Positions 1-64,000 of a stretch of 64,000 nucleotides of DNA are shown piece by piece (within the stretch, counting starts at the first letter, position 1; each line of letters starts with the position of its first letter). The notes beneath the pieces were generated by a model that saw only the letters and a program-made list of their open reading frames with translations, was not told the DNA's origin and searched no databases. Where the stretch lies: positions 129,001-193,000 of the forward strand of contig NZ_JAKFYQ010000001.1 of NCBI RefSeq assembly GCF_021533835.1, read 5' to 3'. The position numbers and the translations under genes were made by a program. This DNA comes from Synechococcus sp. Nb3U1 (GTDB lineage Bacteria > Cyanobacteriota > Cyanobacteriia > Thermostichales > Thermostichaceae).

Positions 1-1056
1 CTCAAAGAACCGCTCTTGTGTCTGGCCTGTCCTATCTTCGACCGCTTAAGTAGCCCGAAATCTCTGCAACTCGGTGAGCAAACACAGCCCAATCGCTTCA
101 CGGTTTCCGATGGCGCTTCCCCCGAGCTGGCGATTTTTGGGGATCTGTGGCTGTTCAAACCCATCAACAAAGAGTTTAGCGAGCCCGAGATCCGGCTGGT
201 GCAGCAGGTGGCCACTCAATGTGCGATCGGACTGCGGCAAGCACACTTATACAGAGCTTTGCAGAGCCAAGTAGAGCAGTTGCAGTCGTTGCATCAACTC
301 AAGGATGACTTTCTGAATACGATCTCCCACGAGTTGCGCACCCCCATGTCCAATATCAAGATGTCCCTCTACATGATCCGCAAAACCCAGGATGAGGAGC
401 GGCGACAGCGCTATCTGGATATTTTAGAAACCGAATGTAGCCGCGAGATCGATCTGATTAACGATTTGCTAGATCTGCAACGGCTGGAAGCCGGGGTGGA
501 TCTACCCCTTTCAGAACCGGTGGATTTGGCTTGTTGGCTGCCGGCTCAATTGCGCTCGTTCGAGGCCCGTATCGCCCATTATCGGCAAACTCTACAGGTG
601 GAATGGGATCCGGCTCTAGAGGCTGCTGAGCCCCAACTTTGGACGGACACCCAACGTCTCTCGCGCATTCTGGGGGAGCTGATCAACAACGCCTGCAAGT
701 ACACCGCTCCAGGGGGAGAGATTCGCCTGTCGATGACTTCACAGCTTGTTGAGCCTACGGGTCGTCCAGAGGAAACGTACATTCGCTTTGAGATCTCTAA
801 TCCTACTCAGATCCCTGTCAACCAACTGCCACATCTGTTTGACAAGTTTTACCGGGTACCGGGCGGGGATCCCTGGAAACGGGGGGGAACCGGGCTGGGG
901 TTAGCCTTGGTAAAAAAATTGGTGGAACAACTGGGGGGTAAGATCGACGTAACCAGCCAGGCGGGCCTGACCACCTTCTGGTTTGTTCTGCCCCAAAACC
1001 GACCGCCCTCTCATCCTGGATCGTTGCCCGTATCTGCTGCTCTACCCCAACCTTGA
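1..1056 (+). CDS. Sensor histidine kinase, GAF-HisKA-HATPase, 5' end outside window
   Basis: This is the C-terminal part of a two-component sensor kinase; the reading frame is already open at base 1, so the true start lies upstream. The first ~80 visible residues resemble the end of a GAF domain, followed by a short coiled linker. The HisKA dimerisation helix carries the H-box SHELRTP with the phospho-accepting His near residue 105 counted from base 16. The HATPase_c domain follows, with the N-box ELINNACKY and the G-boxes GGTGLGLALVKKLVEQLGG. No receiver domain follows before the stop, and no response regulator is adjacent, so its partner is unknown. By family it autophosphorylates on His in response to a signal sensed by the N-terminal region. 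The kinase call is secure; the signal cannot be inferred. Confidence 0.9.
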   Translation, partial: LKEPLLCLACPIFDRLSSPKSLQLGEQTQPNRFTVSDGASPELAIFGDLWLFKPINKEFSEPEIRLVQQVATQCAIGLRQAHLYRALQSQVEQLQSLHQLKDDFLNTISHELRTPMSNIKMSLYMIRKTQDEERRQRYLDILETECSREIDLINDLLDLQRLEAGVDLPLSEPVDLACWLPAQLRSFEARIAHYRQTLQVEWDPALEAAEPQLWTDTQRLSRILGELINNACKYTAPGGEIRLSMTSQLVEPTGRPEETYIRFEISNPTQIPVNQLPHLFDKFYRVPGGDPWKRGGTGLGLALVKKLVEQLGGKIDVTSQAGLTTFWFVLPQNRPPSHPGSLPVSAALPQP

Positions 1057-1130
1057 CCTTGCTCATAGGGTCTTGCATATGGTCTGGCTCAGGCAGGATT
1101 CCCAGCCCAACTCTGCAATCATTGCTTCTG

Positions 1131-1164
1131 CGTGTATGACCCAAGTTCGTGTATGACCCAAGTT
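1131..1164. repeat. Perfect 17-bp tandem duplication upstream of wecB
   Basis: The 17-mer CGTGTATGACCCAAGTT occurs at 1131-1147 and again immediately at 1148-1164 without mismatch. It lies between the kinase stop and the wecB start. It could be a recent slippage duplication or a pair of regulator sites. Confidence 0.85.
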
Positions 1165-1226
1165 AAGGAGAGTTTTCCCACTGCCCTACTCCCCGACTCT
1201 CTGTTCGCTCAGCCTCTTGCAGGCTG

Positions 1227-2348
1227 ATGGAATCCATGACCGCTCTTCCCCTCGTTTCGGTGATCCTGGGCACTCGCCCGGAAGCGATTAAGCTGGCCCC
1301 GGTAATCCGTGCTCTGCAAGCCAGTCCCCACCTGCGCACTGAAGTGATCTTGACTGGGCAACACCGGGAAATGGTGGATCAAGTGATGCAGCTGTTCGGC
1401 CTACAGCCGGATCGGGATCTGGCGATTATGCGCCCGCGCCAAAGCCTGACGGATATTACCGAAGCCACCCTACGCGGTTTGGAACCCTATTTCAAGGCCA
1501 GTCAGCCGGATCTGATCCTGGTACAGGGGGACACTACCACCGCCTTTGCCGCCACCCTGGCCGCTTTTTACCAACGGATCCCGGTAGGGCATGTGGAAGC
1601 GGGCCTGCGCACCGACGATCTCTACAATCCCTTCCCAGAAGAAGCCAATCGCCGCCTGATCTCCCAGTTGGCCAGCCTGCATTTTGCCCCTACCCCCCAG
1701 GCTCTAGAAAACTTAAAGCGAAGTGATGTGGTGGGATCCCTCTATTGCACCGGCAACACCGTCATCGATGCCCTACTGCAGGTGGCTGCCCAAGGGATCC
1801 CTTGCCCGATCCCTGGCCTGGATTGGCAGCAATACCGTGTCCTGTTGGTCACGTTGCATCGGCGGGAAAATTGGGGGGATCCCTTAGTCGCGATTGGCAA
1901 AGCGCTGCTGCAACTTTTGGAGGAATTTCCCGATACTGCTCTGCTACTGCCTTTGCACCGCAACCCGGTGGTTCGGGATCCCTTACAGGCTTTGCTGGGA
2001 TCCCATGGGCGAGTTTTCCTAACTGAGCCGTTGGAGTATCACCTTTGGGTGGCGGCCATGCAGCGCTGTACCCTTATCCTGAGCGATTCCGGTGGCATTC
2101 AAGAAGAAGCCCCAGCCCTGGGTAAGCCGGTGCTGGTATTGCGGCAAACCACCGAACGCCCAGAAGCAATCGCCGCTGGCACCGCCCGCCTTGTCGGTAC
2201 GGGTACCGCTGGGATCCTCAGTGCCGCCCGGGAATTGCTCTCGGATCCCCAAGCCTATGCCCGCATGGCCCAAGCCCAAAACCCCTTTGGGGATGGTACT
2301 GCAGCTCAACAGATTTGCTCCATCATCGAGCAGTGGGTTGCCCCTTGA
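1227..2348 (+). CDS. wecB: UDP-N-acetylglucosamine 2-epimerase (non-hydrolysing)
   Basis: Interconverts UDP-GlcNAc and UDP-ManNAc in the cytoplasm, feeding cell-surface polysaccharide synthesis. The 373-residue length fits the family. Visible motifs are GTRPEAIKLAP near the N-terminus, GHVEAGLRT and FPEEANRRL in the first Rossmann-like half, HRRENWGDP at the hinge, and SDSGGIQEEAPALGKPVLVLR followed by TTERPEA in the UDP-binding second half. A second in-frame ATG nine bases downstream (1236) is an equally reasonable start. The next gene is unrelated and separated by about 100 bp, so this is probably a single-gene unit. Confidence 0.95.
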   Translation: MESMTALPLVSVILGTRPEAIKLAPVIRALQASPHLRTEVILTGQHREMVDQVMQLFGLQPDRDLAIMRPRQSLTDITEATLRGLEPYFKASQPDLILVQGDTTTAFAATLAAFYQRIPVGHVEAGLRTDDLYNPFPEEANRRLISQLASLHFAPTPQALENLKRSDVVGSLYCTGNTVIDALLQVAAQGIPCPIPGLDWQQYRVLLVTLHRRENWGDPLVAIGKALLQLLEEFPDTALLLPLHRNPVVRDPLQALLGSHGRVFLTEPLEYHLWVAAMQRCTLILSDSGGIQEEAPALGKPVLVLRQTTERPEAIAAGTARLVGTGTAGILSAARELLSDPQAYARMAQAQNPFGDGTAAQQICSIIEQWVAP

Positions 2349-2451
2349 GGCCCTCAAAACTGGGTCACAAAACGTTACGAGGAAAACGGTTTCTTCTGCA
2401 TTGCTCCCTTACAGTGAAAAGTTAGTCTCAAAGACCCATAGAGATCCAATC

Positions 2452-3027
2452 ATGAGCACGACCCAAACTGCCCCCGCCGTTGTCCGGGTACCGATTGTGG
2501 ATGCCACCCCGGACAATGTGCAACCCTTCGGCCAACTGTTAGGGGATGATGTGGCCAAGCCCGGCTTGGGGATCCCGTTTTATCAGGGGCGTGTTCTGGA
2601 AGGGCAGAACATCGACTTTGAGTACACCGGCAAAGCTGTCATCCGCACCGCCAAGATCCTGCCCGGTTACCCACCCGTGCTCTGGTTGGAGCGCCACATG
2701 CGCATGACACAATTGTTCATCGCGCTGGGCCAGGAGCCGTTCATCATGGTGATGGCTCCCCCCAACCACCCCAGCGAAGCTCCCGATCTGGACAAAGTAC
2801 AAGCCTTGCGCTTTCCGGCCGGCCATGGGCTGCTCCTGCACCTGGGCACCTGGCACGATTTCCCCATCGCCTGTGAGCGCCCGGTGGTAGTGCTAACGGC
2901 CAACTCCGACGAAGTGGTGGAAGCCTTGGCCAGCATGAAAGGGGCCCACGAAATGAATCAAGGGGATGTGTTCAAAATTTCCTTGCCGCAGCGGCTGAAA
3001 GCGGAGATCCATCTGGAGCTGGTTTGA
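2452..3027 (+). CDS. Ureidoglycolate lyase (AllA)-family protein
   Basis: A 191-residue protein resembling the AllA/ureidoglycolate lyase cupin family, which cleaves ureidoglycolate to glyoxylate and urea in allantoin breakdown. The N-terminal VDATPDNVQPFGQLL is typical of the family. The central block LWLERHMRMTQLFIALG followed by FIMVMAPP, and the later GHGLLLHLGTWHDFP, form the cupin core with His residues. I chose the ATG at 2452 because upstream in-frame sequence overlaps wecB in another frame. No other allantoin-degradation gene is nearby, so the cellular substrate is uncertain; family membership is better supported than the exact reaction. Confidence 0.8.
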   Translation: MSTTQTAPAVVRVPIVDATPDNVQPFGQLLGDDVAKPGLGIPFYQGRVLEGQNIDFEYTGKAVIRTAKILPGYPPVLWLERHMRMTQLFIALGQEPFIMVMAPPNHPSEAPDLDKVQALRFPAGHGLLLHLGTWHDFPIACERPVVVLTANSDEVVEALASMKGAHEMNQGDVFKISLPQRLKAEIHLELV

Positions 3028-3136
3028 GCCCCAGCCTTGGGTCTTGTCCAAACGGGCTTTGTCAAAAATGGAATTCGTCCGGCCCACGCAAGGAGCGATA
3101 CTGAACTGAGACTGACTTTTTTCTTGCACACTTTAG

Positions 3137-3830
3137 ATGCTTATAACTGGCATGATCTCCTTCTCCCGTCCTGATGGGGCTGCTGTACCTGCCTACCTAG
3201 CTGATCACGACAGTGAGACGGAGTCCTTACCCAGCGAATCCCCTTTGGGTGGTGTGGTGGTGTTGCAGGAATGGTGGGGCCTCAATCCACAAATTCGGAC
3301 GGTGGCGGATCGGCTGGCGGAAGCAGGCTACCGGGCGTTGGTACCGGATCTGTACCGGGGCAAATTGGCTCAGCAATTGATGGGATCCCTCAACCGTGAA
3401 GATGTGGTGCCAGGATATTGCTGGGGCCATCCAGTACCTAAAGACTTCTGTGCCGAAGGTGGCCGTGATCGGGTTTTGCCTGGGGGGTGCTCTGACCTTA
3501 GCTGCGGCCAGTACCTTGACGGGGTTTGAGGCAGCCGTGTGTTTCTATGGCATTCCGCCCCTAGATCAGGTGGAGCCCAGCCAGATTTCCATCTCATTGC
3601 AAGCTCACTTCGCCACTCAAGACGACTGGTGTAATCCCACTCTCGTCGGGCAGTTGGAAGAACGGCTACGGCAGGGGCAGGTTCCCTTCACCCTCTATCG
3701 GTATGAGGCCCAGCACGCCTTTATGAATGCCACTCGCCCAGAAGTGTACGATGCAGCAGCCGCAACCCTAGCCTGGGATCGCCTGCTCACCTTCTTGAAT
3801 GCCCAACTCTCCAGCCCACAGCCTGTTTAG
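3137..3830 (+). pseudogene. Dienelactone hydrolase-family gene broken by a frameshift
   Basis: Two frames together encode one dienelactone hydrolase. The first half (from ATG 3137 or 3152) has VVVLQEWWGLNPQIR and LVPDLYRGKLA. The second half has QDIAGAIQYLK, the nucleophile elbow GFCLGG with Cys, and the C-terminal QHAFMN carrying the expected His. The frame changes at about 3401-3411 in GATGTGGTGCCAG. Restoring two bases (GTGTG for GTG) would give EDVVCQDIAG, which matches the family spacing, so loss of a TG dinucleotide is the simplest explanation. The stretch after KLA also seems several residues short. It may be a real pseudogene or an assembly error; the second half alone could start at GTG 3396 but would lack the N-terminal strands. 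Confidence 0.8.
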
Positions 3831-3858
3831 CCAACCTTCACCCCCTCAAACGATATCC

Positions 3859-5094
3859 ATGTCCCCTTCCGAGAGCGGATCCTTGACCGAAACGAATCTG
3901 CCTTTGCAGAACTGCAAAACATCGGTGCTCAAACTTGCCGGCTGTCAGGCTTTGGCGATGACGGGCAATTCCGTCCTGTTTACAGTAGCAGCTTTGATCG
4001 GGGCTGACCTGTTAACCGACAAAAGCTGGGCCACCCTCCCTCTGGCGCTGCTGCACTTGGCCACCCTGTTCACCACGATCCCAGCTTCACTGTGGATGGC
4101 TCGTATGGGGCGTAAGGTGGGCTTTGCCACTGGCATTGGGATTGGCATGCTCGGGGCTGGATTGGGAGCCTATGCCATTTTCGCAGGCAGCTTTGTCGGG
4201 TTTTGTCTGGCCATGATGCTGCTGGGCTGTTTCAATGGCTTTGTCGGCTACTACCGCTTTGCGGCTGCGGAGCTGGCTAGCGAGTCCTTTCGCAGTATGG
4301 CCATCTCACTGGTGGTGGCGGGAGGCGTAGTGGCGGCGATATTGGGACCTCAACTGGCCACTTGGACGAAGGATTGGTTTGTGGAAGCTACCTTCGCCGG
4401 TTGCCTGGTGACGATCATCCTACTGCAGGCCATTTCCCTGCCGTTGCTGGCCAGTGTGCCCTTACCCCCTTGGCAAAAAACCGAACAGGTGGAGCAGGGC
4501 CGTCCGTTATTGACCATCATGAGGCAGCCGGTGTTCATTGTGGCGGTGTTGGGCAGTATGCTCGGCTATGGGGTAATGGTGTTGATCATGACCTCAACCC
4601 CCTTGGCCATGGTGGAGCATGCTTTTCCGTTTCAGCAGGCCGCCTTTGTCATCCAGTGGCATGTGTTGGGCATGTTTGCCCCCTCTTTCATTACGGGGGC
4701 ACTGATCGCTCGGTTTGGCCTGCTGAATATCATTCTCACGGGTGGGATCCTGAACCTGATCTGCATCACGATCAATCTCTTGGGCATCAGTCTAATGCAC
4801 TATTGGAGCGCCCTATTGCTGTTGGGTATTGGCTGGAACTTTTTGTTTGTGGGCTCCACAACGCTGCTCACGGAAGCCTATACGCCGGCAGAACGGGCCA
4901 AAACCCAGGCAGCCCATGACTTTTTCATGTTTGGCGCTGTAGCGGCCTCAACGATATTGTCGGGTGACTTGTTGAACCGTTGGGGGTGGCAGGCGGTGAA
5001 TTGGGCTGGCCTACCCATGGTGGTGTCGGCGTTTGCGGCGGCTCTCTGGCTCCAGAAACAACGGGGACGGAATGCGTGGGCGAAAAGCCTGTAG
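3859..5094 (+). CDS. Major facilitator superfamily transporter
   Basis: A 411-residue inner-membrane protein with about twelve hydrophobic segments in two halves. The loop WMARMGRKVGFATG between helices 2 and 3 matches the MFS signature (G-x-x-x-D/A-R-x-G-R-x), and the equivalent loop in the second half is GALIARFGLLNIILTG. I prefer ATG 3859 because the upstream in-frame ATG at 3799 overlaps the broken hydrolase gene and would add a polar 20-residue tail. The substrate cannot be read from the sequence; the best-matching neighbours are uncharacterised MFS proteins lacking drug-specific motifs that I can recognise. Confidence 0.85.
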   Translation: MSPSESGSLTETNLPLQNCKTSVLKLAGCQALAMTGNSVLFTVAALIGADLLTDKSWATLPLALLHLATLFTTIPASLWMARMGRKVGFATGIGIGMLGAGLGAYAIFAGSFVGFCLAMMLLGCFNGFVGYYRFAAAELASESFRSMAISLVVAGGVVAAILGPQLATWTKDWFVEATFAGCLVTIILLQAISLPLLASVPLPPWQKTEQVEQGRPLLTIMRQPVFIVAVLGSMLGYGVMVLIMTSTPLAMVEHAFPFQQAAFVIQWHVLGMFAPSFITGALIARFGLLNIILTGGILNLICITINLLGISLMHYWSALLLLGIGWNFLFVGSTTLLTEAYTPAERAKTQAAHDFFMFGAVAASTILSGDLLNRWGWQAVNWAGLPMVVSAFAAALWLQKQRGRNAWAKSL

Positions 5095-5549
5095 GGAGAG
5101 GTCTTCCTTCCGCAAAAAGCTTACCTGAGGTCTGTGAGCCTGGCTATGCAAGCATTAAAACTATCCGCTCTCCCCCACGCCAAACGGAATCACTGGCAGT
5201 AGAGAAGAGCGGTCTAGCGGGCCTTCAACTGGAACCTGACTGCCGGGAGGAACCCCAAGCGAGCGAGAACGTGAAGACTCTTCAGCAGGCTGAAGGATCT
5301 GAGTTCAGATCGTCAGAGAACAGCCCCGGCGCACAGCCGGCTGACTCCAACTTGATGACCCTTACAACTACTACTATCTGGCATGGGCAGGAACCTCCCT
5401 TACTAGACGACACACTGAGGCTAGCATAAATCCCTACGGAGAGGGCATTTTGCTGAGACAGCGTAGGATAGAGTGATGTCCCTGATGTGGCTTGCCGAGC
5501 ATAGTCGCTTCTTAGGGAAAGAACCTTTACTTAACTTGCTTAAATCGCC
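5095..5549 (+). other. 455-bp gap with consecutive hairpins upstream of ileS
   Basis: No convincing gene is present. Two perfect hairpins sit back to back: CTTCAGC-AG-GCTGAAG at 5280-5295 and GATCTGA-GT-TCAGATC at 5296-5311. A third, GC-rich hairpin follows around 5319-5341 (CCGGC-GCACA-GCCGG). This may be a structured ileS leader or a small RNA. The T-box consensus GGTGGNACCGCG is not visible, and it does not look like tmRNA, RNase P RNA or SRP RNA. Confidence 0.4.
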
Positions 5550-8351
5550 GTGGATTACAAAAGCACCCTCAACCTGCCCCAAACTCAGTTTTCCATGCGG
5601 GCAGAGGCCGCCAAGAAAGAACCCGCCATCCAAGCGTTTTGGCAGGAGCAGCAAATTTACCAGCGCTTATCCGAGAACAACGGCGGGGATCCCTTTGTGC
5701 TGCACGATGGGCCGCCCTACGCCAATGGCGACATTCATATGGGCACCACCCTGAACAAGATTCTCAAGGATATTGTCAACAAGTACCAGATCCTGAGAGG
5801 GCGCAAGGTACGTTACGTGCCCGGCTGGGATTGCCATGGCCTGCCGATTGAACTGAAGGTGCTGCAAAGCCTGCCCGCCCAAGAACGGGAAAGCCTCACC
5901 CCTTTGCAACTGCGGCAAAAGGCCAAAGCCTATGCCCTAGGCTACATTGATACCCAGCGCGCCAGCTTCAAACGCCTGGGGGTGTGGGGAGACTGGGATC
6001 ATCCCTACATGACCTTGAAGCCGGAATATGAAGCCGCCCAGATCGAGGTATTTGGGCAAATGGCTCTGAAGGGATATATCTACCGCGGCCTCAAGCCCGT
6101 CCATTGGAGCCCCAGTTCCCAGACGGCCTTGGCCGAAGCAGAGCTGGAATATCCCGACAACCACAGTTCCCCCAGCATCTATGTGGCCTTTCCCCTCACA
6201 AGCCTCAGCCCAGCCGCCCAAGGGGTATTGGATCCCTATTTGCCGGGTTTGCGGGTGGCCATTTGGACCACTACCCCCTGGACGATCCCAGCCAATTTGG
6301 CCCTCTGCTTCAACCCCAAACTCACCTATGCCGTGGTGGGATCCGCAAAATTTGGAGATCTACTGATTGCTGCCGATTTGCGGGAACGACTGGAAAAAGT
6401 CTTAGAAACCTCACTAGAGGTAAAAGCGACTCTCCCGGGATCCGCCCTAGAACACTCGCAAGGGCAGCACCCCCTCTACGACCGCAGCAGTCTTTGTGTT
6501 TTGGGAGAATACGTCACCACCGAATCAGGAACCGGCATTGTCCATACCGCCCCAGGCCACGGAGAAGATGACTTCAAAACCGGGCAGAAATATAGCCTGC
6601 CCATCCTTAGTCCTGTGGATGATCAGGGGAAATTTACGGCTGAGGCCGGAGCCGATTTTGTTGGGCTGGATGTACTCTCCAAAAAGCCCGAAACCAGTGG
6701 CAACGCGGCAGTGATTAAGGCTTTACAGGCAGCTGGCGCCCTCCTCAAAGAAGAACCCTACAACCACAAATATCCCTACGATTGGCGCACCAAAGAGCCG
6801 ACGATTTTCCGGGCCACCGAGCAGTGGTTTGCCTCCGTTGCTGGATTCCGGGATCTAGCCCTGAAGGCGATCAAAGAAGTGAAATGGATCCCGGCCATCG
6901 GCGAAAATCGCATTACCCCGATGGTTGCAGAGCGTTCCGATTGGTGTATTTCCCGGCAACGGGCTTGGGGGGTACCAATCCCGGTGTTTTACGACGAAGA
7001 AACCGGGGATCCCTTACTCACAGCCGAAACGCTTGACCACATCAAAACCATCTTTGCCCAAGAGGGATCCGATGCCTGGTGGACTTACTCGGTAGAAGCA
7101 TTGCTGCCGGAAAAGTACCGCCACAATGGCCGTATCTACCGCAAAGGTATGGACACCATGGATGTCTGGTTTGACTCCGGTTCTTCTTGGGCGGCGGTAG
7201 CCAAAGCGCAGGGACTGGGTTATCCCGTGGATATGTACTTGGAAGGATCCGATCAACACCGGGGTTGGTTTCAATCCAGCTTGCTTACGTCCGTGGCGGT
7301 GAATGGCCACGCCCCTTATAAGTCGGTGTTAACCCACGGGTTTGTGCTGGATGAAAAAGGCCAGAAAATGAGCAAATCCTTAGGCAATGTTATCGACCCG
7401 ATGCTGCTGATTAACGGCGGAAAAAATTTGCAAACGGATCCCGCCTATGGAGCTGACGTACTGCGACTTTGGGTTTCTAGTGTAGACTATTCTGGCGATG
7501 TGCCGCTGGGTAAAACCATCCTTGGCCAGATGGCGGATGTGTATCGCAAGATCCGCAATACAGCCCGCTTTTTGCTGAGTAACCTCTACGACTTTGATCC
7601 TGCCCAAGATGCCGTTCCATTTGCTGATCTATCGGACTTGGATCGCTACATTCTCCATCGCATGAAAGAGGTGGGATCCGAAATGACTGAGTCTTTCGAA
7701 AGCTACCAATTCTATCACTTTTTCCAGGCCATTCAGAACTTTTGTGTGGTGGATCTCTCCAACTTTTATCTGGATATCAGCAAAGATCGCCTCTACATTA
7801 GCCACGCCCACAGTCGGCGGCGACGGCAATGTCAAACGGTGTTGGCCCTGTTGCTAGAAAACATTGCCAAAGCGATTGCCCCGGTGCTCTCCCATATGGC
7901 GGAGGAAATTTGGATGCACCTTCCTTATACCAAAACCACCCCATCGGTGTTTGAAGCAGGCTGGATGAGCTTGCCCGAGACTTGGTCGGATCCGCAGTTG
8001 TCTGCCACTTGGGAGCAGTTGCGCTCTGTGCGACAGGAGGTCAACAAAGCCCTCGAGCAAGCCCGCACCGAGAAGGTGATCGGGGCTTCCACCGAAGCCA
8101 AAGTGACCCTAAGGGTAGGGGATCCCGCTCTTTATCCGATCCTGGACGACCATGCTTCGGAGTTGCGTTACCTTTTGATTGCCTCACAGGTAGAATTGGC
8201 CAAATCGACTGAGGGATTGGAGATTTCCGTTCAGCCTGCCGAGGGCAGAAAATGTGTGCGCTGCTGGAACCATTCCATTCGTGTGGGAGAAGCTGCCGAG
8301 CATCCAGAATTGTGTGAGCGCTGTGTGGCGGCTTTAGCAGGAACCTTTTGA
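5550..8351 (+). CDS. ileS: Isoleucyl-tRNA synthetase
   Basis: Charges tRNA-Ile with isoleucine in the cytoplasm. The protein is 933 residues, normal for bacterial IleRS. The class I HIGH-type motif appears as PPYANGDIHMGT near residue 60, and the KMSKS loop as GQKMSKSLGN near residue 607. The editing domain lies between, with TTPWTIPANLAL and GTGIVHTAPGHGEDD. The tRNA-binding C-terminal region ends in a zinc finger, CVRCW followed by CERC. The start is GTG 5550, agreeing with the conserved VDYKSTLNLP opening. The gene is convergent with cysK, whose stop lies 4 bp away. A structured 455-bp region precedes it and could act in regulation. Confidence 0.97.
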   Translation: MDYKSTLNLPQTQFSMRAEAAKKEPAIQAFWQEQQIYQRLSENNGGDPFVLHDGPPYANGDIHMGTTLNKILKDIVNKYQILRGRKVRYVPGWDCHGLPIELKVLQSLPAQERESLTPLQLRQKAKAYALGYIDTQRASFKRLGVWGDWDHPYMTLKPEYEAAQIEVFGQMALKGYIYRGLKPVHWSPSSQTALAEAELEYPDNHSSPSIYVAFPLTSLSPAAQGVLDPYLPGLRVAIWTTTPWTIPANLALCFNPKLTYAVVGSAKFGDLLIAADLRERLEKVLETSLEVKATLPGSALEHSQGQHPLYDRSSLCVLGEYVTTESGTGIVHTAPGHGEDDFKTGQKYSLPILSPVDDQGKFTAEAGADFVGLDVLSKKPETSGNAAVIKALQAAGALLKEEPYNHKYPYDWRTKEPTIFRATEQWFASVAGFRDLALKAIKEVKWIPAIGENRITPMVAERSDWCISRQRAWGVPIPVFYDEETGDPLLTAETLDHIKTIFAQEGSDAWWTYSVEALLPEKYRHNGRIYRKGMDTMDVWFDSGSSWAAVAKAQGLGYPVDMYLEGSDQHRGWFQSSLLTSVAVNGHAPYKSVLTHGFVLDEKGQKMSKSLGNVIDPMLLINGGKNLQTDPAYGADVLRLWVSSVDYSGDVPLGKTILGQMADVYRKIRNTARFLLSNLYDFDPAQDAVPFADLSDLDRYILHRMKEVGSEMTESFESYQFYHFFQAIQNFCVVDLSNFYLDISKDRLYISHAHSRRRRQCQTVLALLLENIAKAIAPVLSHMAEEIWMHLPYTKTTPSVFEAGWMSLPETWSDPQLSATWEQLRSVRQEVNKALEQARTEKVIGASTEAKVTLRVGDPALYPILDDHASELRYLLIASQVELAKSTEGLEISVQPAEGRKCVRCWNHSIRVGEAAEHPELCERCVAALAGTF

Positions 8352-8355
8352 GTTT

Positions 8356-9330
8356 TTAGCTCATCAATTCCGGGATCCCGTTCTCCGACTCCCGCTCCAA
8401 ATCTCGAAATAGAGGAGTGCTTAGATACCGTTCTCCAAAGCTCGGCTGGATCATCACGATCATCTTGTCAGCATTTTCTGGTCGTCGCCCCACCCGAATT
8501 GCCCCGGCCAAAGCCGCTCCCGTAGAAATGCCAGAGAGGATCCCTTCTTCTTTGGCCAGACGACGGCTATAGGCCATGCTCTCTTCGTCTTCTACAGGGA
8601 TCACCTCATCCAGCAGATCCCGCCGCAACACATCCGGCACAAACCCGGCCCCGATCCCTTCAATGCGGTGGAAGCCCGGTCTTTTCCCACTTAGCACAGC
8701 GCTGGCTTGGGGTTCAATGGCCACCAGTTGAATTGCTGGATTTTGCCCCTTCAGGAACTCCCCTGCCCCGGTAATGGTGCCACCCGTGCCCACCCCGGCC
8801 ACCAGGATGTCGATATGGCCCTCTGTATCCTCCCAAATTTCCGGACCGGTGGTTTTGGCATGAATTTGGGGGTTAGCCGGGTTGGTAAATTGGCCCAGCA
8901 TAAAAGCGTTGGGGGTACGCCGCACGATCTCTTCTGCTTTCCAGATGGCTTCTCCCATGCCGCCTGTGCCGCTAGCCAGGTGCACCTCCGCTCCGTAGGC
9001 CTTCAACAGCAAGCGCCGCTCCAGGCTCATGCTCTCGGGCATGGTGATGATCAGCCGATAGCCTTTGGCCGCTGCGGCCATGGCTAGGCCAATGCCGGTA
9101 TTGCCGGAGGTGGGCTCCACCAGGATGGTTTTGCCCGGGGTAATCAAGCCCGCCTGTTCGGCTGCCTCGATCATGCTGACGGCGATGCGATCTTTTACCG
9201 AAGCAGCAGGGTTAAAACTTTCCAGTTTCACCAGGATCCGCGCCCGACATCCTTCCGCCTGCGGGATCCGGTTCAACTGCACAAGCGGGGTGCGACCGAT
9301 GAGCTGGGTAATGTTGGCGGCGATTTTCAT
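8356..9330 (-). CDS. cysK: Cysteine synthase A (O-acetylserine sulfhydrylase)
   Basis: A PLP enzyme that makes L-cysteine from O-acetylserine and sulfide in the cytoplasm. At 324 residues it has the standard length. The Schiff-base Lys is K46 in NPAASVKDR; the substrate loop TSGNTG is at 74-79; the phosphate-binding loop [10 protein letters not shown] lies near residue 180; and [10 protein letters not shown] completes the cofactor site. The start is ATG 9330. The gap to dxs (258 bp) is divergent and must contain both promoters. No serine acetyltransferase gene is nearby. Confidence 0.96.
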
Positions 9331-9588
9331 GGGTGGAGAAAAGGAGAAAACCGGAACTCAGGAGCCATTCAGGACCTTGTCCGATGCTAACCCTCCCCAA
9401 GGGATCCCTGATGCGATTCTCTCAAGATCTCCCTTGCAGAGGGTTCCGCAGTCCTTGGGTTCATTTTGGTTCAAGTGGATTCAGGTTAAGCAGATCCCTA
9501 CGTTCGGTGAAGTTTTCGCCGTGTCGGCAACAAAAGCGTTCCGAAAAATGATTTAGATTGAGATCACACCGGAATAGATGAGCCCATT

Positions 9589-11532
9589 ATGCAACTGAGT
9601 GATCTCACTCATCCCAACCAGCTTCAAACTCTCAACCTGAGCCAGTTGCGCAGTCTAGCCCGCCAGATTCGAGACAAACATCTACAAACTGCCGCCAATT
9701 CTGCCGTTGGGTGCCACCTGGGGCCAGGGCTGGGGGTGGTGGAGCTCACTTTGGCCCTTTACAAAACTCTGGACTTGGATCGAGACAAGGTGATCTGGGA
9801 TGTGGGGCACCAAGCCTATGCCCACAAAATGCTCACCGGCAGGTATGCCAACTTTGAGACCCTGCGACAGAAAGGGGGTATTGCTGGATACCTGAAGCGG
9901 AGTGAGAGTCGCTTTGACCACTTCGGGGCGGGGCATGCTTCCACCAGTATTTCGGCAGCTTTGGGTATGGCGATCGCCCGGGATCGGCGGGGGGACAACT
10001 TCAAAGTCGTGGCCATCATTGGTGATGGAGCTTTGACTGGGGGCATGGCTTACGAGGCGATTAACCACGCCGGCCATTTGCCCAAGACCAACCTGATGGT
10101 CATTCTCAATGACAATGGCATGTCCATCTCCCCCAATGTGGGGGCGATCCCTCGCTATTTGAACCGGCTGCGCCTCAGCCCGCCGGTGCAGTTTTTGGCC
10201 GATAGCCTAGAAGAACAATTGAAGAATTTGCCCCTGCTGGGATCCAGCCTCAGCCCGGAAATTGACCGCATGAAAGAAACCATGAAATTGGTCACGGCGG
10301 TGCAAAACAACAAAACCGGCATTATCTTCGAGGAACTGGGCTTTACCTATGTGGGGCCGGTGGATGGTCATAACTTGACAGAATTGTTGGATGCTTTCGA
10401 GTTGGCTCACGGGATCCCTGGCCCAGTGCTGGTGCATGTGGCAACTGTGAAGGGCAAAGGTTACGCCCCTGCCGAAGCGGAGCAGGTGGGGTATCACGCC
10501 CAATCCCGCTTTGATCTGGCCACCGGCAAGCCCTATCCTTCCACCAAACCCAAGCCCCCTGGCTACAGCAAAGTATTTGGCCATGCCCTTTGTAAATTGG
10601 CCGAGCAGGATCCGCGCATTATCGGCATCACGGCAGCCATGGATACGGGTACTGGCCTGACCAAGCTGAAGGAAAAATTGCCCGATCAGTTTGTGGATGT
10701 GGGGATTGCCGAGCAACATGCGGTGACTTTGGCCGCAGGGATGGCCTGTGAGGGGTTGCGCCCGGTGGTGGCCATCTACTCAACCTTCCTGCAACGGGCC
10801 TACGACCAGATCATCCACGATGTCTGCATCCAAAAGCTACCGGTCTTTTTCTGTTTGGATCGGGCCGGCATTGTTGGGGCGGATGGGCCGACCCACCAGG
10901 GGATGTACGATATCGCTTACCTGCGTTGCATTCCCAGCATGGTGGTAATGGCTCCCAAAGATGAGGCCGAGTTGCAACGGATGTTGGTAACAGGGGTGAA
11001 CTACACCGCTGGGCCGATTGCCATGCGCTACCCGCGCGGATCCGGGGTGGGGGTGCCCCTAGCGGAAGAAGGGTGGGAACCTCTGCCGATTGGTAAAGCA
11101 GAGGTGCTGCGCAGTGGTGGGGAGGTATTGATCCTGGCCTATGGGTCGATGGTGCATCCTAGCTTGCAGGCTGCCGAGATTTTGAAGGAACACGGCATTT
11201 CAGCCACTGTCGTCAATGCCCGCTTTGCCAAGCCCTTGGATACAGAATTGATCTTGCCCTTGGCGGAACAGAGCCGTTTGGTGGTCACGGTTGAAGAAGG
11301 CTGCCTCATGGGTGGGTTTGGATCGGCAGTGGCAGAAACCCTGATGGATGCTGACCTAACGGTGCCTCTGCTGCGCTTGGGGGTGCCGGATCAGTGGGTA
11401 GAGCACGCCACCCCCGAGGAAGCCTTGGCTGAGTTGGGTCTGAACAGTGTCGGCATTGCCGAACGGATCCGGGCGAAGTTTCAGGCGCGTATCCTAACCG
11501 GATCCGTGGGTGAAGTTCCTGTTGGGGGTTGA
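9589..11532 (+). CDS. dxs: 1-deoxy-D-xylulose-5-phosphate synthase
   Basis: Catalyses the first step of the MEP isoprenoid pathway, condensing pyruvate with glyceraldehyde 3-phosphate using thiamine diphosphate; its products feed carotenoids, the phytyl tail of chlorophyll and quinones. The protein is 647 residues. The ThDP-binding block is [18 protein letters not shown] with ILNDNGMSI following. GHQAYAHK carries the active-site His, and [14 protein letters not shown] the catalytic Glu of the second domain. The C-terminal domain is transketolase-like ([19 protein letters not shown]). It is transcribed divergently from cysK and convergently with the TPR gene downstream. Confidence 0.97.
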
Positions 11533-11548
11533 TATGTGGGTTGATGAA

Positions 11549-11572
11549 TCTACTCTGAAATCTACTCTGAAA
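11549..11572. repeat. 12-bp tandem duplication at the stop codon of the TPR gene
   Basis: TCTACTCTGAAA is repeated exactly at 11549-11560 and 11561-11572. The minus-strand TPR gene ends at 11562, inside the second copy, so the duplication spans its stop codon and lies between two convergent genes. Confidence 0.8.
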
Positions 11573-12485
11573 GGCCCATTTGCTGGTTGAACTGATCGAC
11601 AGCAGCCTGTTGCAAGGCTTCTGCTACAGGGCGGGTACGCAGGAGGATCTGCACGTCGCGCAGGAGGTTTTCCCCCCAGAGGTTTTCCCGCAGCACCTGC
11701 AGGCGGGCATACTCGGGATCCAAACGCATCGCTTTTGCGCCCAGCTCTTCCGCCCGTTCGGTTTCTCCCTGGATGTAGAGGGCGGTGGCTAGGGCGAGGT
11801 AGGGCTCGGCCATAGAGTCGATCATCTCCAGGGTGCGTTCCCAGCGGTCGATGGCGGCATCCAGATCTCCCTGCTCGTAGTCCACCAAGCCAATGTTGTT
11901 CATGGCCGGCCAGTAGGCGGGATCCAGTTGCAGGGTTTCTTCGTATTCCTGGCGGGCACGGTCACCGTTGTCCAACAGCAAATAGGCATTGCCCAATTGG
12001 AAGCGGGCGTTGGGGTTATCCGGCTGCAGGGCGACAGCCCGTTCTAGGGCTTCAACAGCGGCAAAGTAGCTGCCCTGCCGCAGATAGGAAGACCCCAGCG
12101 AGTAGAGAACAGCGGCATCCTCTGGGGCCAGAGCACGAGCTTTTTGCAGAGCTTGGTTGGCCTGAGCATAATCCCCTAGCTCCAGATGTACATTCCCCAG
12201 AACGTAGTGCAGCTCCGAGGAATTGGGCACCATCTCAACCGCCAGTTGTAGGCGGCGGAGCGCTTCTTCTGCTTGGCCAAACTGCGCCAAACGCAAGGAG
12301 TCGGTGGCCAGTTGTAACCCTTGCGCCTGCATCAAGCCCCCATTGGGGATGGGCACATGCATCAACACTTGGGCAGAAGCCAGGGATCCCCATCCCCCCA
12401 TCCCCAACACGACCGCAAGGCTTACGGGCAAGGCTCGCAGACCACGGATGGGCTGAATACAGTTCAGGAACAAGGGGTGCGACAT
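11562..12485 (-). CDS. Exported TPR-repeat protein
   Basis: A 307-residue protein with an N-terminal signal peptide: hydrophobic ALPVSLAVVLGMGGWG followed by ASA-Q, a likely signal peptidase I site. After that come about six tetratricopeptide repeats, for example ALQKARALAPEDAAVLYSLG and ALERAVALQPDNPNARFQLG. TPRs mediate protein-protein contacts; the partner is unknown. I chose ATG 12485 over an upstream in-frame TTG. It is most likely periplasmic or lumenal. No specific function is assigned. Confidence 0.8.
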   Translation of the reverse strand: MSHPLFLNCIQPIRGLRALPVSLAVVLGMGGWGSLASAQVLMHVPIPNGGLMQAQGLQLATDSLRLAQFGQAEEALRRLQLAVEMVPNSSELHYVLGNVHLELGDYAQANQALQKARALAPEDAAVLYSLGSSYLRQGSYFAAVEALERAVALQPDNPNARFQLGNAYLLLDNGDRARQEYEETLQLDPAYWPAMNNIGLVDYEQGDLDAAIDRWERTLEMIDSMAEPYLALATALYIQGETERAEELGAKAMRLDPEYARLQVLRENLWGENLLRDVQILLRTRPVAEALQQAAVDQFNQQMGLSE

Positions 12486-12540
12486 ATTGCTCAACAAAAG
12501 AGGTCATGCCTATGTTAGCCGCAGCTAGAGGGGATCCCGG

Positions 12541-14373
12541 TTAATCCCGTTGGCCTAAGGCCCGATCCAGGTTGAAGGCGGCACTGATCAGGGCCAGATG
12601 GGTAAAGGCTTGGGGAAAATTGCCCAGCGCCTCGCCACTAGAGCCAATTTGTTCTGCATAGAGGCCGAGGTGGTTGGAGTACCCCAGCATCTCTTCAAAC
12701 ATCAGCCGGGCCCGCTCCAGCCAGATTGGATCGGCGGCCCCGGCCCGGGTCATGGCTTCTACCATCCAAAACGAACAGATGTTGAAGGTGCCCTCTTCCC
12801 CGGTCAGGGCATCGTCGGTTTTGTGCACATCGTAGCGGTAAACCAAGCCCCCCATCATTAGGCCCCCTTGTCGTAGCGGACGACCAATCGCCTCCAGGGT
12901 TTTGAGCATGCGCGGATCCGTGGGAGCCAAAAACAACACCAAAGGCATGATCAGGGTGGAAGCATCCAGGGCTTCGCTGCCGTAAGCTTGCACAAAGGTT
13001 TGCAGCTGCTCGTTCCAGCCTTTGTCCATGATTTCTTCGTAGATTTGGTCGCGGATCCGTTCCCAGCGCAGGCGATCGGCAGGGAAAGAACGTTTGTTGG
13101 CCAGCCGCAAGGCCCGATCCAACGCCACCCAGCACATCAGGCGCGAGTAGACAAAGTGTTGGGGGCCACCCCGCACCTCCCATACCCCTTCATCCGGCTG
13201 GTTCCAGTTGTCGCAAACCCAATCCACCAAGCGGCGCAGTTGGATCCAAAAGTCGTAGGAGATCGGGATCCCGTATTTGTTGAACAAGTAGACCGAGTCC
13301 ATCAACTCGCCGTAGATATCCAGTTGCAGTTGGTTGTAAGCCCCATTACCGATGCGTACTGGACGGGATCCCTTGTAACCCTCCAGATGATCCAAGGTGA
13401 GTTCCGTCAATTCTTTGCGACCATCAATGCCGTACATTAGCTGCAGAGATCCATCCGGGTTGGCATCATGAGTGCGTTCCTCGATCCAGTGCATAAATCG
13501 GGCGGCCTCTTCTGTGAAGCCAATGCGCATTAGGGCGTAGATGGTGAAGGCCGCATCCCGAATCCAGGTGTAACGGTAGTCCCAGTTGCGTTGGCCGCCG
13601 ATCCCTTCCGGCAAACTGGTGGTGGCAGCGGCGATGATCCCCCCAGTAGGCTCGTAGGTGAGCAACTTGAGGGCGAGGGCTGACCGGTGCACCATTTCCC
13701 GCCAGCGCCCCGTGTAGGTACACTGCGAAACCCAGTGCCGCCAAAATTGAACGGTATGCAAAAACAGCTCATCCGCCCGCTGTTGCTCCACAATGTCACA
13801 GTTGCTCAGATCCCGATCCTGTTGCAGTACTACGAAGGTGGTTTGTTCTTCTTGCAGGGTAAATTCCGAAACCACCCCATCCCCATCAATTTCTAGGGGT
13901 AGGCGGGCGGTCATTTCCAGAGCCAGATCTTTGCTGATGAAATTGGCCCCACAGCCGATCAACTTGGTATCGTGGGGATCCCGTCCGTAGTTAAACGCAG
14001 GCTGACAGATCAGCTTAAAGGTCATGCTGCCCCGCACCGCCCGTACCCGCCGGATCAGCCAGTGATAGCCTGGTTCATCCGGTCGCAGACCAACGGTCAT
14101 ATAATCCACCACATCGCCAATGCCAGATTCGGAGACAAAGCGCGTCACCAAAACATTCGTATCCGGCCAATAGAATTGCTGACTTTTAACATTTTCTCCC
14201 ACGGCCGTAATTTGAAATCTTCCCCCTTTTTTATCGTCTAAAATCGCGCCGAAAATACTGGGGGAATCGAAGCGGGGCAAGCATAGCCAATCAATTGAGC
14301 CATTCATGCCCACCAGCGCCACACTTTGCATATTGCCGATGATGCCGTAGTTCTCAATCGGTTGGTAGGCCAT
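12541..14373 (-). CDS. GH15 family glycoside hydrolase (glucoamylase/trehalase-like)
   Basis: A 610-residue protein of glycoside hydrolase family 15. It starts with [17 protein letters not shown] and [17 protein letters not shown], the typical N-terminal beta-sandwich opening. The catalytic (alpha/alpha)6 barrel shows [21 protein letters not shown] and, near the C-terminus, [16 protein letters not shown], which contains candidate acidic catalytic residues. No signal peptide is visible, so it is probably cytoplasmic. Bacterial enzymes of this shape act on alpha-glucans, dextrins or trehalose; the choice cannot be made here. I took ATG 14373 because the in-frame extension upstream lacks family similarity. 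Confidence 0.88.
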
Positions 14374-14506
14374 GTTTGTGCAGGGGTTAGGGTCTATGGC
14401 TAGCCTAACCGAGGGATCCCCCGGCAAAGATGAGATTCCCATGAAATTAAGAGTGAAGATCTAGTATGAGCAGGATCGGCCCTCTTGTTAGGGAGTTGGA
14501 TTCCCC

Positions 14507-15625
14507 ATGCCCAAACCACTATCCATGCCGCAACTGGAGCGCCTCCACATCGAGGTGACCAACGTTTGCAACTTTAAGTGTGAGTTTTGTCCAGATGCGA
14601 TTATGGCCCGGCGACGGGGGCATATGGATCCCGCCCTGTTGGAGCAGATTTTGGATGAAGTGGCCACAACGCAATTGGCCCGAGTGGTCGCCTTTCACCT
14701 AATGGGGGAGCCGCTGATCTACCCGCACATCTTCCAGGGTATTCACATGGCGGTAGCACGAGGTCTGGATCTGCACCTGACCAGTAATGGCAGTACCTTC
14801 GCCCTCTGGCCGGAGCACATTGACAGGCTTATCTACAGCCGTTTGCCCAAACTGACAATCTCGCTGCAAACGCCGGATCCGGTTACGTTCATCATTCGCG
14901 GAGCACCTCCTCGTCTGACTCCGGAGCGCTACTTTGCGGGCATTACCCAATTTTTACAGGCTCATTTGCGCTCCGATCGCGCCAGCGGGCCGGAGGCCTC
15001 TAGCCCCACCCAGGTACACCTGAAATTTCTTGATACCAGCCCCCACCCCTTTTTGGTGCCCCACAAAGCTCTCTCGGTGATCAACTCCGCACAACAGATG
15101 CGCTCAGAACTCTCCGCCTGGGCCACGCGGATTTTACAAGGGATCCCTGATGCCCCGGATCCCGATTGGGTGGGATCCCAAATCGCGACCTATCGGCCCG
15201 GACGTTGGCAACAGATTCGCCTTCACCCCCGCTTGGTTTTGGAAACTTTCCCCCTAGATAGCTGGGGCAATGTCGAGACAGAGCGGGTGATCCCGGCCCG
15301 TTGGGGGTACTGTAATGGGGCCTCTGGGCAGGCAGGGGTTCTCTACGATGGCACCGTGGTGCCCTGCTGCAAAGATTATGAAGGTCGGATCCCGTTGGGA
15401 CAGGTGAAGTTAGGGGGATCCCTGCTGGACATTTTGGCGGGCCAGCCAGCCTGTGCCTTGCGACAAGGGTTTAATCGGTTTCAGGTGAACAACGCCGTTT
15501 GTCAACGCTGTATGGGTGCAGACACATCTGGCAAAGCGCTCCTGCGTCAGGCGGGATCCATCGCCTATTTCAAGCTGTATCGCCCCCTAAAGCAAAATCT
15601 AGATCCTGGCTGGGGAGAGGTCTAG
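14507..15625 (+). CDS. Radical SAM protein with SPASM-type C-terminal cluster
   Basis: A 372-residue radical SAM enzyme. The 4Fe-4S motif VCNFKCEFC places Cys at 21, 25 and 28 (CX3CX2C). The SAM-binding region includes GEPLIYPHI and LTSNGS. The C-terminal part has GYCNG, GTVVPCCKDYEG and CQRCMG, the cysteine pattern of a SPASM or twitch auxiliary cluster. Such proteins modify peptides or act as oxidising maturases, but no small peptide gene is evident next to it. It is divergent from the GH15 gene. The substrate is unknown. Confidence 0.85.
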   Translation: MPKPLSMPQLERLHIEVTNVCNFKCEFCPDAIMARRRGHMDPALLEQILDEVATTQLARVVAFHLMGEPLIYPHIFQGIHMAVARGLDLHLTSNGSTFALWPEHIDRLIYSRLPKLTISLQTPDPVTFIIRGAPPRLTPERYFAGITQFLQAHLRSDRASGPEASSPTQVHLKFLDTSPHPFLVPHKALSVINSAQQMRSELSAWATRILQGIPDAPDPDWVGSQIATYRPGRWQQIRLHPRLVLETFPLDSWGNVETERVIPARWGYCNGASGQAGVLYDGTVVPCCKDYEGRIPLGQVKLGGSLLDILAGQPACALRQGFNRFQVNNAVCQRCMGADTSGKALLRQAGSIAYFKLYRPLKQNLDPGWGEV

Positions 15626-15662
15626 TTAGGGCCACTGTATTTGTCACCTCCCCCAGCAACCG

Positions 15663-15712
15663 TAAGGGAGCCCCGTGGGGCTGGCGATTGAGACCCTTAG
15701 ATTTTCTTCTTG
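15663..15712 (+). terminator. Terminator-like double hairpin after the radical SAM gene
   Basis: TAAGGG (15663-15668) pairs with CCCTTA (15694-15699) and encloses a perfect inner hairpin AGCCCC-GT-GGGGCT (15669-15682). A T-rich stretch, ATTTTCTTCTT, follows directly. It lies 37 bp after the radical SAM stop. The remaining ~200 bp to the next gene is AT-rich and shows no gene. Confidence 0.5.
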
Positions 15713-15915
15713 TCACAAATTGCTTTGCTCTAAGTTACAGGTGTTTGTTGTTGGTGATCTTTTTCAGGGTTTCGGATATATTATTTTTGGAATAGTTTTT
15801 TGCAGAGTTAGCCGATTGTTTCCCTCGTGATCGCGGACATTAAGTGAGCATTGAGCAGGCATTAAGTTGTGAACCTCTAGGTATCTAAGGGTAATCAATT
15901 TGGATAAAATATGTT

Positions 15916-16878
15916 ATGAAGATTACGATTGATATCGATAAGTTGTTGGCAGAAGGTCGCATTGACCAGGACGAATACACTCGTCTCAAATCTTTGGCAT
16001 TTGCAGCTGAGGATACCGGCTCTCTGGCATTTAATATTTTGATTAGCTTTGGTGTGATTGCGGCAACGTTAGGAGCCATGGCTTTGCTGCCATCTGCCGA
16101 GACAGCGCTCACTTTGGGCTTGATATTATCAGGCGTTGGTGTTTACTTTCAAACTAAATATGCCAAAAATTGGGGTGTGTTGGGCACAATTTTATTGCTT
16201 GTGGGCACATTAATGGTGAGTGGCGGCATCTTAGCCATTACCCAGGGTGGTGTTGTCGGCTTTTTGCTGGTGATGGTGTTTTGCGCAGTCGGGGGGATTT
16301 TGACGAAACGAACCCTACTCATTATCCTTGCGACCTTGGCACTCTCGGCGACGGTAGGGGCCATGGCAATGTATGGCTATGCCAGCTATTTTCTTGTGAT
16401 TCGCCAACCCCTGATTACGGTGATCCTGTTTAGTGCCTTGGGTTGGGGTGCTTATTTTTTCTCCCTCAGACTGTCCGTAGATTACTCCCACCTGGCGATC
16501 GCCGTTTCCCGTACTTCCTTATTTTTGGTCAACTTTGGCTTTTGGGTCGGGTCACTTTGGGGCGACTCCCTCTGGCTTGGAAACGATAGCTGGAGCCTCG
16601 ATAGCCGCAGTATTATCCCCGCTTGGTTTTTTGCCTGGGCCTGGGCCATTGCCCTGATTGGAACGATGATTTGGGCAGCACGGCAAAACCGACGCTGGGC
16701 GGTCAATGCTTTGTCTGTCTTTGGGGCGATCCATTTTTATACTCAGTATTTTGAAAACTTAGGAGCATCTCCCACAACTTTGTTAATGGCTGGCATCATC
16801 GCTTTGGGCATTGCAGTGACGCTTGCCCGTTACAATCGGGCCACTCATAGCGCTGCACTTATAAATAAATTAAATTAG
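15916..16878 (+). CDS. DUF2157-like multi-spanning membrane protein
   Basis: A 320-residue protein. The first ~30 residues are a soluble stretch, ITIDIDKLLAEGRIDQDEYT, of the kind that precedes DUF2157 domains. About nine hydrophobic segments follow, rich in Gly and Ala (for example GSLAFNILISFGVIAATLGAM). The gene is clearly more AT-rich than the flanking genes, which could mean later acquisition. No function is known for the family. The spacing to neighbours suggests a single-gene unit. Confidence 0.7.
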   Translation: MKITIDIDKLLAEGRIDQDEYTRLKSLAFAAEDTGSLAFNILISFGVIAATLGAMALLPSAETALTLGLILSGVGVYFQTKYAKNWGVLGTILLLVGTLMVSGGILAITQGGVVGFLLVMVFCAVGGILTKRTLLIILATLALSATVGAMAMYGYASYFLVIRQPLITVILFSALGWGAYFFSLRLSVDYSHLAIAVSRTSLFLVNFGFWVGSLWGDSLWLGNDSWSLDSRSIIPAWFFAWAWAIALIGTMIWAARQNRRWAVNALSVFGAIHFYTQYFENLGASPTTLLMAGIIALGIAVTLARYNRATHSAALINKLN

Positions 16879-16927
16879 CAATTATCAATTAGTAAAAATT
16901 AGTGAAGTGATTTGCCCGCCATCCCTG

Positions 16928-17512
16928 TCAGGGGCTCAGCAAATCGGCGGCTCCCTGGCCAGGAATCAGCAAGCGCTCCACCGGCTCGGGCGTGGGGCGA
17001 GTCGGGGCAGCATCGATATCGCTGGGAATATACAATGCTGTTGGGTTGGGATCCCCGCCAAAAGCCAACAAAATAGCCTCGAGGAGAGCTTGTCGCTGTT
17101 GCCGGTTCAGGGATTGCACTACAGCTTTGTCTTGAGCGTAAGGGTTGACCGTGAGGCGATCGGCACCGGGATAGCGCTGGGCAATGATCGGCTCGTTAGC
17201 ATCGAAATAATCCGCTATCGTTAGCTGCCAATCCAACCGATCCGTGGGGGAACGGCCCGCCACCTGCAGGTGATACACCATCATCCGCCGCACCAAGGTG
17301 TCTTCTTCAGGAGTAGGGCCGGTGCCATCTGGAGATGCGGGGGTATAGGTATTCTCGAGGGGAAAATCCGGCAAAAGGCTGTATACCTGCCGAGCCGCAT
17401 CCGGGATCAAGCGCAACTGAGCCTGTACAGGCCAGGCCCCCCAAGCCAAGCTGAGGAGGATCCCCAAGGTGATGCTCGCAAAGGGAAGTTGCCGCTGTTT
17501 CACCCGTTTCAC
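16928..17512 (-). CDS. Exported hypothetical protein downstream of herA
   Basis: A 194-residue protein with a GTG start. It has a signal peptide (KRVKQRQLPFASITLGILL, ending in WPVQAQ) and a mature part without repeats or recognised motifs, ending in a Pro-rich tail. I do not recognise the family. It begins 33 bp after the herA stop on the same strand, so it may be cotranscribed with the repair operon, although an exported protein has no obvious role there. Confidence 0.65.
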   Translation of the reverse strand: MKRVKQRQLPFASITLGILLSLAWGAWPVQAQLRLIPDAARQVYSLLPDFPLENTYTPASPDGTGPTPEEDTLVRRMMVYHLQVAGRSPTDRLDWQLTIADYFDANEPIIAQRYPGADRLTVNPYAQDKAVVQSLNRQQRQALLEAILLAFGGDPNPTALYIPSDIDAAPTRPTPEPVERLLIPGQGAADLLSP

Positions 17513-17545
17513 CCCAAATCCTCTTCAGGATCCTAACTTAACCCT

Positions 17546-19270
17546 CTAATCGATACTCAAGCCTTCCACCCTCTGAGCTTGAGCACGCGGTTTCAAAGGG
17601 GCCGATTGAGCCAGCCGCTCCCGTTCGCGGTGGGCTTGAAAGTGGTTTTGCCAAAGGCCAAGAATATCCAAGGTTTCCCCCCCATGCCGGGTGTAGCGTT
17701 GCCGTACTTTACACAATACAGGTGTATTGACACATACCCCAGAAATGATCACCTGTCCTTTACTCAAAGCGGGTAATTCCTGCATCAAATCCCGTCCGGC
17801 GGCCTCGACGCTGTGGCGCAGATTCTCTTGATCAGAAGGATTGACGATCCGCATCAAAAACTGGCTCATGCATTGGGAAAGAATATCGGAATCTAATTTG
17901 CCAGGGCGCTGCGTAATCAGCCCTACTCCCAAACCAAATTTACGCCCTTCGCTAAGGATCGTCCGCAATACTTGTTTGCATCGGGAAGGATCATGAGCAG
18001 GGGCAAAGCGATGCGCTTCTTCTAACAAGATAAATACCGGATAGGGTAAGTAATTTTCATCCCCTGGATCGATCTTTCCCTTGTGGGTATTCATGCGGGC
18101 ATGGTTGGCTTGACGCAAAATCGCGGCGGCGATTACCTGTTGCTCTTCTTGGCTGATCTCGTTCATCTGTAGGATGGTTACTTGGCCTGGCTCAAACAAA
18201 TCTTTGGGGGCCAGATGTTCCAGATTGCTGAAATAGGGAGAGCGATCAATTTGCTCCAGTTTCCACTCTAGGGCTGCTGCTGAGGATCCCTGGGATCCAT
18301 CTTCTGAAGAATCCACTTCATTCACAGCATCGATCAGATCCTGGATTGTCCAACGCACCGGGTTGAAATGAGTTGTATTACGGAAGGCTTTTTCCAGAAA
18401 TGATTTCTGTCGATCTGTCATTTCCGGCAGCAGCGTGAGAATATCGAAGAAATTGAGTGAGGAAATTCGGATTTTAATCTCTTGCGGAGACAAAACTTTA
18501 ACCTTGGGACGATAGCCATCTTCACCCAAAAACTGATGATGAGATTGCATTTCTGCCAGGGTATTGTACTCCCCATGAGGATCAAAAATGAGGACAGCCG
18601 CCCGATTCTTGGGCAACAACAACTCTTCGATCAACACTCCTGCTGTGTAGGATTTGCCGGATCCCGTCCCTGCAAGAATCGCCAGGTGGGTGCTGACCAT
18701 CTCCTTGACATCCAGTACCACCGGCACGGATCCCTCGTCGCGCAACAGTAAACTACCTAAATGAGCACCCCCAATCGCCAATTCATCCCGCTTGTTCAAG
18801 ACAGATTTCAACAGCTGATCGGAAGCCAGAAACACCTTGGCACCGGGATCCGGAGCGCGACGGGGGTTGATAAAGCCCATGGCCCGATGGAAATAGCCGA
18901 TTACTTCCACAGTGACGGCATAGATTTCTGGATTGGGATGGGTAAAACCCACCAAAGCTACAATCGCACTTGGGTCAATTTCGGTGTCGGCAAAAATACG
19001 ATCGGGGATGTGATCCAACAGTTGCACTTGGCCAATTTTCCCCAGGATTTGTAGTAACCGTGATTGCGGATCCCGAACTTCGTAGTAAACAAACTCTCCA
19101 ACTTTTACTGCCTGAGTATTGGAGGTAATAAACACATATTGATTGGAACTTTCTCCGGGACCTTTGACGGTGCCTATCACTTCTGGAGCGTTGTTGGCCA
19201 AAGAAAGGGAGGTCTCCTGGTGATGGCCATTGCTGGATTGTTGAGGGATCCCTGTGGATTTTTTTGACAT
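17546..19270 (-). CDS. herA: HerA-type DNA translocase/helicase
   Basis: A 574-residue ATPase of the FtsK-HerA superfamily. Residues ~30-170 form the HAS-barrel (VIGTVKGPGESSNQYVFIT). The Walker A motif GTGSGKSYT is at 201-209, FDPHGEY near 229, and Walker B VFILLEEAH at 412-420 with the paired Glu. The arginine-rich segment ILSEGRKFGLGVGLITQRP is also characteristic. In archaea HerA forms a hexamer that drives DNA through the NurA nuclease during end resection. It is the last gene of the mre11-rad50-nurA operon, and its start codon overlaps the stop of the preceding gene by one base. The first ~25 residues look disordered. Confidence 0.92.
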   Translation of the reverse strand: MSKKSTGIPQQSSNGHHQETSLSLANNAPEVIGTVKGPGESSNQYVFITSNTQAVKVGEFVYYEVRDPQSRLLQILGKIGQVQLLDHIPDRIFADTEIDPSAIVALVGFTHPNPEIYAVTVEVIGYFHRAMGFINPRRAPDPGAKVFLASDQLLKSVLNKRDELAIGGAHLGSLLLRDEGSVPVVLDVKEMVSTHLAILAGTGSGKSYTAGVLIEELLLPKNRAAVLIFDPHGEYNTLAEMQSHHQFLGEDGYRPKVKVLSPQEIKIRISSLNFFDILTLLPEMTDRQKSFLEKAFRNTTHFNPVRWTIQDLIDAVNEVDSSEDGSQGSSAAALEWKLEQIDRSPYFSNLEHLAPKDLFEPGQVTILQMNEISQEEQQVIAAAILRQANHARMNTHKGKIDPGDENYLPYPVFILLEEAHRFAPAHDPSRCKQVLRTILSEGRKFGLGVGLITQRPGKLDSDILSQCMSQFLMRIVNPSDQENLRHSVEAAGRDLMQELPALSKGQVIISGVCVNTPVLCKVRQRYTRHGGETLDILGLWQNHFQAHRERERLAQSAPLKPRAQAQRVEGLSID

Positions 19271-19863
19271 TAGCGCATCGCTCCCATAGTCATTTTCCAG
19301 GACAATTCTTTGCTGAGGATCTGTAAAGCTCGTTGTTGAGCTGGATCTGCAAACATCGGGGTAATATCATTTAAAACTTGATAGATCAGATGATCGGCAA
19401 AGTTACCGCCACTATTCAGCAGCAAACCGTAGTAGGAAAATTGGGTTTGCCCTCTGGGATCCTGATGAAAGCGTAAAACTTCCTCTTGGCTCATGCGAAA
19501 AACGGGCGTATTCACAGGCACGACCACCCGCGGGATCCCTTGGTTACCATAGCCATGTTGTTCATCTAATGCTCCGATTAAAACCACGGACAATAGCGTG
19601 CGCACCTCATTTTGCAAATCGGGCGAGAAATAGGGATCCGGTTCACTGGACAGACGCGGCCCAGAGTTGAGAAACATCGGGTTCAAAAGCTGCGTATTGT
19701 AGACTAAGCCGACGGCCCAGTGCCGTCGATCGCTTTCTAACTTGACAAAGCTCCCAAAGCCGTAGTCATCATGAGTGGGAGGATTTTTCACCTCCAAAAC
19801 ATCATCCACCTGCACCACATAGTCACAGTGATTGTTGGAGCGAACCACTTTTCCCAATCTCAT
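19270..19863 (-). CDS. HAS-barrel-like protein between nurA and herA
   Basis: A 197-residue protein. Its N-terminus (MRLGKVVRSNNHCDYVVQVD) resembles the HAS-barrel beta domain found at the N-terminus of HerA and related ATPases, but no P-loop follows. The rest is unassigned. It overlaps nurA by 4 nt (ATGA) and herA by 1 nt, so translation is coupled across all three. An inference is that it is an adaptor or assembly subunit for the HerA-NurA complex; alternatively it may be a cyanobacterial-specific regulator. I have no named family for it. Confidence 0.7.
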   Translation of the reverse strand: MRLGKVVRSNNHCDYVVQVDDVLEVKNPPTHDDYGFGSFVKLESDRRHWAVGLVYNTQLLNPMFLNSGPRLSSEPDPYFSPDLQNEVRTLLSVVLIGALDEQHGYGNQGIPRVVVPVNTPVFRMSQEEVLRFHQDPRGQTQFSYYGLLLNSGGNFADHLIYQVLNDITPMFADPAQQRALQILSKELSWKMTMGAMR

Positions 19864-21053
19864 CGGATCCGCCTCCGCTGAAGTTTACTCACAGTTTTAC
19901 GAGATAATCTTAGGTTGAGTTTCTCACGGGCTGCCCAATCTTGCATCAGACGCAAAAACAAGTTGCGATCTTCACTGCTAATCACGGCTGTTTGATCGGC
20001 TGTTTCGATGACATAGGGATAACCTCGACCAATCACCACCTCACTGCGGACAATATCCACCAGCCAATCCAGCAAGCCAGCTTCATAAACCCAAACTGGA
20101 ATCTCTAGCCTCGCCGGAAAATTATCACTGGTGCGCAGATAAACAAACCCAACTCGCTCGCGCATTTCTTGGTAGCGATTGAGGATCCCCTCTTGTGGAC
20201 TGAGACTACCTCCACGGGCACAGATAAAGAAGGGTGTGCGATCTCCCCAGTCCAGCCAGGAGCTGAGCAATTGAGCATCGTGAAGTTGTGGGGCATCAGG
20301 TAAATCAAAGCAGTATTTAAGCAACTTAACTAGATCAGAGGTATAAGTTGTGTCAATGTAAGCTACCAACGGGATCCGGTTCTGTTGACTAGCTCGCAGT
20401 AGCGGCAATAGGCACTGCACATAAAAATCTTGGGTCTCTGGCTCGAAGGCTTCAGCAAACGTAGCCACCAAAGCCCCATCCAAAAAGGCTAACTTCCGGG
20501 ATCCCTGCTCCGACCGTTGAATATACTCGTGCAGCCTTTCAGTCTCCATTTGAAAACGACGTTGATTGACAACTCGTTCTTTCGGCTCCCCACTGCTATT
20601 AGCTCCCAAATCAGTTGGAGTCAGCACATCTACTTGAATATCTTTTTCGTAACTGCCTTCAGCACAGTGATGATTTTCATACCAGCCGATCTGGACTAAA
20701 GCGATTGGGATAGAAAGTTCCTTGCTTGGATAAATCTGGGATCCATCCACGGCAAAGGTAGGAATATCTTGAATGACTGACTTAACCCATTCGCAGCTTT
20801 CTTCATAGTTTGCCCACTCATGTGCAAAAGGCACCTTCCAACTTTGATGTATATCCCACTCAGCGGTAGGTAAAGCCCCTGGAAACATCAATAGGGCCGT
20901 TTTTTCTGCGATCTCTAACCCTGACCATTTACACAATTGCTCCATCGCCTGCTTGTACAATTCTCGTCGTTCCGACAGACCTCTATCAAACGTGGTAAAA
21001 GCTTCGCGTTTCTGATCCAGAACAGCTAGGATCCGATCCGTTCTAAGCACCAT
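19860..21053 (-). CDS. nurA: NurA-family 5'-3' nuclease
   Basis: A 397-residue protein with the NurA RNase-H-like core. Motifs in order are AVDGSQ (D103), the Glu-rich METERLHEY (around 169-177), FLDGAL (D192), YIDTTYTSDL (D234), and the C-terminal YPYVIETADQTAVIS (346-359). In archaeal NurA the last motif usually has a His where this protein has D353. NurA binds HerA and degrades DNA ends to expose 3' strands. The gene begins inside the 3' end of rad50 (11-nt overlap) and ends overlapping the HAS-barrel-like gene, so it is embedded in a repair operon. Confidence 0.88.
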   Translation of the reverse strand: MVLRTDRILAVLDQKREAFTTFDRGLSERRELYKQAMEQLCKWSGLEIAEKTALLMFPGALPTAEWDIHQSWKVPFAHEWANYEESCEWVKSVIQDIPTFAVDGSQIYPSKELSIPIALVQIGWYENHHCAEGSYEKDIQVDVLTPTDLGANSSGEPKERVVNQRRFQMETERLHEYIQRSEQGSRKLAFLDGALVATFAEAFEPETQDFYVQCLLPLLRASQQNRIPLVAYIDTTYTSDLVKLLKYCFDLPDAPQLHDAQLLSSWLDWGDRTPFFICARGGSLSPQEGILNRYQEMRERVGFVYLRTSDNFPARLEIPVWVYEAGLLDWLVDIVRSEVVIGRGYPYVIETADQTAVISSEDRNLFLRLMQDWAAREKLNLRLSRKTVSKLQRRRIR

Positions 21054-24000
21054 AAAAGGGATCCCTCCTTTCTGTAGTTAGGCCAAAGCTCCTTTCTACC
21101 CGGATAATATTCTCCGTCACTTGCTCAAAAGTATCGTCGTGGCTAATGACAAACAGTTGTTGGAAGGAGCGCAGGTTGGTAATTGCTTCTGCTAGTCGTC
21201 GCCGTCGCTGCATATCCATATTAGTGGTGGGTTCGTCAAAGAAGGCAATATCCAATTGTCCCAAAACCTTTAACAAAGCCAGTCGTACAGCCAAAGCTGC
21301 ACACATTTGCTCTCCTCCTGAAAGGCTGGCAAAGCGTCGTTTGGTGCTGCTGCCTTCTTGCACTCGAATCTCATAGTCTGGTTCCCAAGTTAAGCTGACA
21401 TTTGGACGGTTAAGTATTTCTCGAAACAGTTGATCGGCGGTGTGATTGATTTGTTGTAGATAATGTTGGGTAATTTGCGGGCCAGCTTTTTTGTAAACCT
21501 CTCGACTAAACTTGATAAACCGATGCAATCGCTCCTTTTCAGATCGTTCTGTTTCCACTTTTTTAAGGCTATCTTTTACTTGTTCTAGCTGTTGTACCCT
21601 TTCCTGTATCTTCATGAGTTGAGGAGCAATACTTTCTAGGTGAGCTTTGGCTTCAGCTTCTTTTATTTTCACTGTTTGTAGTAGAGCTTTGTGACTTTCG
21701 TAGTCTTCTAGTTGAAATTGGCAGATCAGTGGATCCCTTTGTGCTCGGAGCTGGGCCATCTGGGTTTGGAGCATGTGCCATTGCGTTTTCAGATTCTCAA
21801 GAGCTTTTTCTCGCTCAGGTAGGAGTTGGGCAACTGGCTCAGCCTGAAGATAGTTCTCGTGGGTGGAGCGATACTGATCCCGTTGTTGTTGCAGGGATCC
21901 CATTTCTTGCTCTAGATGCTCACTGGCTAGTAAAGATTTTTGCAGCTTTTCTAGTTCTGCTTGAATCTGTTGCCGCTGCTGTAGATAATCCGCTTGACTG
22001 CGTAAACATTCAGTCTCGGCCTTAAGTTCTAGCCGTAAACGTTCTGCCTGACCACGGGGATCCCCTAGAGCCATTAGGGAATCCCTGAGCTGCTCTAGTT
22101 GAGTTCGGATTTTCTCCGCCGTTCCCCGCTCCTGTTCCCATTGATGTATCTGAGCTTGCTTTTGTTGTCCTTGGTTTTGAATTTGATTTAGCTCTGCTTG
22201 GGCCATCTGCAACTCCCGCTGGCGCTGAGCCAGACTTTTGGCTGTCTCCATCGAGGTAATGACTTTTTCATAGCCATTACGACAGGTTCTCTGCTCTTCT
22301 TTTAGAGACAAGATTCTTTCTTCTATGTCTTCTAAGGGCTGGAGCTGCTGATCCAGAAGTTGAATATCTGCACGAATAGGATCTATTTTTCCAACTAATT
22401 GTTGCCAGCGCCGCTGAATAGGAGCTTTTTTTTGGAGTTCCTTTTCTAGTCGTTTGAGCTGTGCCCGAGGATCCCCTAGTTTTTGTAGCTGTTCGTTCAA
22501 TTCCTGTTGTTGACGAATAAAGGTAGGTTCTGCTTCAAGACTCCAATGGATATCATCTATCTTGTTTTGCAGTTCTATCTGTGCTTGCAGAAGCTCTTGC
22601 CTGTGTGATTCCAACTCAGGGAGTTGCCTCGTCAGACCCAGCAGAGGTTGTAACGTCTTAAGCTCCTCCTGTAAGCTTAAAAATTGCTGATTCAGTTGGG
22701 CTTTGTCTGTTTGAGAAGTTAGATCTCGCAAAATATTATGGATAGATTGAAGTAGGTCTTGGCTGAGAGTCGAAGACTGGCTGAACATATCGTGGATCCG
22801 TTCCCAAATTCCTTTCCATTCCGGGTACTGTTGCTGTTGCAATTCTAGATCTTGAAGCAGGGATTGGATGCTTTGCTGCTGCTGTTGGAGACGATTTGTT
22901 CCCTGCTCCAATAAGGTCTGCATTTCCTGATGAAATTGTTGGGCAGCCGCTATACGACTCAGTTGAATTTGAATGCGTTCTTGCTGGGCTTCCAATTCAG
23001 GTATCCTGGCAACCTGCTCCAAATAACCCCTCCTCTGCCGAAGTGTATCCTCTAACTGTTGTAGCTGCTGCTGAAGATGGATTTGCTCTGTTTCTTTTTG
23101 TTTGAGTTCTAAACGAATTGATTGAAATGGTGTTAGTCTCTTCTCTATTTCCAACAATTGCTTTTCCAGGGATCCCTGTTGTTTTATAAGAGGATTTAGA
23201 CTGTGAATTTCTTGTTCGATTTGTTCAAAGGCAAGCAACTGTTGCTTGTATTCAGCCTCCTGAATTTGCAAGTGATGGAGTTCCTGTAATCTTTTCTCTC
23301 GCTGGCTGCCCAAGCGATTCCGGGTTTGCTGATCAACTTCTCGCTGGGCAATCTGGGTTTCTAGATCCTGGTACCGAGTATAGGCAGGTTGATGCTGGCG
23401 ACAAATGGCTGACGCCTCTTCAGCCTCCTGCACCCGGCTCTGGAGAAGTTGGCACCGCTCCGATTGAGTTGCCCATTCCCCTCGCAATCGCTCCAATTCC
23501 ATTTGCCATTCCAACAGTCTATTCAAGTGTTGAGTTAAACTAACTTGCTCAGCCTCTAAATCCTGTTGAGCTTGTAGCTTGGGGTTCAGATCCTCGAGTT
23601 CTTGTTTCCATTGCTCTAATTGCCTGAGTTTCTCTTGTAATCTGGTTAGTTCTGTATCTATGGCCTGTTGCTGGGAGAGCAAATGATCCCGCTGCTTGAG
23701 CCAACTAAACCGCTGTTGTTGTTGCTTTTCTAAATCCCGCAATTGGGTTTCTGCTGCCAGAAACAGTTGGGATCCCTGAAGGCATTGATCCCGTTGGGCT
23801 TGGGCTTGCCGGGCCTGTTGGAGAAGTGCTTCGGCTTGTTCCTGACTAACTTTGAGTAAAGCTTCCTGCTGTTCTCGTTCCCGTAGTTGTTGATCTATGA
23901 TTTGAATTTGTCTGAGTAGGCTCTCTAGCCTTTCGAGTTGCACCTGAGTTTGTTGAATGACCTGGTTTTGCTGCTGAAGCTGTTCTTGCCAATAGGATAA

Positions 24001-24639
24001 ATCCTGCATCAATTTTTTCTGTTCTAATTGAAGGGAATTCCAATCCTGAAGTTGTTGGTTAAATAACTCTATTTGGTGCTTGATTTCTTGAATCTTTGCT
24101 TCGCTGTGTTTTTCCACCGCAAGCAAGTCTTTCGCTACCGCCTGGTACTCTTCAACTTTCAAGATTCGGTCGAATATCTCTTTTCGATCTCGACCTGTTT
24201 TCAGAAAATCGGCTGTAAATGTTCCTTGTGGTACACCAATCGTAGTTGCAAATAAACGAGCCAGATCAGTTCCTGTGGGCACTCCCAAGTGTTGTCGCAG
24301 CCAAGGCAACACATCCACCTTGCGCTCATAATCCAATCGTTGATTCAGTTGCGGGTCAAAAAGCCGATACCCCTGAGTGACGCTGCGACGAACTGTGTAG
24401 GTACGCTGATCCGCCTGGGAGACAAATTGCACAGTTACAACCGCATCGCTGGCTCCTACCCGAATCATTTCTTCTTGACTGTATGGCGAGTGATCAAATA
24501 AAGCCCAAGCAATTGCCTCCAGGATACTGGTTTTTCCAGCTCCATTTTCCCCACAAATGGCATTGGTGCCTGGCTCAAACTCAAAGACTGTATCCACATG
24601 AGACTTAAAGTTTTGCAGTGCTAAAGAGAGGATGCGCAT
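21043..24639 (-). CDS. Rad50/SbcC-type SMC ATPase
   Basis: A 1198-residue SMC-like ATPase that would pair with the Mre11-type nuclease encoded just upstream. The Walker A motif GENGAGKTS is at 30-38. A very long Gln-rich coiled coil runs from about 170 to 1050. The ABC signature LSGGE is at 1106-1110, Walker B FFDEPTTNMD near 1133 (D-loop NMD rather than the common NLD), and the H-loop VISHDD near 1164. No CxxC zinc hook is visible in the middle of the coil: the scattered Cys residues never pair at that spacing. The gene starts 1 nt after mre11. It acts at DNA ends, bridging and gating nuclease access. Confidence 0.9.
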   Translation of the reverse strand: MRILSLALQNFKSHVDTVFEFEPGTNAICGENGAGKTSILEAIAWALFDHSPYSQEEMIRVGASDAVVTVQFVSQADQRTYTVRRSVTQGYRLFDPQLNQRLDYERKVDVLPWLRQHLGVPTGTDLARLFATTIGVPQGTFTADFLKTGRDRKEIFDRILKVEEYQAVAKDLLAVEKHSEAKIQEIKHQIELFNQQLQDWNSLQLEQKKLMQDLSYWQEQLQQQNQVIQQTQVQLERLESLLRQIQIIDQQLREREQQEALLKVSQEQAEALLQQARQAQAQRDQCLQGSQLFLAAETQLRDLEKQQQQRFSWLKQRDHLLSQQQAIDTELTRLQEKLRQLEQWKQELEDLNPKLQAQQDLEAEQVSLTQHLNRLLEWQMELERLRGEWATQSERCQLLQSRVQEAEEASAICRQHQPAYTRYQDLETQIAQREVDQQTRNRLGSQREKRLQELHHLQIQEAEYKQQLLAFEQIEQEIHSLNPLIKQQGSLEKQLLEIEKRLTPFQSIRLELKQKETEQIHLQQQLQQLEDTLRQRRGYLEQVARIPELEAQQERIQIQLSRIAAAQQFHQEMQTLLEQGTNRLQQQQQSIQSLLQDLELQQQQYPEWKGIWERIHDMFSQSSTLSQDLLQSIHNILRDLTSQTDKAQLNQQFLSLQEELKTLQPLLGLTRQLPELESHRQELLQAQIELQNKIDDIHWSLEAEPTFIRQQQELNEQLQKLGDPRAQLKRLEKELQKKAPIQRRWQQLVGKIDPIRADIQLLDQQLQPLEDIEERILSLKEEQRTCRNGYEKVITSMETAKSLAQRQRELQMAQAELNQIQNQGQQKQAQIHQWEQERGTAEKIRTQLEQLRDSLMALGDPRGQAERLRLELKAETECLRSQADYLQQRQQIQAELEKLQKSLLASEHLEQEMGSLQQQRDQYRSTHENYLQAEPVAQLLPEREKALENLKTQWHMLQTQMAQLRAQRDPLICQFQLEDYESHKALLQTVKIKEAEAKAHLESIAPQLMKIQERVQQLEQVKDSLKKVETERSEKERLHRFIKFSREVYKKAGPQITQHYLQQINHTADQLFREILNRPNVSLTWEPDYEIRVQEGSSTKRRFASLSGGEQMCAALAVRLALLKVLGQLDIAFFDEPTTNMDMQRRRRLAEAITNLRSFQQLFVISHDDTFEQVTENIIRVERSFGLTTERRDPFYGA

Positions 24640-24640
24640 G

Positions 24641-25915
24641 TTAGTCTTCCTCCTCCAGAAAAGTGCTGCTCAAATGGGAGTACACTTCCGATTCTTCTTG
24701 ACCATCCAACACTTTTTCTTTGAGATCTAGCAATAGATGAGCCAGTTCAATGCTGCGCTTACGATAATGAGCATGACCACTCAACAGATCGGTGTAGATT
24801 TTCTCCTCAATTTGTAGCCGTTGACCTTCTTCTTCTAAGGTGATTGCGGCGGATCCCAGTTCTAAAGGGGTCGCCTCGAAGCGAAACAACAAGATTAAGG
24901 CTCCGGTCACTTGTTGCAGTTGTCTCTGGAGGGCGCGGCTATCCAGGTCGTGTTTGGCAAAGCCCACCTGCCCCACCAGACGAACTTCCACAATCGGCTC
25001 AGGACTCTCCTCCTGGGGACGGGAGCCCTCTGCCAAGGTCAGCAGGGCAGCAGCGACTTGCTCTGGGGTTTCTTTCCCCTTGATCTCCAGACGTAACCGT
25101 TGACAGGGCCGCTGATAGTAGTCCCGCACCAATTCAGCTTGGGGCCCGCCATCTCCCCATTGCACCCGGTAGGCGCCGCGCTCAAAGTCCCATTCGGCGG
25201 TGCTGTTGGCCTCCAGGGATCCCGGATTAAACACCCAGCCCCCCTCAGAGTAGCTCTTGTGAATGTGTCCCAAAGCCAAGTAGCCCACCCCCGCTTCCTT
25301 GAGGGGCAACAATTCGCTGTAGCGCAAAGCCCCCTGATACCGCGCGATTTGCCCTTCCAAGCCGTGATGAAACATCAGCACCACTCGTTCTGGGCCAGGA
25401 GGCAACTGACGAATCGCCGCCGACAACTGCTCGATCGATTTGGGGGCTGCTGACCCGTACCACTGGGATCCGATCACCCTAACCCCGCAGGGCAAATCCC
25501 AATAGGCTCCTCTGCGAGTTTGCTCTGACCAAGGCTGCAGATGAATCCCCTGCTCCCCTTCGCTGGGCTCTAGCAAAATCAGCTCCCCATGATCCGCTAG
25601 GTAGCGCAGCCAACTGGTTTTTACCCCAAAAGGTCGATTGTCATGATTGCCTTCGATGGCCAGCACGGGAATTTCCGCCTGTTTCAGTGCCCGTAAAACG
25701 ATCTGGGCCTGATTGAGTACCCCCGGCTGAATTTGCCGATGCTCAAACAGGTCTCCGGCAATAACCACAAAATCGACCCGATTCTGAATAGCATAACGCT
25801 GCACCACATCCCGAAAAGCCAAAAAGAAATCCTTACTCCGTTCCGGGCTGTCATAACGGTCATAACCCAGGTGAACATCAGCCAGATGCAGAAAGGTGCA
25901 GGTTGATCGGGCCAT
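24641..25915 (-). CDS. Mre11/SbcD-type exonuclease
   Basis: A 424-residue metallophosphoesterase nuclease. The motifs are complete: LHLADVHLGYD (D-x-H) at the N-terminus, VIAGDLFEHRQ, AIEGNHDNRP, MFHHGLEG and LGHIHKSY. By family it uses two manganese ions and, with the Rad50 partner encoded next, trims and processes double-strand breaks. I took ATG 25915, which places the first motif nine residues in; an in-frame ATG at 25930 is also possible. It is the first gene of a five-gene minus-strand operon. The C-terminal ~120 residues are a capping and Rad50-binding region ending in an acidic tail, FLEEED. Confidence 0.93.
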   Translation of the reverse strand: MARSTCTFLHLADVHLGYDRYDSPERSKDFFLAFRDVVQRYAIQNRVDFVVIAGDLFEHRQIQPGVLNQAQIVLRALKQAEIPVLAIEGNHDNRPFGVKTSWLRYLADHGELILLEPSEGEQGIHLQPWSEQTRRGAYWDLPCGVRVIGSQWYGSAAPKSIEQLSAAIRQLPPGPERVVLMFHHGLEGQIARYQGALRYSELLPLKEAGVGYLALGHIHKSYSEGGWVFNPGSLEANSTAEWDFERGAYRVQWGDGGPQAELVRDYYQRPCQRLRLEIKGKETPEQVAAALLTLAEGSRPQEESPEPIVEVRLVGQVGFAKHDLDSRALQRQLQQVTGALILLFRFEATPLELGSAAITLEEEGQRLQIEEKIYTDLLSGHAHYRKRSIELAHLLLDLKEKVLDGQEESEVYSHLSSTFLEEED

Positions 25916-26083
25916 GACAGCAAATCCCATCTGATCCTGAGCAAATTGCCCACAGTTTAGCAGACTGGATTCTGCTGCCTGCCCAGATATAGGGATCCCG
26001 TCCCCCAAATTTAGGACTTTGCTCCCTTCTTGCCCCCTACCGGTAGACGCTGTTGAATGAGCCCCAAGGTGAGGTTCTTCTGG

Positions 26084-26983
26084 CTAAGTTAATCGGTTCG
26101 AATGAATTAAATCTGTGATGTTGTGCCACATTTTTCCGCAAATCGCATCCAACGGCAAATCATTGGGATCCCGGCCAAAGGGGTTCTCAATTTCAATGCC
26201 AATCTCTTCGATACCAAACAACATAAAGCTCACCAACCCTGTGATTGCCCCGGTCATCCAGCCCAATCCCTGCACCATCTGAAATGGCAAAGACAAGCAA
26301 TAGAGCAACAACAACTGCTTTAAATGTAGGGCGTAGGCCAAAGGCATCGGCGTCATCAAAATTCGCTCGCAAGCTCCCAATGCATCTACCATGCTGTTGA
26401 GCCGTTCCACCATAATCGTTAGCTGATACACCTCGACCCGCTGGGTTTCATACTGCTGCTGCAAGTAATCCCCGATCCAAAAGGCAATCTGCAAAGGGGG
26501 ATGATTCAGGCTTTTGAGACGCTGTAGTTTTTCCGGGCTAACCAACGGTTGAATCTCTTCCGGCAGGAATTCTTGGCGCAGGTGCTGCTTCATGGCCACC
26601 GCGAAAGCGGGCAGTAGATATAGGGTTTCGATTTTTTCTTCCCGGTCGCCCAGCTGCTGTTCTTCAATCACCACCCAAATCAGTCGTGCTAAATTTCGCA
26701 CATCATTCACCAAAGCGCCCCAGGCTTTGCGACCCTCCCAAAACCGTTCGTAGGCTGTGTTGGTGCGAAACACCAGCATCAACCCCAATACGATATTCGG
26801 CACAAACACCACCAACGCCGGCAGATCCAGCGGCAACCCCAACTCGTAAAGGATCGAGATCAACACCCCGAACAACCCACAAATGAGGGTGCGGGGAAGC
26901 ACCGCTGGCACCACCGATCCTTGTAGCTGTAGGGCCAGCCGGAACCAACGCAACGCCTCCCAAGACCTAGGCTGACTGACCAT
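26084..26983 (-). CDS. Bestrophin-family anion channel
   Basis: A 299-residue membrane protein of the bestrophin/UPF0187 family. The segment LVFRTNTAYERFWEGRKAWG near residues 70-90 is the family hallmark, and VNDVRNLARL follows. Four hydrophobic segments are visible. Bacterial and plastid bestrophins form pentameric channels for chloride or bicarbonate; in photosynthetic cells they have been linked to ion balance across thylakoids. The gene lies 168 bp before mre11 on the same strand and could be transcribed with it, although the functions are unrelated. Confidence 0.88.
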   Translation of the reverse strand: MVSQPRSWEALRWFRLALQLQGSVVPAVLPRTLICGLFGVLISILYELGLPLDLPALVVFVPNIVLGLMLVFRTNTAYERFWEGRKAWGALVNDVRNLARLIWVVIEEQQLGDREEKIETLYLLPAFAVAMKQHLRQEFLPEEIQPLVSPEKLQRLKSLNHPPLQIAFWIGDYLQQQYETQRVEVYQLTIMVERLNSMVDALGACERILMTPMPLAYALHLKQLLLLYCLSLPFQMVQGLGWMTGAITGLVSFMLFGIEEIGIEIENPFGRDPNDLPLDAICGKMWHNITDLIHSNRLT

Positions 26984-27017
26984 AGCGCGGGATCCGCAAG
27001 TTTGCCTCTCAATCCTA

Positions 27018-27107
27018 CAGCCCTAATCCTCTCTCTCTGGAGTACCCAGTCGGCTCCTTTGAGCAGTACGTCTCAGAGATTATAAACTCCTGAAAGATTA
27101 GGGGCTG
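27018..27107. repeat. 90-bp segment bounded by imperfect inverted repeats
   Basis: CAGCCCTAATC at 27018-27028 faces GATTAGGGGCTG at 27096-27107, an inverted pair with one extra base. The left end is preceded by TA. Starting with TA-CAGCC, it resembles the ends of the MITE-like copies at 37 and 48 kb, although the sequence inside differs. The rest of the gap from 26984 to 27442 holds nothing else I can identify. Confidence 0.4.
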
Positions 27108-27442
27108 AAACAAAAACAGCTTCTGTTAGAGATTTTTCAGATTGCCATTCGGCAAACGTCAAGGGATCCCCATAAAAACTTCAGAAGCAACTTCCAGAAA
27201 CTAAAGCGTCCATGTTACACTCTCCTTCAAGCATTAGTTTCAACTCCATTCTGCGCGAGTTTAGGGTCTTTCCTGCTCGATTGGCTCGCTAGGGCAGGGG
27301 TTCCTGCTGATTTGAAGGAGGGTCTCTTCTGCTTGCTAATAAGTCGGTAGTCGGCCTCTGGGCTTGAACTTGTTCCCTCCGCGGAGCTTTTGTCTCCTCT
27401 ACCTATTCACGAATTCACGAATTGATCCCACGGCATCTCACC

Positions 27443-27913
27443 ATGGCTGGAGTTCTTAAGTTAGACATTCAAGAATCGGTCGAAGAGTTAAAATTGCTAC
27501 TCGGCAAGCAGGCTACCCCGATGGGCAAAGAGCGGGTTCAAGCTCTTTATCTTCTCAAGATTGGAAAAGTCAAGACGATTACGGGTTTGGCTGAAATTTT
27601 GGGCCGGGATATCTCAACCATTTTCCGGTGGTTTCAACGCTACAAAACCGCAGGCCTAGAAGGCCTGTTGACGGTGCCCCGCAATCAAGGGCGCAAACCC
27701 CTCATCCCCACTCCAATTTTGGAAAGTCTCAAACAAGAGCTGCATCAACCCGGTCGGTTCCGCACCTACAGCGACATTCGCGACTGGCTGCGGGAAAACC
27801 ACGGGGTGGATGCCTCCTATAAGGTGGTGCACGAAACGGTGCGCTACCGCCTCAAGGTGCGTTTGCGGGGATCCCGTGGGAAGCGGCGTTCTGGAGCTGT
27901 ACGAGCTTCTTAG
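27443..27913 (+). pseudogene. IS630-type transposase, N-terminal helix-turn-helix part only
   Basis: A 156-residue frame matching the DNA-binding half of IS630-family transposases: LKLDIQESVEELKLLL, KTITGLAEILGRDISTIFRWFQRY (helix-turn-helix) and RDWLRENHGVDASYKVVHETVRYRLK. In full elements a DDE catalytic domain of about 200 residues follows, in the same frame or by frameshift. Here similarity stops near residue 140, the C-terminus is a basic tail (RGSRGKRRSGAVRAS), and the next gene ends 35 bp further on. It is probably a decayed insertion element; a domesticated DNA-binding protein is the alternative. Confidence 0.7.
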
Positions 27914-27947
27914 CGTTCTTTCCTGGGGTTCTGTTGTCGGTGACCCA

Positions 27948-28784
27948 TCACAGCTGGGCAGCCGGAGTCAAAACATGACTTTGCAACAACGGCGCTCCTG
28001 TAGGAGACTCGCTCCCTCCTATCGGTTCGAGGGTGATCAATAGGCGAGTGGGTTGCGCAGAAAGCGTAGGCCGACTCAGCCATTGCAGGGATCCCTCTCC
28101 ATTGACGGTAAAGGTGCCGGCACTTTCTAGCATTTGCGCGCCTCCCTCCAAATCCGACTGCAACCACAACTGATAGGTGCTTCCCTGGGGGGCAGGAGCC
28201 ATTTCTGAAGCCAACAGCAACACCTGCTTGGCACGGGGTGACCACAAGGCCTGTACCAGCAGCGGGTTCCCCAGGCTGGGATCCCGTAGGGTTATCCGTT
28301 GAATATCCGGCTGCTGTTGCCACTCTTGGTAAAGCCGCTGGATTGCCATCTGATCCTCAGGCAAGAGGGATCCCCACTGCCAGCGCAAGCGCCAGTATTC
28401 TACCGTCATTCCTGTCGCATAGAGTCCCAAAACCCCCAGACCGACCAACAGAATGCGTCGAGGCCAAACAGAAGCTGTCGTTTGAATCGCGGTGGGAGCC
28501 GGCAACCAGGCCCAGCGCCGCAACCGTTCTCTTGCTTGAAAGGCCGTCAGTTCGTACAGCCACAAGGCTACCGAGCGATCCCGTTCTATATCGAATACAT
28601 CCGCCCGCTTCCAGCAAAACTCGAATACCTGGCGCACCACTTCTTCTGCTTGGTGGGGTTGCTTGAGGGTGGCCAAGGCAATATCGAGTAGCCGCTTTTG
28701 ATAGCGATCCTTCAGGAGAAAGTGGCTGCGCCGATCCCGCGATTGGATCTGGCGCATCAGCTCGGAATCGGTCAGCTCCGCCAT
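27948..28784 (-). CDS. Fusion of ECF sigma region 2, a membrane segment and an RskA-like anti-sigma domain
   Basis: A 278-residue protein with an unusual architecture. Residues ~3-93 read as sigma-70 region 2 of an ECF sigma factor: LTDSELMRQIQSRDRRSHF, then AEEVVRQVFEFCWKRADVFD and LWLYELTAFQARERLRR. A single membrane helix follows (RRILLVGLGVLGLYATG). The C-terminal ~140 residues resemble the RskA anti-sigma-K domain (QGSTYQLWLQSD, SAGTFTVNGEGSLQW, LITLEPIGGSESPTG). Sigma region 4 and a zinc anti-sigma domain are both absent. ATG 28784 is preferred because GGAG lies 5 nt upstream; ATG 28799 is in frame. It may be a membrane-tethered decoy or regulator of a sigma factor or RNA polymerase. 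No separate sigma gene is adjacent. Confidence 0.78.
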   Translation of the reverse strand: MAELTDSELMRQIQSRDRRSHFLLKDRYQKRLLDIALATLKQPHQAEEVVRQVFEFCWKRADVFDIERDRSVALWLYELTAFQARERLRRWAWLPAPTAIQTTASVWPRRILLVGLGVLGLYATGMTVEYWRLRWQWGSLLPEDQMAIQRLYQEWQQQPDIQRITLRDPSLGNPLLVQALWSPRAKQVLLLASEMAPAPQGSTYQLWLQSDLEGGAQMLESAGTFTVNGEGSLQWLSRPTLSAQPTRLLITLEPIGGSESPTGAPLLQSHVLTPAAQL

Positions 28785-28943
28785 AAGACTCCGTTTCATC
28801 CAGGCCGATGAAGCCTAGCTAGTAGCGTTAGATGCAGGGGTTTCCCCAGACTATACACTACCTCTACTTATTCTGCTGTGGGCTAACCCCATACATTGCA
28901 TGTCTATCGACTATCGAATGTCTATCCCCGAAGAAACCTTTCC

Positions 28944-29189
28944 TCAGGCAGCATCCTTCTCTGCCACCTTCTCAGAGCTTTCGGTGCTGGCAGACTCTTC
29001 ATCGCTGCTGGGATTGTTCATCTCCTGTTTGAAGCCGCGCAGAGCTTTGCCCACAGCACTGCCCAACTCCGGTAACTTCTTGGGGCCAAACACGACCACC
29101 GCAATCACCCCAATCACCGCCAGTTCCGGCAGACCCATGCCGAAAATCCCCACGGCCAGAACAGGTTCACTCGGTAGCAGAATAGTCAT
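28944..29189 (-). CDS. tatA: TatA/E-type twin-arginine translocase subunit
   Basis: An 81-residue protein: a single membrane helix in FGMGLPELAVIGVIAVVVFGP, followed by the amphipathic helix KKLPELGSAVGKALRGF and an acidic tail (SSDEESASTESSEKVAEKD). The FGP hinge is diagnostic. TatA oligomers form the passage through which folded proteins cross the plasma or thylakoid membrane. I chose ATG 29189; an in-frame upstream ATG would add eight residues with no family similarity. It lies 160 bp upstream of the sigma/anti-sigma fusion on the same strand. tatC is not in this window. Confidence 0.9.
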   Translation of the reverse strand: MTILLPSEPVLAVGIFGMGLPELAVIGVIAVVVFGPKKLPELGSAVGKALRGFKQEMNNPSSDEESASTESSEKVAEKDAA

Positions 29190-29411
29190 AAATCCCCAAG
29201 ACCCGAAAAACAAAAAAGTTAGCAGTTGCCAGTCCGTCTCACTCTAGCAAGATCTTCTCTTGTTCAGAAAGGGATCCCAGGGTTCAACCCTTCTCAGGAT
29301 TTTCTCATACCCCACCCACAGCCTATTCAGGATCGGGCAGGTAGGATTGTCGTGTCCCTGCCAATTGGGGATTTTTGCGGTTTCCCCCTTCACCTTACCC
29401 AGAAAAGAGCC

Positions 29412-30872
29412 ATGACTGTTCCCTATGATGTTGTCGTCATTGGTGCTGGTTCAGCAGGTCTTGTGGTGGCCAGTGCAGCCTCTCAACTGAAGGCGAAAGT
29501 CCTGCTGGTGGAAGGCAGCGATCGCATCGGCGGAGATTGCCTTTGGTACGGCTGTGTACCGAGCAAATCCTTAATCCACGTTGCCCATACGGTTCACCAA
29601 ATTCACCAGGCGGCTGCTTCTGGTTTGGTTTCTTCGCTAAACGGGACAGGGATCCAGGTGGATTACCTCAAGGTGTACCAACATATCCGCTCTGCTCAGG
29701 AGTTCATTGCCAACCATGCCGACTCGCCGGATCGCTTTCGCAACCTGGGGGTGGAGATCGTTTTTGAAAAGGGCCGCTTTGTGGATGAACGCACCTTCGA
29801 GGTGGGGGGGCGGCGGGTACAGGCGCGGGCTTTCGTGGTGGCCACCGGATCCCGCCCGTTGATCCCTCCCCTGCCGGGTTTGGCGGAGGTGGGCTGCCTG
29901 ACCAATGAATCGGTGTTTGATCTGACGCGATTGCCCAAATCGGTGGCGGTTATCGGGGCGGGGCCAATTGGTTGTGAATTGGGACAAGCGCTAGCCCGCC
30001 TCGGCTCCGAAGTGAGCTTGATTGCCAGCCGGGATCGGATCCTGCCCAAGGAGGATCCCGAAGCTGCCCAGGCGGTGCAGCATCAGTTGGCTCAAGACGG
30101 GATCCACATTTTGACCCAAACCCGTGCCCAAAAAGTCAGCCTAGAGAACGGCGAAAAGCTCCTCTACGTCGGGGCGAAAAACGGCAATGGCGGCAAGGTG
30201 ATCCGCGTAGAAGAGATTTTGGTAGCCGCAGGTCGGATCCCGAACCTGGAAGGGCTAGGCTTGGAGGCTGCCGGTGTACAGTACAGCGCTCAAGGGATCC
30301 AGGTGAACGCCAAACTGCAAACCAGCAACCCCCGGATCTATGGCTGCGGCGATGTGATTGGGGGGCACCAATTCACCCATGTGGCCGGGTACGAAGCGGC
30401 AGTGGCTCTGGTCAATGCCCTGTTTTTACCCATCAGTAAGGCCAGTTACCGGGTTATTCCCTGGGCTACCTTCACCGAGCCGGAACTGGCCCGGGTTGGT
30501 CTTACCGAAAGCGAAGCCCAACAGAGATACGGCCAAGATGTGATGGTGCTCAAGCACGAGTTTGCCGAAGTGGATCGCGCCCAAGCGGAAGCGGCTACGC
30601 TGGGCTTTGCCAAATTGATCTGTCGGCGCAACGGCCAGATTTTGGGAGCCCACCTTGTCGGATCCCATGCGGGAGAGCTAATTCATGAGGTGGTCTTGGC
30701 CATGAGCCACCAATTGCCCGTCTCGGCCCTGACGGGGATCCACGTTTACCCCACCCTCTCAGAAGTGAACGCCAAAGCCGCCCTACAGCACAAGAAACAA
30801 AAATTTGCCGCCAACACCCGCCTGCAAAACCTTCTGCAGAGGTTCTTCGCTTGGAGGCGGGCCTGGAGTTAA
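29412..30872 (+). CDS. FAD-dependent pyridine nucleotide-disulfide oxidoreductase (mercuric reductase-like)
   Basis: A 486-residue flavoprotein. The FAD-binding VVIGAGSAGLVVASAA is at the N-terminus and the redox disulfide is in GGDCLWYGCVPSKSL (CX4C). The NAD(P)-binding VAVIGAGPIGCELGQALARLG is central, with GCGDVIG for the second FAD contact. The C-terminal dimerisation domain carries HVYPTLSE. This pattern is shared by mercuric reductases and dihydrolipoamide dehydrogenases. The usual N-terminal HMA domain and the C-terminal vicinal Cys pair of true MerA are absent, so mercury reduction is not supported. The C-terminal tail is basic (FFAWRRAWS). Start ATG 29412 sits at the conserved opening. 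Confidence 0.88.
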   Translation: MTVPYDVVVIGAGSAGLVVASAASQLKAKVLLVEGSDRIGGDCLWYGCVPSKSLIHVAHTVHQIHQAAASGLVSSLNGTGIQVDYLKVYQHIRSAQEFIANHADSPDRFRNLGVEIVFEKGRFVDERTFEVGGRRVQARAFVVATGSRPLIPPLPGLAEVGCLTNESVFDLTRLPKSVAVIGAGPIGCELGQALARLGSEVSLIASRDRILPKEDPEAAQAVQHQLAQDGIHILTQTRAQKVSLENGEKLLYVGAKNGNGGKVIRVEEILVAAGRIPNLEGLGLEAAGVQYSAQGIQVNAKLQTSNPRIYGCGDVIGGHQFTHVAGYEAAVALVNALFLPISKASYRVIPWATFTEPELARVGLTESEAQQRYGQDVMVLKHEFAEVDRAQAEAATLGFAKLICRRNGQILGAHLVGSHAGELIHEVVLAMSHQLPVSALTGIHVYPTLSEVNAKAALQHKKQKFAANTRLQNLLQRFFAWRRAWS

Positions 30873-30933
30873 ACCGCCAAACGGGAAGTCAGCCACCGTT
30901 ACACTGAGATCAGTTGTCTGTTGAGGGTTCCCG

Positions 30934-33225
30934 ATGGCATTTCTTCTGTCTGCCGAACAAGTGGGTCAGTTTGTCTCTAACCAATGGCGGGATCCCTTTG
31001 CCGTTTTGGGGCCACAGCAGATAGAAGAGGCCGGTGAGTCCTTTTGGCTGGTGCGTGCCCTTATCCCCAATGCCAAGCAGGTTTGGCTGGTGGAACGGGC
31101 CACCGGGCAAGCTCATCTGATGCAGCCGCTACACCCAGAGACCCTGTTTGAACTGCGCTGGCCCTCTGGGGATCCCTTGCCGGACTATTTTTTAAGATCA
31201 CAGCGCACCTGGGATCCCGAAGGGCGACAGTTGGAAGAGTGGGAGGATCCCTATCGGTTTCCCCTAGAGCAGGTGAATCATGTGGGGGAAGTGGATCGCT
31301 ACTTGTTTGGCGAAGGCAACCACCACCGCATCTACGACAAGCTGGGCGCTCATGCCATCACTGTCGAGGGGGTAGCCGGAGTTCACTTTGCCGTTTGGGC
31401 CCCTAATGCTCGTAATGTCAGCGTTATCGGCGATTTTAACCACTGGGATGGCCGCCAACACCAGATGAAGATGCTGGGAGAAAGCGGCATTTGGGCTGTG
31501 TTCATTCCCGGTGTGCCTGTGGGGGCGATCTACAAATATGAGGTGAAAACCCCCTGGGGCGATATTTACGAAAAATCGGATCCCTATGGCTTCCAGCAGG
31601 AGGTACGACCCAAGACCGGCTCCGTTGTCACGGATTTGAGCAGCTATACCTGGGAGGATCAAGCCTGGCTGGAACAGCGAGCCGCTACCGAACCCTTACG
31701 CTCTCCTGTCTCCGTCTATGAAGTACATCTGGGATCCTGGATGCACGGCTCGGCTGAGGATCCCCCGGCCACAGGGCAAAGTGTGTTGGTGGATCAAAAG
31801 CCCAATACTCGCTTCTTCACCTATCGGGAGCTAGCGGACAAATTGATCCCCTATGTGAAGGAGCTAGGCTTTACCCACATTGAGCTTTTGCCGATAGCAG
31901 AGCACCCCTTCGATGGCTCTTGGGGCTATCAGGTGATCGGTCACTATGCCGCCACATCCCGCCATGGATCCCCGCAAGACTTCATGTATTTTGTTGACCA
32001 AGCCCACCAAGCCGGGATCGGGGTGATTGTCGATTGGGTGCCGGGACATTTTCCTAAAGATGGGCATGGGTTGGCCTTTTTCGACGGCACTCATTTGTAC
32101 GAGTATGGCGATTCTCGCAAAGGGGAACACAAGGGTTGGGGCACGTTGGTCTTTAACTATGGCCGCAACGAAGTGCGCAATTATCTGGTGGCCAACGCCC
32201 TCTTTTGGTTCGAGAAATACCACATCGACGGGATCCGGGTGGATGCGGTAGCTTCCATGCTGTATCTGGATTACGACCGCAAAGAATGGCTGCCCAATCC
32301 CTACGGCGGAAGGGAACATATCGAAGCCATTGACTTTTTCCGCCAACTCAATACCCTGATTTTCAAATACAACCCCGGTGCTCTTTCCATTGCGGAAGAA
32401 TCCACCGCTTGGCCGATGGTGACCTGGCCAACGCATGTGGGCGGGTTGGGCTTCAACCTGAAGTGGAATATGGGCTGGATGCACGACATGCTGGATTATT
32501 TCCACATGGATCCCTGGTTCCGCCAGTTCCATCCCAATTTGGTCACCTTTAGCCTCATGTACGCCTTTAGTGAAAACTATATGCTGGCCTTCTCTCACGA
32601 TGAGGTGGTACATGGCAAGAGCCACATGCTGGGCAAAATGCCTGGGGATCATTGGCACAAATTTGCCAGTCTGCGGGCTTTGTACGGCTATATGTTCACC
32701 CACCCCGGCAAGAAAACCCTGTTCATGAGCATGGAGTTTGGCCAGTGGAACGAATGGAATGTTTGGGCTGACTTGGATTGGGATCTATTGCAGTTTGAAC
32801 CCCATGCCAAGTTGCACGATTACGTGGCCAGTTTGAATCGATTGTTGCGCTTGGAACCCGCTCTCTACACCCAAGACATCAAACCGGAGGGGTTCCGCTG
32901 GATTGACTGTAGCGATCATCGTGGCGTTGTCTCCTTCATTCGCTACGGGGAGGATCCCAACGAGTGGGTGGTGGTGGTGTGTAATTTCACGCCGGTAGTT
33001 TGGCCCAACTACCGCATTGGCGTGCCGGCACGAGGTTTCTATCGAGAGCTGTTCAATAGTGATGCTGTCGAGTTTTGGGGCAGCGGGGTGGGCAATTTGG
33101 GGGGCAAATGGACGGATGACTGGGCCTGCCACAGTCTGCCCTATTCCCTAGATCTTTGCCTGCCGCAACTCTCCACCCTGGTGCTGAAATGGCAACCGCC
33201 GGATCCGGTTGAGTCTCAAGGATAG
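30934..33225 (+). CDS. glgB: 1,4-alpha-glucan branching enzyme
   Basis: A 763-residue GH13 enzyme that introduces alpha-1,6 branches into glycogen in the cytoplasm. After an N-terminal extension, the CBM48 module includes GVHFAVWAPNARNVSVIGDFN. The barrel contains VIVDWVPGHFPKDGHGL, DGIRVDAVASMLYLDY with the nucleophile Asp, the acid Glu in SIAEEST, and FSHDEVVHGK near the transition-state site. The C-terminal beta domain ends the protein. Its length matches cyanobacterial GlgB. It starts 61 bp after the flavoprotein gene on the same strand, with no functional link to it. Confidence 0.97.
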   Translation: MAFLLSAEQVGQFVSNQWRDPFAVLGPQQIEEAGESFWLVRALIPNAKQVWLVERATGQAHLMQPLHPETLFELRWPSGDPLPDYFLRSQRTWDPEGRQLEEWEDPYRFPLEQVNHVGEVDRYLFGEGNHHRIYDKLGAHAITVEGVAGVHFAVWAPNARNVSVIGDFNHWDGRQHQMKMLGESGIWAVFIPGVPVGAIYKYEVKTPWGDIYEKSDPYGFQQEVRPKTGSVVTDLSSYTWEDQAWLEQRAATEPLRSPVSVYEVHLGSWMHGSAEDPPATGQSVLVDQKPNTRFFTYRELADKLIPYVKELGFTHIELLPIAEHPFDGSWGYQVIGHYAATSRHGSPQDFMYFVDQAHQAGIGVIVDWVPGHFPKDGHGLAFFDGTHLYEYGDSRKGEHKGWGTLVFNYGRNEVRNYLVANALFWFEKYHIDGIRVDAVASMLYLDYDRKEWLPNPYGGREHIEAIDFFRQLNTLIFKYNPGALSIAEESTAWPMVTWPTHVGGLGFNLKWNMGWMHDMLDYFHMDPWFRQFHPNLVTFSLMYAFSENYMLAFSHDEVVHGKSHMLGKMPGDHWHKFASLRALYGYMFTHPGKKTLFMSMEFGQWNEWNVWADLDWDLLQFEPHAKLHDYVASLNRLLRLEPALYTQDIKPEGFRWIDCSDHRGVVSFIRYGEDPNEWVVVVCNFTPVVWPNYRIGVPARGFYRELFNSDAVEFWGSGVGNLGGKWTDDWACHSLPYSLDLCLPQLSTLVLKWQPPDPVESQG

Positions 33226-33402
33226 TTTACTAGCTACACTAGGTTCACTTATCTTCTATCTTCATTGCCCCGGATCCCGACTCTGCTCCTGTTGTGTGAG
33301 CGGTTTGTGTTCTCTGTTTTTCCTTCATCTTCAGGCATTGACCAAAATTACAAAGTTGATCCGAGGGCAGATGCCGCACCGGATCCGGCAATTTGGATTG
33401 CC

Positions 33403-33891
33403 CTACGAGCGGGGATCCAAAATCGCAGCAGGTTTCTCTTCCACCACTCCCGCCAAGAGGGAGTTGACCAGCACCGTCACCAAACCCAGTCGGTTACCTG
33501 CCAAAATATCCGTTAACAGCCGATCCCCCACCATGGCTACCGCCTCCACTGGCAAGCCCATCTGGGTTACTGCCCGCCGCAAAGCCCGCCGTGAAGGTTT
33601 CCCAGCGCGGTGAATGTGGGGCAGATCCAGGCTTTCTCCGATTTGCCGAATCCGGTTGCGGTTGATGTTGTTGCTCACCAGCCAAATTTGGAATTGGGGG
33701 CGCAACTGCTCCAGCCAAGCCACCACGGCGGGATCCACCTCAGCCTGTTGAATCGGCAACAGCGTACCGTCCACATCGAAGATAATGCCTCGTACCCTCC
33801 ATTCCAACAGCGCTTCCGGCTGTAGCCGCAAGACGGTGCCTGCCACCACCAAATCCGGCTGAAGGAGTTTGAACCAAGGTTTGTGTACCAT
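33403..33891 (-). CDS. YqeG-type HAD phosphatase
   Basis: A 162-residue HAD-superfamily protein of the YqeG (HAD IIIA) subgroup. Motif I is IIFDVDGTLLP with the nucleophile Asp, motif II is VSNN, the Lys is in RAGKPSRRAL, and motif IV is AMVGDRLLTDILAGN. Family relatives dephosphorylate small phosphoesters; plant and yeast relatives include phosphatidylglycerophosphate phosphatase, so a role in phosphatidylglycerol synthesis is plausible, and that lipid is essential to thylakoids. It follows mltG by 11 bp on the same strand and is probably cotranscribed. Confidence 0.85.
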   Translation of the reverse strand: MVHKPWFKLLQPDLVVAGTVLRLQPEALLEWRVRGIIFDVDGTLLPIQQAEVDPAVVAWLEQLRPQFQIWLVSNNINRNRIRQIGESLDLPHIHRAGKPSRRALRRAVTQMGLPVEAVAMVGDRLLTDILAGNRLGLVTVLVNSLLAGVVEEKPAAILDPRS

Positions 33892-33902
33892 CCTATGCTC
33901 GG

Positions 33903-35051
33903 TTAAGGACTTGTTGCCGCTCCCGGTGAGGTCTGCCCTGCTTGCCGCTCCCGGATAATTTGGAGTTGAGCCGCCTCATGCTCTGCTAGTGTTTTGCTGA
34001 AAACATGGGTGCCGTCGTAGCGGGCGACAAAATAGAGGAAATCCGTCTCCTCCGGTTCTAAAACGGCTGCTAAGCTAGCCAATCCAGGACTGGCAATCGG
34101 GCCAGGAGGTAAGCCTGGATTGAGGTAAGTGTTGTAGGGGGAGGGGGTACGCACTTCTGCCAGGGTGAGGCGGCGATCCGGTGTTTGACGGATATTGAGA
34201 GCATATTCCACCGTCGGATCCGCCCCCAACGGGATCCCTTGCCTGAGCCGGTTCAAAAAGACACCCGCAATTAAGGCTCGCTCCTCCGGCACCACTGCCT
34301 CCCGCTCCACAATGCTGGCCAAGGTGACCCACTCGTGGAGGGATAAGGGGGTGGAATGTTGTTGAAACAGAGGCAAAGCCACTGAGACAAACCGCTGCAA
34401 CATGGCATTGACCACCGTTTGGGCCTTCTCGTGATCCGGTAGGGATCCCTCTACTTGTTCCACCGGAAACAGGTAGGTATCCGGGAACAGATACCCTTCC
34501 AGAGACTTGAGATCCTGGGGCAGCCAATCTAGGGGTGGAATCACCTGAGCCATGGCGATGAACGTATCGGCCCCAAGCCAATTTCGTTGGGCCAACGCAG
34601 CCGCCATCTGGTCGATCCGCCAACCTTCCGGGATTGTCAGCCGCGTTTGTAGGACGTTACCCTGGCGCAGTTGCTGGGCCACCGCCAACATGTCTTGACT
34701 GGGATCCAGCAAGTAAGTACCTGCCTGAAATACCCAATCCCGTGCTAGGGTACGACTCCATAGCCTCCAGGCTACATCGGAGCGAATCACACCCGCCTGG
34801 TAAAGCTTTTGCCCGATTGAACGGCTACTGCTCCCCTGCTCGATCACCACCTGGATGGGTTCTGAACCGCCCACGGGTTGTAGCCAACGTTGCCACTGCC
34901 AGTAGGCCAAACCGACAGCCACCGCCAGCAGAAGCACAATACCCTGAAGACAACGCCTAGCCCAGCGACGAGTGCTGGAGTGGGGAGGCACAGCTGAGCG
35001 TTTGGGCAAACGAGTATCCTGTTGAGCCGGAAGCTGCAGATCTTCTGCCAT
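33903..35051 (-). CDS. mltG: Endolytic murein transglycosylase
   Basis: A 382-residue YceG/MltG-family protein that cleaves nascent glycan strands and helps set their length. It has a polar N-terminus, one membrane helix (CLQGIVLLLAVAVGLAYW), a LysM-like domain, and the catalytic region LASIVEREAVVPEERALIAGVFLNR containing the essential Glu in SIVERE. GADPTVEYAL and PSPYNTYLNPGLPPGPIASPG are further hallmarks. The active site faces the periplasm. It is the first gene of a two-gene unit with the YqeG-type gene. Confidence 0.94.
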   Translation of the reverse strand: MAEDLQLPAQQDTRLPKRSAVPPHSSTRRWARRCLQGIVLLLAVAVGLAYWQWQRWLQPVGGSEPIQVVIEQGSSSRSIGQKLYQAGVIRSDVAWRLWSRTLARDWVFQAGTYLLDPSQDMLAVAQQLRQGNVLQTRLTIPEGWRIDQMAAALAQRNWLGADTFIAMAQVIPPLDWLPQDLKSLEGYLFPDTYLFPVEQVEGSLPDHEKAQTVVNAMLQRFVSVALPLFQQHSTPLSLHEWVTLASIVEREAVVPEERALIAGVFLNRLRQGIPLGADPTVEYALNIRQTPDRRLTLAEVRTPSPYNTYLNPGLPPGPIASPGLASLAAVLEPEETDFLYFVARYDGTHVFSKTLAEHEAAQLQIIRERQAGQTSPGAATSP

Positions 35052-35165
35052 CAGTTACCCCTCCACAATCATCTGAGCACATCCTTCTGTCAGGCTACTC
35101 TGCAATCCAGCGGAAGGCTTGCTAGGGTGATCCCGGCCCAATTTTAGCTTCAGTCCTATTTGGGA

Positions 35166-35924
35166 TCAGCTCTCCTGAGCCACAGTGACTGGGATCCCCT
35201 TGTTCTCCCCGGGATGCTGCCTGATCACCGTCCCGATCGGTTCTCCCGTCACCACTCGATAGATATTGCCGGGGGTTGTCAGGTCAAAGACGACAATAGG
35301 CAGTTGATTCTCTTTACACAGGGCAATGGCAGTACTGTCCATCACCCGCAAATCGTGGGTGAGCACATCCTGGTAGCTAAGGACATCATAACGGCGGGCT
35401 TGGGGGTGGGTCTTGGGATCGGCATCGTAAACCCCATCTACCTTCGTAGCCTTGAAGATCACCTCTGCATCGATCTCAGCTGCCCGCAAAGCTGCAGTGG
35501 TGTCGGTGGTGAAAAACGGATTTCCTGAACCGGCTCCAAAGATCACCACCCGCCCCTTTTCTAAATGACGGATGGCGCGACGACGAATGTAGGGTTCTGC
35601 CACTTCCTGCATGGCAATGGCGGTCTGGACGCGGGTGGGGATCCCGGCGCGCTCGATAGCATCCTGTAAGGTGAGGGCGTTGATAACCGTGGCCAACATG
35701 CCCACATAGTCGGCAGAAGCCCGATCCATGCCTTGGGCCGCCGCCTCTTTACGGCCCCGCCAGATATTCCCGCCCCCCACCACAATCGCTACTTGCACAT
35801 CGGCCCGCACCACGGAGCCGACTTCACTGGCAATCGATTGCAAAATCTCGGGGTCAATTCCATAGGAACGTTCCCCCATCAGGGCTTCACCGCTCAGTTT
35901 CAGTAAAATCCGTCGATATTTCAT
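35166..35924 (-). CDS. pyrH: Uridylate kinase
   Basis: A 252-residue UMP kinase of the amino-acid kinase fold that makes UDP for pyrimidine nucleotide synthesis. The N-terminal KLSGEALMG is the phosphate-binding segment, [10 protein letters not shown] the central glycine loop, and [22 protein letters not shown] the UMP/ATP site. [12 protein letters not shown] follows. I prefer ATG 35924; an in-frame GTG six bases upstream is possible. Transcribed alone; a ribosome recycling factor gene, its usual partner, is not next to it. Confidence 0.96.
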
Positions 35925-36010
35925 GCTCACCCGATCCAGCCCACCCCTGCATACAATAGCAGGTTTGTTGAGCTAGCCCCGTTCAGATCTGGCCAAAGGA
36001 TCCCAGCAGG

Positions 36011-36157
36011 CTAGGGTTCTTCGGTGGCGCTGGCATCATTGTCTCGAGGAGCAGAACGGAAGCGGCGGCCATTGCGAGCGCGGCTTTTCTGAAACTGTCT
36101 GGCATATTCGCGGTTCCGCTCGGCTTTTTCTCGCTTCAAGTTGCGTTTTTTGGCCAT
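36011..36157 (-). CDS. Small basic conserved protein, 48 residues
   Basis: A short minus-strand frame opens MAKKRNLKREKAERNREYAR and continues with QFQKSRARNGRRFRSAP and an acidic end, DNDASATEEP. It starts at ATG 36157, with AGGA about nine bases upstream. The Arg/Lys-rich N-terminal half suggests RNA or ribosome binding, and short proteins of this type occur in many cyanobacteria. No function is known to me. It stands alone in an otherwise empty gap between pyrH and the Gdt1 pair. Confidence 0.7.
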   Translation of the reverse strand: MAKKRNLKREKAERNREYARQFQKSRARNGRRFRSAPRDNDASATEEP

Positions 36158-36273
36158 GCTGGTTTTCCTGACCGGCGATCCGGTATAAAGTTATGTAGCA
36201 CCCGATTCAGGTGCGAAAATCAAGCGTTTCCAATCCTAGCACGCTTCGGCTGACCCATTCTGAATCCCTGCAC

Positions 36274-36663
36274 TCAACTGGCTATTGGCAGGGATCCCCA
36301 CAGCAGCGTTAGCCCGATCAACACAAAACCTAAACCGGCCGCAGTTTTAATCCAGCGAGGCGGGAACCATCGTGCCACCCAGGCCCCGGCCCACACCCCG
36401 ATTAAGCTGGTGCTGATCAAGGCGGCGGCGGCTCCGAAAAAGATCACCACAGGGTTTTGAGCGCGTGCACTCAGGAGCAATGTTGCAAGTTGGGTTTTAT
36501 CTCCCATTTCTGCCAGCAGAATCGAGCCAAAACTGACTAGGATAACCCGCCAGGCTGTTTGGCCTAAGGAAGATGAATTTGGGCTATCGTCCTTGTCGAT
36601 CAACACGTTCCTCTGCTGCTCCCCGCTTTGTCTTGTTTGCTCGCATGGGTTTCCCAAAACCAC
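36274..36663 (-). CDS. UPF0016/Gdt1-family half-transporter, second of a pair
   Basis: A 129-residue membrane protein with one EMGDKTQLATLL signature and three hydrophobic helices, i.e. one half of the six-helix UPF0016 (TMEM165/Gdt1) fold. The GTG start at 36663 overlaps the stop codon of the partner gene by one base and has GGGAGG just upstream; a longer frame exists but would overlap the partner heavily. Two-domain relatives export Mn2+ (and Ca2+) against H+; the cyanobacterial Mnx protein moves manganese into the thylakoid lumen. As half-size proteins, this and its neighbour probably form a heterodimer. Confidence 0.82.
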   Translation of the reverse strand: MVLGNPCEQTRQSGEQQRNVLIDKDDSPNSSSLGQTAWRVILVSFGSILLAEMGDKTQLATLLLSARAQNPVVIFFGAAAALISTSLIGVWAGAWVARWFPPRWIKTAAGLGFVLIGLTLLWGSLPIAS

Positions 36664-37196
36664 TAGCCCTCCCGAAGGACATCTCCCCGCCACTCTTGCC
36701 AAAGCACATAGCCCCCAATCACTAGGAAGCCTGCGCCGGCTAACCATTGTAGCCAGTCTGACGGAATGACCTGACCCAGACCGCCCCCCAACACAACACT
36801 GAGCAAACTGGCCGTCACCAACGCACTAGCAGAACCGAAAAAGATTGCCCAAGGGGATCTTGATTGGGCACTCATCAACAATGTTGCCAGTTGGGTCTTA
36901 TCCCCCATTTCTGCCACGAACACCGTCATAAAGGTCATGAACCAAAGTTGTGGCCTGGATCCCTCTACAGGGCTATTGGCAGCAGCAACCTCAGTCGGCG
37001 TGGATGCACTCTCAAAAGCTATCTCAGGGGAAGACGATGTATCCAAAGCCACCTCCGCCAGTGGAGAGGTGGATCCCGGATGCCATTCCAGATACTGATG
37101 CCCAAAGGCCAAAAAACCTAGGCAAATGGACAAAGAGACCAAGGCCAGTCCCAGTCCCAGAACCATCTGACCTTTCCAAGAACGCGGCGACGCCAT
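36663..37196 (-). CDS. UPF0016/Gdt1-family half-transporter with extended N-terminus, first of a pair
   Basis: A 177-residue protein. An N-terminal membrane segment (MVLGLGLALVSLSICLGFLAF) and a ~45-residue Ser/Glu-rich linker precede one UPF0016 half with the metal-binding motif EMGDKTQLATLLMSAQS. The second half is supplied by the overlapping downstream gene. By family it is a cation/proton exchanger, with manganese the likely substrate in cyanobacteria. The extra helix and linker are not part of the basic fold and may be a targeting signal. Confidence 0.85.
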   Translation of the reverse strand: MASPRSWKGQMVLGLGLALVSLSICLGFLAFGHQYLEWHPGSTSPLAEVALDTSSSPEIAFESASTPTEVAAANSPVEGSRPQLWFMTFMTVFVAEMGDKTQLATLLMSAQSRSPWAIFFGSASALVTASLLSVVLGGGLGQVIPSDWLQWLAGAGFLVIGGYVLWQEWRGDVLREG

Positions 37197-37301
37197 GTTG
37201 TTTGCCGTTTTGGGTAACCACTGACATGCAGCTTATCCTGTCTGTTGACTCCACTTCATGCCATCCAAGCCCTGATGAGGGCGTTAAAGTAGAGAGACTG
37301 A

Positions 37302-37374
37302 GGGGCGTTGGCCGAGCGGTTTAGGCAGCAAACTCATAATTTGCCTTACACAGGTTCGATCCCTGTACGCCCCA
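37302..37374 (+). tRNA. tRNA with CAU anticodon (Ile2 or elongator Met)
   Basis: A 73-nt cloverleaf can be folded. The acceptor stem GGGGCGT pairs with ACGCCCC and the discriminator is A. The D arm is GCC...GGC, the anticodon stem GCAAA/TTTGC with loop CTCATAA, and the T arm ACAGG-TTCGATC-CCTGT. CCA is not encoded. CAU may read AUG, or AUA after lysidine modification; similarity of the D arm and anticodon arm to plastid trnI-CAU favours Ile2, with modest certainty. Confidence 0.9.
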
Positions 37375-37383
37375 TTCGGCCGG

Positions 37384-37490
37384 TACAGCTTTTTCCAGCG
37401 CTACATCCTACAGCCGATGCAGGCCAACCTTTTGTCTGACAAGAATTTCTTCTTGACCTTGTGTCGTCCATGAAGTCGGAAAAGGCTGTG
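37384..37490. mobile_element. MITE-like element, copy 1
   Basis: The left end TA-CAGCTTTTTCC and the right end GGAAAAGGCTG-TG are inverted repeats of each other, about 107 bp apart including flanks. The interior aligns without gaps to the copy at 48333-48439 but is considerably diverged. It lies 10 bp after the tRNA. TA at the border and a CAGCC start suggest an IS630/Tc1-mariner-type non-autonomous element. Confidence 0.65.
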
Positions 37491-37555
37491 AGGATATCTG
37501 ATGGAATCAGGTGTGACTCTCCTCCTGTATACCCTCTAGCCCAGTCAAGTCCCGC

Positions 37556-38575
37556 TCAAGTGGGTCTGACTCCAGTGCTCCGATTGGGCAAAAAATTGAG
37601 CAAGTAAGCCTGTCTAACATCTAGCTTCGACTCTATGATCTGGAGAGCCACCATGTCCTCAAAGTAGCGGTGCCAACGTTCATCGGTCATCGCCCCGATC
37701 CCTAAGGTGGCGGCATCTCCAGAGGTCAGCAGGCCATAGTCTTTCAGGGCTTGGTGGCTATAGGCCAAAAGGGCCTCGCTCATGTTGGGGTTATCCTGTT
37801 GGATCAGGCGGTTGCCGGGGCGGGGATCCTCTAGGTAGCTCTGCCAACCTTCACTGGAAGCAGCGACAAATTTTTGAACCAGTTCCGGCTGCCGTTCCGC
37901 GAAGTGACGTGTGGTTTCCAGGGTTGTGGCATAGGGAGAGTATCCATAGTCTGCTAGGGGAAACACCACCGGATCGAAGCCCCCCTCTTGACGCACCCGA
38001 AAAGGCTCGGCGGTAACATACCCTTGCTGTGCCGACTGTTTGTCCAGCAAAAAGGGCCCAAGGCTGAAATTGTAGGGGCGCTTTTGTTCGTCGCTGAAGC
38101 CAAATTTGGCGCGCAAAAAAGGCCAATAGGTGAGATTCGCTCCCGGAGAGACCCAAATCGGCTTGCCCCGCAGGTTTTCTAGATGGTCATGGCCCACCCC
38201 GGGATGAGCCAGCAAACATTGGGGATCCTTCTGGAAAAAGGCTGCCACCGTCACCAACGGGATCCCGGCTTGCAGAGCAGAAAGTGCATCCGGGCTGGAG
38301 CCGAGCACAAAATCTGCCGCCCCTCCCGCCAACAGTTGCAACACATTCACCCCTGTTCCCCCCATGTGGATTTGCACCTCCAGACCATAGCGGGCGTAAA
38401 TGCCAGTGGCGACGGCTTGGTAAAATCCACCGTGCTCTGCTTGCGCATACCAGTTGGTGGCTAAGCGAAGGGGTTCTCCCTGTTCCTTTTTCTTGGGTTT
38501 GGATCCCCATCCCACAGCCAATAGGGCGGCCCCATTCACCACAAAATCTCGTCGGAACCAACGCTCCCCAGTCAT
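37556..38575 (-). CDS. NMT1/ThiY-type periplasmic substrate-binding protein
   Basis: A 339-residue solute-binding protein of the NMT1/SsuA/ThiY group. RLATNWYAQAEHGGFYQA opens the mature domain, followed by GGTGVNVLQLLAGGAADF and GSSPDALSALQAGIPLVTVAAFFQ. The N-terminus, RRDFVVNGAALLAVGWG, resembles a twin-arginine signal. Homologues bind pyrimidine thiamin precursors, sulfonates, nitrate or taurine. No permease or ATPase gene is adjacent, so it is an orphan here. I chose ATG 38575 rather than an in-frame GTG six bases upstream. Confidence 0.85.
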   Translation of the reverse strand: MTGERWFRRDFVVNGAALLAVGWGSKPKKKEQGEPLRLATNWYAQAEHGGFYQAVATGIYARYGLEVQIHMGGTGVNVLQLLAGGAADFVLGSSPDALSALQAGIPLVTVAAFFQKDPQCLLAHPGVGHDHLENLRGKPIWVSPGANLTYWPFLRAKFGFSDEQKRPYNFSLGPFLLDKQSAQQGYVTAEPFRVRQEGGFDPVVFPLADYGYSPYATTLETTRHFAERQPELVQKFVAASSEGWQSYLEDPRPGNRLIQQDNPNMSEALLAYSHQALKDYGLLTSGDAATLGIGAMTDERWHRYFEDMVALQIIESKLDVRQAYLLNFLPNRSTGVRPT

Positions 38576-38695
38576 ACACACGGGATCCTGAGTGCAAAAG
38601 GGTTTTTCTTTAGCCTAGTCTGGAATGCCGTTGCCGGTGACTGTTGAGGATCCCCCATTTGCGGCAGGATCGAAACATAGTGCAGGGGATCCGGC

Positions 38696-40231
38696 ATGGG
38701 CAAGGTGTATTTGGTGGGGGCGGGGTTGGGGGGACGGGAGGGCCTGACGGTGCGGGCGCTTCAGGTATTGCGGCAGGCAGAGGCAGTTTGGATCGATGAA
38801 TTGGTGGATGACCGATTGCTGGCAGAATTGCCGGGTCAGGCGCAGCTATGGCGACGGTCTGGGGAGTCTTCTGTGCAGGAGGGAGTCCTTTGGCTGATCC
38901 AACGCTGCCGTGAGGGCCAACAGGTGGTTCACCTCAAATCTGGGGATCCGCTGATTTTTGGCCGTACCCGTGAAGAGGTGGAAGCACTGGTTAAGGCGGG
39001 CTGCCCCTTTGAGATCCTGCCGGGGTTGTCTTCTGCCTTGGCTGGCCCCCTGTGGGCAGGGATCCCTTTGACGGATAAATATCTCAGCCGCGCTTTTGCG
39101 GTTCTGACAGCACACCAGCTGGAAACCTTGCCCTGGCCAGGGCTGGCCCAATTGGATACGCTGGTGATCTTGATGGGCTCCCGGCAACGAGACCAGATTG
39201 CCGCCAAGCTCATGGAGGCGGGTTGCCCTGCGGAGCGACCTGTGGCCCTCATTCGGTCAGCGGGCCAAGCGGAACAAACGGTGTGGGTGGGCTGTCTGGC
39301 AGAGTGGGCCGCAGCAGAAAACCGATCCTGTGAACAGACCCAGTCTGGGCCGGGAGTGTTGGTGATCGGGGAGGTGGTGAAATTGCGACAGGACTTCTTG
39401 TCCGGGATCCCCAGGCTACCAGAACAAGCCCCCTTGGCGGGTAAAACCGTGTTGGTGACCCGTTCGGAAGGGCAAGCGGAAACCTTTCGGGAGCTGCTCC
39501 AGGCCCAAGGGGCACGGGTGCTGGAGATGCCCACCCTGGTGATTCAACCCCCCGCAAGCTGGGATCGCTTGGATCAGGCTATTCAACAGCTTGAGCAATT
39601 CGACTGGCTACTACTCACCTCTGCCAATGCCGTCACCCATTTCTTTGCGCGGTTGCACCATCACAAGCAAGACAGCCGTGCCCTGCATGCCCTCAGGGTG
39701 GCGGTGGTGGGATCCAAAACAGCGGCGATATTGGCTCACTATGGTATTCATCCCAATTTGGTGCCGCCGGAGTTTGTTGCCGATGCGTTGCTGGAGGTTT
39801 GGCCCGAGCCCGTGATGGGGCAACGGGTGCTGTTCCCACGGGTCGAGTCGGGCGGGCGAGATGTGTTGGTGCAGGGGTTGCGGCAGCGAGGGGCGCAGGT
39901 GCTGGAGGTAGCCGCCTATCAATCCGCCTGTCCGAAACAGCCGGATCCCCAGGTGATCGCCGCCCTAAAGGCTCATCAGGTGGATCTTCTCAGCTTTGCC
40001 AGCTCCAAGACGGTGCAGCATTTCGCCCAGTTGATCCGGCAGGCAGGGTTGGATCCCGAGGTTTGGGATCCACCGGTGCAGATTGCCGCCATTGGCCCCA
40101 AAACTGCAGAAACCTGCCGCGCAGAGTTGGGCCGAGTGGATATTGAGGCAGCAGAATACACTCTAGAGGGGCTGGTGGAAGCCATGATCCAGCAGGCGCA
40201 ACCGCTCCAGACTACCGGAACCGTTGGATAA
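38696..40231 (+). CDS. cobA-hemD: Fused uroporphyrinogen-III C-methyltransferase and uroporphyrinogen-III synthase
   Basis: A 511-residue bifunctional protein for tetrapyrrole synthesis. The N-terminal ~240 residues are the SAM-dependent methyltransferase: VYLVGAGLGGREGLTVRAL, LKSGDPLIFGR and PGLSSALAGPLWAGIPLT. It makes precorrin-2, the entry to siroheme and cobalamin. The C-terminal ~260 residues are HemD, with GKTVLVTRSEGQAETF, LLTSANAV and a final AIGPKTAETC, closing the macrocycle to uroporphyrinogen III. The fusion places the branch-point enzyme next to the enzyme that makes its substrate. A cobalamin gene, cobQ, lies 11 kb away. Confidence 0.95.
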   Translation: MGKVYLVGAGLGGREGLTVRALQVLRQAEAVWIDELVDDRLLAELPGQAQLWRRSGESSVQEGVLWLIQRCREGQQVVHLKSGDPLIFGRTREEVEALVKAGCPFEILPGLSSALAGPLWAGIPLTDKYLSRAFAVLTAHQLETLPWPGLAQLDTLVILMGSRQRDQIAAKLMEAGCPAERPVALIRSAGQAEQTVWVGCLAEWAAAENRSCEQTQSGPGVLVIGEVVKLRQDFLSGIPRLPEQAPLAGKTVLVTRSEGQAETFRELLQAQGARVLEMPTLVIQPPASWDRLDQAIQQLEQFDWLLLTSANAVTHFFARLHHHKQDSRALHALRVAVVGSKTAAILAHYGIHPNLVPPEFVADALLEVWPEPVMGQRVLFPRVESGGRDVLVQGLRQRGAQVLEVAAYQSACPKQPDPQVIAALKAHQVDLLSFASSKTVQHFAQLIRQAGLDPEVWDPPVQIAAIGPKTAETCRAELGRVDIEAAEYTLEGLVEAMIQQAQPLQTTGTVG

Positions 40232-40258
40232 TACGGATCCGTCAGAGGATCCCCGGCC

Positions 40259-41083
40259 ATGTGGCACAGTGCCAAAACCTACGAAGATATCCGCTATGAA
40301 AAAAGCGATGGCATCGCCAAAATCACCATCAACCGCCCCCATAAGCGCAATGCCTTTCGCCCCAAAACCATTCAGGAATTAATCGATGCCTTTTCCAATG
40401 TGCGGGAGGATCCCCGCATTGGGGTGGTGCTATTTACCGGAGCGGGGCCCCATAGCGATGGCCAATATGCCTTTTGTGCCGGCGGGGATCAGAGCGTGCG
40501 CAGCGAGGCAGGCTATTTGGATGAGGCGGGGATCCCTCGCTTGAATGTGTTGGATTTGCAGCGGCTGATCCGCTCCTTGCCCAAGGTGGTGATCGCGTTG
40601 GTGGCGGGCTATGCCATTGGGGGCGGTCATGTGTTGCATCTAATTTGCGATCTCACTCTTGCCGCAGACAACGCCATTTTTGGCCAGACCGGCCCCAAGG
40701 TGGGCAGCTTTGATGGGGGCTTCGGGGCCAGCTACTTGGCACGGGTGGTGGGTCAAAAAAAAGCGCGAGAAATTTGGTTTCTCTGTCGTCAATATACAGC
40801 GGCACAAGCCTTAGAGATGGGCCTGGTGAATGCGGTGGTGCCGGTGGAAGAACTGGAGGCAGAAGGGATCCGCTGGGCACAGGAAATTCTGCAAAAAAGT
40901 CCGCTGGCGATTCGCTGCCTCAAGGCTGCCTTTAACGCCGATTGTGATGGGCAGGCGGGGCTACAGGAGCTGGCAGGAGATGCGACGCTGCTGTTTTACA
41001 TGACCGAAGAAGCCGCCGAGGGCAAACGAGCCTTTTTGGAAAAGCGCCCTCCCGATTTTCGCCGGTTTCCTTGGTTGCCTTAA
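40259..41083 (+). CDS. menB: 1,4-dihydroxy-2-naphthoyl-CoA synthase
   Basis: A 274-residue crotonase-fold enzyme that closes the second ring in naphthoquinone synthesis; in cyanobacteria this yields phylloquinone, the A1 cofactor of photosystem I. The opening [20 protein letters not shown] is typical. The active-site regions are [10 protein letters not shown] and [19 protein letters not shown], followed by [21 protein letters not shown] and the C-terminal FLEKRPPDF. It starts 27 bp after cobA-hemD and may be cotranscribed. A 9-bp tandem duplication covers its stop codon. Confidence 0.95.
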
Positions 41084-41099
41084 ATAAATGAAATAAATG
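41082..41099. repeat. 9-bp tandem duplication at the menB stop codon
   Basis: AAATAAATG is repeated at 41082-41090 and 41091-41099, beginning within the menB stop codon. This is a third example in the window of a short duplication touching the end of a gene. Confidence 0.7.
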
Positions 41100-41107
41100 C
41101 TCAGATT

Positions 41108-42010
41108 TCAGCCCAAGTAGGTCTGAAACCAATGGGCGGTTTCGGCAACCGCAGGGCCAACGTAATCCTCGACATCGTACAGATCGATGTGGTTGTGGGT
41201 GGGCAGCCAAACCAGTTTCTTCGGCTCCCCGGCTCGTTCATAGGTAGCTTGGGCACTTTCAGGGGAACAGTAGGCATCCACCTGTCCGTGCACCATCAAC
41301 ATCGGAGTTGGGGCGATGAAATCTGCCGCTGCTGCTGCCTCAAGGGTGATCAACTCATAGGTGGAAAGGGTCGTAACCTGGTTCACCCAGTGGGGACTGG
41401 CAGAGCGAGCCGTACCGTAGTATTCGTAGGGTTCTGCCCCAGGCATGGCTGCAGCTCCGGTTTCGGCAACCGCAGGAATATAGGGCAACTCACCCGTCTG
41501 CCAATACTGTTCGCGCGTGTGGGCAAAGTGCGCCAGGCGCTCCCGGTAGCGCTCGGATCCCATGAGGCGGCGCATGGTGTGTGGGGAATTGTAGGCACCC
41601 GCTATCAGGGCAATCGCCTTGACCCGTGGATCAAAAGCGGCAAACTTAAGGACATAACTGGTGCCCAGGCAAATTCCACAAGCCCCAATCCGTTCGGGAT
41701 CCACTTCCGCTTGCTGACGCAAAAAACTGACGGCAGCAGCCAAGTCAGTGAGCTTTCCAGCAGAATCTTCGTGTTGGCGTGGCTCCCCTTCACTTTCTCC
41801 AAAGTGGCGATGGTCAAAAGCCAAACAAACCCATCCCTGTTCTGCCAACCGACGAGCATATAGCCCCGTCACTTGTTCCTTCACTCCGGTAAAAGGGCCG
41901 CTGAACACCAGCCCTGCTTTGGGAGAAGACAGATCCTCTTCCGGCAGGTACAAATCCCCCACCAACAGCCAAGGGCCACTTTTGAACTGCACCCGCTTCG
42001 AGGTAGCCAT
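41108..42010 (-). CDS. Alpha/beta hydrolase with cysteine nucleophile elbow
   Basis: A 300-residue alpha/beta hydrolase. The nucleophile elbow is GICLGT, with Cys in place of the usual Ser, as in dienelactone hydrolases. FSGPFTGVKEQ forms the oxyanion region, FDHRHFGESEG follows strand 4, MLMVHGQVDAYCSP carries the acid Asp, and HNHIDLYD the catalytic His. Homologues hydrolyse esters or peptides of unknown nature. It converges with menB, only 24 bp away. The substrate is unknown. Confidence 0.8.
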   Translation of the reverse strand: MATSKRVQFKSGPWLLVGDLYLPEEDLSSPKAGLVFSGPFTGVKEQVTGLYARRLAEQGWVCLAFDHRHFGESEGEPRQHEDSAGKLTDLAAAVSFLRQQAEVDPERIGACGICLGTSYVLKFAAFDPRVKAIALIAGAYNSPHTMRRLMGSERYRERLAHFAHTREQYWQTGELPYIPAVAETGAAAMPGAEPYEYYGTARSASPHWVNQVTTLSTYELITLEAAAAADFIAPTPMLMVHGQVDAYCSPESAQATYERAGEPKKLVWLPTHNHIDLYDVEDYVGPAVAETAHWFQTYLG

Positions 42011-42205
42011 GGTAAGAGATTCCTACTCAGCCCTACCCATTTAGTATGACTTTTTTCGTATGGCTTTTGAGATTTGAATTGTATATACGCCTCTTTCGTC
42101 ACTTTCAAAAATTTTGATAGGTTTACGTCATTGCAATTACAATTTGCAACATTCCCCCTCACTCCAAACTTCTCTCCTGGAACGGGAGAGGGAGCATAAA
42201 TGTCT

Positions 42206-42227
42206 CATTCTTAAATCATTCTTAAAT
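42206..42227. repeat. 11-bp tandem duplication in an AT-rich gap
   Basis: CATTCTTAAAT occurs at 42206-42216 and directly again at 42217-42227. It sits in the 296-bp gap between the hydrolase and U32 peptidase genes. The gap is AT-rich, probably contains the hydrolase promoter, and shows no gene. Confidence 0.7.
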
Positions 42228-42306
42228 GAAACTACTATACATCATTTCAGCCGACGAGAAATCAAGTCTTTCTCCCATGACAGAAGAGGCATATTCAGAG
42301 TTTTAT

Positions 42307-44832
42307 TCAATCCTCCAAAGATCCGCGAGTGACCCCCAGTTGACTCTGTAGCTTCAGCACTCGCCAGAGCTGGGATCCGCTTAATTTCCCTTGTAAGAGC
42401 TGTTGATAACTGCGCAGAGTTTGTTTCACTTGTGCCGGTGCTTCATTCAAAAACTCCACCCGCACATAGCGCAGGCCCAGATCGAGCAATTTATGCACAT
42501 GATCTGCCCCTGTTTGGGCTTTACCATTGTAGAGGGTATTGCGGCAGCCCGCATCCGCTTTCAAAATATGTTCAACGTTGGCGCGATCTCGTAGCTTCAC
42601 TTCATGCTTTTCACAAGGGCGACCACAATTGGTATAGTCGGTTCCCTCTGACAAAAAAGCACAAAAGACACAATGTTCCATATGGAACATGGGCACATGC
42701 TGATGGATGGTTACCTCATACCAGTGGGCAGGGCCAGCTTTCAATAGGGATCCCAGTTGCTCATGGTTAAGATCATAAGAAGCGGTTAAGCGCTCAAGAT
42801 TATACCGGGCTTTTAGATAATTGGCGGTGATGGGATTGGCCACATTCAAAGAAAAATCCCCAATACACTGTTTATCCTTAAAAAACTCCAGGTGATCATA
42901 ATTTCTTACCAAATAGCCATCTGCCCCTGCAGCCAGCACCTGTTTCAAAATCCAGGTTTCTCCTGGTTTGGTGATACGGGGTGGAGCCACCCAAAGGTGC
43001 AGCTCAGGATGCAAAGTTTTGCTTGCGGAGATCACCTCTCGATACCGGCGTGGATCCTCAAATTCGAGGTAGATCTGTTGGATGCCGCTTTCGAGCACCG
43101 CTTGCAGTTGAGCCGGATCCCGCACCAAAACCGACAATTCTGGGGATCCCATTTCTGAACCTTCCAGGGCGTCCGTCCTGCTGGCCAGAGTCGGCAGGAG
43201 ATCTTGCCAATGGGCCTCAGGTTTCAGTTGCCAGCGCTGGGGTTGAGCCCGCAAGACTTGCAATTGTTCTACGGCTTCGCGGCGCATTTGGTTGAGGGCA
43301 CTCACGGGCAACATCACCGCTCCCTCCAGGCAATTGTGCAGGGATCCCAACTGGAAGGGGGTGGCTCCAAGGCGGCCTAGTTGCTCTCGTAGTTTTTCAG
43401 TGGAGAGAGGTTGGCGATGGGCGGGCACCAGCGGCATCGGCGAATCCACTTGCACAGTATGGCCCTGCTCATCCCGCAGGATCAGGGTGAGGAGGGATCC
43501 GGCTTGGCCGTGAACTTCGATATGGATAGGCCGCTGAAAGTGGGGGTGCTCCCCGGCATAACTTTGGCGAAGGCGTTTCTCCAATTCCGGATCACTGGTT
43601 TTCCAGAGGTGATCCCCAACTTGGATGCGTTTGAGATCGATATCCCCCTGTCCAAAACTGAGGAAGGCCCGTCCCTGCCTCTGTTCGATGCGGTAAACCC
43701 GCCCCCCCTGTTCCGGCCAATCCGGCTGCCCTTGGTCGAACACCACCCCATCCCCAGCCTTGAGAGGCGCTTCCAGGCGAATCTCCACTTGGTTAGGGAG
43801 GATCCCGAGCACCTGCCCCAAATAAACACCTCGTTTTTTCCCGAAGCGGGCGTGCACTAGCTCCTGGTTGTTGATGCCCCGAAACCAGCCCGTATACAGC
43901 CCCCGTGAAAAGCTCATCTCCAGCTCATAACGATCCTGACGAGAAAGCCGCCACGGTTGCTCCGCCCCCAGGGCATCCAAAGCTTGCCGATACACCCGCG
44001 TTACATTGGCTACATACTCTGGCGATTTGAGCCGCCCCTCGATCTTCAAACAGTGGATCCCAGCTTTAACCAACTCTGGCAACACCTCAAGCCCCGCCAA
44101 ATCCTGTGGGCTGAGCAGGTAGCGTTTTTCCCCCAAGTCACGGCGGATCCCATCTACCACCAAGTCATAGGGCATGCGACAAGCCTGGGCACATTCCCCC
44201 CGATTGGCGGAGCGGCCCCCCAACGATTCGCTGGTCAAACATTGCCCAGAATAAGCCACACACAAAGCCCCATGCACGAACACCTCCAGAGGGAGGGCGG
44301 ATCCCTTCTGAGCTAGGTGAGTGCGAATTTTATCGATCTCCTTCAGGGAACATTCGCGGGCCAATACCACTAGCTCACAGCCCAGTTGCTCAGCGAACTC
44401 CGCTCCCACCCCGCTTGTAATGGTCATTTGCGTAGAGGCATGAACGGGAAAATCCGGCGAGAGATGACGAATCAGACGCACCATGCCGATATCCTGCACA
44501 ATCGCCGCATCCACCCCCGCTGCCACAATCGAGCGAATATAGCCCTCCGCCTCAGTCAGTTCAGAAGGAAAGACCAAAGTATTGAAGGTTACATAGCCCC
44601 GTACCCCTCGTTGGTGCAGCCAGGCCATCAACTCCGGTAGGTCAGCCTCCGTAAAGTTGCGGGCCCGCATACGCGCGTTGAACCGTTCCAGCCCAAAGTA
44701 AATGGCATCGGCTCCATTCTCCACAGCCGCCTTGGCACAGTCCCAATCTCCAGCTGGAGCCAAAAGAAGAGGAAGCCCACCAAGCTGGGCAGAGGCCCTT
44801 AAAGAAGAGGCAGTTTCTACAGAAGCACTCAT
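42307..44832 (-). CDS. U32-family peptidase (RlhA/YhbU-like), long form
   Basis: An 841-residue protein of the U32 collagenase-like family. The N-terminal domain has LLLAPAGDWDCAKAAVENGA and ADAIYFGLERFNARMRA, then VFVHGALCVAYSGQCLTS, where Cys residues recur in the family. A middle DUF3656-like region follows, and the C-terminal domain has a second Cys cluster (HCVFCAFLSEG, NCGRPCEKHEVKLRDR). E. coli RlhA of this family is needed for hydroxylation of a cytidine in 23S rRNA, so an RNA-modification role is at least as likely as proteolysis. It is apparently a single-gene unit. Confidence 0.88.
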   Translation of the reverse strand: MSASVETASSLRASAQLGGLPLLLAPAGDWDCAKAAVENGADAIYFGLERFNARMRARNFTEADLPELMAWLHQRGVRGYVTFNTLVFPSELTEAEGYIRSIVAAGVDAAIVQDIGMVRLIRHLSPDFPVHASTQMTITSGVGAEFAEQLGCELVVLARECSLKEIDKIRTHLAQKGSALPLEVFVHGALCVAYSGQCLTSESLGGRSANRGECAQACRMPYDLVVDGIRRDLGEKRYLLSPQDLAGLEVLPELVKAGIHCLKIEGRLKSPEYVANVTRVYRQALDALGAEQPWRLSRQDRYELEMSFSRGLYTGWFRGINNQELVHARFGKKRGVYLGQVLGILPNQVEIRLEAPLKAGDGVVFDQGQPDWPEQGGRVYRIEQRQGRAFLSFGQGDIDLKRIQVGDHLWKTSDPELEKRLRQSYAGEHPHFQRPIHIEVHGQAGSLLTLILRDEQGHTVQVDSPMPLVPAHRQPLSTEKLREQLGRLGATPFQLGSLHNCLEGAVMLPVSALNQMRREAVEQLQVLRAQPQRWQLKPEAHWQDLLPTLASRTDALEGSEMGSPELSVLVRDPAQLQAVLESGIQQIYLEFEDPRRYREVISASKTLHPELHLWVAPPRITKPGETWILKQVLAAGADGYLVRNYDHLEFFKDKQCIGDFSLNVANPITANYLKARYNLERLTASYDLNHEQLGSLLKAGPAHWYEVTIHQHVPMFHMEHCVFCAFLSEGTDYTNCGRPCEKHEVKLRDRANVEHILKADAGCRNTLYNGKAQTGADHVHKLLDLGLRYVRVEFLNEAPAQVKQTLRSYQQLLQGKLSGSQLWRVLKLQSQLGVTRGSLED

Positions 44833-45071
44833 GAAAGGGTGAAGGTTGGTGCTGGGATGACCACGGCAGTGTGCAGGACATGTGCCGCTGAGATCCTAAC
44901 TTGTCTGTTGGGCAGCCGTTTCTGTTTTGACCCCCCAGGTTTCTAGAGCACTTGCTCGGCGGCAGGGATCCCTTCGTCATGCAAAAACAAAGAACCTGAA
45001 AGAAAGGACACCCTCTCCTCCAGGTCGAACGGCGGATCCCCAAAAAGGCCTAATGGATCCGTACCAGCAAA

Positions 45072-45266
45072 CTACACAGAAGCCACCAGCACATTCAAGA
45101 TCCCGGTCAGAATGCCGCTGAACAAGGCCAGAGTAATGTAACGACCGACAGCAGGCTTTTGACCCAAGAGCTGATCAGAAGCGCTGATGGTAAAGAACAA
45201 AGACCAAGCTTGAGTCGCGTTGATGGTCTCAAACTGGTTGAATTCAGGGGTGAAGATCTTGGCCAT
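45072..45266 (-). CDS. Small membrane protein, possibly HLIP-like
   Basis: A 64-residue protein starting MAKIFTPEFNQFETINATQA, with two hydrophobic stretches; the stronger one is C-terminal (ITLALFSGILTGILNVLV). E13-x-x-N16-x-x-x-A20 has the spacing of the chlorophyll-binding ExxNxRxA motif of high-light-inducible proteins, but the Arg is missing and the following helix is unusual. I cannot name a family; a divergent HLIP or a small photosystem-associated subunit is possible. GGAG lies about nine bases before ATG 45266. The gaps on either side hold no other gene. Confidence 0.6.
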   Translation of the reverse strand: MAKIFTPEFNQFETINATQAWSLFFTISASDQLLGQKPAVGRYITLALFSGILTGILNVLVASV

Positions 45267-45439
45267 GGTTGGATGCTCCATAATGTTGCGCCTTTCTAAA
45301 GCAACCTTAACAAAAGTTAACTAAAGCTGCCATGTTTGCAACAATACCTGAGTCCACAGGGGATCCCCTTCGATGGCGAATTGTGGGTGAGAAGACCAAT
45401 CCTTCCGAAGGGTGATGAAATGGGCTTGCCTGTAGCCAC

Positions 45440-46009
45440 TCAACGCAGCAACACTTTCGGGGATAACAACAACGTCAGGGATCCCTGTCGGTAGTCAATC
45501 CGGCCTTCTAAAAACCGTACCTGGGCCAGACCGGCTTTTTTGAGGGTGATGGCTTGAGTGTGGCTGTTGGTGGGGCATAGCCCGATGGCCGCCTGCACCC
45601 ACAGGCTCAAATCCGGCTGGTGACCGACCGAGGCCAAGGAGGTGAGGGGATCCTGCTGGGTTTGCCAGCGCACCAGATCGGCGAAACTTCCTCCTGGAGC
45701 CAGGGGTTCAAACACTTCTACGCTTTTGGTAAGTCCTTCATCTGAGAAGATCTCAGCCGTTTGTCGGGCTCGCACCAGGGGGCTAGTCAGAATCAGGTTC
45801 CACTTCCAGCCCATCTCCTTGAGTTGGCGGGCAATCTTGCGACAGCGTTTGCGGCCCTCGTCTGTCAGTGCCCGAAAAGCATCTTCCATCTCCGCCTGAG
45901 GTTCTTCGGCAATGCCGTGGCGAATGAAATCTACAGAAAGAGCCTCTAGCGAATTTTTTATCTCCGCTGCATTGTGGTGCTCATCGCTGTGCTCGACCTC
46001 AGAAACCAT
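45440..46009 (-). CDS. sixA: SixA-like phosphohistidine phosphatase
   Basis: A 189-residue histidine phosphatase. The catalytic motif is VDFIRHGIAEE, with ALTDEGRKRC following, LILTSPLVRARQTAEIF as the second phosphate pocket, and VGHQPDLSLW with the final active-site His. SixA removes phosphate from His of HPt domains or PTS proteins. I prefer ATG 46009; an in-frame TTG twelve bases upstream is less likely. No phosphorelay gene is adjacent, so the target is unknown. Confidence 0.88.
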   Translation of the reverse strand: MVSEVEHSDEHHNAAEIKNSLEALSVDFIRHGIAEEPQAEMEDAFRALTDEGRKRCRKIARQLKEMGWKWNLILTSPLVRARQTAEIFSDEGLTKSVEVFEPLAPGGSFADLVRWQTQQDPLTSLASVGHQPDLSLWVQAAIGLCPTNSHTQAITLKKAGLAQVRFLEGRIDYRQGSLTLLLSPKVLLR

Positions 46010-46178
46010 TGACCCACTCAAAGCTCAGCTCTCTCAGAATACTGCCCTTGAGGTGAGGTTGCTGCGGCAGCTAGGGAACCAAGGAACCCTGCAAAGTAAC
46101 TCCCTTGCTGCCATAATCTATTCCCAACAGCAATGCACGCTGCCGGGCTTGCCGCTACCCTTTCTAGAGCTACCCCTG

Positions 46179-48302
46179 CTAGAGGCGTTGGCTTACCAGA
46201 GTACGCCCCTCCTGGGTGTAGAGTTGCCAATAGTTCCAGTAGTTGCCAAACACCGACTTGACGTAACCCCGGGTCTCAGCAAACGGGATCTGCTCCACAA
46301 ACAGGTCGGGATCCGTGAGGCCGTACTGATTCAACCATCTGCCGACATTGCCGGGGCCGCCATTATAACTGGCCAAAGCCAGCATGGTGTTGTCTTGGTA
46401 GGTGCGATGGGTGTAGTCCAAATACCAGGATCCCAAGTAGAGGTTATCGGCGGGGTTGGTGAGGCTATATTGGGCTAGGCCAATCTGCTGAGCAATCCAT
46501 TGCCCCGTGGCGGGCATCACCTGCATTAAGCCCAAAGCCCCAGATACTGAGACGATCTCTGGTTCAAACCGTGATTCCTGCCGGATCAGAGAAGCCACCA
46601 TCAACGGGTTGAGGTTAAATTGCCGGGACCAGCGGGCCATGCCGGATTGGGTGTAGGGATCCCCGCCCCAAGAATTGTCTGGGTTGGCGTAGTAGTGCAG
46701 TGGATAAATGGCTTGCCAGAAATCCTGCCGTTGCTTCAACGTATCCAACATAGGATCCGGATCCTCGCTGAAGCGCAGAGCTGTCACTTGGTTAATGCCC
46801 CGCAGATGCTCCCCGGCACTGTTGCGCAAAATACCCGTGACAAAGCGTTCTGTAATGCTCATTTGTCGGGGATCTCGTTGGACGGGGGTTTCTCCCTGCC
46901 AGCGTTCCCAGGCCAGTTGCCTCGCCCCAATCAGATGTAGGGTTTGAGTGGCATCGGAAACGTCCGGCAGCGGTAGACGCACCGGCTCAAAATCCACCTC
47001 TACCGCCTTGCGACCACTACCAAAATCCCCCACAGGCCAGCCCAGTTGTACCGCCGACCGCCAGCCGTAGTAGGTATGGGGAAACTGGTTCAACACCAAC
47101 TGATAGGTTTGTCGGGCCGCTTCTGCATCCCCCTGTTGTTCTCGCCATTTGCCCGCCCAGTAGAGCAGTTGAGCCCCCATTTCCGTATCCCGTTGGCCGG
47201 ATCCCACCTGTTGGGCGATGGCAATGGCTGAGTTGAGGTTGCCCGCTTGGGCTTGGTTCCAAGCTATTGTCCAGGCGGCGTTGGCGGCGGCTTCGCTGTG
47301 GGGAAAACGATCCCAGAGGGCTTGGCGAGTGGCTTGGGCCGATTGGGGGCTGGCGTTGCGATCGTACAGTTGGCTGAGGCTGAGCAGGGCTTCCGGGGCT
47401 TCTTTATCAGAACCAGATCCCACCTGTTTGAGCAACTCAATGGCTGTGGGCAGGTCGCTCAGATCCGCTAGGCGGCGACGGGTGAGAGAGGCATCTGGCC
47501 CATCGGGAAACTGCGCCAGCAGGGCTTGGTAGGCGGCTATCGCCTGAGGGAATTCCCGCGAGATCTGGTGGCTACGGCCCCAGCGGTAGAGATTTTGAGA
47601 AGTAGCCGGGGCACGACCGTAGGCACGGGCCGCTTTGCCGTATTCCCGCTGTTCCCAATAGGCATCGGCAATGATCTGCCAATCCGCAGATGAAAGGGAT
47701 CCCTCCTGAGCTTGCCGCCAGCGATCCAACAGGGGCGTTAACCCAGAGGTTTGCGGATGATGTTGGGCCAAATCCCGCAGCAGGTCATAGCGTTCTGGGC
47801 TGAGACCCAGCAAATACTTGAGGGCACGTCCAGTGACCGGGTGGGTGGGAAATTGCTGCCGTAGTTCATCCGCACGTCCCATGCCCCAGAGGGCATAGGC
47901 AGCGACAGGGCTATTGGGGTATTCCTCTAGAACCTTGGGCCACCAAACCCCTTGGGCTGTTTCTTTATCTCGTAATGTTTCGTAGGCTTGAGCCCGCAGT
48001 TTCCAAATTTCATCAGTGAGAACCGGCAGGCTGTCTTCTAACCCCTCTAAGTGTCGTAGAGCAGATTCGGCTTGGCCGGCTTGCAGAGCAGCATAGGCTT
48101 GCAAAAAGGCAGTGGTGGAAGATACGGGGAGTTGGCTGGCATCTAGAGGACTGGAAGCCACTTCCAGAGGCCCTGCTTGAGAGCGGTAATCTCCATCCGC
48201 TTGCCAGGATCCCCAGATGGCCCCACCCAGGGCGGATCCCGTCATCAATACACCGGTAGCCAATCCTGCCCAGAGCCGTTTGTTGTTTGTCAGGATCTCC
48301 AT
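46179..48302 (-). CDS. Soluble lytic murein transglycosylase (Slt type)
   Basis: A 707-residue periplasmic enzyme. The N-terminus has a membrane/signal segment (LWAGLATGVLMTGSALGGAI). About 450 residues of helical TPR-like repeats follow, as in the Slt70 superhelix. The C-terminal SLT domain contains ASLIRQESRFEPEIVS with the catalytic Glu, GALGLMQVMPATG and ALASYNGGPGNV. It cleaves peptidoglycan between MurNAc and GlcNAc to give 1,6-anhydro ends. I chose ATG 48302 with GGGAG nine bases upstream. Confidence 0.93.
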   Translation of the reverse strand: MEILTNNKRLWAGLATGVLMTGSALGGAIWGSWQADGDYRSQAGPLEVASSPLDASQLPVSSTTAFLQAYAALQAGQAESALRHLEGLEDSLPVLTDEIWKLRAQAYETLRDKETAQGVWWPKVLEEYPNSPVAAYALWGMGRADELRQQFPTHPVTGRALKYLLGLSPERYDLLRDLAQHHPQTSGLTPLLDRWRQAQEGSLSSADWQIIADAYWEQREYGKAARAYGRAPATSQNLYRWGRSHQISREFPQAIAAYQALLAQFPDGPDASLTRRRLADLSDLPTAIELLKQVGSGSDKEAPEALLSLSQLYDRNASPQSAQATRQALWDRFPHSEAAANAAWTIAWNQAQAGNLNSAIAIAQQVGSGQRDTEMGAQLLYWAGKWREQQGDAEAARQTYQLVLNQFPHTYYGWRSAVQLGWPVGDFGSGRKAVEVDFEPVRLPLPDVSDATQTLHLIGARQLAWERWQGETPVQRDPRQMSITERFVTGILRNSAGEHLRGINQVTALRFSEDPDPMLDTLKQRQDFWQAIYPLHYYANPDNSWGGDPYTQSGMARWSRQFNLNPLMVASLIRQESRFEPEIVSVSGALGLMQVMPATGQWIAQQIGLAQYSLTNPADNLYLGSWYLDYTHRTYQDNTMLALASYNGGPGNVGRWLNQYGLTDPDLFVEQIPFAETRGYVKSVFGNYWNYWQLYTQEGRTLVSQRL

Positions 48303-48332
48303 GCTTTCTCTCCCCACAACCTTCGACTACGA

Positions 48333-48439
48333 TACAGCCTTTTCCAGCGTTATCTGATATGGCAGATTCAGGTCAATCCCTTGCTCTATAAGGTTTTTTG
48401 CCTAGCTCAAGGGCCTGCGTGAAGTCGGAAAAGGCTGTA
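48333..48439. mobile_element. MITE-like element, copy 2
   Basis: Perfect 13-bp inverted ends TACAGCCTTTTCC and GGAAAAGGCTGTA bound 107 bp. Read as TA-CAGCCTTTTCC...GGAAAAGGCTG-TA, it has the TA duplication of IS630/Tc1-mariner elements. It shares ends and a gap-free but diverged interior with 37384-37490. It lies in the divergent gap between the Slt gene and the TPR gene, where it may affect promoters. Confidence 0.7.
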
Positions 48440-48602
48440 CTGAACCTGACTTCAATTGAGCTACCGGAAAACGGGTTTTTCGATAACACTCTGCGGCAAC
48501 CGATCTGTGGCGGTATGGCCAGAAAATCTGGACAGTACCGCTGTAGCGAACTAGCCTAGAGGCAATTCTTCTCGTCCCAAGCTGTTTCATGTGGTGGGAT
48601 CC

Positions 48603-49733
48603 ATGCTCAGACCCAGTTTTCTGTTCTCCGGATCGGCCCTGTTGGGGATGTTGTCGCTGTTGCTGATGGGTGGTGAGTGTAGCTGGGTGGCATGGCGGCA
48701 ACGCTCGCTGACGCAGGTTCCTTTACAAGCTTTAGCAGAATCGGCTGGCCCGTCCGATGGGGCCTTTTGGCTCTTTGAAGATGAGCCGGATCCCACACCA
48801 CTGTTGACTCACCAAGCCCAACTACAGGAACGGGTGCAAGAGCTGGAACAACGCTCCCAATCGCACCAACAGCAAGCCCATCAATTACTTTCTCATCCAC
48901 GCCGCGGGATCCCTCACCAAACGCCCATTGCCGCCCGCTCCAACCCAACCCTTACCTCATCGGCACGGCCTCGCCGTCAGGATCCCACCCTTTCTCAAGC
49001 CGCTTCTCAACCGGCTGCCCCCAATTACCTGGCGCGGCTAACCCGCCAGATTGAGCAGGAACCGGGAAATGCCCGGCTTTATCTGCAACGAGCGCAACAC
49101 TTCTGGCATCAATCCCAGGAGGATCCCTTTGCTGTGCCTCAACCGGAGCAGGCTTCTGCCATCGCCCATTTGATGCGCTCTGCTCTACGGGATCTAAACA
49201 TTGCGATTGCCTTGGATCCTTATCTCAGTGAAGCCTATCTGCTCAAGGCCAAAATTCAATACGAGCGCTTGCGGGAACCCGAGCAAGCCCTGGTGACACT
49301 GTCCCCTCTGGATCGCTTCGCCTATCGCAACCCGCAACTGCACCTGATGCGCTCCCGCATTTGGGCTGAACAAGGGCATTTGGAATCCGCCTTTGATGTC
49401 TCTCACCTGGCCATTGAGCTGGCACAACAAAGCCAGAACAAAGCGGATCTGTTTGAGGCCTACGTCCATCGGGGCTTGATGTGGGGTAGCGTTTGTGATT
49501 TGAGCTTAGCCATGCAGGACTTTAGCCGAGCCATCGATCTGCTGCCCCATCGCGGGGATCCCTATTACTATCGCGGGATTGCGGGGGCCTATTTGGGCTC
49601 TGAGCCTCGGTGCGCGGCGGCGGATCTGGGCAGTGCTTTGATGTTGTGGCGGGCTTCGGGCACGGGATCCCCAGCGCGGCTGGAACACGCAGAAGCGGTC
49701 AGGATGGAACTTTTGCAGCAGCTGCGTCAATAA
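48603..49733 (+). CDS. Membrane-anchored TPR protein
   Basis: A 376-residue protein. It has an N-terminal hydrophobic anchor (FLFSGSALLGMLSLLLMGG), a Gln-rich coiled coil (LQERVQELEQRSQSHQQQ), a Pro/Ser-rich linker and four or five TPR-like repeats (ALRDLNIAIALDPYLSEAY, MQDFSRAIDLLPHRGDPYYYRG). It is likely exported or anchored to face the periplasm. No enzymatic motif is visible and the function is unknown. An upstream in-frame GTG at 48591 is possible, but ATG 48603 starts directly before the anchor. Confidence 0.75.
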   Translation: MLRPSFLFSGSALLGMLSLLLMGGECSWVAWRQRSLTQVPLQALAESAGPSDGAFWLFEDEPDPTPLLTHQAQLQERVQELEQRSQSHQQQAHQLLSHPRRGIPHQTPIAARSNPTLTSSARPRRQDPTLSQAASQPAAPNYLARLTRQIEQEPGNARLYLQRAQHFWHQSQEDPFAVPQPEQASAIAHLMRSALRDLNIAIALDPYLSEAYLLKAKIQYERLREPEQALVTLSPLDRFAYRNPQLHLMRSRIWAEQGHLESAFDVSHLAIELAQQSQNKADLFEAYVHRGLMWGSVCDLSLAMQDFSRAIDLLPHRGDPYYYRGIAGAYLGSEPRCAAADLGSALMLWRASGTGSPARLEHAEAVRMELLQQLRQ

Positions 49734-49946
49734 CTTGCCCAGTGTTTTGGGGTCTGGTTTCGAGAACATTCGGCAGGTACAGAAACAGGTATAGAAGAGG
49801 GATGGAAGACTGAGCGGTCCTCTGAGGGGTCTCTACTCCGAATGGGGGATCTTGACTTGCTGGGGGCAATTGGCAAGTCGACCCGTACAAAGCCAGGATG
49901 TTATGAGTGCCTACTACTGCAGCAGGATTCTTCAGAGCCAAGCGGA

Positions 49947-51194
49947 ATGATGAGCCGACGACAATTGACGATCTCTGTGTCTTCAGTGGCCCTAGTGGTG
50001 GCGACGGGGATGCTGCTTCTGTTGTTGTGGCAACTGCGAAGCCTGGTGCTGACAGTGATGATCGCAGTGGTGGTGGCCGCGGCGCTGGCTCCCCTGGTGG
50101 ATATGGCGGAGCGGATGCGGATCCCTCGCTGGCTAGCGGTGGTGGTAGTGTATCTGAGCCTGATTGCCGGGATCACAGGGTTGGCTCTGTTGATCGGCCC
50201 GACGGTAGTGACCCAGACCGAACGGTTGCTGGTGAAATTGCCCTCTTATCTAGAGCGGTTGCAGTTGCTGGTGGATACCTGGATTACGGATCTGGCAGGG
50301 GTGGATCCGGCGGTGATCGACTATTTGAATCAGGTACTCAACCCACAATCCATCACAGCGTGGGCGATTCGCTCTGGGCAACAGTTGTTGGTGCAATCCT
50401 ATGACTTCACGCGGGGCTTACTGGGGGCGTTGCTGACCACCTTGCTGACGATTTTTATCTCTGGCTACATGTTGGTGAGCGGTTCTGGCCTGATTCAGGG
50501 TTTGGTGGAGCTGTTTCCGTACCCTTGGAATGAGCGGTTGGCCCAACAGGTGCACCCGATGGCCCAGCGGATGGGGGGCTATATCCAGGGTCGCGTGCTG
50601 GTTTCCGCCATTTTGGGGGTGATGATCACCGTCTCGTTGCGCTTTTTGGGCCTGTCGGAGTTTGCTATCGCCTTGGGGGTAATTGCCGGATTTACCAACC
50701 TCATCCCCTTCATTGGGCCAGTGCTGGGATCCCTGCCTGCTCTGGTGGTGGCGATTGTGCAAGGAGGCTGGACCTTCTTGTGGGTGCTGATCCTCTATGT
50801 AGCCATCCAAAACCTGGAAACCTACGTATTGGATCCCCTGTTGGTGGGATCCTCTGTGCGGGTGAAACCCCTGTACCAGTTGTTGGCGGTGTTAGGGGGT
50901 ACGCAGTTATTGGGTATCATCGGGGCGGTGATTGTTCCTCCTTGGGTGGCGGGTGCGGCAGTGCTGCTAGAAAATCTCTACCTGAAGCCTAAGCAGGAGG
51001 CAGAAACCCAAGCGAAATTGCATCCGGATCCCTCCCATCCGTATGCCTCTGCCCCGCCAGCCTCAGCCGGTAATGGTCATCTGGTCTCGGAACAGGATGT
51101 CCAAGGAGCTGGATTTGAAGAGATCCCTGCAGTCAGTCCTGGTTCTCAGGAGTCTGAGGAAGCTGATCTACCCCTTTCGGGGCGCAAAGGCTGA
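49947..51194 (+). CDS. AI-2E (PerM/TqsA)-family membrane protein
   Basis: A 415-residue protein with about eight hydrophobic helices. The conserved block FTNLIPFIGPVLGSLPA and the later LETYVLDPLLVGSSVRVKP are family signatures. Members include TqsA (autoinducer-2 export) and sodium/proton antiporters, so the substrate is unknown. The polar C-terminal ~60 residues are Glu-rich and poorly conserved in character. I chose ATG 49947; the frame opens further upstream without family similarity. cobQ begins on the base after its stop codon. Confidence 0.88.
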   Translation: MMSRRQLTISVSSVALVVATGMLLLLLWQLRSLVLTVMIAVVVAAALAPLVDMAERMRIPRWLAVVVVYLSLIAGITGLALLIGPTVVTQTERLLVKLPSYLERLQLLVDTWITDLAGVDPAVIDYLNQVLNPQSITAWAIRSGQQLLVQSYDFTRGLLGALLTTLLTIFISGYMLVSGSGLIQGLVELFPYPWNERLAQQVHPMAQRMGGYIQGRVLVSAILGVMITVSLRFLGLSEFAIALGVIAGFTNLIPFIGPVLGSLPALVVAIVQGGWTFLWVLILYVAIQNLETYVLDPLLVGSSVRVKPLYQLLAVLGGTQLLGIIGAVIVPPWVAGAAVLLENLYLKPKQEAETQAKLHPDPSHPYASAPPASAGNGHLVSEQDVQGAGFEEIPAVSPGSQESEEADLPLSGRKG

Positions 51195-52745
51195 ATGAAT
51201 GTGTGTGAGGGATCCTTGGTGGCCCATCCACATCAGCAGGCCCTAGGCCAGTCCTTAATGGTGGTAGGAACTTCCTCCCATGTGGGCAAGACACTGCTGG
51301 TGACGGCTCTGTGCCGCATTCTCAAAAGAGCGGGGAAAAGGGTTGCCCCCTTCAAGGCTCAAAATATGTCTCTCAATGCCTACGTGACTGCCGAGGGCAA
51401 AGAGATCGCCTACGCGCAGGCCCTGCAAGCCTGGGCATCTGGGATCCCGCCTGCGGTGGAAATGAACCCGATCCTCCTCAAACCACAGGGGAACCTCACT
51501 TCCCAAGTGATCTTGAATGGGGTAGCAACAGGCACCTACCGAGCCGGAGAATATTACGAACGCTGGTTTGAACCCGGCTGGCAAGCTGTGACCGCAGCCC
51601 TGGCCCACCTACAACACTATTACGACTGGATTATCTGTGAGGGAGCAGGTAGTCCGGCAGAAGTCAACCTCAAACATCGGGATCTGGTGAACATGCGAGT
51701 CGCCTTGCATCTGGGATCCCCCACTTGGTTGGTAGCAGATATCGACCGCGGCGGGGCCTTAGCCCATGTGGTGGGTACACTCCAACTGCTGGAGCCAAAA
51801 GAACGCGCTTTGATCCGGGGCATTGTGATCAACAAATTTCGGGGTTCCCGAGAACTCTTGCAGCCGGGGCTGGATTGGCTAGAAAACTACACAGGGATCC
51901 CTGTGGTTGGGGTCTTACCTTGGCTAGATTTGGCTCTGCCCCAGGAAGATTCCCTGGGGATCGAAGCCATGAGTCGGGCCCAGCCACAACTCTTAGAAGA
52001 TCGGCGAGAAAGTGTCAGTCAGAGGGCTTTGAGCGGATCCCAGTTGGAGATCGCCGTGATTCGTTTGCCCAAGATCGCCAATTTCTCGGATTTTGACCCT
52101 CTAGTGGCGGAGCCAAGTGTTCGTCTGCGTTGGGTGCACCCCGGTGAGGCATTGGGATCCCCGGATGTCGTCATTCTACCCGGCAGCAAAACCACCCTTG
52201 CAGATCTATTCACCCTCGCAAAGACAGGCTTGGCCGACCAACTGCGTCAGTACTCCGGGCAGATTGTCGGCATTTGCGGCGGTCTACAGATGTTGGGGGA
52301 AAAGATCACGGATCCCGAGGGAATAGAAGGAGTTGCGGGTACCTATCCTGGGCTGGGGTTTCTCCCCCTGACAACGATCCTCGAACCCATCAAAGTTACA
52401 CAGCAGATCCAGACCCATATTCAATGGCCTACCCAGGCTCCCATCCTGGGTTACGAAATTCACCAGGGATCCACTCAGGCACATCCTGCTGGCTGTCTAT
52501 CTCTGTTCGAGCGAGAGAACTTAGGTTGGCGGGATCCGTCCGGTCGGGTTTGGGGCAGCTACCTACACGGCCTCTTCGACAACCACCTTTGGCGACGGCA
52601 ATGGCTCAACCAACTCAGACGACAAAAAAATTGGGATCCCTTGCCAGAACTGGAAGGCCATTACTCTCAGCAACGGGAGCAACTGCTAGAACACTTGGCG
52701 GATCTGTGGCAACCCCATCTGGAGTTGAGCCTGTTTTCGGGGTGA
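51195..52745 (+). CDS. cobQ: Cobyric acid synthase
   Basis: A 516-residue glutamine-dependent amidotransferase that amidates adenosyl-cobyrinic acid a,c-diamide at four carboxylates in cobalamin synthesis. The N-terminal P-loop-type domain has LMVVGTSSHVGKT and FKAQNMSLNAYVT; ICEGAGSPAEVNL is the DTBS-like active region. The C-terminal glutaminase domain has VVILPGSKTTLADL and GICGGLQMLG with the nucleophile Cys, and GYEIHQGST. The start ATG directly follows the upstream stop, suggesting coupled translation with the AI-2E-family gene, although no functional link is known. Confidence 0.95.
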   Translation: MNVCEGSLVAHPHQQALGQSLMVVGTSSHVGKTLLVTALCRILKRAGKRVAPFKAQNMSLNAYVTAEGKEIAYAQALQAWASGIPPAVEMNPILLKPQGNLTSQVILNGVATGTYRAGEYYERWFEPGWQAVTAALAHLQHYYDWIICEGAGSPAEVNLKHRDLVNMRVALHLGSPTWLVADIDRGGALAHVVGTLQLLEPKERALIRGIVINKFRGSRELLQPGLDWLENYTGIPVVGVLPWLDLALPQEDSLGIEAMSRAQPQLLEDRRESVSQRALSGSQLEIAVIRLPKIANFSDFDPLVAEPSVRLRWVHPGEALGSPDVVILPGSKTTLADLFTLAKTGLADQLRQYSGQIVGICGGLQMLGEKITDPEGIEGVAGTYPGLGFLPLTTILEPIKVTQQIQTHIQWPTQAPILGYEIHQGSTQAHPAGCLSLFERENLGWRDPSGRVWGSYLHGLFDNHLWRRQWLNQLRRQKNWDPLPELEGHYSQQREQLLEHLADLWQPHLELSLFSG

Positions 52746-53112
52746 ATGCCGCAAACAGAGGGTTGACCCTAGCTTTCGCGATCTGAAAAAACTTACGGGA
52801 GCAGAAAACCTTGTTCATCGAAGACTGCAATGCATCAACCCGGAAAACATGATTTAATAATCTTAACAAAACTTAAATAAGAGTCTAAAGGATTACTATG
52901 TTTCCATAAAGAGCAGCTAATACTGTGAAGTTTGCGGCGAGAAAATTGGCATTACTACTGTTTTTCGCGGAGTGGCACAGACCTTGTTGATACTTCTGAC
53001 TGGAATTGGCAGTAGTCATTATTACTGGTTTGTCTCCATCCCAGAGGTTTTCAGAGCCAACGTCATGAATAATGCTTAGAATAAAACTGAACGGTAAAAA
53101 TTGCATTTGTTT

Positions 53113-53322
53113 ATGGAGAAAGTAATATCTTTGGCTATCACCCTGAAAGAAAGTGTCTGTAGCCAACTCAGTCAGTGGGCCAAAGAGCAGGGGCTTGTTC
53201 TTTCTTCTGAAGAGCCAATTGCGCAGGAGGCTCTTGCTACTGTTGTCAGTCATCTGATCCAACAGGTTTTGGCTGAGGATCCCTATCATCGGGGTGATGG
53301 CTTGGGAAAAGCGCCAGCCTGA
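53113..53322 (+). CDS. Small protein of unknown function, first of a pair
   Basis: A 69-residue protein (MEKVISLAITLKESVCSQL...), predicted to be short helices, with a weak resemblance to ribbon-helix-helix DNA-binding proteins that I would not rely on. The next frame starts 2 nt after the stop, so the two are probably cotranslated. The ATG at 53113 has no clear ribosome site; TTG 53101 is an alternative start. The 367-bp AT-rich gap before it shows no gene. Confidence 0.5.
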   Translation: MEKVISLAITLKESVCSQLSQWAKEQGLVLSSEEPIAQEALATVVSHLIQQVLAEDPYHRGDGLGKAPA

Positions 53323-53324
53323 GT

Positions 53325-53792
53325 TTGGTTCATGAGCTCGCCATTCTCAGGCAGACCGTCGAAGCACTCAATCAGCGTGTAGCTCAACTTGAAGAGGCAG
53401 CCTTGTGTTCGTCCCAACCAGCTACCTCATCTGCTCTCATTTCCCCCCCGAGAGAAAAGTTCCCTTGCAAGCAAAGTTCCCCTCGCAACTCGGGTTCTGA
53501 GGGTACAGAGGCAGTTCTTTCTGATCTGTCTGAAAAGTGGCTGAGTACAGCCGATGCTTTTCGGGCGCTGGGAGGGGATCCTGAAGACCCCAACTCGACC
53601 ATTTCCAGCCTGGATGGCACTCGGTCAGTTAGGTTCAACACCTTTCGCCTGTGGCAGTCTTCCGAGTCCTATGAGGCATTTGGGTTAGAACTCAACCGCC
53701 GTCGCCGTCTTAGCAAAAAGCCCTGCCTGCGTTTCTTGCCTCAAGAGATATCTACAGTCCATGCAGCTGGAGCTGACGGAGAATCCGCCTAG
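53325..53792 (+). CDS. Coiled-coil protein of unknown function, second of a pair
   Basis: A 155-residue frame with a TTG start directly after the preceding gene. A short coiled coil (LAILRQTVEALNQRVAQLEEA) is followed by a Ser/Pro-rich linker and a C-terminal block STADAFRALGGDP ... VRFNTFRLW ... RRRRLSKKPCLRFLP. The basic C-terminus may bind nucleic acid. I do not recognise it. The TTG start and tight spacing suggest it may be a partner of the upstream small protein, or both may be decaying parts of a plasmid-like module. Confidence 0.5.
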   Translation: MVHELAILRQTVEALNQRVAQLEEAALCSSQPATSSALISPPREKFPCKQSSPRNSGSEGTEAVLSDLSEKWLSTADAFRALGGDPEDPNSTISSLDGTRSVRFNTFRLWQSSESYEAFGLELNRRRRLSKKPCLRFLPQEISTVHAAGADGESA

Positions 53793-53808
53793 CCTTGCAC
53801 CATCCCTC

Positions 53809-55830
53809 TCAAGCAGTTTTACGGGAGCGTCGCTTCTGCTTCCGAGGAGGAGGGGGAGAGGGCTGAACAAAAAGGTGCCGCACCAGATCACTGGGTAGGG
53901 GCTGATGAAAAAGGTAACCTTGGGCAAATTTGCAGCCTAATTCCTTAAGGCAAGCATATTGCTCCGAGGTTTCCACCCCTTCTGCAATCACCTGTAGATT
54001 TAAATCGTGAGCAAGGTTAATAATGGCTTGAATCAGCTCCTGACTTTGTTGGTCACCGTTCAGCTCCTGAATGAAGAAAGGATCTATCTTAAGAGCAGAA
54101 ATGGGGAGTTGGTTGAGCTGATGTAAGGAGCAAAAGCCAGAGCCAAAGTTATCAACATTAAAGGTTATTTGCTTGGATTTAAGCTTCGCCAGTCTAAGTT
54201 GTGTCATTTTGCTAAACATCATCATCGTATCTTCGGTGATCTCCAACATCAGTTGGTTAGCGGGGAAATGCATCATGTCTAAAATTGAGGTTAGTCGTTG
54301 GACGAAATCCTCCTGTTCCAGTTGTAGAGGAGACAAATTCACGCACAGCGACAAGGGAGAGGAGGGCATGAAAACATCCTGCCACTGCAACACCTTTTGA
54401 CAAGCTGTTTCCAGAACCCACCAGCCAATCTCTAAAGCCAAGCCAGAATGTTCGGCAATTCGCCAGAACTGACGGGGAGAAAGAAGACCCAGTCGTGGAT
54501 GTTCCCATCTCAGCAGGGCTTCAAAGCCAATCAGCTTCTCTGAATCTAGTGAGAGAATGCCGTGGTAATACACCTTTAATTCTTGTCGATGGATTGCCTC
54601 TCTAAGCTCCAGAACTTCGTCATCCTCTAATTCAGGAGGATTGATGAATTCAATTTTTGTAGAATTCTGCTTCTGCTTTAGGGGCATTTGTTCTACTAGC
54701 GAGAGATTATTATCAGAACCTGGGGAGCTGTGGCGCACACCATTAGGCGACGGAGAAGATGAATTAGAAAATAGCTCTTCCTCGGAACTCACTATCGGCA
54801 TTTCATTCAAGGGAACGGCAACTTCAAGTACCGTAACGTGCCCTCTGAGAACTGATTTTTCCGAAGAATCTCGATAGGCGGTCAAGTATTCTTGCACCAA
54901 AATGGCTTGCCCGGTCGAGCTGACCAGTCGATATCGCAAAGACTCACTTCGGTAATCAGTCGCTTCTAGATTTCTCTGGCCTTTCAGAACACCCAGCCTG
55001 GCTTGATGCACCCTTTGCCGATCTTCGGGATGAACAGCTTCATTCCAAAAAAGATGACTGGTCAAGTAGTGCTGCATAGGGTACCCCAGCAGAGACTCTA
55101 TGGATTCACTGATACTGTTCAGCATCAGAGTTCGCCCATCTGCTTCCCATAGGATCCCTGGCAAGCTATTGAGCAGCTGGCCGTAGCTCTCTTGTAGCCT
55201 TTGCAGCTGAGTCTCACAGCGATGTCGCTGGATACCGACGCTAGCCAATTGAATGATCTCTTCGATCAGTTGCCAATTTTCTGAGTCGGGAGCCTCCTTG
55301 GAACTGCTGAACAAAGCCAAAAGCCCAACGACAGCCCCATCCTCATCCAAAGCAAAGATTGGAAAAACCCAGCAAGTAGATAATCCTGAGGAGATGGCCC
55401 AGTCCCAATGGCTCCAGGTCTGTTCTCCCTGTGGGATGTCCATTTGGATGATCGGTTCACCGTTCCTGTAGACAGTCCAGAAAATGTTGTTACAGGACAC
55501 CTGAAGAGATTGGCGAAGTGCACGCTGGTAACTAGGGGGCAGATGTGGCGAGGGAATAGGATTTAGCGTTCCCCCCTCGCTTCCATTCTCATCTTCCAGG
55601 ATCAACGCTCCCAAGACAGAAGGGATCCGGGTTTGGAGGACTTGGAGCAGGCTGTTGCTGAACTCCAGCAAAGGGATCCCTAGCGCGACCATGGCAGAAA
55701 GCTGGTCTAGCTCGTATAGGCTAGAGGACACCTCTTGGGCAACTTCTTGTGAGGAAGTAGAAAGGCCAGGGAGTACCTCTACTGTTGCTAGAAGCTTGAG
55801 AGGGGCTTTGGTTTGCTTAGGAGAGCGCAT
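53809..55830 (-). CDS. GAF-PAS-EAL domain protein with altered EAL catalytic residues
   Basis: A 673-residue cyclic-di-GMP signalling protein. Residues ~50-205 look like a GAF domain, ~215-345 a PAS domain with PAC (GILWEADGRTLML, VHPEDRQRVHQ), and ~410-655 an EAL domain. The EAL motif is present as FEALLRWEHP, with LEITED, ALKIDPFF, EGVET and QGYLFHQPLP. The DDFGTG loop reads DNFGSG, so the second Asp is Asn, and the YQPI position reads YYHGI. These changes predict weak or absent phosphodiesterase activity; it may bind c-di-GMP as a sensor. There is no GGDEF domain. The C-terminus is very basic. Confidence 0.87.
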   Translation of the reverse strand: MRSPKQTKAPLKLLATVEVLPGLSTSSQEVAQEVSSSLYELDQLSAMVALGIPLLEFSNSLLQVLQTRIPSVLGALILEDENGSEGGTLNPIPSPHLPPSYQRALRQSLQVSCNNIFWTVYRNGEPIIQMDIPQGEQTWSHWDWAISSGLSTCWVFPIFALDEDGAVVGLLALFSSSKEAPDSENWQLIEEIIQLASVGIQRHRCETQLQRLQESYGQLLNSLPGILWEADGRTLMLNSISESIESLLGYPMQHYLTSHLFWNEAVHPEDRQRVHQARLGVLKGQRNLEATDYRSESLRYRLVSSTGQAILVQEYLTAYRDSSEKSVLRGHVTVLEVAVPLNEMPIVSSEEELFSNSSSPSPNGVRHSSPGSDNNLSLVEQMPLKQKQNSTKIEFINPPELEDDEVLELREAIHRQELKVYYHGILSLDSEKLIGFEALLRWEHPRLGLLSPRQFWRIAEHSGLALEIGWWVLETACQKVLQWQDVFMPSSPLSLCVNLSPLQLEQEDFVQRLTSILDMMHFPANQLMLEITEDTMMMFSKMTQLRLAKLKSKQITFNVDNFGSGFCSLHQLNQLPISALKIDPFFIQELNGDQQSQELIQAIINLAHDLNLQVIAEGVETSEQYACLKELGCKFAQGYLFHQPLPSDLVRHLFVQPSPPPPRKQKRRSRKTA

Positions 55831-56447
55831 AAATTCTCAAGAGCATGAATACTTAGAGAAGAGAGAACAGAAAAACAGGTGGCTCCAGCCTAGACATGAA
55901 CTTAAAACCTCAACTGTGTGCGAAGGCGACTCAGAACCTAACAGAGGTAAGCCTCGTCAGTAAATCAGTAGGCCACAATTCATCCCTCAACAACAGTCCG
56001 AGAAGAGCAATATCCCAGTTCAAGCTAGCTCAGTAAAAATACGGACAAGTTAAATGTGTAAGGCTTGCTACTTTTTGCATCTGTATTCAAGTTTAGTGGG
56101 AACAGCAACAGCCCATTCATTAAACATCTGTATTGCCACGTAATCTGACGGTACAGCTAGTATCTTAACAATAAATTTAGACAATTCTAAAGAAATAATT
56201 AAGAAAGATGGGACATAATTCTGATTGAGTTATAAAAGGCTCGTCAGCTTGCGTAGGATTACGGGCTAGGTCACTGGTGTCTGCGGTTAAGCGCAACTGG
56301 CTTAGTTGCCCTTCTCCAATTTGGTAAAGTCCGACAGGGCTATGGCGGGTTCAGAGGATTAGACGGGTTGCTTTGACTTTGGCGAATTCAGGGTCGAGCT
56401 TGTGATGGCTTCTTTCGCATCTGTTATGTCTGTGCTGTGGGGTAGAG
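55831..56447 (+). promoter_or_regulatory. 617-bp upstream region of the lasso cluster
   Basis: No gene is evident here. It separates the EAL gene from lasB2, which diverge, so both promoters should be inside. The stretch ~56090-56230 is very AT-rich. A perfect hairpin GCAACT-GGCTT-AGTTGC at 56293-56309 extends to AAG/CTT at 56289-56313. The B1 (RRE) gene expected in lasso clusters is not found here in any frame that I read. Confidence 0.4.
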
Positions 56448-56942
56448 ATGGTTCGTGGGCTTCCTCAACACTTCATTTCTAAGGTTGCCAAGTGGCAATC
56501 TCTCTCTGCAACCGAGCAAGGACTCTTCTTGCAGGCGTTATTTCTTTTGGTAGGGGTTCGTTGTTTGCTCAAGCTACTCCCTTTCCGAATCTGGCGCTCC
56601 TTGCTACTGAAACTGACTACAACTCCGGTCAATCCCCCAGTCAATCCAAACAAAACGAAGGAAAGATGTAAGCAAGTGGAAGTTTCTCAGGTTATCCGGG
56701 CTGTCGAGCAATCAAGCCGGTTCATGCTGGGGGTGAAGTGTCTGGCTAGGGCGTTGACCACAGGAATCCTTCTGCAGCGCTATGGATTTGCTCCGGCACT
56801 GCAATTGGGGGTGAAGTTTGAACCTGCACGTGGATTTGTTGCCCATGCCTGGGTGGTCTGTAGCGGAAACGTGGTGATCGGGAAGTTGGTCGATCTAGAG
56901 CGGTACAACCTTCTGCCCTTACAGGAGGGGATCTTTCTATGA
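56448..56942 (+). CDS. Lasso peptide biosynthesis B2 protein (leader peptidase)
   Basis: A 164-residue protein of the transglutaminase-like B2 family, the cysteine protease that removes the leader from the lasso precursor. The N-terminal ~60 residues (LSATEQGLFLQALFLLVGVRC) are the helical lead-in common to B2. The catalytic core is VKCLARALTTGILLQRYG (C98), GFVAHAWVV (H133), and an Asp in KLVDLERYNLL (D149), giving a complete Cys-His-Asp triad. It lacks an RRE segment. Its stop overlaps the cyclase gene start by 4 nt (ATGA). Confidence 0.9.
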   Translation: MVRGLPQHFISKVAKWQSLSATEQGLFLQALFLLVGVRCLLKLLPFRIWRSLLLKLTTTPVNPPVNPNKTKERCKQVEVSQVIRAVEQSSRFMLGVKCLARALTTGILLQRYGFAPALQLGVKFEPARGFVAHAWVVCSGNVVIGKLVDLERYNLLPLQEGIFL

Positions 56943-58957
56943 GCGGCATGGTGGGTCTTTGGGATTTTGAACGCGGACAAATTGAACCGCGACAACTGTG
57001 GGCCATGCTGGATCGGCTTGCCCATCGAGGGCCAGATGGCTTCGATATTTGGTGGAAGGATGGGATCGGCTTTGGCCACTGTGCGCTTTGGACAACGCCG
57101 GAGTCATTACATGAGGTGATGCCCCTTCAGGATCCCATGGGTCAGTTTGCAATTACGGCGGATGCTCGGATCGACAACCGAGAGGAACTCTATTCACTGT
57201 TGGGGTTAACGGGTTCTGAACGCGAAGAAGGAGATGGTTACCTCATTCTGCAGTCTTACCTCAAGTGGGGATCCCGTTGTCCAGAATACCTGCTGGGAGA
57301 TTTTGCCTTTGCCATTTGGGATGAACCGCAACGACGGCTCTTCTGCGCCCGCGACCCTATGGGGGTTAAGCCTTTCTACTACAGTTACAAGCCTGGCTGT
57401 GGCTTTGCCATTGCGTCTGAAATCAAATCGCTGCTGATTTTACCTTGGGTTACAACGCATCTTAACGAGGAGCGTATCACCGATTACCTACTGGCAGAAT
57501 TCGAGGATAAGGAGCACACCTTTTACCAGGACGTGTACCGATTGCCTCCGGCAACATCGATGTTAGTGAATGTCCAGGTTGGCCTCCGACAAGTCACTTA
57601 TTGGAGCCTTGATCCTAGTCGAGAATTGCACCTGCCCAGCGACAGTGACTATGTGGATGCTTTTCGCAACCTTTTCCAGGAGGCAGTCGCTTGTCGCTTA
57701 CGCAGCACGGGCCCCGTTGGATCCCATCTGAGCGGAGGTTTAGATTCGTCGTCCGTGACATGCATGGCCAAGAAGATACAGCCAAAGTTCGAACTACATA
57801 CCTTCTCCAACGTGTTTGAATCCGTACATGTGTGTGATGAAAGGACGTACATTCAGGCGGTTTTGGAGGCAAGCGATTACACACCTCACTTTGTAGTTGC
57901 CGATCAACTGGGGCCACTTTCCGACTCAGAGTCCATCTACTCTTTTCATGACGAAGCTTACTATGGGCCAACTCATTTTTTGGTGTGGGGTTTGAACCGA
58001 GCTGTTCAGCAAACAGGGATCCGCGTTATTTTGGATGGCTTTGATGGAGATACAGTCCTTTCCCATGGCACAGGGTGGTTGCACGAATTGGCTCATCAGG
58101 GGGAATGGGAACCTTTTGCAAAAGAAGTCTCGGCTCTAGCGAGTGGATCCAAAGGTCAGTGCCAGCTTTTTCAAACCTTTGGTGCTCCACACTTGCAAGA
58201 ATTGGCACGAAACAATCATTGGCGTAGTTTTTCAAGTCATGCACAATATATCTCCAAGCTCCTATCGGTTTCGCTAGTCGGATTGTGGCTGCGTTGTGGC
58301 TTAAAGCCTTTATTACCCGATTTTGCAAAAGAGCAATGGCTTTACTGGCGGACAGGCGAGCATTCAGACCGCTGGTGGGATCATCAACTTTTTAACTCAG
58401 TGCGTATCAATAACAAATACCTAGGTCGACAACTCGAAAAACTTAGGCAGAAAGAAGCTCTCCCAGCCGTAAGCGAGCGCCAACAACATGCTCATATGCT
58501 TACTACAGGTTTAGTTCCTTCTATGTTGGAGATCATCGATCTATCAGCTGCTGCTTGCTCCTTGGAAGCTCGGCATCCATTTTTTGATCGTCGCTTAGTC
58601 GAGTTTTGCTTGGCACTTCCACCCCAACAGAAACTTAATCAGGGTTGGACGCGCCGTATTCTTAGACGATCAATGCATGGCATATTGCCGGAAAAGGTGA
58701 GGCTAAGGCGCAGCAAGTCAAATATGGAGCCATCCTTTACCTATGGGTTATGCCAGGTCAACCGCAAGGAGCTAGTTGAGATTCTCACCAGCAAAGCCAC
58801 TGATCAACCTGAGCAACTCAGCTCATCTTTCATTCCAACTTTGCTTGACATTCTAAGAAGAAAGGATGGATCCCTTAATCCATCCGAGACATTGGTAACA
58901 TGGAAGATCAGCAATCTTCTAGCTTGGCATAGAATAAGCAGGAAAAGATATATTTGA
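56939..58957 (+). CDS. Lasso peptide cyclase (asparagine synthetase-like C protein)
   Basis: A 672-residue protein with the asparagine synthetase B fold. It starts MSGMVGLWDF: the Cys that serves glutamine hydrolysis in true AsnB is replaced by Ser, as expected for a lasso cyclase that needs no ammonia. The N-terminal Ntn-like domain ends near residue 210. The ATP-pyrophosphatase motif LSGGLDSSSV is at 264-273. It would adenylate an Asp or Glu side chain of the precursor and join it to the new N-terminus, forming the macrolactam. Coupled to B2 by overlap. Confidence 0.9.
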   Translation: MSGMVGLWDFERGQIEPRQLWAMLDRLAHRGPDGFDIWWKDGIGFGHCALWTTPESLHEVMPLQDPMGQFAITADARIDNREELYSLLGLTGSEREEGDGYLILQSYLKWGSRCPEYLLGDFAFAIWDEPQRRLFCARDPMGVKPFYYSYKPGCGFAIASEIKSLLILPWVTTHLNEERITDYLLAEFEDKEHTFYQDVYRLPPATSMLVNVQVGLRQVTYWSLDPSRELHLPSDSDYVDAFRNLFQEAVACRLRSTGPVGSHLSGGLDSSSVTCMAKKIQPKFELHTFSNVFESVHVCDERTYIQAVLEASDYTPHFVVADQLGPLSDSESIYSFHDEAYYGPTHFLVWGLNRAVQQTGIRVILDGFDGDTVLSHGTGWLHELAHQGEWEPFAKEVSALASGSKGQCQLFQTFGAPHLQELARNNHWRSFSSHAQYISKLLSVSLVGLWLRCGLKPLLPDFAKEQWLYWRTGEHSDRWWDHQLFNSVRINNKYLGRQLEKLRQKEALPAVSERQQHAHMLTTGLVPSMLEIIDLSAAACSLEARHPFFDRRLVEFCLALPPQQKLNQGWTRRILRRSMHGILPEKVRLRRSKSNMEPSFTYGLCQVNRKELVEILTSKATDQPEQLSSSFIPTLLDILRRKDGSLNPSETLVTWKISNLLAWHRISRKRYI

Positions 58958-59044
58958 GACATTGAAATATGATAAATACTGTTGAATTTATATCTTATTA
59001 ATGTTAAATTAGAACCGTAAGTTTCGCCTTTTTGGAGGTCATTT

Positions 59045-59218
59045 ATGAAGCAAGAATGGGTTTCCCCTTCTTTTTTGAAGCATGGTTCCTTCTCTGAGCT
59101 AACCCAGCTTTTTGGCAATGCAGGCTCTGATGTCTTGACTGGTCCTGGGGGCGTTGTAGTAGCTAATGGTGATAATTCTATTAGTGCCTGTGCCCAGATC
59201 AAGGGAGTTTGTATCTAG
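59045..59218 (+). CDS. Lasso precursor peptide A1
   Basis: A 57-residue peptide with a strong ribosome site (GGAGG, 6 nt before ATG). The leader shows the RRE-recognition pattern: W5, P8, F10, G14, L19, T20, the YxxPxLxxxGxxxxLT signature. The C-terminal part, LTGPGGVVVANGD then NSISACAQIKGVCI, has one acidic residue suitable for ring closure, D43. A ring from G35 (9 residues) or G36 (8 residues) to D43 is possible. C49 and C56 could form a disulfide. The exact cleavage site is uncertain because the customary Thr at -2 does not fit either start. Confidence 0.85.
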   Translation: MKQEWVSPSFLKHGSFSELTQLFGNAGSDVLTGPGGVVVANGDNSISACAQIKGVCI

Positions 59219-59260
59219 GTAGTTGGGTTAGCCTTAGAGATCTCTGGAGGGTCCTGGATC

Positions 59261-59282
59261 AGGGGCAAGAAATCTTGCCCCT
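59261..59282 (+). terminator. Perfect hairpin after precursor A1
   Basis: AGGGGCAAG-AAAT-CTTGCCCCT is a 9-bp perfect stem with a 4-nt loop, followed by TTCTCTG. It lies 43 bp after the A1 stop and before A2. It may be a partial terminator or an RNA-stabilising element giving more precursor than enzyme, as is common in RiPP operons. Confidence 0.65.
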
Positions 59283-59322
59283 TTCTCTGAATAACCATCC
59301 AAAAGAAAGTAAGTTATGCCTA

Positions 59323-59514
59323 ATGAGAAAAATGTGGAAAACCCCTGTTCTTGGAAAATTTGGATCCTTGTCTAACTTAACTCAGGCCTTAAATCCGAGA
59401 GGTACAAGTGATTTATTGCTTGGCCCAGACTCCATCCTTATCGCTGTAGGTAACTTGTCCAATGATGCATGTCTTGTTGGGAATAGGTTAATTCCCGTTA
59501 AAGAGTGTATTTAA
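59323..59514 (+). CDS. Lasso precursor peptide A2
   Basis: A 63-residue peptide paralogous to A1. Leader positions W5, P8, K12, G14, S15, S17, L19, T20 and Q21 match A1 exactly. The C-terminal part, SDLLLGPDSILIAVG then NLSNDACLVGNRLIPVKECI, lacks an acid where A1 has D43. Possible rings are A41 to D48 (8 residues) or S29 to D36 (8); neither begins with Gly. Two Cys near the end (C50, C62) parallel A1. The ribosome site is weak, so it is probably made at a lower level. An ATG at 59332 is an alternative start. Confidence 0.78.
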   Translation: MRKMWKTPVLGKFGSLSNLTQALNPRGTSDLLLGPDSILIAVGNLSNDACLVGNRLIPVKECI

Positions 59515-59523
59515 GTGTATTTA
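59504..59523. repeat. 10-bp tandem duplication at the A2 stop codon
   Basis: AGTGTATTTA is repeated exactly at 59504-59513 and 59514-59523, spanning the stop codon of precursor A2. The extra copy lengthens the gap to the kinase gene. Confidence 0.7.
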
Positions 59524-59538
59524 TTAGTGGTGATGTGA

Positions 59539-60516
59539 ATGGCTATCTATGTTGCTTACGGACTGCGAATCAAGTCCGATATTCCTTTTCCTGAACTGGC
59601 TAATGGCGAGCTGAATGACATTGATGCTCTGGCTCCTGATGTTTGCATTGAATTTGGAGAAATAGACTGGGAGAAAGTGAAAAAAGATCAGGAAAATTGC
59701 TCTCAGTCTATCTGTGGAATACTTAAGGATGGGATCCCTCTGGGTGACTTTTGGGTAAGTGGAGGGAAGTTGATTCGAGTTCAGCCTCTGCCCGGAATTG
59801 AGTTAGAGTTCATTCGCCCAATTATTATGGGGCCATTGATTTCAGCCTTGCTACGTCAGCGAGGTTTTTTGGTACTTCATGCTAGTAGTGTTCTCTTGGG
59901 AGAATCGGCCTTTGTATTCATGGGCCACTCAGGAGCAGGCAAATCTACTTTAGTAACAGCTTTGAATCAGCAAGGATACCCTCTAATTACAGATGATGTA
60001 ACGGCGATACACTGGGATCCTGTTAAAGCAAACTGGCAAGTAACGGCAGGTTATCCATATGTTCGCCTGTTGCCAGATTCAGCGAAGCATTTGGGTTATA
60101 GTTTTGAAGATCTACCACGGATTCACTCCTTTGCATTGAAACGCAATAAAGCCTTGCAGGAGGGTTTTGCTCAGCGTTGTGTTCCCGTGGGTAAAATCTA
60201 TAGTTTTGATCACGACTTTGTCTCGAAAACGTGGATTGAACCTCTCAGTCATCAGGCAGCAGTTATAGATCTAATTCAGTACACAAGGGCTAGCCACTTA
60301 CTTCGGGATCCGGAGAACTTACGAACTCATCTTGAACAATGTACCCGTTTAGCAAAGCAGGTTAGGATCGCTCGTCTACATCGTCATCGTTCGTTGGAGT
60401 ATTTACCTAACTTAATCTCTGATTTGGAAGTGGAGGCAGGACTTTCTACAACCCAGAAAGCTGCGACATCCAATTTGACAGAGTTCCAGACAAATCTTTC
60501 TATAATGTCAGTTTGA
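59539..60516 (+). CDS. HPr kinase-like protein of a lasso cluster
   Basis: A 325-residue protein resembling the C-terminal catalytic domain of HPr kinase/phosphorylase. LHASSVL (H114), Walker A GHSGAGKST (129-137) and LITDDVTAI (D152, D153) are visible. In the paeninodin cluster a homologue phosphorylates the C-terminal Ser of the precursor. Neither precursor here ends in Ser; both end in Cys-Ile, so the target must be an internal Ser, another group, or absent. It lies in the same operon between the precursors and the exporter. Confidence 0.82.
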   Translation: MAIYVAYGLRIKSDIPFPELANGELNDIDALAPDVCIEFGEIDWEKVKKDQENCSQSICGILKDGIPLGDFWVSGGKLIRVQPLPGIELEFIRPIIMGPLISALLRQRGFLVLHASSVLLGESAFVFMGHSGAGKSTLVTALNQQGYPLITDDVTAIHWDPVKANWQVTAGYPYVRLLPDSAKHLGYSFEDLPRIHSFALKRNKALQEGFAQRCVPVGKIYSFDHDFVSKTWIEPLSHQAAVIDLIQYTRASHLLRDPENLRTHLEQCTRLAKQVRIARLHRHRSLEYLPNLISDLEVEAGLSTTQKAATSNLTEFQTNLSIMSV

Positions 60517-60541
60517 GCGCAAAATTATTGTTGGTGAAAGA

Positions 60542-62344
60542 GTGAGTGAATTCATGGCCCGACTAAAAAGGCTCCTCCAGGCATTCCAAATCTTAACCGC
60601 AGCAGCAGGCAAGTGGACTTGGGTTTGGCTGGGGTTATTGCTCTGGCAAGGGCTTCTCCCGGTTGGTACTGTTTATTTAACGAAGGCACTAGTGGATGGC
60701 TTGGTAGTTGCATTGCCTTTGGGAACTCAAGGGATCCCTTTACTGATAGAGCCAGTAGCAGGAATGGCGAGCCTGTTGCTACTTGGGGAATTAGGGCAAT
60801 CAGCATTAGGTTGGGTGAGGGCTTATCAAGCGGAACGGGTCAAGGACTATATCAACCTACTCATTCATCGCCAATCGACCCACCTGGATCTTGGCTTCTA
60901 CGAGACCCCCGACTATCACGATCAACTGCATCAAGCTCGAGGTGAGGCTAGCCAGAGGTCATTGGCTCTTTTAGAAAGCTGGGGACAACTGTTACAGAAT
61001 GGGATGAGTTTCTTAAGCATGTTTGTTGTGCTCAGCACCTACGCGCTTTGGTTGCCGATGTTGCTACTGATTGGAACACTCCCGGCCTTCTACGTTCTAC
61101 TGGTGTTTAATCGTCAGCACTATCGTTGGTGGAAAGAGACGACACCTGCGCGGCGATGGACTGAATACTATGATCTGATGCTCACTCAGAAGGTTGTGGC
61201 TGCTGAAATTCGAATTTTTAATCTCGGGGAGCATTTCACCAATATTTACCAGTCCATTCGCAAAACACTTAGGCAACAAAGGCTGCGCTTACTACGCAAT
61301 CAAAGTTTGGGTCGTCTGGGGGCTTCTGCTTTAGGGTTAGGTGTTTCTGGAACTGCGATGACATGGATGTTTTGGCGCAGCTTACAAGGCTTGGCTAGTC
61401 TTGGGGATTTAGCCCTGTTTTACCAGGCATTTAATCGCGGACAGACGTTGATGCGGTCTTTACTCGGCAGCCTCAGCGAAATACATCAGAGTGGACTATT
61501 TTTAGAGAATCTCTTTGCTTTTCTACAATTGAAACCTCAATTACAAGATCCTGAAAAGCCGAAATCAATACCGCCAAAATTAGAAGTGGGCATTGAGCTT
61601 AAAGGAGTTTACTTCCGTTATCCTGGAACTGAAATTTGGGCACTAGAAAATCTTGACTTATTTCTGCCAGCGGGAAGATTTACAGCAATAGTTGGAGATA
61701 ATGGCGCAGGCAAAACTACACTTATTAAATTGCTTTGTCGATTCTATCAACCTGAGAAAGGTCACATTCTGCTAGACAAATTTGAATTGGAAGAATTTTC
61801 TATTGAAGAGATTCGAAGAATGATTACTGTTTTATTCCAATGGCCAGTTAACTATCAGGCCACAGCTACAGAAAACATTGTCATGGGAGATCTCAATAGT
61901 CCTGTTGAGGAAGAAAGAGTTCGTGGGGCTGCTGTCATGGCAGGAGCAGAGGAAATCATTCATCGGTTGCATCAGGGATACGATACTCTTTTAGGAACTG
62001 CTTTTGTTAAAGGAACAGATCTCAGCGGCGGTGAGTGGCAACGGATTGCCCTAGCAAGAGCGTTTTACCGACAGGCCCCAATCATACTTTTAGATGAGCC
62101 GACTAGTGCATTGGATCCCTGGGCTGAATTGGAGTGGGTAAGTCGTTTCCGCAAAGTTAGTGAGGGAAAGACATCGCTACTGATTACACACAGGCTAAAT
62201 CTGGCTCGTCATGCAGATTTAATCTATGTGATGCGTAAGGGGAAAATTTTAGAGTCAGGATCCCACAACGAACTATTAGCTAGCTCAGGATCCTATGCGC
62301 ACTCCTGGAAAGCACAATTGCAACATCAACCTATTGCCATTTAG
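60542..62344 (+). CDS. ABC transporter, fused permease-ATPase (lasso exporter D)
   Basis: A 600-residue exporter half-transporter, probably a homodimer. The N-terminal ~320 residues contain about six membrane helices. The ATPase has Walker A GDNGAGKTTL, signature LSGGEWQRIALARAF, Walker B IILLDEPTSALD and H-loop LITHRL. In lasso clusters the D protein exports the mature peptide and gives self-immunity. No C39 peptidase domain is present, consistent with processing by B2. The start is GTG 60542 or ATG 60554. The nucleotidyltransferase gene follows after 11 bp. Confidence 0.9.
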   Translation: MSEFMARLKRLLQAFQILTAAAGKWTWVWLGLLLWQGLLPVGTVYLTKALVDGLVVALPLGTQGIPLLIEPVAGMASLLLLGELGQSALGWVRAYQAERVKDYINLLIHRQSTHLDLGFYETPDYHDQLHQARGEASQRSLALLESWGQLLQNGMSFLSMFVVLSTYALWLPMLLLIGTLPAFYVLLVFNRQHYRWWKETTPARRWTEYYDLMLTQKVVAAEIRIFNLGEHFTNIYQSIRKTLRQQRLRLLRNQSLGRLGASALGLGVSGTAMTWMFWRSLQGLASLGDLALFYQAFNRGQTLMRSLLGSLSEIHQSGLFLENLFAFLQLKPQLQDPEKPKSIPPKLEVGIELKGVYFRYPGTEIWALENLDLFLPAGRFTAIVGDNGAGKTTLIKLLCRFYQPEKGHILLDKFELEEFSIEEIRRMITVLFQWPVNYQATATENIVMGDLNSPVEEERVRGAAVMAGAEEIIHRLHQGYDTLLGTAFVKGTDLSGGEWQRIALARAFYRQAPIILLDEPTSALDPWAELEWVSRFRKVSEGKTSLLITHRLNLARHADLIYVMRKGKILESGSHNELLASSGSYAHSWKAQLQHQPIAI

Positions 62345-62355
62345 GGATCCAATAA

Positions 62356-63540
62356 ATGTTAATCTCTGGCAATTACCAATTGAGCCCAGAAGCAAGGCTA
62401 TTGCTTTCAGCATTACGTAAGACATTAAATTGGCCACATCAACAGCAGGTAGAGCATCAACTTGACCAGGTGGGTAATTATAATTCCGAACACCTGCTCA
62501 ATCTGGCAATCAGAAACGGAGTAGAAGCGCTCCTTGAGGTTGGGTGGCAAACTGACGATCTGCCCGAATGGCGGATAAATCTGAGAGCATTTCTAAACCG
62601 GAAAAGGCTTCAGAATCTTAGCTTGCTTGGGGAATTCCTCCAACTGCAATATCGATGCCAAAAGGAAGGGATCCCGATCCTTGGCTTCAAAGGCCCCATC
62701 TTGGCACATCAACTTTTTGGGGATGTTGCGAAACGTAGCTATTGTGATCTTGACATCTTAGTAGAAGAAAAAAACCTGAATCGATTGACTGAATTACTAC
62801 AAACCTGGGGATATCAGGCACGACAGATTACAGAATTTATCGAAAATGGAGACCGCTATTTCGTAGATCCAACCAGGAGATATTCTATCGATCTACATTC
62901 AGCCCTGACTCCAAGTTACTACCCGATTCCAATTGATTATACAAAGCTATGGAAAGAATTAATTTGGATTGATCTTCAGGGTAACTCTGTATTAGCCTTA
63001 ACACCAGAGACACTTCTTATTTTACTTTGTATTCATGGCACCAAGGATAATTGGCAGCAATTAAAGTGGATTTGTGACATCTCCCAACTGCTGACAAGTT
63101 TCCCGGAGCTAAACTGGAGCTATATCCATGAACTAACCAATGACTTTCGGACTTCTCGGGCTCTAGATTTAGGTTTAAACCTTTGCGAGGAAGTTTTTGG
63201 ATCATCTGACTTGATTCCAAAGATGCTTGGGTCTAGATCCAATCTTTTCAGCCTTTTACAGAAGCATCTGACTTGCTGTATCATAAGTCGTTTCTTTTCT
63301 GACTCAAGTCAGCCACCTGGCCTTTTAGAGAATCTGTTATTTTGCTGTATACGTGGACATGTATACCCGTTTCGGCGCTGGCTAGAGAAGAGAATACTAC
63401 CTAACGAACTTGATAAGTCTTGGTTTAGGGAAATAAAATTTTTAAATCAAAAATCTATCTTTTGGATATCGGGAACACTATCACTTCTGATAAGGCCAAT
63501 ACGACTAATTATTAAAACATCCCGCAAACTTTTAATTTAG
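62356..63540 (+). CDS. Nucleotidyltransferase-family protein of the lasso cluster
   Basis: A 394-residue protein of the NTP_transf_5 type. The signature GFKGPILAHQLFGDVAKRSY with CDLDILV (D131, D133) forms the catalytic Asp pair. Homologues lie in several lasso clusters of the kinase-containing type, where their product is unknown; addition of a nucleotidyl or phosphate-related group is conceivable. It is the last gene of the operon, 11 bp after the exporter, and its composition is AT-rich, like the rest of the cluster. Confidence 0.85.
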   Translation: MLISGNYQLSPEARLLLSALRKTLNWPHQQQVEHQLDQVGNYNSEHLLNLAIRNGVEALLEVGWQTDDLPEWRINLRAFLNRKRLQNLSLLGEFLQLQYRCQKEGIPILGFKGPILAHQLFGDVAKRSYCDLDILVEEKNLNRLTELLQTWGYQARQITEFIENGDRYFVDPTRRYSIDLHSALTPSYYPIPIDYTKLWKELIWIDLQGNSVLALTPETLLILLCIHGTKDNWQQLKWICDISQLLTSFPELNWSYIHELTNDFRTSRALDLGLNLCEEVFGSSDLIPKMLGSRSNLFSLLQKHLTCCIISRFFSDSSQPPGLLENLLFCCIRGHVYPFRRWLEKRILPNELDKSWFREIKFLNQKSIFWISGTLSLLIRPIRLIIKTSRKLLI

Positions 63541-63595
63541 CCCATAGAACCCCGTAAGATTATCCAGCATCAGTACTCAAGGGGGATCCCATTCA

Positions 63596-64000
<405 letters not shown>

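Follow-up and report, generated by a model that had tools for sequence, protein, structure and literature searches.

A conserved membrane protein of one cyanobacterial family that joins an ECF sigma region 2 to an RskA-type outer domain

In the window analysed here, a 64,000-nucleotide stretch of the genome of Synechococcus sp. Nb3U1, a single gene encodes, in one polypeptide, an ECF sigma region 2 followed by a membrane helix and by an RskA-type outer domain. This is a real, conserved, family-restricted protein, and the architecture, its conservation and the loss of a promoter-reading motif from the sigma part are all observed in the fusion family. The reading that we prefer, at slightly less than even odds (a probability of about 0.45), is that a sigma-2 module anchored in the membrane has been repurposed to dock a cytosolic partner, so that the protein acts as a sigma mimic.

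Gene, domain layout and distribution

The fusion gene lies on the minus strand, where the first-pass annotation had placed it. Its longest open form (27948-28799) would give 283 aa, while the start conserved among the members is the ATG at 28784, which gives 278 aa and agrees with the end coordinate of that annotation. The peptide AEEVVRQVFEFCWKRADVF, quoted there, is found in the fusion protein. The features discussed below are as follows.

27948..28784, minus strand: coding sequence of the fusion protein, 278 aa, with the start MAEL conserved in the genus
28789..28792, minus strand: GGAG, probably the ribosome binding site, 4 nt ahead of the ATG and read from the sequence
28509..28772, minus strand: ECF sigma region 2, residues 5-92, with the fold predicted intact, the 2.1/2.2 face altered and the region 2.4 motif lost
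28506..28517, minus strand: juxtamembrane R-W-x-W segment, residues 90-93, in which R90, W91 and W93 are invariant in 8/8 members
28398..28454, minus strand: single transmembrane helix, residues 111-129, from hydrophobicity (model helix 110-136, of low confidence there)
27996..28352, minus strand: RskA_C, residues 145-263, predicted to lie outside the membrane (Pfam 51 bits; confident beta-sandwich in the model)
28944..29189, minus strand: tatA, the next gene upstream and of the same orientation in 8/8 members, a linkage only

The layout proposed in the first-pass annotation, with sigma region 2 at the N-terminus, no region 4, and a membrane helix followed by an RskA-type outer domain, was borne out by profile searches. 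Sigma70_r2 matches at 25.3 bits (E 1.3e-5), just above the Pfam cut-off of 24, and RskA_C, behind the single helix, reaches 51 bits (E 2.3e-13) against a cut-off of 29.4, while a Pfam scan of the window protein and four other members returned no match to sigma region 4 (r4 or r4_2). Many ECF sigma models of NCBIfam cover residues 5-100 and one anti-sigma model covers 103-270, all scoring under their whole-protein cut-offs because the fusion matches each model only partly. Compared by sequence with solved ECF sigma structures, region 2 matches 5or5 (E 4e-6), SigW, AlgU and SigK. In the full-length homologue at L007 region 2 is weak when taken alone (16.9 bits, below the cut-off), and the PhyR_sigma2 model of Pfam matches one member at 15.7 bits, below its cut-off of 27.

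The full-length structure model has a mean pLDDT of 66, with a confident outer domain and low confidence in region 2 and the linker, for which reason region 2 was modelled a second time, alone and with more sequences. The model built with 45 related sequences is good (85.7) and best matches region 2 of sigma-E (TM 0.85, 1.5 A), although its alignment consists mostly of ECF sigmas and the model is thus biased towards this fold and not independent of sequence homology. A single hydrophobic helix is found at matching places in all eight members. Only about 18 residues separate sigma-2 from this helix, which leaves no room for a cytosolic N-terminal anti-sigma domain, and such a domain of the RskA type is indeed absent from the fusion protein.

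The same architecture, sought in other cyanobacteria, was found in every one of the eight genomes of the family that were examined, namely all six of the genus and both other genera, as full-length homologues of 47-100% identity, which is far from chance. A profile search of 386 cyanobacterial genomes returned no fused members elsewhere, only separate sigma or RskA genes; the fusion is also missing from the only other genome of the order that was examined, and it was not found on plasmids. A scan of genome contigs, which favours close relatives and was the sole coverage of phyla beyond cyanobacteria, gave four loci, all of the family, including the Synechococcaceae MAGs SM2_3_1 and SM2_3_2; Synechococcus sp. 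M44_DOE_062 is among the named relatives in that scan, whose names point to a Thermostichaceae-like family. An assembly join or a frame error can be dismissed with near certainty, as the same open frame runs without stops in eight independent genomes and contigs. In the literature searched we found no published work on the fusion protein.

Residue changes and selection in the sigma part

The eight fusion members were compared residue by residue with 37 cyanobacterial ECF sigmas. The R-S-R-x-x-D motif of region 2.4 is near-universal in the latter (R81 and S82 in 36/37 each, R83 and D86 in 35/37 each), whereas in the fusion members R81 and S82 are each gone in 7/8 and R83 and D86 in 8/8. In seven members A/G-F-Q/H/Y replaces R81-S82-R83 and E replaces D86, and the motif residues are absent from the six same-genus members and from SM2_3_1; the SM2_3_2 member reads R-S-Y with P at the motif, with R81 and S82 retained, and judging by these residues its loss of DNA reading is not complete. 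The fold residues L24, D26, R27, Y28, F54, W58 and L76 are kept in the fusion members, and on the 2.1/2.2 face the changes Y25K, L/Q51R and D/E52Q are invariant in all eight. Ordinary ECFs of the same genome retain the usual residues, including the region 2.4 motif. In E. coli sigma-E, class I anti-sigma domains are touched through their helix 4 by residues 22-35 and 47-58, regions that bind the beta-prime clamp helices as well (PMC7406223). This partner-binding face is where positions 25, 26, 51, 54 and 58 of the fusion lie when mapped onto sigma-E through sequence alignments only. Given that the motif is lost while the face changes are invariant, the promoter-reading side appears to have decayed and the partner side to have been altered and then fixed. 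From the loss of the motif together with the altered face, the fusion is probably not a working sigma factor.

These changes also bear on the suggestion of the first-pass annotation that the protein sequesters core polymerase. A tethered sigma-2 might hold core RNA polymerase at the membrane, given that a sigma binds core mainly through regions 2.1/2.2, which are also the most conserved part here. However, the very face that binds the clamp has an invariant Q where ordinary ECFs have the acidic D/E52 and an invariant R where they have L/Q51, and a single membrane protein would presumably need to be abundant to matter, which together make this the most improbable of the functional accounts that we considered.

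Region 2 is the most conserved part of the protein, with an identity of 86-95% between members of the genus and of about 52-65% between genera, followed by RskA_C (76-90% and 40-48%, respectively), while the linker and the helix are the most variable parts. Omega values from pairwise comparisons of region 2 lie at about 0.11-0.20; these figures are rough, as some pairs gave no estimate or a saturated one, although the ranking of the parts is clear. Such conservation together with a low omega indicates, at the level of sequence, that the sigma part is under purifying selection and is kept by it, which rules out a decaying remnant as a general account and speaks against the description of the protein as a relic. 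It may still be that only the outer RskA_C is functional, with sigma-2 serving as a passive cytosolic anchor or decaying in place, and the lost DNA-reading motif and the long stem branch of the fusion clade would fit such a role. We regard this as improbable, though slightly less so than the holding of core polymerase, since sigma-2 is more conserved than the outer domain, has the low omega given above and carries many invariant surface residues.

Candidate partners and alternative roles

Under the preferred reading of a docking sigma mimic, we infer a membrane orientation in which sigma-2 faces the cytosol; the outer domain would then sense an envelope state as its signal, and the cytosolic sigma-2 face would dock or release a cytosolic protein at the membrane. 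The likeliest ligand would be an anti-sigma domain, for example the one encoded in the ordinary sigma/RskA pair at G000:C1:816-817 kb, and docking of this domain would raise the amount of free sigma. Of the two mechanisms offered in the first-pass annotation, this corresponds to the capture of an anti-sigma partner, which is the one that we favour. The protein would then be a membrane-spanning sigma-2 mimic that titrates an anti-sigma domain, that is, an anti-anti-sigma made from a sigma gene and the gene of its own inhibitor, which would relay an extracytoplasmic signal at the membrane. We put forward this more specific version as a tentative and rather improbable one. The partner-side face differs from that of ordinary sigmas, and a known anti-sigma domain may for that reason not be the ligand. 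Each of the eight family genomes has at least one ordinary sigma/RskA pair, and by scores and sigma/RskA adjacency, without a tree, a counterpart of the pair at 816-817 kb is present in all eight. The related genome that lacks the fusion also lacks an RskA_C gene, and this co-occurrence of fusion and pair over nine genomes weakly hints at a testable partner.

Two other regulator loci were seen alongside these pairs. At L029 (G000:C3 near 44 kb) an ECF sigma gene is followed by a putative anti-sigma gene of the cupin type (ChrR-like), which adds another kind of regulator to the two RskA pairs. At L058:36-1456, in a genome of another class in the phylum, an ECF sigma with a VVLDVF motif has an RskA-type gene as its direct partner, a pairing seen only there among the loci read.

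Alternatively, signal-driven proteolysis might free sigma-2 to work as a partial sigma on core RNA polymerase, alone or with a region-4 protein in the manner of SigO/RsoA. The layout is the same as that of IutY, whose sigma part is released by Prc and RseP (PMC5411451), Rip1 cleaves the RskA protein in M. tuberculosis (PMC7509140), a sigma subunit consisting of region 2 only is known in RsoA (PMC8103513), and the fold of region 2 is intact in our model. Against this stand the lost region 2.4 motif, the changed clamp-face residues and the search for a stand-alone region-4 partner, which found no clear case in the genome, the matches being full sigmas or LuxR-type proteins and response regulators, apart from one weak match at C1:1200 kb. 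We therefore consider proteolytic release unlikely, if somewhat less so than a role for the outer domain alone. A small PF08281 match at C1:1684 kb was rejected as a partner, as it is a LuxR-type HTH. The weak match is a 211-aa protein (L045:1081-1713, G000:C1 near 1200 kb) with a region-4-like HTH at 19 bits against a cut-off of 25.7; it has no recognisable region 2, is the sole weak candidate for a separate region 4 and might be an odd sigma-like protein.

No cognate sigma gene lies next to the fusion, whose neighbours in the window are tatA and an HTH ORF; other members have purN-like or mazG-like ORFs nearby (named by eye from the sequence). The tatA loci examined in genomes beyond the family had neither a sigma gene nor an RskA gene close by. 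The HTH ORF (27422-27913, plus strand, 163 aa) carries HTH_32/HTH_23 domains, and its resemblance to IS630 transposases is confined to their N-terminal half (54 bits against a cut-off of 100). L002 and L004 have a similar ORF in this position, and the ORF is possibly the kept DNA-binding part of a transposase.

Origin and relation to known systems

About 27 cyanobacterial RskA_C loci were read, and in almost every one the RskA gene is immediately preceded by an ECF gene of the same orientation, often with an overlap. Since the two genes are usually adjacent, the fusion could have been created by a single small in-frame deletion: loss of the stretch between the end of region 2 and a point shortly ahead of the RskA membrane helix would yield exactly this protein. 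Such a deletion would have removed sigma region 4 and the cytosolic anti-sigma domain of an adjacent ECF sigma/RskA-type pair, so that sigma-2, the helix and RskA_C came to form a single chain before the family radiated. An origin of this kind, read from gene order, is plausible and the likeliest one, and to that extent the earlier idea of a sigma/anti-sigma pair merged by deletion holds, while the purifying selection described above argues against calling the product a relic. No intermediate of such a deletion was found. In the sigma-2 tree the fusion members form one clade (99/95) on a long stem, which falls between an RskA-linked and a cupin-linked ECF class and in neither. The tree does not pick out a parental pair, and the protein may, though less probably, have arisen instead by the joining of unrelated genes.

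Here, half a sigma and half an anti-sigma persist as one selected protein from which both interacting halves have been lost, and this makes testable how a sigma factor turns into a signalling or docking domain. The fusion also calls for caution in domain-based surveys, as a Sigma70_r2 match alone should not be counted as a sigma factor. A survey of 2024 sorts cyanobacterial sigma factors by domain matches and, in its main text, gives r2 and r4 for all families except clan L and leaves RskA unmentioned (PMC11119718).

The first-pass annotation knew of no standard architecture of this kind. Single-chain fusions are in fact known in IutY and in ECF52/53 (PMC5411451, PMC8999054), where they are described as working sigmas, and what appears new is the variant with region 2 only; among the cases described in the literature searched, none is without both region 4 and the anti-sigma domain. 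IutY of Pseudomonas putida (ECF243) is a sigma/anti-sigma hybrid whose sigma domain is released through cleavage by Prc and RseP (PMC5411451). The fusion shares with it a single chain with an N-terminal cytosolic sigma part, one helix and a C-terminal periplasmic anti-sigma domain, in an orientation that for the fusion is predicted to be the same; whereas IutY has an active sigma domain of about 23 kDa that is released proteolytically, the fusion has region 2 only, has lost the promoter motif and carries RskA_C outside. ECF48, ECF52 and ECF53 are sigma factors with fused membrane anti-sigma extensions (PMC8999054) and likewise combine an ECF part and a membrane anti-sigma-like part in one polypeptide, but they have a zinc anti-sigma domain and one or two helices, and the fusion has no anti-sigma domain between sigma-2 and its helix. 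As in the RskA/SigK pairs (PF10099), an outer RskA_C stands behind a single membrane helix; RskA, however, has a cytosolic anti-sigma domain and a neighbouring sigma gene, and in the fusion sigma region 2 replaces the anti-sigma domain. RsoA of the SigO-RsoA system (PMC8103513) is similar in having a sigma region 2 without region 4, but it is one half of a two-protein sigma with SigO, whereas the fusion has a membrane helix, an outer domain and no clear region-4 partner. With PhyR the likeness would be one of proposed principle only, namely that an anti-sigma factor is the target of a sigma-like domain, and in place of the PhyR receiver domain the fusion has its membrane helix and RskA_C. Taken together, the fusion is a variant of the known sigma/anti-sigma fusions and not an entirely new kind of protein.
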